Part shown: piece after piece, positions 1 through 64,000 of the stretch
Position numbering within the stretch: the first letter of the stretch is position 1
Layout of the letters: every line of letters begins with the position of its first letter
Origin: Gloeopeniophorella convolvens
Taxonomy: Eukaryota > Basidiomycota > Agaricomycetes > Russulales
DNA length: 64,000 nt
Direction of reading: 5' to 3'
NCBI GenBank assembly: GCA_022496205.1
Contig: WTXD01000078.1
Coordinates: forward strand, 1-64,000
Notes under the pieces: generated by a model
What the model saw: the letters and a program-made list of their open reading frames with translations, nothing else
Told to the model about the DNA's origin: nothing
Databases searched by the model: none
Translations under genes and position numbers: made by a program

Positions 1-1024
1 ACGCGACAGGCGACGGAGTAACCTCAAGCTGAGTGATCATGATAGCCTGGATGTAGAGAATGAGCGAGATAGGTAATCAAGAACGCATAGGGCCCAGCGT
101 TTGCACTGCGATATAGCGTACTCAGTCCCGCAGCATGAGAAGAACTGGCACACGGTGAATGATGACGAGAGCCGCGGGCGTTTGAGGCGCACACTCGGAG
201 GTCACGATTCCACCGGTGATAAGCCCTGAGTGGTATGACAACTCAACTATCCACAAGCATACTGCTTGAACTGCCGTAGACGCCCTTTGAGAGAAGTCGG
301 CCATAAGGAACGATCACAGAAAGTGTCAGGTACATACCCCGGAAGGGGCAGGCAGGGATCAACTTGAGAACAAGGAGTCCTCCGGATTTCGTGAACACGA
401 CCAAACGTATAGACCTTTGGGTGCCGGGCGAGAGACCGGCACAACAAGCGGTGGGACAGGCTGACCTCACCGTGTGTTCGAAAGCGAAGCTGGAAAGCTC
501 TGAGTAAAGCTGTTGAAAGAGTTCGTCCATCATGACGAGCATCATGATTTCACTTTGAGTCCGGACCAGAGATGCTAGTGCGTGTTATCGAGTTGATCGA
601 CCTTGCCAGTGATCAGTCAGATGACGCCAAGACACGCGTGCACGCACTCGTCGCAGACCTGAGGGCAGCATACGGGATTTGTACGTCTGGAGGACGTCTA
701 AAAAAACAAGTGATCATCGAGCTGGGTCATGAGAGACGGGCTCACGAGGAGCAGAGGATCCACTTGAAGGACCGGCAGCGGGCAGCGCAGAGACTGTTCG
801 AGTACGTCATTGATCCTGGTCATGCGGGGTGTGAAATTCAAGCAAACGGTAAACCGGGACGGTTGATCGGACGTGGGAAAAATGACGTCACTGGGGTTGA
901 ATATTCCAGATTTGCGTTGGGCGACTTGTTTTGTTTTCGTTGTCCGATGGGGCCCAACACGGACGCTCTTGCTTCTCTTACAGACACTGCTATCTCGCCC
1001 GTCGCACCCACTGTCTCCGTCCCA
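1..1024. other. No gene supported; upstream region of glycogen synthase
   Basis: I see no coding region that can be defended here. The glycogen synthase frame stays open upstream to about position 572, but the translation before 1025 has no family resemblance and the conserved N-terminus begins right after the ATG at 1025. The stretch presumably holds the promoter and 5' UTR of that gene. Confidence 0.4.
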
Positions 1025-3495
1025 ATGGCAGACGAAAAGCGCGACGTTCGCAATCCCATTCTCTTCGAGTGCGCCTGGGAGGTCGCAAACAAGGTCGGCG
1101 GTATCTACACCGTCATCAAGTCAAAGGTCCCCGTCACCGTCTCCGAGTTTGGCGACAGATACACCCTCATCGGCCCTCTCTCTTACAAGTCCGCCCCAAT
1201 GGAGGTCGAAGCGGAGGAGCCCTCAGACCCCCACATCGCTGCAACCCTCGAATCGATGCGCGTAAAGGGCGTCAAGGCCCTCTACGGCAGATGGCTCATC
1301 GAGGGCAGCCCTCACGTCCTCCTCTTTGATACTGGCAGTCAGTACCACCGTCTCGACGAGTGGAAGGGCGATCTCTGGAATCTCGCGGGTATCCCAACAC
1401 CACCTAATGACCATGAAACCAACGAAACCATCGTCTTCGGTTACCTCGTCGCTTGGTTCCTCGGAGATGTACGTCTGCTGGCCCTGCAGTTGTCCCCGAG
1501 CCGGTGCTAACTTTTTTTCTCCGCACGTAGTACCTTTCCAGACAACTTCATACTGCCGTCGTTGCCCATTTCCACGAATGGCAGGCGGCCGTCGCTATCC
1601 CTCTCTGCCGCAAACGGCACGTCGACGTCACCACCATCTTCACCACACACGCGACCCTCCTTGGACGTTACCTTTGCGCGGGCGCCGTCGACTTTTACAA
1701 CAACCTCCAGTACTTTGACGTCGACCATGAAGCCGGCAAGCGCGGCATCTACCACCGGTACTGCATCGAACGCTCCGCCGCCCACTGCGCTGACGTCTTC
1801 ACGACCGTCTCGCACATCACCGCGTACGAGGCGGAGCACCTGCTCAAGCGCAAGCCCGATGGCGTGCTCCCAAACGGGCTCAACGTCGTCAAGTTTCAGG
1901 CGATGCATGAGTTTCAAAATCTCCACTCGACCGCCAAGGCAAAAATCAACGAGTTTGTGCGCGGCCATTTCTACGGACACGTCAGCTTTGACACGGACAA
2001 CACGCTCTACATGTTCTCCGCCGGCCGCTACGAGTACCGCAACAAAGGCCTCGACATGTTCATCGAGTCGCTCGCCCGCCTCAACTACCGACTACAGTCG
2101 GCCGGCTCAGACGTCACCGTTGTCGCGTTCATCATCACCCCGCCCAGACGCATTCGTATACCATCGATTCGCTCAAGGGCCAGGCCGTCACGAAGCAGCT
2201 CAAGGACACGGTCACAGAAATCCAGAACCGGATCGGAGCCCGGCTGTTTGACATGGCGGTACAGTCTAACGGGTGCGTAGCTTGGCTGTTTTGGCAGCGT
2301 CCACCATCCCCTCCTGACTTGCCCCACTAGTGACTTCTCGAAGCTGCCGTCGCCGGAGAATCTGCTGTCAGAGGAAGACAAGGTGCAGCTGAAGCGCCGG
2401 ATCTTTGCGCTGAAGCGCAACTCGCTTCCCCCAGTTACAACGCACAATATGGCAGATGATGCGAACGATCCGATACTGAATCAGATTCGGCGGGTCAAGT
2501 TGTTCAACTCGTCCAGTGACCGTGTCAAGATCGTGTTCCATCCGGACTTTTTGAACTCCAACAACCCCGTGTTGGGCATGGACTACGAGGAATTTGTGCG
2601 CGGGTGTCATCTTGGCGTGTTCCCGAGCTACTACGAGCCATGGGGTTACACGCCCGCCGAGTGCACCGTCGTATGTCCCACCTTGCTCGCGCATTTACGG
2701 GCAATTCGCTGACGATGGCGCATAGATGGGCATCCCTTCCATCACAACAAACCTATCTGGCTTTGGCTGCTTCATGCAGGACATGATCGAGCGGCCGGAG
2801 GATGAGGGATGCTACATCGTTGACCGGCGGATGAAGTCGGCGGAAGATTCAGTCAGCCAGCTTGCGGACTACATTTTCTCGTTCACGATGAAGTCGCGGC
2901 GGCAACGCATCAACCAACGCAACCGCGTCGAGCGGCTGTCGCCGCTCCTCGACTGGAAGAACCTGGGTATTGAGTACTCCAAGGCGCGCCAGCTCGCGCT
3001 GCGCCGCGCGTACCCGGACGCGTTCTACCTCGGCGGCGACGTCGAGGACGACTTTGACTTCACGTCCGGGCCGGAAAAGCTGGCGATCAGCACGCCGGCG
3101 AGCCCGCGGTTCAGGACGACGGGCTTTGCGACACCGGGGGATATTGGTACTTTGACGGAAGAGGTGTGTATGTACGAGTCGGTTCTGTTCGCGTCTTACG
3201 CCTCCACAGATGCAGGGCCTGAACACGAGCGACTATCGGGGCAGCTTCCAATGGCCGCACTCACAAGAAGACGAGGACGACAGTTATCCCTTGTGCGTAC
3301 CTGGCCGGTGCCCCGCTCCGCTTGCTAAACACCTCCTGCAGCCCTCTTGTGATGAAGGTTCGCTCACGCGCGTCGTCGGTCATGTCTGGCGCTAGCACGC
3401 CTGGTGGCGGTCCCTTCAAGTCTCTAAGTGAAGGAGATCTCCGCCAGGCAGACGCAGCGCTCTCGCAGGTGAATGGAGCGGTGAACGGCAAGTGA
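1025..3495 (+). CDS. GSY1: Glycogen synthase (GT3), with apparent frameshift
   Basis: Cytosolic glycogen [starch] synthase, which extends alpha-1,4-glucan from UDP-glucose. Proposed exons: 1025-1468, 1531-2272, 2331-2670, 2726-3163, 3210-3292, 3342-3495; about 733 residues, normal for the fungal family. The N-terminus has the [16 protein letters not shown] donor loop. The middle carries HFHEWQA and HEFQNLH. The catalytic E-x7-E appears in [14 protein letters not shown]. An arginine cluster ([10 protein letters not shown]) matches the glucose-6-phosphate site, followed by a Ser-rich tail of the kind that is phosphorylated. The ATG at 1025 was chosen because similarity starts there. Oddity: near 2131-2146 the frame changes. 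The protein reads VVAFI in one frame and [11 protein letters not shown] in the next, as if one base were missing, and no GT-AG intron explains it. Exon 2 is 742 nt where 743 would keep phase. It is either a sequence error or a broken allele. Confidence 0.93.
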
Positions 3496-3822
3496 AGGGG
3501 CGTGCGGGTGGTGTGATTGGAACAAACTAAGGTCATGGAAAGCTATGATTATGGACTGATACGACCCACTTTTTGTGTTGCGCTATATGTCTGTATCTGC
3601 ACATGCTCAACAATTCCAGAATGTCCTGTTTACGAGTCTGAGCCGAGTCTGAGCGAGTCTCGAGCGCGTCGCGGCGCGGTGTACGTAAGCTCACGCCACC
3701 CGCGCGTCGCCTTCGACATTAAAAAAAACTGTCCTTGTCGGACCACTTTGGCTTTTCCCAGCTTTTAAATACCCACGACGTGTGACCCCGTCTCGCAGCT
3801 CGCCCCTCTCCTCTCCTCCACC
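3496..3822 (+). promoter_or_regulatory. Intergenic region with TATA-like element before ERG25
   Basis: Contains the 3' flank of glycogen synthase and the promoter of the sterol oxidase gene. A TATA-like TTTTAAATA lies at 3763-3771, about 50 bp before the ATG. A pyrimidine-rich tract (3796-3820) leads directly into the CACC-ATG context, a common arrangement in basidiomycete genes. The functional reading is inferred from position only. Confidence 0.4.
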
Positions 3823-5068
3823 ATGTCCTTTAACTCCACCTTCGGGAGTGCCGCAGGCCAGCTTGCCACTGCCCAGCTTTATGCCGACGCCGGCACCGAC
3901 TACACCACCCTCAGCTGGGCCGAGAAGCAATGGATGGCGTGGTACATCTGGATCGGCAACCCGCTCATCGCGACGGGCATTGCCTCGTTCCTTCTTCACG
4001 AGGTACGCTCTCAGTGGATAGCAGGAGCTCGCGCTAACGCATATACGCTGTCCGCCCCGCGTAGACCGTCTACTTTGGCCGCTGCATCCCGTGGATGATC
4101 GTCGACGCCATCCCGTACTTCCGCAAGTGGAAGCTGCAGCCTGCGAAGATCCCTACGCCTGAGGAGCAGTGGGAGTGCACCCGCGGCGTGCTCTTTTCCC
4201 ACTTTACAGTCGAGGGGCCTGCTGTGCGTGTTGTCCCGTCATATGCGCTGACTGGGTGGTCTGGTTGACACGCGCGCCCGCAGATCCTTCTCTTTCACCC
4301 GGTCGCGGAGGCGGTCGGCATGAGCACCTGGCAGGTGCCCTTCCCGTCGTGGCAGACCATGCTCCCGCAGCTCGCGTTCTTTTTCTTCTTTGAGGACATG
4401 TTCCACTACTTCTGTGAGTGCCGCGCTTCAACGTTCACCCGGTCGCACAGGGGCTGACTGTTGCGTGCTTACAGCGCATCAGCTGTTGCACACGCCGCTC
4501 CTGTACAAGCACATCCACAAACTTCACCACAAGTACTCGGCGCCGTTCGGTCTGGCAGCCGAGTATGCGCATCCACTTGAGGTTATGATTCTTGGCACGG
4601 GCACCATCGTTGGTCCCTTGCTTTACTGCTGGTTCACGCAGAACCTGCACATCTTCACCGTCTACATCTGGATCATGCTCCGCCTCTTCCAGGCCATTGA
4701 TGCCCACTCCGGTTATGGTGCGTCTCTTCTCACTGGTCATCGGTGTTGACTCACTGACGCATCTCCTCGCAGACTTCCCCTGGTCGCTCCAATACATCGT
4801 CCCATTCTGGTCCGGCGCCGAGCACCACGACTTCCATCACATGGCGTTCGTGAACAACTTCTCGACGTCCTTCCGGTGGTGGGACCGCGTGCTCGGCACG
4901 GACGACAAGTACCTTGCGTACCGCAAGCGCGTGCGCGCGGCCACAAAAGGCCTCGACGCGGCGCACCGCAAGGCTGTCGAGGAGAAGATGGTCGCCGAGG
5001 CGGAGCAGGAGGGCTTTGCCGCAGAGAAAGAGGTCGAGCGCAAGGCGGAGAGCAAGAAGGTCCAGTGA
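3823..5068 (+). CDS. ERG25: C-4 methylsterol oxidase (sterol desaturase family)
   Basis: Endoplasmic-reticulum di-iron oxygenase of ergosterol synthesis that oxidises the C-4 methyl groups of 4,4-dimethylzymosterol. Exons: 3823-4002, 4065-4223, 4284-4413, 4475-4717, 4773-5068; 335 residues. The histidine boxes of the fatty-acid hydroxylase superfamily are visible: HQLLH, then HKLHH, then HHDFHH near the C-terminus. Several hydrophobic segments surround them, for example [29 protein letters not shown] and GAEHHDFHH closely match the ERG25 type rather than C-5 desaturase or fatty-acid hydroxylases. The C-terminus is a charged, lysine- and glutamate-rich tail ending KKVQ, plausible for an ER protein. 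It converges on the TyrRS gene, with 258 bp between the stops. Confidence 0.95.
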
Positions 5069-5326
5069 GCGCGGCGTCGATATGCGGTACCCGCACCCCC
5101 GGCGGCCACGCCTGTAATGAACATCACTTACCGCCACGCATATATTCCGTACATTATGCCAGCGCTATCTATACCCTCATACTAGAGATGCTTTGCACAC
5201 CTCCCTCGGTGGGTTTCGGGCTGATGGTTTGCCCGAGGTCCACGTTCACGCAGCAAGCTGGTCTACTTTGCCGACGGTTTCACAGATACAGATGAAATTA
5301 GTCTACCAATCCAGATCCTACATGTT

Positions 5327-6912
5327 CTATTCGGTTTTGTCTGCCACCGCTCCATCTGCAGCGCCATCCGCAGCCTTGGCATTCTTGCCCTTGCCAGGTG
5401 GCGGCGGGTGGTAGACCTTCTCCTGCAACGTGCTCAGCCACCGCCCGAGCACCGGCGCGCCGCATCACCAGTCGCTCACCTTTTTCTTCTTCTTCTCCGG
5501 CGCGGGGTACGCGAGGTCCGCGACCGCCTGCCACTCGGCGCTCTCCTCGAAGCGCCGCCGGATGGGCGCGAGCAGGTCGACGAGGGCCTCCGCAACGGCG
5601 GCCTTGAGATCCTTCGGGTGCACCTCGCGCGCCGCAAACGCGTCGCGCAACGCTGCAGACGTCGCGAAGTGCATCGGCCCGCCGTACTTGTCGTCGCGGT
5701 GCACGCTGAACACCGTGCCCGCGGGGGCACCGGCGCTCGCGAACGGCTTCTGCTCGTCTGCGCCGGCGCCCTCGTCGGGGTCCGCGCCGGTGCGCCCCGC
5801 GGCGCGCTCGAGGCGCAGCTCAGAGATGGGGATCAGGACAGCGTCGACAAAGGCGAGCACGCCGTTGTCGGCGACGTTGCCCTCCTCGCAGAAGGCCTTC
5901 TTGATCTTGCGGCGCACGGCGTCGGCGGGGTCGAGGAAGTCGATCTTGGAGTCCGGGTCGGACGAGGACATCTTGCCGCCCGCGAGGCCGGGCACCATCG
6001 CGTTCATCAGATGCGCGCGCTTGGCGTAGCCCAGGCGCGGGAGGTAGAGCTCGGAAAAGGTGAAGATTTTGCGCTGCGCGGGGGGTGGATGTAGTGTGAG
6101 CGCGGGTGAGACACTGGACGGGGCGGGCGCACCTGGTCGACGCCGCCGAACTGGAAATCGACGTCGAGGTACTGCTCGTCGAGCGCCTGGAGACCGGGGT
6201 AGAGCAGCCCGCTGAGGAGCGGACTCTCGACCTGCTTGACGACCTCCGCGCCGGCCTTCTTGGCGTCGTGCTCGGTGACGGTCGCACAGAGGCGGTAGTT
6301 GTCGAGGTTGTACTCCTTGGTGAGCTGGTAGGACGAGCCCTCGACGAAGATGAGGCGCGAGGTCGGGATGCCGAGCGACTCGAAGACGGCGAGGAGCACG
6401 AATTTGTAGTATTTTGTGCGGTGCGTGACGAGCTCGAGTGGCGCTTTCATGTTGTCGAGGAAGGCGTGCACATCTGGCGGGCGTCGTCATGCCCTGCGCG
6501 GTGTGCACCAGCGGCCGTGCTCACCTGCAAGCAAGACTTTAACCTGCGTGACATGGTGAACTTGGGGGTCGTGAAAGGTACATCGCACGAGACGCACCTC
6601 GACACCCGCCCGCAAGAAGTCCGCGATTTTGGTCAGAGGGACAAAGTATCCGACATGCGCTGAGCGGTGGCATGCAGCATAAGTCGCCTATCGATACAAT
6701 GTGCTGTGCCGCGCACTCACGTCTGCCCGTGGGTGCAGTTCCTGTGCGCACTCAGCACCCGCCGCAACGCAGAGACGCAGCGCATACGCACCCCAGTAGC
6801 ATTTTGGCGTCTTGCCCTGGTCGAGCAGTGCCTTGATCGACTCGCCGCCGAGGACCTCCTGCAACCGCCTGGTGATCAGTTGGTACCTTTCCTCCGACGA
6901 TGCCTGTGCCAT
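5327..6912 (-). CDS. TYS1: Cytosolic tyrosyl-tRNA synthetase
   Basis: Class I aminoacyl-tRNA synthetase charging tRNA-Tyr. Exons, 5' to 3' on the minus strand: 6792-6912, 6721-6741, 6598-6659, 6525-6543, 6133-6473, 5480-6073, 5327-5422; 417 residues, and every phase closes. The ATP-binding HIGH-type motif reads GRPHVGYF, the tyrosine pocket follows ([10 protein letters not shown]), and the KMSSS loop is [36 protein letters not shown] matches the eukaryotic/archaeal type, not the bacterial one. Exons 2 (21 nt) and 4 (19 nt) are micro-exons. Exon 2 encodes GTAPTGR immediately before the HVGY signature. The last exon supplies a Pro/Lys tail (VYHPPPP). Stopping instead inside intron 6 (TGA at 5465) would give a shorter protein ending VSDW. 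It shares a 233-bp upstream region with histone H4. Confidence 0.94.
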
Positions 6913-7700
<788 letters not shown>

Positions 7701-8007
7701 AGGACGGTTCTCAGACTCTTCTTTCTTGCTACCCCCCACTGCTCAGCCAGACTGCCGCACACCACAGCGCGCTCTCGCAGATAGCTTTTGGACCCATGTT
7801 CAGTCTCTATGTCCGGACTTGGTTCATTATATGCAGAGATACAGCAATAAGCAAAATCATGTACTTGGTACTTTTCGCTTGATGAATATGAGTATGGTGG
7901 GTTTGGTGTCCCTGCAATTGTGCGCCTGTTCTCCCTCAGCGCGGTATGTCTCTCAGAGTGACCGTCCCTGAATACTCTTCCCGAGATATTGGAGAGAAAC
8001 CACGAGG
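7701..8007. other. Convergent intergenic region H4 / MRM2
   Basis: 307 bp between two stop codons. No open frame is worth reporting. It is expected to contain the two 3' UTRs and poly(A) signals, and is AT-richer around 7845-7905. Confidence 0.5.
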
Positions 8008-8905
8008 TCACGATGCCCCTTTAAACCCGAAGCATAACCAGTAGCCCTCCCTAGACGCGGACCGACTCGAGTCAGGTTTGATGTGCATCACTATATGGAA
8101 GTTTGGATCCAGATAGAACTTGCGGAACTGTTGTAGCTCAGGGTGTTCGAAGTATTTGAGTCTGCACGTCATCCGTATACGGCCGCTCTCAATACAGCGG
8201 ACACACTCACAGTAGCACGCCACCATTCTTCCGCCCAATGCTCTGGGCTGTCCGCAGATGCTTGCTCGTAAAGTCCCAAACCGCGCGACAGATGTCAAGC
8301 GAGTCCTCCGTGTCGTGCGTGCGATTCCCCGTCGCGTTCCCGGCCATGTCGGATAAAATCACGTCCGCCTTGCCGTCCGGGTTTGCCTTGGCGCGGATGA
8401 TGGCGTCGACCATCGCCGCCGTCTCGGGAGCGAGGAAGTCCGCCTGGAGTGTGTGCACGCCCGCGAGCGGCGCGATGCGCAGGCGGTCGACGGCTACGAC
8501 GACGCCGCGGCCCTCGCCCTCAGCGACGACCTGCTCGCCGGCGCTCTCGCTCCACTCGTGGCTCGGCGCGTCGATGTTGAGCCCCCAGCGGCCGTCGCCC
8601 TGCTCGGCCCGCTGCTCGTCGCGCGCGCGCGCCCAGCTCTCGCCCTGCCAGCCCATAAGCCCCGCGACGACCTGGCTCCAGCCGCCAGGCGCGGCGCCGA
8701 GGTCGACGACGGCGTGGACGTCGGGCGCGCGGAGGAAGCGGCGGTAGCGGTCGTCGATCTCGAGGAGCTTGAACGCGGAGCGGGAGCGGTATTGCGCCGG
8801 GTGCGAGAGCCGCTGGCGGACGTACGGGTCGTTGAAGTGGCGCGCGAGCCACTGTTTGGACGAAGGGGAGAGCGCCTTGCCAGCTGCGCGTACGGTGGGG
8901 TACAT
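8008..8905 (-). CDS. MRM2: FtsJ-type rRNA 2'-O-methyltransferase, mitochondrial MRM2-like
   Basis: SAM-dependent ribose methyltransferase of the RrmJ/FtsJ family; the closest type is the mitochondrial large-subunit rRNA uridine methyltransferase. Exons: 8211-8905 and 8008-8161; 282 residues. Start of the domain: QYRSRSAFKLLEID (first catalytic Lys). The SAM loop is VVDLGAAPGGWSQV, the catalytic Asp lies in VILSDMAGNATG, and the final Lys/Glu are in HIKPDSSRSASREGYW, so the K-D-K-E tetrad is complete. The domain has an insertion (about residues 80-125) rich in Glu, Arg and Gly. The N-terminus (VRAAGKALSPSSKQWL) is basic and fits a mitochondrial presequence, which is inference. It is head-to-head with the TFIIIC subunit gene, 98 bp between ATGs. 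Confidence 0.9.
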
Positions 8906-9003
8906 AGGACGCGTTGAACGCGCTCGGGCACCCGTCGCCAGCGGAGCGACAACAGCGCGTCCCGTTGTCCGGGCCGGTGGGCTGTCTCTTCGCTCCTGCC
9001 GCC
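8906..9003. promoter_or_regulatory. 98-bp bidirectional promoter, MRM2 / TFIIIC subunit
   Basis: Only 98 bp lie between the divergent start codons, so the two genes must share promoter elements and their 5' UTRs must be very short or overlapping. The stretch is GC-rich with no clear TATA box. Confidence 0.5.
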
Positions 9004-9743
9004 ATGGGCGCAGACTCTCTCGCTCCTGGGTATCACCAAGTCGACGCGTTTGGCCCGGACGATGACTACGAGCGCGACGAAAACGGGGAGATTATAGAGG
9101 AGGTCTCGTATGTCACGCTCGACCTTGGAGCCGTCGAGCCTACTCTCGTTCCAAGCAGCTCTACATATCGTCTCATTGTGTGTGCATCTATGCAGCTCAC
9201 ATTGTAGTGTCGACTCAAGGGACGTAGGGCTTGGACACGCCGACGCCGTTCCTCCAGCTTTCCGGGACCATCTTCCAGGGGTCCCACCAGTCCTTGCTTG
9301 GCACAGAACTGCTGTTCTCTGAAGACAAAGGTCCGTTCTGTATACCTATCCCAACGATGCATGCATTCATACCGCGTCTATCAGACCACTACGACCAGAA
9401 CAAGCGCACAGTATCCCATCTCGCAAACACCTCCCAGCGCATCCGCTTCAAGCAGGTAGAGATCCAGCCCAAAGGGGCGCCACCCGAGCTGCCCGAGCCC
9501 CTGACGCGCGGGAAAGGCAAAGGCACGAGCGGCAAACCGAAGGCCCAAACTATGGATCACGTCGATGCTGTGGACCTGCTTACTGGGAGCTTCGACCCGC
9601 GCGAGGCCACTCCTTCGACGCGACGAGGCGGGAAGGGAAAAAGCACCCGCGGCGGCGAACTGCAAGTGATTCAGTCCCAGCCCGACGTCGCGGAAGACGT
9701 CGAGATGGAAATAGAACCAACTCCCGCCCCAGAAGCCGCCTGA
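9004..9743 (+). CDS. TFIIIC subunit with triple-barrel domain (tau55/GTF3C6 type)
   Basis: Probable subunit of RNA polymerase III factor TFIIIC, TFIIIC_sub6 (Pfam) family. Exons: 9004-9177, 9228-9330, 9385-9743; 211 residues. The conserved barrel sequence is YVTLDLGAV, YRLIGLDTPTPFLQLSG, GTELLFSEDK and NTSQRIRFKQVEIQPKG, in that order. The remaining C-terminus is low-complexity, Lys/Gly-rich, then acidic (DVAEDVEMEIEPTP). The second intron (9331-9384) is 54 nt and in frame, so an unspliced form would also be open. I call it an intron because the intervening residues break the family pattern. Unlike budding-yeast tau55 there is no N-terminal phosphatase-like domain. Confidence 0.8.
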
Positions 9744-10348
9744 ATGCGCCCTTATCGTCGCGCCCGTTCTTTTTACCGGTGGTCTGGGTGTATGTATGCG
9801 CGCCGGGCCAACTACTCGGCAGACCAACAACGCAGATGCGTATAAATAGGCATGGTGGGTTGTCTGTGTACACGAAGGGCGTTTGGCACTGACTTCTGCA
9901 TGTAGGCCCGCAGGTTTGGGTGTGCGCGCTCGCACCGGTGCTCAGCTTCGACCTCGAGCGGTCGGCCGTAGTGGCGCCGCGAAGCGGATCGGTGGCTCTC
10001 ACCAGGTTTACACCTTGCTCTCATGTGCCATACCGCCCCCGGGCTCAGTTCGCTTGGGCCTTACCCCGGCTTCCCTGTCCACATATCGAGTGTATGTATG
10101 TGAGATACAGCCAATCTTTCGTTGCAGCCTATACAAGGAAATCATGCATTGACACACTACAGCCGCGGTACGCTGCCTCCTGCTTCATTCGTTACAAACA
10201 CCTACTATGAGATCTCGAATTACTCCATCCCTCTACTTATTCTTGGCAAGTGGCGAGATTTGCGGGAGACCCGGGAAGAAAGTCGTCGGGATCGTGCTGA
10301 AACGACATCGCTCAGTCACCCCAATCAAGAATCGACGATCCGAGGGAC
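9744..10348. other. Convergent intergenic region, no gene seen
   Basis: 605 bp between the TFIIIC stop and the GH28 stop. The short frames present show no recognisable protein. It probably holds 3' UTRs only. Confidence 0.45.
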
Positions 10349-12137
10349 TCACGGCGTCGGGATGGGCGACACGCTCGTGAACCCGGCCGTCAAGTCGCCC
10401 GGCAGCGACGGCGGCGTGGTGTACCCCGCCGGCTCGGCCATCGTGCTCGTCGAGGCGGCGTAGCTGCTCGGGTCGCCGTCACGGATGCAACCAACGCCGC
10501 TTCCGAACGCGCTCTCGCACTTGGCGAGCGCCTGGCCGGACTGCGACCACATGTTGACGTTTTGGAGCGTGATGGACGAGCACGGCGCGCCGTCTGCGCA
10601 AAGGAGGGCGAGCGGCGAGCGCGCGACGCCGTCGACGACGTCGCCGTCCCAGTTCTTCGTGGAGATATCAGTGCTCTCGAGGCGTGATGATGGGGTTCTG
10701 GGCCACAAACCATGAATGTGATGTTCGTGAGCTGCACGCCGTTTCCTGGGTTCGGGGAAATCGATGCCCAGTATTGGTTGAGGTACAGTCCGTATGCAGT
10801 TCCGCGCGAGATGAAGTTCTGCAGAAGCACATTCGAGACTGCAGGACAGAGTCATAAGGTCCAATCGTTATCAGGAGCGAAGAGCCGAGTACCAGTTCCA
10901 TTACCGCCGTTGGACTTGAACATCATGGCCTGGTTGCCACCTAGCATAAGAGGTTAGCCTTAGCTTTTTGAAAGGGTAAGATATAGGGCGTGCACCGTTG
11001 GTGTAGATGTTTTGGTAGACGACATTGGCGATGTCGACTCCAGTGCCCAGGCTGCCGAATGCTGAGCCTCCGGATTGGTTGCACCAAACTGCACACACAT
11101 AAGCAACTCAATATCAGCGTCGTGCGCTACAATGGCCCCGGGTGCGCCAAAGGACGCACTCCGTTCAACCATGATGTTATGAGCTGGTGACTTGATTGTA
11201 ACACATTCATCGCGGTTCGTCACCTCGACGTCGTGTATCCAGTGGTTCGTCCCTGGGAGGTTAGAGGTAACGAATCAGGCTCAGGCTTGACCAAGCTCAA
11301 CATGAGATGCTGACCGGATACATCAATCCCATCAGAGCCTCCGCTGGGGATAGCATTCAGTAGCAGTTCGTGTCCATCAATTGATAGCCCTTACATATCG
11401 GCACCACTAGAAAGAGCCACGGAATCAGCATCTTGCCTCACAAGGCGTTTCGCAGGTCTCGTACCGAATAGCAAGGTTGTAGACTTCGCCACGAGAGCCG
11501 TTGTCGATGATAAGATGGAACTCAGGAGCTGTCAGACCACCGCGCGGTCAGCGACAGCGAGGCATCTACGCAGTGCGGGGCCCACTCACAGTCCACAAGG
11601 ATGAGATCGTGCACCGAATAGCTCGTCGACGTGATCATCCTGATCAGCCGCGGGCCCGCGTTCCGCGCCTGGTACCCGTTTCCCTGGATCCCGCCCGCGC
11701 TCGTGCTCGAGTAGAACTCAAAGTCGGTCGCGTCGGTGATGGCGAACATGTGCCCGCTGCTCGTGCCCGTGCGCGTGATGAGCCCGTCGAGCTGGATCGC
11801 CCACTGCGTGCCGCCCGAGAGCGTCACCCAAGTCACCATGTTGTAGTTCCCTTGCGGGATGTACAGGGTCGAGCCTTCGTTATTGAGAACGCAGTTGTTG
11901 TAAGTAGAGTTGATGGCGGGGCCTAAGACGAGATGAATTAAGCAGGCTGCGAGAGGTGGCCGTGGCTAGCTCACCAATGTCACTGGAGCCGATGCTGCCA
12001 CCGTAATCGAGGACGTTGCATATGACGTTCCTCTTGGCTGACGAAGGCGTTGTGGGACCGACCGTGGTGGTCAGCTGAGCAAAGACAGAGGGAGACAAGG
12101 ACAGAAATAGCGCTAAGATGGTGAAAGACAGCATCAT
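10349..12137 (-). CDS. Secreted GH28 rhamnogalacturonan hydrolase
   Basis: Extracellular glycoside hydrolase that cuts the rhamnose-galacturonate backbone of pectin. Exons, 5' to 3': 11975-12137, 11590-11922, 11465-11528, 11395-11406, 11315-11343, 11160-11252, 10996-11088, 10893-10940, 10711-10838, 10349-10654; 422 residues with all phases closing. Signal peptide: [20 protein letters not shown]. The catalytic region [10 protein letters not shown] is followed by RDECVTIK and GGSAFGSLG, the rhamnogalacturonase versions of the GH28 NTD, DD and GHG motifs of polygalacturonases. Exon 4 is 12 nt long (GADI) and sits exactly before the catalytic loop. An in-frame ATG at 12170 would add 11 residues before the signal peptide; I prefer 12137. 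It is the only pectin-degrading gene seen here. Confidence 0.93.
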
Positions 12138-13267
12138 GGAGTCGAAATTTGACTGAAGCCTCGAGGACAAGGCCAGTAGGGGTGGCCTGAGGAACCCGTA
12201 GGCGCAGCGAATCTCACTTTATAGAGAGGGAGCATCACACGCAGCTTCGAGCACGACGCAGCAGGCTGTCAGGAGACTGGCCCCAACGCGTCCCTTCTAA
12301 TGTACATCAGTTCGCATTTCCCGAAGATTCGAGCTGAAGAGATGCGAAGATCCACCTTCACTCACCCGTGATGCCGTAGCCACGCTGCATGCCGACATGG
12401 CTAGCCAGAATCTGCAAGAACTAAGGCGTGAGCATGATCAGGGTCCATCCGGGCATCGAAGAAATCACATATTTGACTTTGTAAGGTCCAAGCTTCAAGC
12501 TCAAGGACTTAAACTGATCGTCGGCATACCTGAGCAACCCAAGGCCTTGTAGAGAACGCACGGAGCTCCAAGCTTACAGCCAATTAAGTAGATGAGCTTT
12601 GGCGGTGGGGAGGGTGTGCGAGACAACCGTCGCGGCCGATAGTCGGGGCGGGGTCTTGGCAAGGAGCGATGGCACGACCGAACGTGTGACTGCGGTCGCT
12701 GCGACCCTCATGCAGGGATGGCGGCACCTACTGAGCATGACACCCGCCGTGCGGAAAAACGCAAAGGTGGCAACTTCGGCGCCCATCCGGAAGACCATGG
12801 TGCGCTTCTCGTCGGCGTCCTCAACTTCGGAGCTCCACAGACCTGCCCATGCCGATGTTTGGGAACTCCGCGATGCGGCGGCCGGCTGCGCTCATGACTG
12901 CACCCAATCCTGCCATTCCTGGACGTCGACCTTCCAGTAGCTCGCAGGTTGGCATGAGACCCTCCGGGGTTACGGAAATGCGTGTCAACCGCGTGCCGCA
13001 CGTTCGTTATGGTGGGAATGACATCAGTGGCCACGCAAGTTGAGCGCTTGAGCAGGCGCATGGTGCAGAGGGCTGCCTGGTCACGTAGTGCGATGCAATA
13101 CAATGCCTGGAAGGGCTCCAGAGAAGAGGCTACCTTAAAAGGGGGGGCACGCATCAGTCATATTAACGAGACAGTGCAGACCATAAAAATACACGGGATA
13201 AAGATACGTGAGAACATGAGGAGTTGGGTGGCCTATGCATATCGAGTCCGCCAACGGGGCTAACTAA
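12138..13267. other. Unassigned region, possible small minus-strand gene
   Basis: Contains the GH28 promoter and about 1 kb that I cannot resolve. On the minus strand around 12574-13154 there are overlapping frames with a basic start (MRLLKRSTC at about 13062) and a hydrophobic stretch (EVATFAFFRTAGVMLS), which could belong to a small spliced mitochondrial or membrane protein. I could not find an exon set that closes, so no product is called. Confidence 0.25.
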
Positions 13268-19676
<6,409 letters not shown>

Positions 19677-20780
19677 ATGTTCCCCACATCCTATCCCCTC
19701 ATCGCCTCTCTCCTCCTCTCTCAAGCAACCGCCCTCGTGATCAATGGCGTGAGTCATCCCATCGTCATGCATCCTTCCATGGGCTCACGCTGCTTTCCAC
19801 CACAGGCCACGTCGACAAATTTCCCGTCGTGCCAGACCACACCTCCCTCCATGGGATCCTCTTCGTGCCTCAGCGGTCGCGCGACACTATCTCCCAGGGA
19901 TGGTGTGACTGACGCCTCACAAGACGACCATCATCGCGTTTCAGTCATCCTTGGTGCCTGCCTTGGCGCCGCTGGAGGTGTATTCCTCATCGGTCTTGGG
20001 CTCTTCTGGGTGTTTCTGCATCATCGTGTGCGCACTGCCGCGGGCAATATGCAGGACGTGGTTCCCCGCAGCTGGACGCCCGCGTCTTCCGTGGAAGACA
20101 GCCAGGTCCATATCGTCACAAATCACCCATCACTCAGCCTTGACCTTACTGGTGCAGTCACGGAGAGGAGCTCTGCGATGGTCCCATCCCCTGACTCCAC
20201 AGAGGCGAAGCGGCCAAACAAGACCGGCGAAGTGTTAGACATCTGCCCTGACAACGCCCCAAGGAGCGCACTCCCATCGTCTGCGTCATCTTCGTCAAGA
20301 CACTCACTCCCGGATCCCATCGAGCCCTACGTGCCTTCAAGATCTTCGCCCCCTTCGCGGACGCTTCGCCTCCATACCGATGTGCAGCCGGGGTCCTCGC
20401 GCCCGACTTCGCAGACCGAGACACCGGGACGCTCTCCAGCGTGGTCAGTGCGCCCCCTTCCCAACCTCCCCACGTCACCTCGGCCGCGCCCTGTCTCCGC
20501 GAAGGCGGAGGAGGCCGCGCGAGAATCTCGGCGCGGACGCATGCCGCGCACCGCGGTCTCAGTAGACGACATGCGGGCACTCCGACAGCACGCACGGCGC
20601 GCGCGCGCGCGTTCCCTCAGCAGCGTCCGCGCCGAGTCGCTCATGACCGAGATCGTGCAGCACCACGACGGTGGCGCGGACGCGCGGATAGACCTCCCGC
20701 CGCCCTACCACGAATGCCTGCAAATGCAGGCCGCTGTATCTACCACCCACCCTTCCGCTTCTCAGACATCGTGCCCCTGA
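19677..20780 (+). CDS. Single-pass membrane protein with PPPY tail
   Basis: Hypothetical plasma- or endomembrane protein of a type common in Agaricomycetes. Exons 19677-19748 and 19806-20780; 348 residues. A signal peptide (MFPTSYPLIASLLLSQATAL) leads a short Ser/Thr/Cys-containing ectodomain. One transmembrane helix (VSVILGACLGAAGGVFLIGLG) then precedes a long Ser/Pro/Arg-rich cytoplasmic tail of about 250 residues. The tail ends in DLPPPYHEC, a PPxY motif of the kind bound by WW domains of NEDD4/Rsp5 ubiquitin ligases. The 57-nt intron is in phase, so an unspliced form would also translate; GTGAGT and CCACAG support splicing. The function is not known; regulated endocytosis through the PPPY motif is inference. 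Confidence 0.75.
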   Translation: MFPTSYPLIASLLLSQATALVINGVSHPIVMHPSMGSRCFPPQATSTNFPSCQTTPPSMGSSSCLSGRATLSPRDGVTDASQDDHHRVSVILGACLGAAGGVFLIGLGLFWVFLHHRVRTAAGNMQDVVPRSWTPASSVEDSQVHIVTNHPSLSLDLTGAVTERSSAMVPSPDSTEAKRPNKTGEVLDICPDNAPRSALPSSASSSSRHSLPDPIEPYVPSRSSPPSRTLRLHTDVQPGSSRPTSQTETPGRSPAWSVRPLPNLPTSPRPRPVSAKAEEAARESRRGRMPRTAVSVDDMRALRQHARRARARSLSSVRAESLMTEIVQHHDGGADARIDLPPPYHECLQMQAAVSTTHPSASQTSCP

Positions 20781-21469
20781 CAGGGCAGGCGTGGGGGTTC
20801 CAATCATTCTGGTTTCCGCTTCTCCGTCCAGTTTTCGCCCGACCGACTTACACGTTCACTTCGCATTCTTCCCGCATCTTCCGCAACACATCGACCAATC
20901 ACCACTGCAATTGTCTGAGTACTACTGTATTGTAGGGGCTTACCCCTCCACTTCGTTTACTGTACATGATGTTCGGCCTAATCTTTACCATATACTTTGC
21001 CTACGGGCCATTCTCTCCCTCTGCGGGCGGCTCGAAGCCACCAATAACACACATTTCGAGCTATTATTGGGGGCCCCAGCGCGCCTCGCACGGTGGTCGG
21101 AGTAAGACGACGGATTCTCATTCTCAGAAGCATTGCAGGCCTCGAGGCGGAAGATTCAGGGGCGGAGGCCACAAACCCCCGCGCGCCCGCTTCTGCGCGA
21201 ACGGCGGAGCGTTGCCCAACGCGCCGACGAGCCCGGCCCGAACTCTCGCGGGCGCTTGTGTCTTCTGTCCCCGAGGGCCGCGTGAAGTACGACGCGCAAG
21301 CATGTGGGCCGCTGCGGCTTAGCGTTGTACAGAGAGCGCGGCGCTACGTCAGGCGCAACGCACGAATTACGGCGCTTAGCCCGGAAGTTCGAAGCTGCGA
21401 CATGTCCAGCAGGCGGCGGAGGTCGTATGGTAGTACAATTGCCTGCGACGACAGGTAGTACACATCTCT
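20781..21469. other. Convergent intergenic region, no gene seen
   Basis: 689 bp between stop codons. It is GC-rich in 21150-21330. Frames here look like compositional shadows and no family is recognisable. Confidence 0.4.
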
Positions 21470-22543
21470 CTACTGCGTCTGCGCCCCATAGCCCCTGATC
21501 CCTTCCGCGAAGCCCCAGGACGTCTCGAGCTTTAGCGAGCTTGAGATCTCCGCGCCGTTCGCAGTGATCGTCGCGATTTGGTACTGCGCGTCATATGTGT
21601 GAGCGGCAGGGCTACAGGTGAGAGCCCGGCTGACTGTACCTGGTTAATGGACCGCGCGTCGCGGTAGAACAGGACCCTCAGTGCATCCTCAAGGATCGTG
21701 CGCGCTTCAGCCTCTGTGAGCGTTTCCTCCCTACCCTCAACTGCCTTGCGAAGCAGCGGCTGCGCGATGTATGAGCCGTAGCCCGTTGCAAGGGTAGACG
21801 CCGAATAGGTCACGCCGAGCAGGTCCACATATGCCAGGAATCTTTGCAGCGCCGCAAACGTGAATCAGCATCTCATGCCTCTGGAAGGGACATAGGCTTA
21901 CCGATCCCCGTCCTTGACACCTCCCACGAGCAAAGAGTTCCACAAAGGGTTCATCTTGGACCGCCTGCTATACATCACCTGCGACAGGTATTCGTGAATT
22001 TCTGCAGGGCCGAGGGCGTGGCCGTCCTGTGCAGTAGTCTCCTCCGAGATGACGAGGCCATCGAGGATGTGTTGGAGGTACTGGAAGTCGGACATGTCGC
22101 CGCTCGCACCCACGACGGTGTAGTCGCCCACTGCGTGCAGACGCTGCACCCCCTTGAAGCGTGCAAGGGAGCCATAGGACGCTGGAGTGAAGCGTTGGAT
22201 TAGCCGTGCGCGGTGGCAAAGTAACAGCACACGCACCGAGGTTGTCCGCAGCCATCATAATCCCATCCTTGAACTTGATCGCTAGGACAGACGTTCCAGT
22301 CACGATGGGTTGCCTGCACGGCGGGGTAAGATTCCGAGGAGTAAACCTGTGCAGCAACGTACTGTGTGTGCTGCACACCACCAGCAGCGGCCTGGTTCTG
22401 ACCCCGATTGTGAAGCGGGTACGTCGCATGAGTGTCAAAACTGTCGTAATTCTGCAAGCGTTCCGGAATGTAAGCCCAACTTTGGCTGCCAGAGGTGATA
22501 ATGGGCCTACCGGGCGACCCCAGTTTGTTGGAAAGTGGTCCAT
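21470..22543 (-). CDS. PRE4: 20S proteasome subunit beta type-7 (PSMB4/Pre4)
   Basis: Non-catalytic beta-ring subunit of the 20S core particle. Exons: 22511-22543, 22363-22451, 22237-22313, 21902-22181, 21640-21841, 21470-21583; 264 residues. The propeptide starts MDHFPTNWGRP and contains NYDSFDTHATYP, as in beta7 orthologues. The mature region has TGTSVLAIKFKDGIMMAADN, YGSLARFKGVQR, VGDYTVVGASGDMSDFQYLQ and MNPLWNSLLVGGVKDGDRFL. The beta7-specific pattern (GTSVLA at the processing site, DNLxSYGSLARF) separates it from catalytic beta1, beta2 and beta5. Start exon choice rests on the phase-0 GTAGGC donor. It is divergent from no close neighbour; the SDR gene downstream is on the same strand. 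Confidence 0.93.
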
Positions 22544-22976
22544 GGTGTTGTTGTCGGTCAAGTGCACTATCACGAGGCTTGCGTCGACGCGCTTGCGCGT
22601 TCCGCGCTTCGATTACGTAATACCACCACGCCGACGCGCGGCATCGGCGGTCCGTAGGTCATGCACATCTCCGGTCTTCTCTCTCTTTCTCTCCTACTCC
22701 GAATAATAGACTGTCACTACTACATAGAAGCTGAACGCTCAACCTCCAACGGGTTCCACGTTAGTCTTGCTAGGTCCTGTCGCGCAATGCGAAGGCTTTC
22801 GGCGCAGGAACAGCAACTCCGACACGCCAATGCACCACACTATGTACCAGATCCGAGCAGTTCGACCTCACTTTCGACAATCTACATTCACTGATTTCTA
22901 TGGCTTGGACAGGGCGAAGGTTTCCTACGGTATCCATGGTAGACGTGTATGTAACTGTATAGGTTATACCTTTCCA
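22544..22976. other. Short intergenic region PRE4 / SDR
   Basis: 433 bp between the PRE4 start and the SDR stop (same strand). It contains the PRE4 promoter. No gene seen. Confidence 0.45.
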
Positions 22977-24145
22977 CTAAGGTATATTGAGCTTATTCAC
23001 AAGCCCGTTGTTCTCAAGCACCTTCGTCTTCCAGTTCTTTTCTCCTTCTTCCAGGTCCCAGTTGCTGGACCAGAACCTGCGTGGAGCCATTGTATTAGGA
23101 AAACCAAACTCGTCAATTATGAGACCCTCTGACCTTCCGCGAAGCCACTCCGCTTTTCCGGCGCTGAGGGTAAGCATCGTCGCCGCAGGCAGACCCAGAG
23201 TAGCGAGAGGCATTCCTTGAAAGAGGGTGAATGCGCCGGCGTCACTCGCCAGACTCGTGGCAATAAGACCCGGGTGGATCGCAAAGATGCGGAGTTCAGG
23301 ATATTCTACCTGGATCGTTAACAAATGGTGGCCCCATGTGCAAAAAAGAGGTACATACCTAAGGCAGCAAACTCAATGAGCCGTCCCAAGGTGAACTTGG
23401 ATACACTGTAGTCGCTTGTTCCCAGTATGCGCAATTGAGCCATTCCTGTCGTGATAACGATGATGCTTCCTTTGCTTTTCAGAATTGACGGTATGCCGGC
23501 GCTGAGAACCGCCGCAAGCAAGTGTCAGTCTCGATCCCTAAACACCACTGCGACTCCCGTACCGAAGATAATTATACACGCCTCGGACGTTGATTTCCAT
23601 GGTGTTCCACCAATCGTTCGCATCCTTCTCTACCAGCGCTGTAATATCGAAGCTCAACAACGCATTCAACAATTAAGACCTCGCAAGAGACTTACAGCCT
23701 TCGAAGGATGTAGATGCGCCTGCATTGGCAATCAAGACGTCAAGTTTTCCGAAGCGATCCGTCGCGGCTTTGACTGCCTCTTCCGCCCTGGTGGGGTCCT
23801 TGACGTCCGCGGTGAACGTCAAAACCTCAGCATCGGGCACTTCCTTCAGAATAGCAGCCTTGGTTTCATCCAAGGTACCTTGTTTGCGGGAGACCAGGAC
23901 CAGGGAGGCGCCAGCCTTGGCGTAGTAAAGGGCAGTTTCCTGACCTATTCCCCGAGATGCGCCAGTGATGAGCACGACTTTGCCCTTGAACGCTCGCGAC
24001 GCGTAAAGAGGCTTCGGGTCAATGTAAGGATAGACACTGAATAGGTGTAAGCCACTCGACGATGGCCACAATCAAAAGGCGCTTACTCCTGGTGGTTCGT
24101 AACTGGGATGCTTTCGTCCAATCCGATGATGGGGTTTCCGGCCAT
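22977..24145 (-). CDS. Short-chain dehydrogenase/reductase
   Basis: Classical SDR, NAD(P)-dependent, substrate unknown. Exons: 24087-24145, 23696-24036, 23563-23638, 23359-23501, 22977-23305; 315 residues. The Rossmann glycine motif is VLITGASRGIG (about 41-51), the NNAG equivalent is LIANAGAS, and the active-site Tyr-Lys pair is SDYSVSK. The usual catalytic Ser 13 residues before the Tyr is replaced by Thr (ITTGMAQ). The C-terminal quarter (IDEFGFPNTMAPRRFWSSNW) lacks the features of sterol or ketoacyl-ACP reductases, so I cannot name a pathway. No signal peptide or membrane helix is evident. Basidiomycete genomes hold many such orphan SDRs used in secondary or xenobiotic metabolism; that is family knowledge, not evidence here. 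Confidence 0.88.
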
Positions 24146-25413
24146 GGTGTCGATATTGTGTTCGTCTACTACTCTGAAGCCATTTTAACAATTTCTGCCT
24201 CGGGCATGCTGAACAAAGGCCGAGAGGCTGACACAGCCAAGGAATTCATTACGGAGGGATTGATCAAGTAAATCAAGTAAGCCTCCTGCGAAGATCATTG
24301 CAAATCCGCCGCGCGTCGAGTGAGAGGCATGCGGTAAGTTAGCTTGATTGTCATCGAGCGAGCCTGATGGCCTGGCGCGAACCCTGTCATTACATCGTCG
24401 AGCCTTGCAATGTAAGATGCAAAAACAGGCTGAGGCTGACATGAAAAATAAAACGGCCAGCGAGGATGCTTGTCATGACGATTATCGCGGTTCCAACTGG
24501 CAAGCAACTTCAAGTGACGGCCCTCTGTGATCAGCTGCGGGACCATAGACGTAAGACTAATGATTGGTAATAGTTTAGGCCTCATTGGCCCGAGGCGGAA
24601 ACTGGTTTCGATTCTTCGAAGGATGGTGGTTCGAAGGGTGGTGGTCGACCGACCACAACCCCGCCGCGCTGACCTAGCTAGGTTCTTGAGCATTTTCTGA
24701 GTCATCGGGAATGATGGGGGCACGGCACCATTGATCTTGGCATCTCTCTAGAGAGCGATCTTGTAGACTGCCAAAGCACTTGGCGCGCGCCACATAGCGA
24801 GCTGACTCAGTGAGCGACGGCGGACGCAGCTACTGGCTGTAATTAGGGCGTTCGGTAGTTGCCGGTTTGAGCTGGGATGAGTTCAAGTTGAGTTGGAATA
24901 AGTTGAACTCACTGGTTCGCCTCAGACCAGAACTTGGCTCTTCTAACTTGTTCAACTGCCATAAGGTTGTTTGACCAAGCATTGCCTAAGCTCTTTCCCC
25001 GCATAGATCCGCCCCTTCTCATGGCTAGTACTAGTCTGGTTCGGCGTGGCCCGGCCATTTTATCCCAAGCTTGTCGGGTTCGCTGCGTTCTGTCGGACCC
25101 TTGAAGGGTGTTTGCTAATTCCACACCAACTGTTCACAAGCCGAAGCTAGGAAGTACGCCTGCCACTCCACCTGACCCCAGGTGACATAAAGCTCTAGCT
25201 GTCTCTACCACCGTTTATAGCTCTGGTGTGACATTAACGGCCTTTTCAGAGCAGTTTGCGTGCTCCCTGCTCACGAGGTTACTGTTGAGAATACTCCACG
25301 CGGAGTTTCGTCGGGCCAGCGCATACCCTCACGTTTGCTGTTCTGTCCTGCGCATATAACTTGGTGTTCTACGAAGGTGTAGCGGGGTATTCTCCTTGTT
25401 GACGACCCACAAG
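24146..25413. other. Intergenic region, no gene seen
   Basis: 1.27 kb between divergent SDR and esterase genes. Frames here have no recognisable family. A perfect 12-bp palindrome (CTCTCTAGAGAG) lies at 24744-24755. Both promoters are presumably in this interval. Confidence 0.4.
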
Positions 25414-26699
25414 ATGTTACTCAGTCTGGCTCTTTTCGGATTGCTTTCGGCCGCTTCGACGTCTGCCAAGCTTACTTGGGGCACAACAAAGTTCCTATTC
25501 ACACTCGGGGATTCATACACTACAGATGGATTCAACATCTCTGCGGGAGTGGATTCGCCTGTCCCAGGCTTTGTGAGTACTGCCCTACATAGCGCGGTGT
25601 CATTGGAGGCTAAAGTGCAGTAGACATCGTCTAATGGACCGAATTGGGTCAACTTCCTGGGCGACACTTACAACGTCACCGACACCAAAGTCTTCAATCT
25701 GGCTTCCGGTGGTGCAACAATCGATGCCAAACTGGTGACACCTTTCGAACCTACAGTGCTGTGGGTTCATTTCCTTATTGCTGGAGTCATCCAGTTTGAG
25801 CTTGCCCCCCCCCCCCCCCGCTGTGCAGGTCCATAGTTGATCAGGTGGCACAATTCCAAGAGTTCCTCGCTTCCAAGCCGGCCGGTGCACAGTGGAATAG
25901 CGATAACAGTCTGTTTGCGTTCTGGATTGGCATCAACGATGTCGTGTGTGATGCACCTGCTTATCAGCGCTCTCCGGTTTGACAGTTACCTAGGGAAACT
26001 CCTTTGGCTGGGTGCGTGCCGATTGTTCGTATGTTTTGCTGAGTCCTCACTCTCGCATAGACAAATGTGACGCAGAGTGGATTCCATCAAGTCCTGATGA
26101 AGAGATTGTTTGGTCAAGTACGCACGGTCTTGCACGCTTTGCTACCAGTTGCTTACCACTTCCAGGTGGAACTGTTGTTCGAGGCTGGAGCTCGCTCGTT
26201 TCTCTTCCTGACGGTCCCACCAACCAACCGCGCTCCGTTGATCATTGAGCAAGGAAAGACTGCCGTCTCTGAGATCACATCTGCCCTCGCGGACTACAAC
26301 AATCAGCTTGAAGAGAATGTACGCGCATTCAAGGCGTCTCACCCACAGTTGGACCAGGTCAACGTATTTGACACCCGGCCCATATTCAACACACTCTTGG
26401 ACAACGCCGCGTCCTTCGGATTCGTAAACGCAACTGGTTTCTGCGATGCCTATCAAAACGGGACTCCTGAACCGACGACACAGGTTGCAGGATGTGCGCC
26501 AGTATCTAGCTACTTGTGAGTCTTATGGTGGTATCCAGGATCTGTCGCTAAGCAGCACACAGTTGGCTCAACACTCTTCATCCTCTCTTCACCGTTCACA
26601 AGTAGGTCATAGTTCATTGCCTGCCGGTCTTTCGCTTAGCTCCTCCATCTTTCGTACAGCACTCTTGCCCATGCCATCTCAACGCTTCTCAGCGCCTGA
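25414..26699 (+). CDS. Secreted GDSL esterase, carbohydrate esterase family 16 type
   Basis: Extracellular SGNH-fold esterase resembling fungal CE16 acetylesterases, which remove acetyl groups from plant-polysaccharide oligomers. Exons: 25414-25572, 25624-25760, 25829-25943, 25994-26011, 26061-26117, 26166-26515, 26563-26601, 26660-26699; 304 residues. Signal peptide MLLSLALFGLLSAASTSA. Block I holds the nucleophile, FTLGDSYTTDGF (Ser34). NLASGGATID is block II, FWIGINDV block III, and WLNTLHPLFTVH carries the catalytic His. N-glycosylation sequons are present (for example NVT). Exon 4 is an 18-nt micro-exon (GNSFGW). The intron before exon 3 contains 15 consecutive C (25805-25819), an unusual polypyrimidine tract that may be slippage-prone in sequencing. 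Confidence 0.88.
25805..25819 (+). repeat. Poly-C homopolymer in intron
   Basis: A run of 15 C sits just before the acceptor (CTGTGCAG) of intron 2 of the esterase gene. It may serve as the polypyrimidine tract; its length is probably variable. Confidence 0.8.
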
Positions 26700-28847
26700 A
26701 AAACAGATCTTCTGTGACGATGCTCGTCTTCTGATATACGCCTTTGTGCCAAACGAATTCGATTTGGTCTCCCATCCCAAATTTCCATTTTCGAACACCA
26801 AATAATGCGACCTGGTCCTCATGGAATTCAAAAGCAAATACGTACACTATTGCTGACTCGGCCGTTGACCTTCTATTCTGAGCTCGCACAGGAGCTATAC
26901 GATTGTATGCCATTTGTCTGATACAGTATGGGCGGTGTTCACTTCCTGATCGATGTCTCGTGTTGACCTTGGCACGAAAACGTTGAGTAAGTCAACGTTC
27001 CGATGTGCCTGTCAAGTCGGATTGCAATCTCGCCGACCGGTGCGAGATTGACGTGCACCATAAGAGCTACGTAAACGCACATCGACCCACAGGACTTTCA
27101 ACGCATGATGCATGGTGAGCCAAGTAGGCCCGGCGTTGTTTCCACGCGCCCGATTCAGCACAGAGGAATCGCCAGTCATCTCCAATGGGTTGTCCGCGCA
27201 GGTTATGTTCACGCAGTCATGCGCGCGAGCGCTTGAATCGACATCGCGGCCGCTACCAAGGCAAGAGGGGCCACCTAGAATCAAGGCAGTACACCGGCCA
27301 TTCTCGAGCATCACGATTCGATTCCCGCGTGACCATTGAACGATAGCCACGTTTCTTTGCTATATCGCGTAATGTCAGCACATCAGGGCAGGGGGAGGCC
27401 CAGTCGTTGCGCGCGCGCGGGGGAAATGCGTGGCTATGGAAAAGAGCACACCAGAGAACGCCGTCTCTCGCTATTCCACCTGACCAAAGCAAAAGCCGTT
27501 CCAGGAGAACCGTCGACGTCCGAGGTGCCGACAAACCCAGATCGCAGCAGAGTTTTGGCGAGCAATGGGAGTAACTACGAAGGCATACGGAACGGCGATG
27601 CCTCGCAGAGAGGCCTGGGAACTCAAGAAGAGACAGATTGAGAGCAGTGTTTCTCTATCGCGGGGGTTTCATCTCGGGGATTCTGGCACCGGTACCGTGG
27701 CGGCATCTCAGGTACACCACACTGGTTACGCCGAGGTGCACGTAAATGGATTTAAAAAAAAACACCACACTGGCATGTGTATGACGAGCTGACATGAGCT
27801 GCGCTCCAAGGAAACCAATGGTATACATAGCTCCAAGCCTGCTGGGATCAATGATGGCCGCGAAAGCGATCCTATCTGAACGCCTCGAAGGTTTGATGCA
27901 ACGAAGGTCGCGCAACGCTCGAGTTCGGCACGTGCTATTCGTGCCTCCGGCAACCCCCGGTCGTCCACCACGCACCCGATTGGGAAGGCTTTCATCCTGC
28001 TTTCTTCAGCGCTGCCTGCAGGCTGCCGTCTTGTTCTTCAGCCGTCTGACCCTGGCGGACAGAGCAGATGCGATAAACTTTATTTTAAAGTTCCAAAACA
28101 AATACCCACCACGTGTGACGGCGTGTTTCTGTTCAACGTTCACCGCACCCATCTGCCTTTCCACCCATCAATTGAACATGGCACCCACCGCTTCAAGTCT
28201 TTTTTCACGATGCTCGGCTCCAATAATCTGCAGCTGGAACGTGCATATTTCGAAAACCGAGCCCGCCAGCGGTGGTATCTTGGGGGCAGCTTCCGGCAGC
28301 GACTACTTAAGGAATATACGAGCTAGGCGTTGGTCGGCAACTGACTTCTGGTCCCTCTATCGCTGCGTATTTCTCATCCATACGCGGGCCCTTTCTTGAA
28401 ATCTCCCTTCCCCCTGGAGTTCGTCTCTATTGCTGGCGTCTTCTGTTCCTCTATCCGAAGAAATCCGTCGACTAGCTGAAGCTGGACGCGCTTCGATCAT
28501 AAACGGAGTGTACCTCATTTACGCCAACTCTATGCGACCCGGCGTCGCCGATGTCTTTACTTATATCGACCTCAGTGTCTGATCTCGTCGTCGCCAGCTC
28601 ACTGATACGGTCTTCTCTCATGACCCCCAACGCGACGCCACTCCCACCTCTGCGCCAACCGTACAAGAGAACAATTGCGCCGTACACGTAAAACAAGCTT
28701 CTCCTGGATTTCCGAACTCAAGTTGACAAAAAGCAAAGCGCTCAATCTACACGCATACATGATTCCCTCCTCGGGTGACGCAACATTCGGCGTTTACTAT
28801 TACAAATAACAATAAGTCGATCCCGGATCCCACGCGTGCCCCGCCGG
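26700..28847. other. 2.1-kb region without a supported gene
   Basis: Lies between convergent genes. Frames on both strands (for example 27794-28399 plus) show no recognisable domains and mixed composition. I see no repeats or transposon termini. Unannotated short or non-coding genes cannot be excluded. Confidence 0.35.
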
Positions 28848-30176
28848 TTACTGGGGGTCTGACGTTGCCCGCTGCGGTGGGCGAGGCGGTGGGGGTATTG
28901 CATACCCACGAAGATGTGCCGGCCCCCAGTCATCTGCGCGGACGTCCTGGCTCTCGAGCATGCGTTGCAACATGGGGGCGTTAACCGCACTCATGGTGAA
29001 CCACGGGGATAGTCCTCGCTGCTGGGTGTCACCCAAGCTGCGTGCAGGGACGTTCGGCGGCGCACAGCGGGGTGGGTAGTCTATGCGGTTTGTGAGAAGT
29101 CCGCAGATGAAACGACACCCACGAGATGCGTACCTGGATGGCGGGCGCGTCCCATCAGGTGGCGGGAAGGCAGGGTCTCCGGTGTCAGTGGCACCGCCGG
29201 GGCTGTCAAGGGCGGTAGAGAAATCTGCGAGCCCTCGAGAGCCCGCGATAAGGCCGTCCACAACTCGATGAGACCCTCTAGTTCCGAGTACTTATACTCG
29301 TGCTGCACGCCTGGTGCGTGAGGGTATGTGTGCGGCTGTATCCAGATGGGCTGTGCTGGACGACACCATGGAACAGCCCACCGGTGCCAGCAATCCCATG
29401 CGCCGCGGGGCTGGTGTGCAGTGCTCATGTTGAGCTTGCCAGCGACGTCTTCCCAGCTTAGGCCGTCATCTTGGGTACCTAGGGGTTTAATGGACAACAA
29501 GAGCAAGTACTCAGGCAACGTCCAGGGGCGCAGCGTCAGGTACACTGACGGCGAAGCAGGCGGCGATGGCACTACGGGACCACTATCAGGCGAGAGCTCG
29601 TGAAAACTTTTGTCTTAGAGCGACCCCTTACCTTCTTGAAACTCTGCATCATCCATCCGAAAGGGGATATACTCATGCTCGGTGACTACCTCCAGAGCAG
29701 TCTTCCCGCCCTGCGGGAGCTTGTCAACGGACAGAGGCCAGACGATTTGCTTGGTATCGTCCGGTCCATCGGGGGATTGCTGAAAGTCAGGAATGGCATA
29801 GTAGAGCGCGCGGGGTTCCTGCCCCACGCCAGCGCTCTTGGGAAACTCTCTTCCGAATGCGCTCGTAGGCGCAGAGGCCGTGAAGGGCGTGAAGATCGTG
29901 ATAGATGAAGCCGGCGTAGCTGTCGTTGCTGTTGTCGAAGCACTGGGAGGACCTTGTGTCCAGACGAGCTGCTCGAACGATCGCTTTGAGCTGGGAGGCT
30001 GGCACGTCAGCGACGGCCCCGGACATAGGAGGTGGAGCGCACTGGATTGTGATTGGGGGCGGGCGTTTCTTATGCCTGACCTTGATAGTGGGTGGGATGG
30101 TTCTCCACTCTATGGCAGCGGATGCTTTGCGCCTCAGGTTCGGGGGTTCGATGCGCTCTGGAGCGGCAGCAGCCAT
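28848..30176 (-). CDS. Hypothetical protein with SANT/Myb-like segment
   Basis: Not recognised as a named family. Exons: 30043-30176, 29632-29990, 29134-29571, 28848-29080; 387 residues, phases closing. The N-terminus is basic and Pro/Arg-rich (RRKASAAIEWRT; KVRHKKRPPPITI). A Ser/Thr-rich linker precedes IVWPLSVDKLPQG. About residues 178-230 contain PWTLPEYLLLLSIK, DDGLSWEDVAGKL and DCWHRW, whose spaced tryptophans and 'WedVA..L....W..RW' pattern resemble a SANT/Myb helix-turn-helix. The C-terminus is Pro-rich and ends QRATSDPQ. A nuclear, chromatin- or DNA-associated role is inference from that segment only. It is divergent from PRP43 across 326 bp. Confidence 0.6.
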
Positions 30177-30502
30177 AGGAGATGCAGGCTTGGAGGAGGG
30201 TTAGCGGCGAAAAGTGGGACGAAGCAAGGACGAAGAAATAATAAAAGCGGGGGAAAGGAAGGACCAGGGAAGAAGGCGAAGAGGAAAGAAGACGGCGGCG
30301 AGGCATCGGTCGAGATAGATTAAAGACAGCTTGGTTATGAACCTGGCCGGGTTATTGTCTTTGCACCACTGGCGGACCCACCGGCCGTGTATTTGCCCGC
30401 CAATCTCCCGGCGCGTCCCAGCGCGTCTGCGTCACGTGGGCGTCAGTCACGCGTCTCCGGTCCGTCACAACTTGTTGTTTTCGCTTTCTCCTCCAAAACA
30501 CC
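30177..30502. promoter_or_regulatory. Divergent promoter, SANT-like orphan / PRP43
   Basis: 326 bp between ATGs. It is purine-rich (AGGAAGGA-type) at 30240-30310 and pyrimidine-rich near 30485 just before the PRP43 start. Specific sites cannot be assigned. Confidence 0.4.
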
Positions 30503-33198
<2,696 letters not shown>

Positions 33199-33656
33199 GC
33201 TACTCGATTGGGCTGCTTCTTGCGGTGCCATTTTTCTTGTGTCAATCTGTCGTGCGCGGGGGCGCGTTGTTTGTAGACCACAGCTATCAGATCCATCTAC
33301 TATCCTAATTGTAGTGTTGCCGCTCTGGCAGTCACCGCAACCACATACTTCCTGGTCATGTCAGTCATTCGCGATGCGTGAACAGGTGTGAACATTGCGT
33401 ACTCCAGCGCGGAGGTCGGCTGCGCTGAGAAGACTCTCGGAAAGGCACTGTGGCGGGACCAACATGAACCCTAACGCATGTCGCGGGTCAACATCTCTAA
33501 ACCGGGTATATATATATGGTTAAGTCGAACGAGCACAACACGCAAAGCACTCCCTATTTCCCATCCAGACAAATGCGGAGATCCAGTTGCACGATCATTA
33601 ATGTAGCACCCCGTCCGCAAGCGGCGCCGGGGCCCCTTTTCACCTCCGATCAACAT
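33199..33656. other. Convergent intergenic region
   Basis: 458 bp between the PRP43 and reductase stops, with a short TA repeat near 33508. No gene seen. Confidence 0.45.
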
Positions 33657-35056
33657 CTACTGCTGCTTCGCCAGGCGAGCCTTCTTCGCGAGCGCGCGGC
33701 GGCGGATGTCCTTTTGCAGCGCGTGCGTGTAGTTGAGGATAGCCTTGGCGGGGAGGATGTCCATGCCCTTGGCGAGCAGCGCGTGGCTCCAGTATGGCGT
33801 GCTGTTGCCAGGCGCGAGCTTCGCGAGTACGGTGCGGACGTACGCCTTGGGTGTCGGGATGAGTGTGCTGGCCTTGCGAATCTTCGACATGGCCGAGATC
33901 TGCGCGCGAAGCAGGTTAATACAGGCTTCAGACAGGCGGGAGGGAGTCGGTCGTACGACAAAGTAGGTGTTGACGTGCTCGACGACGACGCCCTTGGGCG
34001 CGAGCTCGGCCGCGAGCGCGCCGGACCACGTGCGGAGGAAGGCCTTGCTGCCCGAGTAGACGGAGAGCATGGGCGTCGGCACGGCGCCGGCGAACGAGCC
34101 GATGTTGAGGATCAGGCCGCGCTTGCTGGCGTGCGCGTGAGCGATGCTCGCGCAGAGAGATGGAGCGGGGCGACATACCGGGAGGCCATGGCGGGCGCGA
34201 CAAGGCTCGTCACTCGCAGCGTCGCGGCGATGTTGACGTTGACAATTGACGTGAGCTCCTCGGTCGGGGTGTCGACGAAGTCAGCCGGCAGCTCGTTCGA
34301 CACGCCCACGTTGTTCACTGTAAATATGCCCTGAAGTCAGAGAAAACTTCGTCGGCTGGATGTGCAGCGCGACGTACCGAGCACGCCAGCTTCGATGGGC
34401 TTGAGTTCCTCGAGGAGCGCGTCCCAGCGCGCCTCGTCGGCTGCCGCAAAGTCAATGATAAACGTCTTGGCCTGTACGCCGCTGCCCGCCTTGGCTGTTC
34501 GTTGCCTCCGCGTCAGTACTCAACAAGCCCCAAAAGGCGGAGGGCGTGCGCGCACGCACCGATCTCGTCCACGACGGCGTCGAGCTTAGCCTGGTTGCGC
34601 GCTGCAAGGAGAACATTGAATCCCGCCTTGGCGAGCTGCACCGCAAACTCGCGCCCAATGCCATCCGATGCACCTGTCACGACTACCATATGTCAGCTCG
34701 CGCACAGCGCAACACGCCAGACCGGACTCACCAGCCCATGCGCCCTTCTTCGCGCCGAACTTTTTGAGCTGTATGCAACCCACCGGAGACGTCAATAACG
34801 CCGTTATTAGGGCCCAAGGACACGGGGCGACGCACGCTAATGCCGGGTAAGACAAAGGTCCCGAGGCTGAAGGAGAACGCGTTGAATAGGCCCGTGGCGA
34901 CGGACAGTGCACCGAGGAGCTGCAGTCCGAGCGCGACGCACGGGTACGCGTCCACTGCACGGATCCTGAAAAGTCAGCGCTGCTGTCAGGTTAGCCGCGG
35001 TGGCACGCACGCTGGGCCTTCACTGGCGCGAAGAGGTTGCCCAAGCACGATGCCAT
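33657..35056 (-). CDS. IFA38: Very-long-chain 3-oxoacyl-CoA reductase
   Basis: ER membrane SDR that performs the second step of very-long-chain fatty-acid elongation (3-ketoacyl-CoA to 3-hydroxyacyl-CoA). Exons: 35011-35056, 34836-34954, 34732-34768, 34560-34682, 34378-34494, 34179-34317, 33957-34125, 33657-33899; 330 residues. An N-terminal hydrophobic anchor (VALGLQLLGALSVATGLF) precedes GISLKKFGAKKGAWAVVTG. The cofactor motif is VVTGASDGIGREFA, followed by VNNVGVSNELP, NIGSFAGAVPTPMLSVYSGSK with the Tyr/Lys pair, and ISAMSKIRKAST, all diagnostic of the KAR/IFA38 group. The C-terminus is Lys-rich (KKARLAKQQ). The first exon (MASCLGNLFAPVKAQ) is the weakest part of the model: its acceptor was chosen from two nearby AGs to keep phase. 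Confidence 0.93.
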
Positions 35057-35571
35057 GTCTGCGTAAGTCCTCCGAGTTACTTTGGTTCCTTCGTGCAAGG
35101 GAAGGTGAGCTCTGTGCTCAGCGCGACGTGGCGGGGTGTTGGCAGACGCGTGCCGAAGAGTGAAGGCTCCGCGACATTATAACGAGCGCGCACAGCGGCG
35201 CTAATCACACACACAGAATCCCCAACAAGTTCCCATCTAGCAATTCGCCCCCAGTGCGCGCCCCACCCATCACTCTCATCATCACCTCGGGCTAGCCCTG
35301 AACCGTGACGAGAAGGCCCACAAAAGAAAGATATATATTTCCAAGTGAGCGAGCGAGCAATAGCGACCGCCGCGCAAGGCACAGAACGGACCAAGTCCAA
35401 CGAACAAACATGGTATTAATAAAGCGAACGAACGAGCGGACGGCCGCAGTCCGACCCTGTATCACGAGTCTGGGTATCATTCAAAGCGGCATCCCTCCAA
35501 CACCAGTCTGAGCGGGCGCACTTTTGCGGAACGGAACCCATGGAGGGCACGCGCTGACGCTCGGCGCGCTT
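35057..35571. other. Intergenic region IFA38 / CDC12
   Basis: 515 bp; contains the IFA38 promoter and the CDC12 3' end. No gene seen. Confidence 0.45.
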
Positions 35572-37011
35572 TTATCGCCGCCCACTGCCGCGTCCGTAGC
35601 CGACCTGGAGGTTGTCGAGCTCCGCCTCGAGCGACTTGATCGTGCTGTGTGCCAACTCGAGGTCCTTGTTGAGGCGGTCGCGCTCCGTGATGAGGTGCTG
35701 CTCCCACTGCCTGAAGCGCGCCTCCTCGGCCTTGACCTGCTCCGTAAAGCGCTTGCGGAGCTGCTCCTCCTCCTCCTGGAACTTGGGGTTGTTGAACTTC
35801 TTCACCTTGCGCTCGCCGTACTTGCGCGTCTCCATCTGCTGCTGGCGGTAGTTCTCGTAGTGGCTCTCCTCCGTCGTCGAGATGAGATCGAGCATGGTCG
35901 TGCGCATGAGCAGCGAGCGCAGCTTGCGGAAATCACAATGGTTTTCGTTCTCAACTGAGCAGAGGATCAGAACAGCTCAAATCACACGATTGGAGATGGC
36001 TTACCCTCAGCAACACCCCAGAGGTACTCACGACCCTTGACGACGCGGCCGTCGGCGGTCTGGACATCCTCGGTCGAGCCGATGATGGAAAACGGCATGG
36101 CTTCGGCAAGAATGCGCGCGTGCTCGGCGCTGACCTCGTCGTCCGGCTCAATGGGAGGCTGGTAGATGCGGATGTTCTGCGCCGCGACCACGTCCCGAAT
36201 CTATTACGGCCATAAAAGTCAGACCACTGCCCAAATGTAGAAAAAGTAAAGAAAAAAGGTACGAACGCGCTGCTTAAACGTGAACAGGTCGCTCTGAGTG
36301 AGCGTGTCCGCCTTGGCGATGACGGGGATGAGGTTGACGCGCGTGCCGAGGCGCTTCATGATCTCAATGTCGAGCGGCTTGAGCCTGTATCCATCACGCA
36401 TCAAGTCAGACGAACAACGCATCACGCTGGCAGAACAAAGGCAACGCACGTGTGACCGGTGGGCCTAATGAAGTACAGACAGGCGTGAACACGGAGGTCA
36501 CTCTTCTCGCTGCGCTGGGGTTGCTGCTCCTGAATCATGTACGCCTCATGCTGGTCATCAATGAAGTCGACGATTGGCGACCACGAGTCGCGGTTGTTGA
36601 CGTAGTCGCCAAAGCCGGGCGTGTCGATGACAGTGAGCTTGACCTTGAACTGCTTCTCCTCGAGCTCGGCCTTGATGATTTCAACCTCGGTGAGCTTGTC
36701 GAGCTGCTTATAGTGACGGCGGCTGTAGTTCTTGGCCGGCGAGAGCTCGGTGGAGAAGAGCGTGTTAACGAGGGTGGTCTTTCCCAGACCCGACTCGCCT
36801 GAGTGGTGTCAGAACGGTGTGTGCAAAAACTGAAGGGCTGGAGACGAACCAACGACCATGATGGTAAAGTGGGCTCCCCGCTTGGCGACAATTTTGTGCC
36901 GCTGGCGACGTTGTGAGCGTCAGAACAAGACAGACGCGGTCAAGTGATTAAACGGACCTGGTTGGGGAGGTTTGCAATGCCGATACCGTCTGAGGAAGAG
37001 GGGGCGGCCAT
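35572..37011 (-). CDS. CDC12: Septin, CDC12 type
   Basis: GTP-binding septin that assembles into filaments at the septum and bud/hyphal neck. Exons: 36958-37011, 36850-36901, 36450-36798, 36267-36384, 36005-36200, 35572-35954; 383 residues. The N-terminus [14 protein letters not shown] contains the polybasic segment (AKRGAHF). G1 is [14 protein letters not shown]3 [12 protein letters not shown]4 AKADTL. The septin unique element reads [20 protein letters not shown]. The C-terminus is a coiled coil rich in Glu/Arg/Gln ([20 protein letters not shown]). [18 protein letters not shown] and [18 protein letters not shown] match Cdc12 better than Cdc3, Cdc10 or Cdc11. It is the only septin in the window. 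Confidence 0.94.
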
Positions 37012-38510
37012 GGTCAGTCGAGTCGGGAGATGAACGAGCGTTCGTCGGCGAGCGTGTCGCCATCCTCAATTCGGCAACTGCCCACCTGTTTGTCTCTGTT
37101 GTCGTCCCTCGGCTGCCTCCGATTTCAAACGCGGTTTATTCGCGATATATAAGATGAAAGAAACAGATACAGGAAGACCTGGGATACATGACCAAGGGTA
37201 CATGAGGAAGACGCGAGGGTATATGAGAGACAGATACAGTAAGGCGACGATATATGGAGCCAGAGATACAGTAAAAGAGGCGGTGTACAAATTCGAGAAA
37301 ATACAGTAAAAAGTTGGTAAAAAGAGACGGTATACAAATCCAGAACATTGTCGGTTGTTTATATATGAATAAAAATATCGTAATAAGTTAATTTGTGCGC
37401 GGCGGGGCACATCCGCAAGCAGCAAGGCGTGGCATCCAGACTTGACGTCTCGTCCTCTCAAGCAGACGCGGGACGGGTGTGACGGCGGGACCGATCATGG
37501 GACTTGATCTTGCTCGCAGGGCGCTTTGCTCGACTCGACGGTGGGACCAGCCCACACACACACGCACAGCTCTGCCCGCCCCGTGAACCAGGGCGGAGCA
37601 ACTAGGCCGGTCAGCAAGACGCACACGAAAACTCACACCTGGCAGCCGGGCAGGGAGTATGAAACGTTCTCGTGGGCTGCGCCGACATCGATTCACCGGG
37701 TGGGGGGGCTTTTCAGTGGTGTTTACAGATGATGGTATGGATAGCTAAGGGACGCGTGTCAGTCAGCGGCGTGCTCGAGACACTTGAGCGCGATGGAATA
37801 CTCACTGGCTCGTGCATCGGCGGACGCTGGGACCTCTGGCATATGGGTTCGCAGGGACGCAGGGAGGAATCTAAAAGGCAAGGTGGGCTGCCGACCGGCA
37901 CGAGCCGGCAGGCGGGGAGACGCGCAGCGGGCAGAGACTGCCCGCCGCGCGCCTCGGGGGTGGAATATGAACACACGCCTGGAGACGGATAGTAACACTA
38001 GAACACATACCGCAGAGTAGTCAGAGGGTGCAAGGTGGGTGTTCCCTGCGTTGCCGCTTGCCCGCCTGTCGTACGAGGTCCTCGAGGTATTGGCGCCGGA
38101 AACGAGCCTGCCATCTCCACTAGCCCCCGCTAGTACCCGGTGTCGAGCCGTGTCGCAACCCACTTTGAAGTGCTTGAGGTCCTCCGAGCCCGTTACTGCG
38201 GGGCATGAGCTCTCGCACTTGTCTCACCAACTGACCTGTATGTGTGCTGTGCGCGCGTGCTGTCAAGTCTCGCATTGCGTCCAAGCGAGTGGTTCCGTCG
38301 TCAGTGGGGGTATGGTCTGCACCGCGTCCCAGCGCCTGCATCCACAAAAAGTCAGCAACCAGTTCAGCGAGTAGAGCAAGTAAGACAACTCGCCTGTCCA
38401 CCCAGAGAGGAATCGACGCTGCTGTCCATATGCATACCTGTGCCGCTGCTTCCGTACCCACCACGCTATTCGTATAGTAATGTATAGTAACGCGCAGCAC
38501 GCGACGCCGC
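37012..38510. other. 1.5-kb region, no gene; AT-rich repeat tract
   Basis: No supported coding sequence. The part next to CDC12 (37130-37390) is AT-rich with repeated TACAGTAA-type units, the rest GC-rich. The CDC12 promoter must be at its left end and the 3' end of the proline-rich orphan abuts its right end. Confidence 0.4.
37150..37330. repeat. Degenerate GATACAGTAA-type repeats
   Basis: The unit (A)GATACAG(TAA) recurs at about 37162, 37232, 37264 and 37298 (last copy AATACAGTAA), interspersed with GGTATAT/GGTATAC-like words. It lies in a locally AT-rich stretch upstream of the septin gene. It is too degenerate to name; it could be simple low-complexity sequence. Confidence 0.45.
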
Positions 38511-40518
38511 TCACTGGATCCGGAAGAGGCCGACACCACCCAGCGTGTTCAGCGTGCTGTCCTCGGCGCACGCGGGGTCGGCCTCGAAGTCCTCGCCGTC
38601 CTCGTCCTCGTCGTCGCTGAGCTCAATGATGAGCGACTCAGAGGGCTCGTCGCTGGAACCGGACAAGCGCGTCGACGTGGGGGCAGGCTCGTCGAGTGCG
38701 ACGACGGGCGGAGCAGTGACGTTCATACCGTCGAGCTGCTCAAAGAGTCCGTCGAGCGAGTCCGAGGAAGCCGTGCCGGGCCGCGGGTCCTCCGGTTCGA
38801 AGTGCGCGTCGAACCCGAGGAAGCTGCCAAGCTGCCCGAGGAACCTTTCCGCGCCGTCCTGGAAGTGTGCGCGGATGACGTCGGGAGGCACCATGGATGC
38901 TGCGAGCTGCTCCTCGTACGTCAGCTCCTCCGGGACGTCCTCAGGGCAGGGCTTGGGCTCAGGGAATGGCTTGGCCGGCTGTTGGGGTTCCCGAGGGCCG
39001 CAGAGCGTCTTCGCGAACCAGAGGCCCCAGGGAGTCCGACGGCGCTGGCGGCGGGGGGTATCCAGCAGATCAGTCGGGACCATCTCTGGGCGGGCGGACT
39101 TGCGACGGTCCAGCACAATTAGGCGCGGTATATAGTACTCGATCCAAAATGCACGACTGGGATGCCTTCTGCGATCGCCGTTGACGTGGGATTCGAGCTC
39201 TCGTGGCTGCGACAGATTCTGCGATAGGAAAGTGAGACACAGTCGGATGAGCTAATCAAACGAAGACATACATCGGGGACCAGCGAGTCTTCCTCTGGCT
39301 GCTGAATCAATGGCGGGCAGTGAGGCGACGTCGGCTCCTGAGGCGGCAGTTGAGGCTGAGGCGGAAGAGGCATAGGCGGCTGAGGCTCGCATTGAAGCAA
39401 CGAATCAGGCATCTCGACTTCAAGAAGGGGCACTGGCATCCGAGACGGGAGAGGCGGTGGCATCTGAGGCGGCTGAGGCGGCGGCGGAGCCCACCCGGCG
39501 AACTCTTGAGTTGGAATGTGAGGCGGGTCGGGCGGGAGCGGTGCATGCGTCGGACCGGCGTCGTCCATGGGCAAGTCGTTGACCGCGCTGGCGTTGGTCC
39601 CAGGGAAGACAAAGTGCGGGAGCCGCGGCGTAGGCCCAAAATCGAGCGGCTTGCTGAGAACTGCTACCAGTGGGTTAAAGTTGCTGCGCGGCTTCTGTGG
39701 GCTTGCCATGATGCAGTCCGGTGGGAAGACTTCTGCCTGGAGTTGTGGGGTCCATTCCATGGGGGTCGGAACTGAGACCAGCGGTGCGTGCTCGTGGACG
39801 ACGTCCATGTCATCCGCGGGAGTGAACATCCTCGTATCCTGCTCGGAGACGATGAAGACATAGTGGATCTCCGCGCGAGACGCCTTGAAATTGCATGAGC
39901 CACCCATTGAATTCGAAAGGGAAAAAGACGTACTATTTTGCGTTGCGTCGCCCACAAGTCTCGGTTTACCAGCTCCTTCCGCTCTTTGGGCTGCTCGAGC
40001 GACCCGAAGCGTTTGATCCAGTTGGTCTTCGCCAGCGGCCGGCGGCGCTTGGGGGGTATGCGGTCGTTGTAGCGCCAGCCCATGGGCCTCTTGACCTTGA
40101 ACGTCGCGGGGAGCTCGAGGAGTTCGGACTCCTTCATGCAGTTCCTCGCAACCATGGTCCGCTGGCGCTTGGTGCCGATGTTGACGTTGCTGTCGTAGGA
40201 CTCTGAGGTTTGGCCACGGGCGTACAGGCGTATGAGCTCCGCCGAGGACAGGCGGGCGTCTGCAAGCACGTCCTTGTACGGGCGGACCGTGTGGTACCCA
40301 TGGGAGGAGTCGATGAGGCTGCGTCCGTCCGGTGACGCGTCGATGAGTTGGCCGAGGGGGAGCTGCGGGGGGTAGGCGGGGGGGATTCCAGGCCTCAGCG
40401 CAACACGGATCCCGACTATGTTAGGAGTCGGGATCGCCGGGGGGTGGAACCCGGTGTGAAGCGCTATGGCTCTGAAGGTGACGAATGGGTTTTGAACGGT
40501 GTTCTTGTCGGTGGACAT
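38511..40518 (-). CDS. Hypothetical proline-rich protein
   Basis: No family recognised. Exons: 39934-40518, 39272-39883, 38511-39218; 634 residues with closed phases and good splice sites (GTACGT, GTATGT). The first 195 residues look ordered (SSHGYHTVRPYKDVLADARL; LIRLYARGQTSESYDS) and end in basic clusters (PPKRRRPLAKTNWIKRFG). The central 200 residues are very Pro-rich (WAPPPPQPPQMPPPLPS; LPPQPQLPPQEP). The last third has an Arg-rich patch (RRQRRRTPWGLWFAKTL) and an acidic tail (ELSDDEDEDGEDFEAD). There is no signal peptide or membrane helix. The basic patches would fit nuclear import, which is inference. It may be a scaffold or transcription-related protein restricted to basidiomycetes. 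Confidence 0.6.
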
Positions 40519-41297
40519 GATGGAGAGCTAGGGAATATCACAGATACTCGATGGCCAGTAGGGGTTCAAAATGGTTTCCGTTAGAGAGCACTGGCGGGCG
40601 TGCATTGGTATATGTTACGCTCGAGGCCTGGAATTCAATACACAAGGTGCACCCGCTGCCCGAGTGCGACGCGTTCCCTCACGTGGGCGGTCATCAGCTG
40701 CACGTGCGGCTGCCCGCCCGTTCACCCGCCCGGGTTATAGTCTTCTCACTCGACCTGATTGCGCCAAATGTCCAGGAGAGGACACACGCAACGGAAAACT
40801 CACGGTTTTCGGGGATTCCGTTGTCAGAATATCACGAATTTCATTCTTGAAGGACTAGAGTCATCTGGAAATTAGCGCTCATATCTCAGAGGCCGGGGAG
40901 CGAGCGCCGGCCCTCAGGGTCCGCTCTTGGCAATGCTAGGCTTCATGAACATCAATCGAACCGGAGCCCGGAAATCTTATGAGAGCGAACTGGACATGCG
41001 ACCATGCTCAGGATGGGGATGCTGTTCAAGTTGCTGCATGCCGACATTACTGGTGACATCAAGCGCGGGATGATCAATCGTCTGGACCAAAGCAAAGGAA
41101 TGGTTACTCACATCTCATAAGCCCTCAGTTTCTGCACCAGAGGGGTATCAGGTACCCAATCACTAACAGTGCACGACAACAACACTCTTGAAGCAGTCTC
41201 TCAAAGGCACGCACTCGTCACCAATACACGTGCATCCACTGAAGGCATTGCTATTGCTTCCGACATGGTCCTCGAGAAAATGCCTACACGTACCTCC
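40519..41297. other. Intergenic region, no gene seen
   Basis: 779 bp on the promoter side of the proline-rich orphan and the 3' side of DUF6533 copy 1. No supported frame. Confidence 0.4.
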
Positions 41298-42861
41298 TTA
41301 CAGAATAAACCGTTTATCCACGTATGAGGCACGCAAATCGAACACAATCTCGTTGCTCTCCTCGACGACGGATGTCCCCGTATACTCCGTCGGAAGGTCG
41401 CGCTCCGAACTGATTCGTTGTCGAAGGTTGATCATCATGCGTGAGACGAGTGTCGAACACAGAACACTCGTCAGCACGCTGCTGACACCCTTGAGTACCG
41501 GCTGCGTGGATTGTTAGCGCAGGAGGCGTCGAAGGAAAGCATACTGACCGGAGCGAACTGACAGGTTTCATGAGTATGATATGCGGAGGCGGAAGGGATA
41601 TGTAACTCACTAGGCACGTCAGAATGTTGAATAAGTTGGCAAGGAACATGGTGCTGAGAATATGTCAGAGCGGCTTCTGTCAGGATAACCCCATCCGGTA
41701 CTCACGCGAAGTATAGGGAGCCTGTGCAGGGCATAATCGAATGAGAGTAGGAGGGACTGAGATAGAAAGCCGACAGACCATCGCGCAGCAAGACATAGAT
41801 TATTGTCATTGGCTGCCGCCAGCCAACGCGCAGCGCTTTGTACAGCGTGAGAACGAAGACGGCGAAGTCCAATACGAGCACGATGCCCCACGCTAGGGCG
41901 ATGCCTGCAGAAAGCGACAATCAGCGCGCATACATGCGGACAATCGCACGTTCGTACGCTGGCCACTGACGTCGTCCATGGCGTTAGTGCGAATCCGCCC
42001 GAAAAATGAGATAAGTTGACTTGCTAGGACGTGCTGCTCTCTACGTTGCACCCCGACACGGGGAGATCGACGAGTATGAGGCTATCCTTTGAGGAAGAAT
42101 GCAAGAAAAGGAACGTCTAGGGAGCTCGTCGTGAATTTGATGTACCTTCTGGAGATGATTGCCAGACTCACGGCTACGAAGGCGCCACCACCAAGGGTAA
42201 GGACGAGGAAGGATATGATGATCGTCCGGTTGTTCTCGTATATCGCCGCTATGCGCATGATGCAAATGACTGTGGTGCGTTGAGCGCAGGAGCGAACAGC
42301 CCACGAGGGTAGGAGCATACCTGCAACTATGAATTGGAGAAGTGCATAAAACGCTAGGTGATATAGCAAGAAGGCATGACATCTACGTGTTGATTCAGTG
42401 CATGGTCAACATGGCGAGGTATGTGGCAGGGGACGCACAACTGATTAGGGCAGAACCGGCCGACGTGTTATCATCAGGGTCCTGGTCCGATGCAGAGCTA
42501 ATTTGCACTCACACCATCGTTGAGATGCGATGGCTCGGCAAACATCTCGAGGGCTACTGGTATGTGTCCTAAGATTGAGAGATATCTGTTGATGAGGAAG
42601 AGAGCTGACGGCCAGGTCAGGCGACGTTTCACGGGCCAGAAAAGTTCGATTTCGGCTGATAGGGTGATGATGTAGTCGTAGTATAGGATAGCTGAACAAA
42701 AATCAAGTCCAGAAGCTTGCGGCAGACAGGAAACGCACAGAAGGAAATCAGCCGAGGGTAATAGCTTGCGAGTCTATCATTCAGCACAGGTTAGGACAGA
42801 TCATTAACACGCCGGGACGGAATGCATCGTACATTTGGTTGCCCACGTCGTGAAAAAGCAT
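41298..42861 (-). CDS. DUF6533 seven-helix membrane protein, copy 1
   Basis: Polytopic membrane protein of the basidiomycete DUF6533 family, function unknown. Exons: 42833-42861, 42739-42773, 42513-42691, 42439-42440, 42321-42382, 42166-42269, 42031-42086, 41958-41965, 41779-41904, 41707-41722, 41611-41653, 41549-41557, 41298-41501; 290 residues, all phases closing. Signature: ILYYDYIITLSAEIELFW, INRYLSILGHIP, CHAFLLYHLAFY, MRIAAIYENNR, ALAWGIVLVLDFAVFVLTLY, VLLRDG and LVSRMMINLR. Exon lengths 35, 2, 62, 104, 8, 126, 16, 43 and 9 recur in the three other copies. Exon 7 is shorter (56 nt) and its donor (GTCCTA) is weak. The first exon is tentative. It is on the opposite strand from the other three copies. 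Confidence 0.82.
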
Positions 42862-45800
42862 TGTTAAAACGAAAGTCGGGACTTGCGCAAGGCGCGAGTG
42901 TGCAGGTGGGGGTCGTGGACGTTGTAGAGCGAAATACAAGGACAGGGTGGCGCCCGCCTGAGGCTCGCTGTCTCCGCACTCTATTTGACAGGACGGCGTC
43001 GGAGAAAGACAGAGTCTTGGGAATCATCCCGGTGCACGCACACGAATATTCCCTAGTAAGGACAAAGCCCCCTCCCTCCCATGAAGCTGGAGGTGTTCGG
43101 GCGCATATATGCCAAGGTCTTGTGCAACGATGATCCTACCCATAGCCGTCGAGTGCCGCACAGGAACCCTTTGAGGAGATGTGGTCGCCAAGAGCGCAGG
43201 AAAATGTGGGAAACGCGGGAATATTGCGCTGATTGACAGTGCGACAGCCTTCGCAGGGAGGTGCATGATGCTCTATTGTGCAAGAAGTAGGTGGTAAGGT
43301 GCTGGGAACCGAAGATGCGCGGGTATCATCAAACTTCTCCGGGGGATTCGCCAGGCCAAAGATAGACTATTAAGCCCAGAGATGGCTTGCTGATTCAAAG
43401 CGAGGGACTCTTCGTCTAGACGCTCGCCAGCGCTCGCCGCCACAATGAGTCGCTGTATTGAGAGGACTTAGACGTGTCGTCGCGCAGTTCTCGGGTCCGG
43501 CCTCTGGTGCGTCGACATGGGAATGAAGACAAGTACTGCCTCCTCGGCATGGCGCCGTCTGTGCCGTTAGGAGGCCGAACGAAGTTAAATGTCACCATCA
43601 GCTTGCTATCGAGCTGACGGTTGCCAGGCCAGCGCCAACGCCCGACAAGAGAGAAGTGGGGTGGCCTGGTGCGGACCGTAAACCTCGCTGTGGTGGCCGG
43701 GAGATGCCGGCCTCTCTGACATGGCGCTTGCGGACCTCGCTTGCCATTGGCGGCAGAGTCTGCATGCCGCGATCACGACGGTGAGTGTCATTACCCTGCA
43801 GGACGAGCGTATCGGCCAGTTACACACGCCGAGTCTTTTCTTGAGCTCGCCTCTTCTTGAGCAAGGCTCTACTACGACTCGACGCAAACCAGACGTAAAG
43901 CCACCATTCCAGGTCTGTCTCGTTCTAGCCTTCCCGAACAACGTTTCCCTTTACGCCTCGCTTAGCGGTCAAGAAGACGCGGCGGTCTGAGTCAGGGAAG
44001 CGTTGGTTCTTAGTCTCTAGACTTGTCTCCAACAGGATCGTCTTCTGCGCCCGAAACAGTCTCCGTAGCTGACCTCATCCGATCGAAGAAGACAGTCGTT
44101 CTCCGATGGATAACGCCCGAAAGGGAGCATGCACACGGAAGGTGTCTGGCATGGCTCGAGCCTTGATCAGACTGGTGACTATTCCTTATGTTGTGGCGTC
44201 GGGTACTGCTGAAGTAGCGTTCCACCTGTTGAATGTACGGTTGATTCTCGGCAAACGTGCAGCGTTTGCACGTTGTAAATACAACTCATTTATACTTGAG
44301 CGCCCGTAACAGCATCGCTGCAATCGGGTGCCGCACACGCTTGAAAACCGCATGCACGCGACACCTACAAACAACGAGTGCGGGGAGAGCTCGGCCACAC
44401 GTGCTGCGCGCGCGATCCGGTCGCAATACCACCCCCAGCATTCCAGTGCACCGGGCCATCAGATCTTCAGAGGCGATTGAACACCCCTTGGACATACATA
44501 GTCTCCGTTGCCGACCTTATGCCAATCGCGGAAGACAGTCGTTCCGCGATGGATCCCTTGGACACACAATGTGTCAGTCAATGATATGTTCACGTATTCC
44601 AAGATGCACTCTTGACATATACAATCTCCCTTCCGCGTTTGTTTCGAAAGCTTCAGAGCGCTAGCGCTGTTACCAGGGTTGTCGGCCCAGACCCTCTGCG
44701 GGACGTTCGTTGGTGCTCCTGGAGGGACCAGTCATGCCGACCCGGCCGTCGGTGTCGGCAGGCAAACCCGGGTGTGGGTGCCTCGGCCGTTCTCATCGTA
44801 TTTTTGTTCCGACCACCATGAAACGATGCCGATGTGTCCGACTTACAGTATACTCCACGAAAGACTCCATACAGCGCGGCGCATAAGATGCATCCCAAAC
44901 TTTCCTCCGTGCCGCGTTTCCGCTATGTCGCTGTAGGTCGCTGTAAGCAAAGATTTCTTCGTGTTATTGCAACGTGTCGGACGTCGATGCCGACAGGTAA
45001 TTGTTGGTCCCTGCGCGGTCCTTCGCCAGCACCGGCCACTAAGCCTGACCGTAACAAGCCTTATCGCTGGTTCCCCGGGCTTGAAATTGGGGCTCAAGGT
45101 GTTCGAACTCGAGGTCCGTCACAATGTGCCTGATCCCCTTGTCTACGCCAGTAACCTCTGTAATTCTAGGGAGCGCCCTCCAGGTCCGAGAATCGGAAGC
45201 AGCGAAGCATGCGCTTACATGGGGCTCCGCGTGCGGAGAGAAAGAGCCCCGTAGGATCAACGATGGCCGTATGACTGCAGGCAGTTTGAGATACCCACAG
45301 ACGAAAGGCTCAAGTCGTTTGTTGTTGGGCCCGTCCGTCGCAACAAGAGACGACAGTGGGTCAGCGCTGGGCCCAACAGACAACGGGCAAAGGCCCGACG
45401 CCAAGTTTTGATTCCGCGTTCGTTCTGGGTGGTTGTTCCGTTCAAGGAAATCTACCTCTGGTTCGAGTGCCGATCTCCTTCACTTTCTACCAGTTCGGCA
45501 CACCTTTACACGTTTTGGAGACGAAAGTCTTAACGTTCAAAAGCTGCGGCTTCAGATAGCGGTTCCTCGACGGCAGTGGACTGTGCCTGAGGGTGGCGCA
45601 CGCGTCACGCGTCTGGTGCAGAGCCATGTCCGGAAAAGGGGAAGAGATAAGGAAGAGATCTGAATCGGGCGAAAGAAAACGGCATGGAACCAACACGAAC
45701 GTTGCACAGAGCTGCACTCTTCGTCCGCGCAACGTCCTGTTCCAAGGCCCTAGTACAAACTGCTCTGCTTGACCGCCGTACCACCACAGAGTGTATTGGC

Positions 45801-46045
45801 ACATAGCGATGCGTGGTCTCCGCGGAAGCACGGAGGAGTCCGTCGCCGGTGGGCGCTGTGGGTGATAAGCAAGGCTGGAGCACATGCAGATATGAAATTA
45901 GATCTGTCACAGATCTCAGTGGATGGCTCGAGGAAAAACCTTTGGGCACCCTTTATTTATCTACACTATATCCAATGTCGGTCTTCGACCTTCTCCCCTC
46001 TCGACTCCCACCTATCGGGGCTTGCCCGTCCAGCTACCAGTCGAA
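42862..46045. other. 3.2-kb region without a supported gene
   Basis: Apart from an imperfect ~53-bp direct repeat, I see only short frames with no recognisable family. Some segments (44010-44225, 44378-44664) translate to similar short peptides because they carry the repeat. The sequence may be decayed duplicated DNA. Confidence 0.35.
44058..44553. repeat. Imperfect direct repeat pair
   Basis: A unit beginning AGTCTCCGT and containing AAGACAGTCGTT and GATGGA occurs at 44058-44110 and again at 44500-44553, roughly 80% identical by eye with one 1-nt length difference. Shorter related words (CTTGGACATAC, CTTGGACACAC, CTTGACATATAC) follow at about 44487, 44557 and 44612. Confidence 0.6.
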
Positions 46046-48433
46046 ATGACTTATGCCGTCTTCGACAGAATCAACCACGCCGTACGTCACTTTCATCTTC
46101 TTATTCCCGTTACTTCACTTATATCTCATCGCAACCAGGTGGCTCGATCGTTTGTCGGACGTTGGTTCAAGCTTGAAGGCTCCGGCGTCGCCAAGGAGCG
46201 AACGGGCTCTCGCTTCCTTGTGAGTCTCTTGTGCATGGTGGGGTGTTATCGCGACTGATAGCCATTATCTAGACCGAGCTTCGCGCTGGTCTTACAACAT
46301 GGGTGCGTGACTTGCGCCACCAACCGTCGTGTGACCCTTCTCATCTCCTCTCGTTGTAGGCTGCTATGGCGTACATCGTCCGTGCACTAATTCGCATGTA
46401 GTGCGGTGCGGCATCCTTGACGGCGTTTTGGATTGACAGATTTCCGTCAATGCCTCTATTATCTCGGATACTGGAGGTACTTGCGAATGCCCAACGAACG
46501 ATGGGTGCACCTCCGACCCGACGTATCTCGCCTGCGTGGACGAGGTCCACCGTGACCTCATCACTTCCACTGCTGCAATCTCTGCGCTGGCCAGCTTCCT
46601 CATGGGGCTGCTCGCGAACCTCCCGGTTGGAATGGCCCCCGGCCTTGGCCTAAACGCATATGTATGAATCGGTCTTCCCTTTTCGCCGCCCATGGTTCTG
46701 ATGAGCGCCGCAGTTCACTTACTCCATTGTCGGCTTCCACGGCACCGGAATAGTCACATACCGTGAGGCGCTCGCAGCCGTTTTCATGGAAGGGTAGGCA
46801 GAAATTGGTGTCCTCCGACCTAAGAGCGTATGCTGAACTCTTGCACCAGATGGATTTTCTTCATTCTGTCATTGCTCGGCCTTCGTCAGTGGCTCGCTCG
46901 CGTCATGCCACAATCATTGGTTCTATCGGTCGGGACAGGCATCGGCCTTTTCATTGCGTGAGCACTGTTCCTTCAGCTCCCGACTCCTTAGTTGATCCGT
47001 ATGCAGCTTCATAGGACTTTGTATGTTCTGATTTCCTCTACCCACACGCCGGTTCCCTGATTCAGCTCTTAGCGTCTGGTGGTCTCGGCGTCATCGGCGG
47101 TGACACGGTCAACTTTGTCGGTCTAGGCGGATGCAAGCCCGACCATTTCCTGTCAGGCTTGCCCAATTACTGTGACAATGCCGTCATGCGCAGCCCTACA
47201 ATGTGGCTAGGCATCTTCACTGGAGGGTGTGTTCGTTTGTACTAGCGAGGTCATGTGTTAACCAATACGCCCAGCTTCTTAACGGTCTTCCTTATGATGT
47301 ACCGCGTCAAGGGTGCTATTCTTATCGGCATCTTCTTCACCTCCATTATCTCGTGGCCCCGTCCAACGGCCGTCACGGCCTTCCCGCATACTGATGCCGG
47401 CGATGCCGCATTCGAATTCTTCAAGAAAGTCGTCACCTTCCACCCACTCAAGCTGATTGGCAACGCCATCGACTATCATTACACGAATGGTCAGGTGTGG
47501 TACGCGCTGGTCACGATGCTCTACGTCGATATCCTCGACACGACTGGTACCCTTTACTCCATGGCCAAGTTTGCGGGCCTGCGTGACCCTGTCACGATGG
47601 ACTTTGAGCGCAGCACGGTCGCGTACTGCGTTGACGCATTCTCGATCTCAATGGGTGCGCTCATGGGCACCAGTCCAGTTACTGCGTTCGTCGAGAGTGC
47701 AACTGGTATCTCTGGTATGTTCCTGCGTTCGGCTCGTAGGCAGTGAACACCTTGGGCTGACCATATGGCCATGCAGAGGGTGGCAAGACAGGCATCACGG
47801 CTATAACAACCGGCCTCGCGTTCTTTATTTCCGTGTTCTTCTCTCCGATTTTCTCCAGCATTCCCTCCTGGGCCACCGGCGGCGCGCTGGTCATCGTCGG
47901 CACGCTGATGATTCGCAACGTGCGAGATATCAACTGGGATTATATTGGAGACGCTGTACCTGCGTTTCTCACCATTATCATCATCCCTCTTACATACAAG
48001 TAAGTATCTCGTGCCTGCTTAGAGTGGAAGGTGAGCTGACCACGGACTTGCAGCATCGCGTACGGCGTGATTGCGGGCATTGTGTCTTACATCCTGCTCA
48101 ACACCGTGCCTTGGCTCCTGCGCAAGGCAACGAACGACCGCGTTGTACCACCAAGTTATGCTCAAGCTGAGCCGTGGGTTATCCCGCCTGGCGGTATCAT
48201 CCCCGCCTGGATGTGCGTACTCTGTCGTCATCAAATGACCATGCAAACTCACGCATTCCTCCAGGAAATACGTGCATGGCTGGGTCGCTGGTCGTCCATA
48301 CACCCCACCAGATTACTCCGTGGATCCCCGCTACGCAGGTAGCATCGAGACCAGATCGCAGGAGCAGCCCGATATCGCAGAAAAGCACTCAGGGGACCGC
48401 GCGATTGATGTTGAGGACCTCTCTGAAAAGTAG
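46046..48433 (+). CDS. AzgA-type purine (adenine/guanine/hypoxanthine) permease
   Basis: Plasma-membrane purine/H+ symporter of the AzgA branch of the nucleobase-ascorbate (NCS2-like) superfamily. Exons: 46046-46081, 46139-46219, 46273-46302, 46360-46377, 46440-46661, 46714-46793, 46850-46957, 47007-47020, 47073-47226, 47275-47714, 47777-47999, 48054-48212, 48265-48433; 577 residues, the usual AzgA length. Diagnostic segments: [101 protein letters not shown] and [10 protein letters not shown], with 12-14 hydrophobic segments. Exons 3, 4 and 8 are only 30, 18 and 14 nt. The tail is hydrophilic ([20 protein letters not shown]), typical of a cytosolic C-terminus. No purine-catabolic genes are adjacent. 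Confidence 0.93.
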
Positions 48434-50268
48434 CAAAACCCAACACTCATGTCTCACTTGTACTACTCTTATTCCTCGTCGCATCTCATGTTGTCGCTCA
48501 TGTTACAGTAGATATCACGCCGCACATATTGACATCTCACTTACTACCTCGACTATTTTCGGAGTATCGCTGTATCACGGTGAACCGAGGGGTCGTGGTG
48601 GTGCACACCTATGACACGTAACACAGCAAATGTACGGCCTTATTCTGCGACAAGGGGGGTATTCAATCCGAGAGACGACTTGGCGCGAGCAGCATCGGAT
48701 TGCATCCCAATTCCATCCATGAAGACTAAAACGACAGCCCATGATAAGCTCAAGGATCCGCAAACGTCGAGACAAGAGACTAGGCATTGCCAAGCTGCAA
48801 GAACGTTCAAAGCAGTATGGCCTCATGCAATGTCCCTGCAGGGTGTGCAGTCACAGAACGACGACGAATCACTTCGGTAGCTTCCGAGTGCCAAACCATG
48901 CGCAGGCACGTCGCCACAGCCAGTGGGACAGCATCCCGGAGCTGGACTCCGTCTGGCTTACAAGTTTTCTACGGGCTGTGGATGCGGGCTTACATACCTG
49001 CGTTTGAAACTTTGGTAAATTATAAAAAGGTACCCACAGACCCCACGCTGGGGGATACGCGCGAAGGTCGGTTTCGAGGCGCATAGCTTCGGGTGTGGTC
49101 AGTGGCTCAATTACTCCGCAAGAAAGGCTAAGTGCATAGCTTTTGGGCAGAAAGCAGTTGCCTTAGACTCATTCGGAATTGAGAGGCTCGGTTCCACAAG
49201 TTCGGGACGGTGGCTGCTGAGACTCAGCGATCAAAGATCTTAGCGATTGCTCAGCAAAGCGGCAGCGCTCGGGGATGCTGCGAGGAGGATGGAGCCTCTC
49301 GCGCGGGCGTGAAACATGTTGCACGGCCCTTCATGAGACATAAGCTAATCTGACGGCATCAACCTCGAAGCATGAATATGGGGACACAATAAAGGAGGGC
49401 ATGGGGGGTCCGCAGAAGTCTTGAAGTTATAGGTGCGAGGTCGGTCCCCATTATTCGGAAGATCAGAATGTTGTTTGCTTGGCCCTTTGCTGTGGCAGTG
49501 GCAGCGGCTGATCGAGATCGTCCGGGTGTGGGCACGTATGTAGTATGCACCGTCCATCCTCGTCCATCGGCCCGTCTGCAAGGTCGGATCCAACTTGCCG
49601 TGTCCCGGAACTCCCACCATCGTCATGTCATCCCGCGGTCCTCAATCGTTCCCGAGCAGGTAGCAACGCTCATGACACCGCCGCCCCCTCTGTCACTAAA
49701 CACGCAGCGCCGGCCACAGGTGGGCCACTGTCCCCGCTGAATCAGAGCTTGAGTTGTTGCAGAGCTGGAGGCGCGTGGCGACTTTGCGCGGCCGCGTTTC
49801 GCGCGACAGGCTGTGGCTTGAGGGCCGGCCAACCTCCTCGCCATGCACTGCTCGCGAGCGTCCCGGCATCCATACCTTCGTCTCTGCCGCCTACTACCGT
49901 TCCTCGATTGGGACGCTCTGGCCTTCGGCCTGTCCTAGATTGACATGGCCTCGCGGGTCAGAAGCCTCTATAGCCGTCTGATGATGGTCGGGGAGTCAGG
50001 GTAGCCAGATGGCTGACTGGCTGACTGTTCGATAGGTTGCCCATCGTTGCGTGTCTCTGAGCGCTTCAGCCAGTCGTCTTGGCAATCCAGCACGCCTCCC
50101 CTCGCGGGTCTACAGTTTGCCGTTCCAGGTGCTGGACCCAGACTCCGGCGCTCCAGCGCTCCTGCACCCTGATGCAGGAACAATCTCATTTTGAGATGGA
50201 CTATTGAAATGCTTATAAGACCCCAGCCACATCGCCTCTCCTGTGCTTTCCTCGTTAGCTCTTTCGTC
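48434..50268. other. 1.8-kb region, no gene seen
   Basis: Lies between the permease and DUF6533 copy 2. Frames here lack any recognisable family or plausible exon chains. Confidence 0.35.
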
Positions 50269-51777
50269 ATGGTCTCGATCGAAGCGCTCAAAGCTCAGGT
50301 GTACGTCGAATTCACGCCATTTTCTCTTGCTCTGCGCTTATCCTTGGATTTGTGCAGGAACCTTAATTACTATTCAATCATGGTATCGATAGGTTGGTCG
50401 TAAAATAACAACGCGGCGTCTTGCTCTGCAACTTGCATCCCAACAGTGATCCTTTACTACGACTGGCTCGTCACGTTGATCGACGAGATCAATTTCTTCT
50501 GGCCGCCAAAGAATCGCATAACGTTGGCGTCTTCCTTATACTTCGCAAACCGCTATCTGTCACTCTTTGGTAATATCCCGGTCTTTTATGAGGTCTTTTT
50601 AGGTTCTGTGGGCGACAAAGTATGTTCCACTGCCCTTCGCTATAACACCATACTCACATAAGGTTACAGGTGTATGTCCACTCCGACGCGCCGCCTGCTG
50701 AAGCAACCCAACTAAAATCTCACAGATGCGAACTCTTGCAGCACTATCACCAGTACTTTCTGGGAGTCACGCAAACACTCGTTGCAGGTACGTCTAGATG
50801 ATAATTATCACATATTGCACTAATTTAGTGTCTGCTATAGCTCTCTGCTGTATGCGTGTCGCCGCTCTGTATGAAGGCAAGCAACGGCGTGCTGTGGTTG
50901 GGGTTCTCGTGTTGATTATCTTGGGTTGCATTGGTGCCTCTTGTGTATGCAGTTATCTTCTATGCGTGTGTGCGATATTGACTTTGGGCAGTGGAGCTTC
51001 GTTGTTCCCCGGCCCGACCACGCAACCGTCTTCCTTGAAGTCGAAGGGACGCGTGGTTGCAGGCCGCTTCACACCGAGTCCCAGTGCGTTACCCCAGCTT
51101 CCATTGTATGGAGCGGTGGCTGACATTTTCTTCCAGGGGATATCGTTAGTTTTATCTTCACCCGCGCACGCCAATACGAGTGCTGAGATATCGGATACAG
51201 GGCTCGCGGTGACATGGAGCGTCATGCTCATGTTTGACACGACCGTGTTCGTTCTGACGTTGTACAAGGCTCTACGGATTGGCTGGGGCCGTCCTGTGAC
51301 CCTCTTTCGAGTCTTACTCCGCGACGGTGCGCACTACCTGTGATCCTGGCTCATGCGGTGTATTGACTGAGCGTGTGTCTCCAGGAACACTGTACTATGT
51401 GTACGACAGCATTTACTATTTATACTTGGACAAAACGAAGCTGATCAGAATGTAGGGTGATATGCATATCAAATTTGGCAAATATCATCACTTTCCTCGT
51501 AAGCATTCTCAGCCGTCCGCTGATCTATCTGTTTAATCTGCTGATTTCAACTTTGATAGGTTGCACCAGTAAGTGAACAACACTTGTTGTTTGCTCACGA
51601 TGTTCCAGTTGACTCATTTGTATGCCGCCCTAGCCCTTGCTCAAAGGCTTGACCAGCCTTTTGACCAACGTGCTATGCGCTACGCTTGTATCACGCCTCG
51701 CTCTGAACTTGCGAACCGAGAATAGCACACTCAACGATGATCGCATACGGGCTGCCTGCAAGTCATTGGAATCCTGA
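50269..51777 (+). CDS. DUF6533 seven-helix membrane protein, copy 2
   Basis: Second paralogue, first of three in a head-to-tail array. Exons: 50269-50300, 50358-50392, 50447-50619, 50670-50671, 50726-50787, 50841-50944, 50992-51083, 51137-51144, 51201-51326, 51385-51400, 51456-51498, 51560-51568, 51634-51777; 281 residues. Conserved segments: VNLNYYSIM, VILYYDWLVTLIDEINFFW, FANRYLSLFGNIP, CELLQHYHQYFLGVTQTLVA, CMRVAALYEGKQRR, GTRGCRPLHTE, TTVFVLTLYKALRIGWGRP, VLLRDG and LVSRLALNLR. The 2-nt exon 4 (GT) supplies two bases of a Val codon before the conserved Cys; its flanking introns are 50 and 54 nt. Exon 8 is 8 nt, exon 12 9 nt (VAP). Seven hydrophobic stretches are visible. Function unknown; a GPCR-like topology is only a resemblance. 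Confidence 0.87.
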
Positions 51778-52896
51778 CTGGATAGCAACCTTTTCAAGAG
51801 AATTTGAGCCCAAGTAGTGTTCGACGTCAGAGAGTGCTTCTTTCGCAGGTTGAACACACTTCTGTAACATACTTCTAGGCCTCGGACTTCGGTAGATACT
51901 GTCTCCCATACAGCCTTATAATACTGTAACCTCAAAGCATCGGGTCTCATCCGTTTACACGTGAGGTTGTCCATAGTGCTGTGATGCAACGGCTGCTCAT
52001 CGAATGGTGTTGGTGACAGTGGGCCTGCAAACAGCAGCATTGGCCGCGGTGCCACGGTGGCATTGGGCGCGTCCGAGGTTCAAATGACGTGCATTTGTGA
52101 CGTGCGCGTGATTGGCGGTCACGTGACTGACAAAGCCCTTAGGAACGTGCTCGGGTCGTGCTCGAATGTTGGAACCGGCGGGCTTTTTCCTTCAATTGAG
52201 CCCAGCCAGCACTCAGGTACTCATTAACATTTCCAAACTTGCATCAGTGCAACGAAGGTTCTGCGTTTTATCTGCCATTCCTCTTTAGAATATTGGTTGT
52301 AAATCATGATCCGCACACCACTCCTACAAGCCGGTTTCTTCAAGGTTTCTTCAAGGTTTCTTATCGTCAAATGCAGAGCCACCTCTGACGCGTGATCGAA
52401 CTGCCTTCCGACCGCACCGCCCTCGCGCAGTGCCAAGTGGCTGTCAATGACACTGGACTGGGAAAGACGGGTGCGAGGGAAACTCCCCACTGTGGATTGA
52501 CTGTTCCTCGGTAGTCTTGTGTCGAACCCTGAGTCTCCCTCCATGCCCCCAGTCGCGGTGCTGTGCGCCTACGTAAAGCCTCTAGTTATGTGTCCGTGCG
52601 TCCGTACTAACCTAGATTCAAAAGCACAGTTCATTCAGATTCGGGGAGCCTCGACTCAGATAGGCACTTGGCGTCTCAACATTCCCTCTCGTGAAATCCT
52701 AATCAGCAATCGACCTCAATCCATCCATGTGGGGGGCTGTCGATTTACCAGTCGAAGCGAGTCGTCATGCGCACAGTAGGGCGGCCCCGCGATCGGCATC
52801 ACTCAAGTCCGCACTTTCAGGCACTTCCCCGTTCGTCTGAATTTATGTTCATATAGCAGACATGCCATCCCCGCCTGAGCACGTTTTCCCTTTCTC
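51778..52896. other. Intergenic region, no gene seen
   Basis: 1.1 kb between DUF6533 copies 2 and 3. Contains a short tandem TTTCTTCAAGG repeat at about 52335-52360. No supported frame. Confidence 0.4.
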
Positions 52897-54425
52897 ATGA
52901 TGAAGCCACACGAACACGGAGTAGAGTGGCCTCCCAAGATAGCCCCCACTAATGTCTCCGCGCTCTTGTGAGTATCTGTAACATATCATTCCTAGCAAGA
53001 CAAGACCCTGAAGTGGTTCAGGGACGTGAATCATTATCTGGCTCTCGCGTCTTTTGGTACGTGCGGATAGAGACTGTTGCACAATTTGTGGTCCTCATTC
53101 ACCGCCCGTCTCCAGTGATCTTATACTACGATTATCTCCTCACGTTACCCAGAGAGATCGAATACCTTTGGCCACCAAGACACAGAGTCACCTTCGCTTC
53201 ATCTCTCTACTTCTTGAACCGCTACATGGCAATTTTTGGACACATGCCCGTCGCGTACGAGATCTTCGCCGCTTCCCCAAGCCACCAGGTAGATATTTTA
53301 TCATCGTACGATCCTGGAATTAAGATACTCACCTTCGCGTCCTAGACGTGAGATTTATTATCAGATCGTCTCAACAGAGCCACTGACAGCGATACCAGGT
53401 GCCGCTCGTTGCAGAGGTTCAATGAGTACTACGTTGCTGTCAGCCAACTCTTCGCTGCAGGTACGCGGATTATCATCTGCAACCCGGAAAAAAGACCAAC
53501 TGTAGCGCAGTCATATGCCTGTTACGTGTCTCGGCGCTCTACAACAGTAAATCCCGCCGAAGCGTCGTCATATTCCTCTCAACTATCATCGTGGCCACTG
53601 TCACCATCGCTTGCGTGTGTAATTTCGACTATCATTCACAAGGCCAAGTTATTCACCATACGCGTCTCCAGTGGGCAACCATTGTACCACACCCCCACGA
53701 CAGGCATATCTTCTTGCATCACGGAGCCGGTGGATGTAACCCCCTGTACAAGGAAAAGGAGTACGTTAGTCTTACTAATAATACATCTCACCACCCGAAC
53801 GACCCTACAGAGCACGACGTGAGCCCTAGCCCATCCATGAGACAGCGGAGTACCTGATACTACTTAGGCATGGCGCTGGCGTGGAGTGGGGTACTTGTAT
53901 ACGACGTAGCAGTCTTCGGACTGACCGTCTACAAAGCGATGAATGTAGGGTGGAGGCGGCCCCAAACGTTGTTTGGCGTGATGCTCCGTGATGGTACGTG
54001 TTCGTCTGGCGAAAAAGTCGATAGTATCTTTACTAACGTTCGCGGCATCACAGGAGCGCTTTATTTTGTGTAGGTCCCACTGAGGCCTGCAGTTGAAGAG
54101 ACCTGACTGCGGAAACACAGCGTGTTGTTCTTCGCCAACCTCGCAAATGCCGTCACGTTTCTAGTACGTACCTCGCGAACTGCGTGCCGAACATCTGCTT
54201 AGTAGACGCATCCCCGTAGACAGCGCCGGTGAGCCTTTTCCGTCTCCTGCGCGATCCTTTTTTAATATCGGTCATTGCCGGCAGCCACTCCTCAAGGGCA
54301 TCTCTGGAATACTCCTGAACGTGTTGTCGCCAATACTTGTGTCCCGGCTGGTTCTCAATTTGCGACACCGCGCACTTGGCGGGTCCGCTCGCGGGAGAGC
54401 AGGTAGACTCTTCGACTCTGGGTAA
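52897..54425 (+). CDS. DUF6533 seven-helix membrane protein, copy 3
   Basis: Third paralogue. Exons: 52897-52967, 53025-53059, 53116-53288, 53346-53347, 53399-53460, 53511-53614, 53672-53760, 53811-53818, 53868-53993, 54054-54069, 54121-54163, 54220-54228, 54285-54425; about 292 residues. Conserved segments: DVNHYLALASF, VILYYDYLLTLPREIEYLW, LNRYMAIFGHMP, CRSLQRFNEYYVAVSQLFAA, LRVSALYNSKSRR, GAGGCNPLYKEKE, GVLVYDVAVFGLTVYKAM, VMLRDG and LVSRLVLNLR. The 2-nt exon 4 (AC) completes a Thr codon. At the position where copies 2 and 4 start (ATG, 32-nt exon 1) this copy has AAG (52936), so the start moves upstream to an in-frame ATG pair at 52897/52900 and adds about 13 residues. Exon 2 therefore begins at 53025, by the GGTTCAG acceptor. 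Confidence 0.84.
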
Positions 54426-55324
54426 CAATACGCGCAGTATGTCTGGGTGTGTGAATAGCACGTTGATTTTTCACGGTCGATTCTACTCTTCGACACGGCA
54501 GCGTCATTCCCGTCATTGCGGACTTCAAGAACACCGAAGACACTGAAAAATGCTACCCTACATTCACCATCAGAAGCCTTGATGCTTTGCAACGTGTCGC
54601 AATGCCCTTAGCACCGTTCCGTTTCTCCACTTTCAGGAAATTTCAGATCAGTTTTCCCTGATGATGAACAGGGAACCCGCGGGACCGGCGTTGTTGTCTG
54701 GTTCCTGCATTTCTCCGATGATCATACCATATTGAAGTTCTGCGCATATCTCACAGTATTTCCTTCGACCACGGTGGTCCTCGCTGGTATTCTTGCAAAA
54801 CCATATCCACCGATTGCAAATTTGACGCACCCGGCTCAACTCGAAGTCCTTTCCGTAACCCCGGGTTGGGAAGCAATGTGGCCCAAGGTCAGTTCCGCCG
54901 CTTACGAACGAGTGCAGTGTGCAATGGGCTCGATGGCTCAGGTACAAACGCCATTTGAAGGCAATCCGGAGTCTTCCACTTTCCTGGGCTTTCCGACGTT
55001 GGCGCAGCGCAACTTTTCTGAAGGGCTCATGGCAGTTCAGAGGGAAGTGCCGGTAGAAGAAACAGTTGGCGCTGCCACATTCAACTTGACGATCAGATGT
55101 TTGGATACGCGCCGCAACACCTCCGATTTTAGCGCCCGTAACGGAGGCTGATGAAACATCGCCGCCAACGCCACGTACTCCACGGCGGGGACTGTACAGT
55201 ATATTTAGAAAGGGTTCCCCGTGGGTTGTTGATCGCATCCCCAGCTTCTGGTACGCTGTCACGCCTGCATTGGGTTGCGTTCGCCTCTCCAGACATTCAC
55301 GTGTTGCGTTGACGCGACACTATC
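54426..55324. other. Intergenic region with an unassigned ORF
   Basis: Between DUF6533 copies 3 and 4. An open frame at 54732-55151 (plus, 140 codons, no ATG at its 5' end) begins hydrophobic (FCAYLTVFPSTTVVLAGIL) and has two NxT/S sequons. A longer minus frame overlaps it and looks like a shadow. It might be a piece of a small secreted-protein gene. No product is called. Confidence 0.3.
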
Positions 55325-56850
55325 ATGTCCGGTTTGAGTCACCTCGGAACGCAATTGTAAGTCTCGTCATTGCTAACCCACCACCTGACCGTGCTCATCA
55401 AATTGCATGTAGAAACCTTAATTATTACATTTCCCTCGCTTCATTCAGTGCGTCAGCACATCCTTTTCGTCTCTCCTCGAGATATACGGGCTTACGCCTC
55501 TGATAGTTGTTTTGTACTACGATTTCCTCTTGACCTTGGGTGCCGAGGTCGAGCATTTCTGGGGCAGTGGACATCGTATCCGGTGGCCGTCTCTTCTTTT
55601 CTTCTTCAGCCGTTACCTTGCTCTGTTTGGACACACCCCTCTTCTCTTCGCGTTCTTCGCCGAGTCGTTGAGTGATAAAGTACGTATTCAGTCGATCTTT
55701 GCCACCTTGCCACCACCCTAACAGGCATCCTTGATCTTGCTCCGCAGCAGTGAGCCTAGGCCGCTGGTGGTCGTACTTTCCCACACTGACCCAACCCCAT
55801 TGTTGAAGATGCGCTGCTCTAGGAAAATACGATCAGTACTACACGACAGTTCTACAGCTGATTATAGCCGGTGCGGTCCATCACATGATACCTTCTTTCT
55901 CACAGGATTCATACCCGATACATGATCGTAGCTTTATGCATCATCCGTGTCTCCGCTTTGTACAGCCAAGGTCACCGACGCGTCGTGATTCTGTCACTGC
56001 TGCTCATCGTGCTGGTGTGGCTCGGGATTGCCTTCGTATGTCCTCCCCCTGCTGGTAATGGACCGAAATTGCGTGTTCCCTTGCTTATTTCCGTCCCAAA
56101 GGCGTTCTTTGTTTTCGTCCAGAAGAACTTCCACATACGACGTCTGCGTGGTGTACGCGGATGCAACCCGGAATATTCTCACTCTGAGTACGTCTCGGTT
56201 TTGCTAGGATCCTCACATCGTATTGAACGCGCACAGGGGCCTCTGTGAGTAGCCTCCGCCGTATGCGTGACAGACGTTGACCTAGCATCGAACCGCACCA
56301 GGGATCGCATTTGCATGGCTGGGCGTGCTCACATTGGATATCTCCGTCTTCGCGCTCACGCTGCGCAAAACTCTGGGTGTTGGGATGGAGAACCCGTCTT
56401 CGCTATTTAGAGTTCTGCTTCATGATGGCACGCAGTTTTCCAAGTGCAATGCTGCGCCTTGCTGACCAGCGGACGCGCCGCCTCCAGGTGCATTGTATTT
56501 CAGGTAAGCACCCTCGTATTTCCGACAATCCAGAAAACTCGCTAAGCAGTCTATCAACAGCGTTTTGTTCGTCATCAACCTATCGAATATATTGGCGTAT
56601 CTGGTGAGTAGTTGTGGCGTTCGTTGCGTGTATGCATATATACTCACGGGTTGTAGTTCGCTCCCGTATGTTTCGCACCTGGTGTCTTGGGTCAAGCCAA
56701 CTTTCTGACCCTCCAGCGATCCCACAGCCGCTGCTCAAAAGCGTCGTAGGAATGCCCACGAACGTCCTATCATCGACTCTGATGTCGCGCCTCATGCTGA
56801 ACCTGCGCATCCAGTACGGGGTCCATGTCCACGAAGGCGTACACACTTGA
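55325..56850 (+). CDS. DUF6533 seven-helix membrane protein, copy 4
   Basis: Fourth paralogue. Exons: 55325-55356, 55413-55447, 55507-55679, 55748-55749, 55809-55870, 55932-56035, 56123-56187, 56237-56244, 56302-56427, 56488-56503, 56561-56603, 56657-56665, 56728-56850; 265 residues. Conserved segments: LNLNYYISLASF, IVLYYDFLLTLGAEVEHFW, FSRYLALFGHTP, CAALGKYDQYYTTVLQLIIA, IIRVSALYSQGHRR, GVRGCNPEYSHSE, DISVFALTLRKTLGVG, VLLHDG and LMSRLMLNLR. The 2-nt exon 4 (CA) completes a Gln codon. The intron after exon 9 starts GC (GCACGC) rather than GT, while exon length (126 nt) is preserved. Exon 7's acceptor is ambiguous (56122 or about 56101). The acceptor before exon 5 (TTGAAG) is weak. Confidence 0.84.
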
Positions 56851-57162
56851 CTGCGAACCATCCGATGAAACGGATCACTGAGCACAGCAAGACCACAGTC
56901 GATCCTTCGTAACCTTATCTGTGAGCGCGTTTCGGATTCGGAGTCCTTGGATACGTACTGAACCCCACTTTCAAGATATGTATGCTTATTCCGTGCCTCT
57001 ATCAGCCCAGGGGATATTACCCTCGGAAAACCCTCACCAGCGCATGTCCAGATTTGTTGTTTATACTATACACTTAGTCTTCCTTCATATACATACGGGT
57101 TAAGTAACAACGCTCCGCAGCACATTCCAACCGCCCATTTAGTCGGAAGCTGATGCGCGTAC
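56851..57162. other. Convergent intergenic region
   Basis: 312 bp between the stop codons of DUF6533 copy 4 and the sulfhydrylase. AT-rich patches only; no gene seen. Confidence 0.45.
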
Positions 57163-60761
<3,599 letters not shown>

Positions 60762-61940
60762 ATGAGCTCTGCGACACACCCCCCACCTTCACAGCCCGCT
60801 GCGAGCTTACCCGCGGTGCCTGAGACACCGACTGAAGCAACCCCAGAGCATGTCGTTCCATTGCCTGAAGACTCACTTGCCAGCGCCGAACCTGCGGCGT
60901 TGGCGTCAACATCAATACGGGCCCCACCTCCTGCACGGAGAGCAGTCTCCATGACAATTCGCACACCCGAGCACCAGCGTTCACTGCCAGACCTGCCCGC
61001 AAACGGTGCCAACACAACCCCATTGGACACCTCGGTACTGCAGTACGACCCCTACAGCATCAGGACCCCAAGTCTCGCGCGTCGCACCTCTGCCCCACCG
61101 CCAGTACGCCCAGTACCTGTTCCGGGATCTGGACAACGACCAGTTACATTCGCGGAAGCACCTGAGCAGTGGGCGGTTCATGGTGACATATTAGCAGTGC
61201 GTCCTGCCTGTGCGTGACAACACGCCGCATGTTAACAATGCGGCGCGGGCGCAGAGGGAGTACCCACCCGGGTCCGTTGGCGCCCGGCTAAAGCCGACTT
61301 TGGCTGAGGCTTTGGAACAGCGGGGCAAGTCGTCCTGGCAGGGTATGTCACATTATCTCGACCTATTCACACACCCGCTTCACTATTGTTACAGCTTCGT
61401 GGACTATGTACTCGATCAATATAGCGATTGCCTTGCAGATCCTCCTAGGGGCACTGACCACCGCGCTAGGTGCCTCATTGCGCGGAAACTCAGTCTGTTT
61501 TCCTATTCGTCATATGCCCCTCGCAGTGCAGGCTGACGCTGGCACAGATCCGGGTCTCAATCGCCGTGTTGGGCAGTATGTCCACGCTTGTTGCATCCTA
61601 CCTCGCACGTACAAGAGGCTCGAACGAGCCCGAGACTTCGATGATCCGCGAGCACGCACTAAGCCACTATATACGCTCAGTGAATGCCTTCATACTAGAT
61701 CACGGCCACGATCTTGGGCACAACCAGCGCGTCGACGAGTTTCGCGGCGAACTCGAGAGGTTGCTCCACGCGTCCGACCCAAACGCAAGGAGGAGCGTCA
61801 TATTCGACCCGGAAGCGGTGGTGGGCTCCGAGTAAGTCAAAACAGTGTCTACTCGCGATTCCCAAAATCTAACGTTACGTAGTGCGGGGTCCTCTTATTT
61901 GAAGCGCAGGCGCCAACACAGGGCGAGTTCGGTGGACTGA
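60762..61940 (+). CDS. Fungal SLATT-domain (2TM effector-type) protein, copy A
   Basis: Member of the fungal SMODS/SLOG-associating 2TM domain family (SLATT_fungal in Pfam), function unknown. Exons: 60762-61196, 61255-61342, 61395-61492, 61548-61831, 61883-61940; 320 residues. Residues 1-145 are disordered, Pro/Ser/Thr/Ala-rich (SQPAASLPAVPETPTEATPE). Then REYPPGSVGARLKPTLAEAL leads into the 2TM core: SWTMYSINIAIALQILLGAL (helix 1), IRVSIAVLGSMSTLVASYLA (helix 2) and the conserved RTRGSNEPE, followed by an amphipathic HALSHYIRSVNAFILDHGHD. The tail is basic (YLKRRRQHRASSVD) after a GTAAGT intron; reading through would stop at GSE. In bacteria SLATT domains are membrane effectors of nucleotide-signalled defence. 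Whether the fungal version is related in function is unknown. Confidence 0.78.
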
Positions 61941-63111
61941 GCCTAAGCCGGACAAGGACCTTACGACAATGGAGCTCAGAAGGATGTCGTATTTACGCAT
62001 ATACCATCACCCCGGGCGACCATCGGTGCTTACCTTTCGAAGGCCTACATATACAGCGCTTTATGTCAAACCCTATAATCGCGCGTCGTGTTCTATCGAC
62101 ATGGCGTCATCCTTGGGTAAGGTGCCGCCGTGTTGCAAATACGACATCACGTCGTCGCCCCGATAGGCCCTGTGCCCTAGCTAGTTGAAGTATTGCGGGA
62201 CTGCCGGTTCAACATAGACATTTGACACCTCTTTACCGTCCCCTCACTCTAGCCCTGCACGTTCTATTTCCTGCATAACATCATTGAAATTCGATCCTCA
62301 TAGAGTAATAAACTTACATGGGCGTCTGCAGTCCGTCTGATGCAAAGTGCTCTCACTCACCCGCCTCAACGCCGACCTGGTTCTGAAGGGTCCTTCACCA
62401 CCAATCGGCTGTGGTATGTGATCCTCTTTCTCCCTACTCGGGTCGTATGAGTGCTTAATACTCGGACAGGGGCATGCACGAACCCAGCAAGAACGGTCCC
62501 TCTGCCGGCCTCAACCTCCCCAGCACTCAACATCACATGTGTTTTAGATTGAGCAGGTCCAGCCTCAGGATAACGTTCGCTGTGACATCGGATCAGGTAG
62601 CTCTCTCACGTTCATGCACACTGAGCGATGATATTCACGTTCGCAGCTCCGGTATAGATATCTGGATCTTGTAATAGGTCTTGCATTTTGACGCCCAACC
62701 TCATTCACAAAACGTTGCATGACGACACCTGGCGGGGCACAACATGGCACACACGACGAGTTACGATTGCCCTTTTAGGTGTTTTTTGCGGCTCTCGGTG
62801 CAGCACGGCCTCTGCCTTGCTCAGGGTATGGCGGCACTTGGTGGCGGGCGCGAGCCCCGCCGCGCCAGAATGGACATACCGACGAGCCCGTGTTGCATTC
62901 GCATGGTGAAGCACGCCCACATCGCCATGCATATCACGACCCGTGGTGTCACAGCGACATAACTTGTCGGGGGAACATTCATCGCTTCGTCCTTCGCTTC
63001 AGCCCATCTTCCCGCCTACCACCTTCTACATGGTGCGGCGCTCCTTTAAAAGACAGCTGTGTCGGATTACAGTGCCCCTCTCCTTCCCTTCCGTCACCAG
63101 TCGTGTCCGCC
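61941..63111. other. Intergenic region between SLATT copies
   Basis: 1.17 kb without a supported gene. It contains the promoter of copy B. A frame at 62779 onward is open into copy B but has no similarity before its ATG. Confidence 0.4.
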
Positions 63112-64000
63112 ATGAGTTCCACGCCTCCTGCCCCGACATCGGTGGAAGAGTCTCCCACGCCGACCCCTGCCCCTGCGTATCCTCCACAAATTATGGAAGC
63201 CATCTATCCCATGGAGCAGCCCGACGCACGGCCAAGTTCGACTGCGGCTGCGTCTAACGCGTCGACTACAAATATGCATTCGGCCCAACCTCAACCCACG
63301 CAGCAGCCATACATTGAGCTAGCTGGCCAAAATCGCTCTAGATCACCCCCTCTCTCCGTCCCAATTCACTCTATTCACGCGTACGGCCGGACACGAGGCG
63401 TGTCATACGCAGACAGCGGCGTGGGGTTGACGATAATGCCGGAGGATGCCGTCATGGTGTGCATCAGGCCTTTTCCGTGCATGCACGTGCTCACAGCGTG
63501 GGCGGTCGCCAATCGTCTCCGCCCCTCCCTTCAGCCGGCGCGCGGGATGACGGTGGGCGAGCGGTTGCAGCCCACGATCGACGAGGCGATACATGAGCGC
63601 GATAAGGCCGCGTGGACAGGTGCACGCAGGCCCCCACGCGGCACGCCCACCCTAACGCCTGCCGCACAGCGAAGTGGACTGAGTTGTCGATCAACATCGC
63701 CATCGGGTTGCAGGTCATCCTCGGCGCGCTGACGACTGTACTTGGCGCCTCGTTAAACAAAGCCGAATCCGTACGCATGCGCCTACCCTGGACACCCGGG
63801 GCGCCATGCTGATTTAACGCGCACGCAGATTCGCGCCTCGATTGCAGTGCTCGGCAGCCTGTCGACGCTGGTCGCGGCATACACAGCGCGAACACGCGGG
63901 TCGAGCGAGCCCGAGGCGTCCCTGGTGCGCTCGACCGCGCTCGGTGGATTCCTGCGCGAGATCCTCGCGTTCAAACTCGACCACGAGCACGAGGTCGGGC
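63112..64000 (+). CDS. Fungal SLATT-domain protein, copy B (cut by window end)
   Basis: Tandem paralogue of copy A. Exons: 63112-63456, 63535-63619, 63670-63770, 63829 to beyond 64000. The N-terminal 115 residues are disordered and Pro/Ser/Thr-rich (TSVEESPTPTPAPAYPPQ). Then GMTVGERLQPTIDEAI, KWTELSINIAIGLQVILGAL (helix 1), IRASIAVLGSLSTLVAAYTA (helix 2), RTRGSSEPEASLVRS and FLREILAFKLDHEHEVG follow, where the window ends. Intron positions and phases in the core are the same as in copy A (after GKSSWQ/KAAW, after the GASL segment). Intron 1 (63457-63534, 78 nt) was chosen because it joins to the conserved VGERL segment. The 3' end is not visible. Confidence 0.78.

Follow-up and report, generated by a model that had tools for sequence, protein, structure and literature searches.

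The window, that is, the whole stretch of 64,000 nucleotides of Gloeopeniophorella convolvens contig WTXD01000078.1 that was analysed, carries four genes, W1 to W4, each of which exceeds the curated cut-off of the DUF6533 (PF20151) profile. The initial annotation had placed an exon of only two nucleotides between exon 3 and exon 5 of each gene. When the letters of all four genes were re-read, the positions given for this exon proved exact, as did the lengths of the flanking introns (72/56, 50/54, 57/51 and 68/59 nt in W1, W2, W3 and W4, respectively). In W1, on the minus strand, exon 3 (42513..42692, counted like those of W3 and W4 from where the conserved stretch found by the profile match begins) is followed by a 72-nt intron 1 (42441..42512), the 2-nt exon TT encoding Leu (42439..42440), a 56-nt intron 2 (42383..42438) and exon 5 (42321..42382). 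The other three genes are on the plus strand. In W2 the DUF6533 region of exon 3, with its phase-0 end, covers 50446..50619, where 50446 is a codon start and the exon proper begins at 50447. Intron 1 (50620..50669, 50 nt, GTATGT...CAG) ends at an acceptor that, by hand reading, is also used in the deposited protein P0004; then come the 2-nt exon GT (50670..50671), which supplies positions 1 and 2 of a Val codon, and intron 2 (50672..50725, 54 nt, GTATGT...CAG), which is open in frame and is read through in P0004. In exon 5 (50726..50787) a single base precedes the conserved Cys codon. W3 consists, over the same region, of exon 3 (53115..53288), a 57-nt intron 1 with the weakly scoring donor GTAGAT (53289..53345), the exon AC for Thr (53346..53347), a 51-nt intron 2 (53348..53398) and exon 5 (53399..53460); and W4 of exon 3 (55503..55679), a 68-nt intron 1 (55680..55747), the exon CA for Gln (55748..55749), a 59-nt intron 2 (55750..55808) and exon 5 (55809..55870). 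All four 2-nt exons were recovered by the scan described below as well as from the letters. As had also been claimed, exon 3 ends in phase 0 and exon 5 starts one base 5' of the Cys codon in all four genes, and fusing the two without the intervening bases leads to loss of the frame in each of them.

We then looked at the whole genome, where 58 matches to the DUF6533 profile were found, three of them (C212:349323, C212:352305 and C1:869340) outside the regions fetched. The genes scored, 44 in number, are the four window genes together with those of the 51 fetched regions in which exon 5 could be defined. As the exon-5 profile made from four peptides was too weak for most paralogues, exon 5 was chosen by an N-TGY rule and by eye among the candidates, and in L020 and L039 through a sequence string. 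Left out were L018, whose likeness to its near-copy L019 ends ahead of exon 5, L032 (a copy of L031), L054 (a copy of L053, at a contig end), and eight genes with another exon layout (L047, L048, L049, L050, L052, L055, L057 and L059). For each gene the pattern AG-N(k)-GT was scored for k = 0 to 15, the donor being sought 38 to 94 bases 5' of exon 5. The splice-site weights used in scoring were not trained, and the AG-NN-GT pattern had been noticed by eye before the scan was designed. The best exon length was k = 2 in 41 of the 44 genes, the remaining three giving k = 0, k = 5 and k = 11; 40 genes scored at least 10 at k = 2, and at most two did so at any other k. When the sequences were shuffled with their dinucleotides preserved (500 shuffles per gene), the fraction for k = 2 was at most 0.028 in the 41 genes and at most 0.008 in W1 to W4. 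Since there are near-copies in the set, L011 and L012 for example, the 44 genes are not independent. The pattern first noted in four paralogues thus held up, and it reaches well beyond those four.

The three exceptions differ from each other. L014 has TT at the expected place, flanked by weak sites. In L029 the acceptor AG is absent and k = 0 and k = 2 are tied at a score of 3.6; compared by hand with L038, the AG of the 2-nt exon appears as AT, and the gene is possibly broken. In L039 the exon appears to be of 5 nt (AACAT), a change in length by three that keeps the frame, and the conserved Cys is replaced by Asp. A shift of the same size was seen in L020, whose exon 5 seems to start three bases earlier than in the near-copy L023, the AG being changed there and the frame kept. 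In L057, which lies on the same contig as its relatives L049 and L052, reading by eye gave no canonical 2-nt exon. One scan each of a viral and a prokaryotic contig collection confirmed no DUF6533 relative, and conservation of the arrangement in other species is therefore judged through protein junctions only.

Looking at the introns on either side, intron 2 measured 46–69 nt in the 41 genes and intron 1 49–85 nt in 25 genes, the longest being that of L044, which is probably mis-modelled. Donor 2 had a mean score of 7.24 (n = 41) and donor 1 of 6.91 (n = 25, with L044 included). Close to the acceptor, 18 of the 41 first introns and 20 of the 41 second ones had the motif CTRAY, about six being expected from mononucleotide shuffles, and none of 500 shuffles reached either count; the same was true of CTNAY (30 and 25 of 41, 0/500 shuffles each). 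TRAC was enriched in the first intron (22/41, 0/500 shuffles), whereas its enrichment in the second was not clear (16/41, a count reached by 43 of 500 shuffles). Both predicted flanks of the 2-nt exon are of ordinary length, have good splice sites and are enriched in branch-point-like motifs.

Some of the genes with another layout showed what becomes of the site when an intron is lacking. In our hand model, L049 (contig C79) has a single intron of 58 nt, and its upstream exon ends in phase 2 with GG. Its relative L052, about 4.6 kb away on the opposite strand, was modelled by hand with TC as its 2-nt exon and with flanking introns of 55 and 54 nt. The two proteins align without a gap, NRYLVPLSFCVNLWAYFREGWPPQ-G-CKHFVRFEGSMTMIGI in L049 versus NRYLIPLSFIVNLWAYFRTTWTPE-S-CKHFVRYEGSMTMIGI in L052. 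In L047, L048 and L050, also modelled by hand, one exon spans the position and there is no intron there. Taken together, these four models indicate that relatives without one or both introns bear coding bases at the site. In a tree of 49 rows and 72 usable columns, of whose 46 inner branches 15 stayed open and in which the exceptions L014, L029 and L039 nevertheless bore the two-intron label, L049 joined L052 weakly (85/4) and the three genes without introns at the site grouped together.

We next compared the junction with that of 161 homologous proteins. As the DUF6533 genes are intron-rich here and most of the 25 proteins from jgi or lgn sources have about 300 residues on contigs of 1.1–2.6 kb (992 to 4265 bases for the whole group), cDNA is their likeliest source, and we took these 25 as cDNA-like. 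The exon-5 Cys was aligned in 21 of them and in 78 of the 136 other proteins; the remaining 58 include true Cys-lacking genes (a Lactarius group) and distant relatives, and not only broken models. The residue before the Cys was F in nine of the 21 cDNA-like proteins, L in four, I, M and S in two each, and T and V in one each. Among the 78 deposited proteins it was S (16), V (16), R (15), L (9), F (6) or another residue, a contrast that is only suggestive because the two sets differ in species. The distance from the NRY motif to the Cys was 24 residues in 11 and 25 residues in two of 13 hand-picked Russulaceae-type cDNA-like proteins; counted by hand with the 2-nt exon spliced in, it was 24 in L028 and L035 and 25 in L045. 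This length differs among subfamilies.

Pairs of close homologues gave a similar picture. The cDNA-like P0097 reads NLP-L-C where the deposited Lactarius protein P0101 reads NLP-LLNFALQQL-C (96.6% identity over 293 residues). A single L in P0133 faces VRP in the deposited Russula protein P0045 (92.9% over 182), and a single I faces LYVTAL in the pair P0104 and P0046 (89.6% over 231) and MYVAAF in the pair P0085 and P0118 (83.5% over 345), the cDNA-like protein being named first in each case. P0023 retains exon 5 and the Postia protein P0073 (66%) is without it. There were also counter-cases, in which a deposited model shows a single residue at the junction: P0120 agrees fully with the cDNA-like P0080 (84%), both having F, and P0092 has V where P0097 (94.0% identical) has L. 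This V would arise from the use of a donor two bases later at a GT-GT sequence, as in P0086 below. Seven deposited proteins from several Agaricomycete genera (P0001, P0008, P0011, P0028, P0038, P0042 and P0073) seem to be without most or all of exon 5, a loss that is expected if predictors skip exon 5 when the 2-nt exon is not modelled.

The initial annotation had expected gene finders to miss the exon, and the deposited proteins of G. convolvens bear this out: by hand reading, none of the four junctions (W2, W3, L024 and L045) contained in three such proteins uses it. P0004, which is BC834DRAFT_974497, is 93% identical over 83% of our spliced W2 model in a profile search. At W2 its junction takes the AG at 50669 as acceptor, and the 54 nt of intron 2 are retained in full, which would leave the frame of W2 intact since that intron is open; at W3 a later donor is used. 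In P0086 (L024) the chosen donor lies two bases further 3', and P0122 (L045) has an exon of 17 nt that begins at the same AG as the 2-nt exon. These junctions are differing workarounds for the same missing two bases. We also observed that P0004 merges the separate neighbours W2 and W3 into one model of 517 residues, from 50269 to about 54330.

These models show how the frame could be kept by other means. A single longer intron from exon 3 to exon 5, its boundary shifted gene by gene so as to restore the frame as in some deposited models, would need an upstream donor in phase 2. The later donor of P0004 in W3 and the donor two bases downstream in L024 (P0086) are of this kind, and among the 24 genes that share the window's exon layout, two had their top-scoring donor in phase 2 (W3, 5.6 versus 4.0 for phase 0, and L043, 7.9 versus 7.6). 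In the 22 other genes, however, the best donor was in phase 0. The mean best scores for phases 0, 1 and 2 were 6.84, 1.49 and 0.50, the last being background, and in eight of the 24 genes (L010, L015, L017, L030, L031, L036, W1 and W2) the best phase-2 site was not a GT. This scripted test covers the window's layout; in the other layout, which has an additional exon before the 2-nt exon, donors were read by eye. Shifted boundaries would moreover leave unexplained both the AG-NN-GT pattern of 41 of the 44 genes and the pair L049/L052, and we consider them very unlikely.

If intron 1 were instead spliced to the same AG and intron 2 kept wholly or in part, a longer exon would result, as in P0004, which retains the 54 nt in W2, and in P0122 with its 17-nt exon in L045. 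The solution then varies from gene to gene, and such retention leaves little place for a donor 2 that is strong in 41 genes (mean 7.24), for the branch-point-like motifs of intron 2 and for the mostly single residue at the junction of the cDNA-like homologues. Retention of intron 2 may occur as a minor isoform; as the general arrangement it is extremely unlikely. The near adjacency of AG and GT also recalls ratchet points, and stwintrons, that is, nested intron pairs, have been reported from several fungi, so that the site might be a stwintron or a recursive splice site that leaves no base in the mRNA. Against this, the frame breaks without the two bases in all four window genes and L049 retains a codon at the site with spacing equal to that of L052. 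As for a ratchet point, k = 0 was best in one of the 44 genes only (L029, score 3.6, without the AG) and the introns are short. We give this last possibility practically no weight.

The 41 of 44 paralogues, the donor phases, the paralogue with fused exons and equal spacing, and the one-residue junctions in probable cDNA-derived homologues all support a 2-nt exon. On this evidence from sequences we hold it to be highly probable that nearly all scorable DUF6533 genes of this genome possess a real, constitutive 2-nt coding exon between a phase-0 and a phase-2 intron, and that these introns leave successively. Each flanking intron would be recognised separately, by intron definition, since recognition across introns this short should suffice. 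With two bases between them, the 3' and 5' splice sites would probably not be bound at once, and the two introns would thus be excised in succession. The two bases, the first two of the codon preceding the conserved Cys, would then complete that codon at the start of helix 3. Skipping of the exon would shift the frame ahead of helix 3, i.e. before five of the seven helices, and the remainder of the protein would be read in the wrong frame.

The positions of the helices come from the AlphaFold model of the homologue P0081 (mean pLDDT 80.5), which has seven long helices, two of them broken. The conserved Cys, residue 86, is at the start of helix 3 of seven, and a second conserved Cys, residue 161, is between helices 4 and 5, a placement that we take to resemble the helix-3 disulfide of GPCRs. 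Among the 50 Foldseek matches listed for this model, 45 were GPCRs and five were microbial rhodopsins, all of them weak (best E 0.017, TM about 0.3 to 0.5). The DUF6533 protein SNB1 of Coprinopsis, which is required for fruiting-body patterning, has been characterised as a seven-helix membrane protein outside the GPCR classes (PMC10949477).

As for the residue encoded through the 2-nt exon, it is predicted to be Y in 12 of the 41 genes, F in nine, L in nine, S in six, V in two, and H, T and Q in one each; that of L041 is unsure, as the site found by the scan (TA, Tyr) may not match that of its relative L022 (CT, Leu). The initial annotation had proposed that the exon's sequence drifts while its length is kept. 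The residue does differ among the window genes (L, V, T and Q), but we found no free drift, and the residues of the window are untypical of the 41 genes. Judged across these predicted exons, it is the length that is under selection, and the sequence is loosely held, giving mostly an aromatic or aliphatic codon.

Exons of this kind are already known, at 1 nt, from plants and Fusarium. The 1-nt exon of Arabidopsis APC11 is described as constitutive, lying between AG and GT and missed by annotation, and its authors favour intron definition and successive intron removal (PMC4674806); APC11 and VPS55 1-nt exons occur across plants (PMC8831610). When the APC11 exon was changed to TT, wrong splicing was seen in rice protoplasts (PMC4674806), which shows that not every context tolerates a 2-nt exon. 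The 1-nt exon of Fusarium CYP621A has been termed the first in a fungal gene, and the same source states that exons of 2 to 5 bp occur in Arabidopsis, Drosophila and human (PMC12940212). With exons of the APC11 or CYP621A type the DUF6533 exon shares its AG and GT flanks with ordinary introns, the need for the frame, and an intron-lacking relative that has the bases within a larger exon. In the plant genes, too, the base itself can be changed without an effect on splicing and intronless relatives carry it (PMC4674806, PMC8831610); there, however, the exon is of 1 nt and is found in one or few genes per genome, whereas here it is of 2 nt, between introns of about 46 to 82 nt, in dozens of paralogues. 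The likeness to CYP621A extends to the fungal host, the frame argument, an intronless family member and deposited models that are wrong at the junction (PMC12940212). As described there, though, the CYP621A exon is a single base, identical in all genes, in orthologues of one genus and backed by SRA reads, while the DUF6533 exon has two bases of variable sequence in a diverse family and is predicted from sequence. The P450 genes of the basidiomycete Phanerochaete chrysosporium, likewise form a family in which introns are short and exons can be tiny; the shortest of their microexons is given as 6 bp, compared with 2 nt here (PMC1184071). Stwintrons of fungi resemble the DUF6533 arrangement, as far as the accounts of them go, in that adjacent splice signals are used successively, but a stwintron leaves no exon and the DUF6533 genes keep two bases. 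Searches of an open-access library, judged mostly by title, brought up nothing on a 2-nt exon in DUF6533 or mushroom-fungus genes, and the family-wide scale, with about 40 paralogues in one genome, appears to be new.

One genome thus offers about 40 natural variants of an exon close to the minimum size, in which the length is fixed and the sequence, the introns and the strength of the splice sites vary. Because the length is fixed and the context varies, the use and order of splice sites two bases apart become testable. The results also suggest that, within a large receptor-like family, the deposited models often break ahead of helix 3, and gene finders that bar such exons would need changing. 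Beyond this genome, we lean slightly towards the view that the expanded DUF6533 seven-helix family of Agaricomycetes inherited the 2-nt exon from its ancestor and that hundreds to thousands of genes throughout the class splice it constitutively. No other exon of 1–3 nt would then be in such wide use, and many public models would be wrong at this point.

Other very short exons were noticed further downstream in the window genes. Exons of 8 nt appear in W2 (GGGATATC, 51137-51144), W3 (AGCACGAC, 53811-53818) and W4 (GGGCCTCT, 56237-56244), and the deposited P0004 sequence fits those of W2 and W3. Exons of 9 nt encoding x-Ala-Pro appear at 51560-51568 in W2, 54220-54228 in W3 and 56657-56665 in W4, and a similar one was spotted by eye in W1; P0004 fits the 9-nt exon of W2 and continues past that of W3. 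Together with the 2-nt exon, these genes thus seem to bear exons of 2, 8 and 9 nt.
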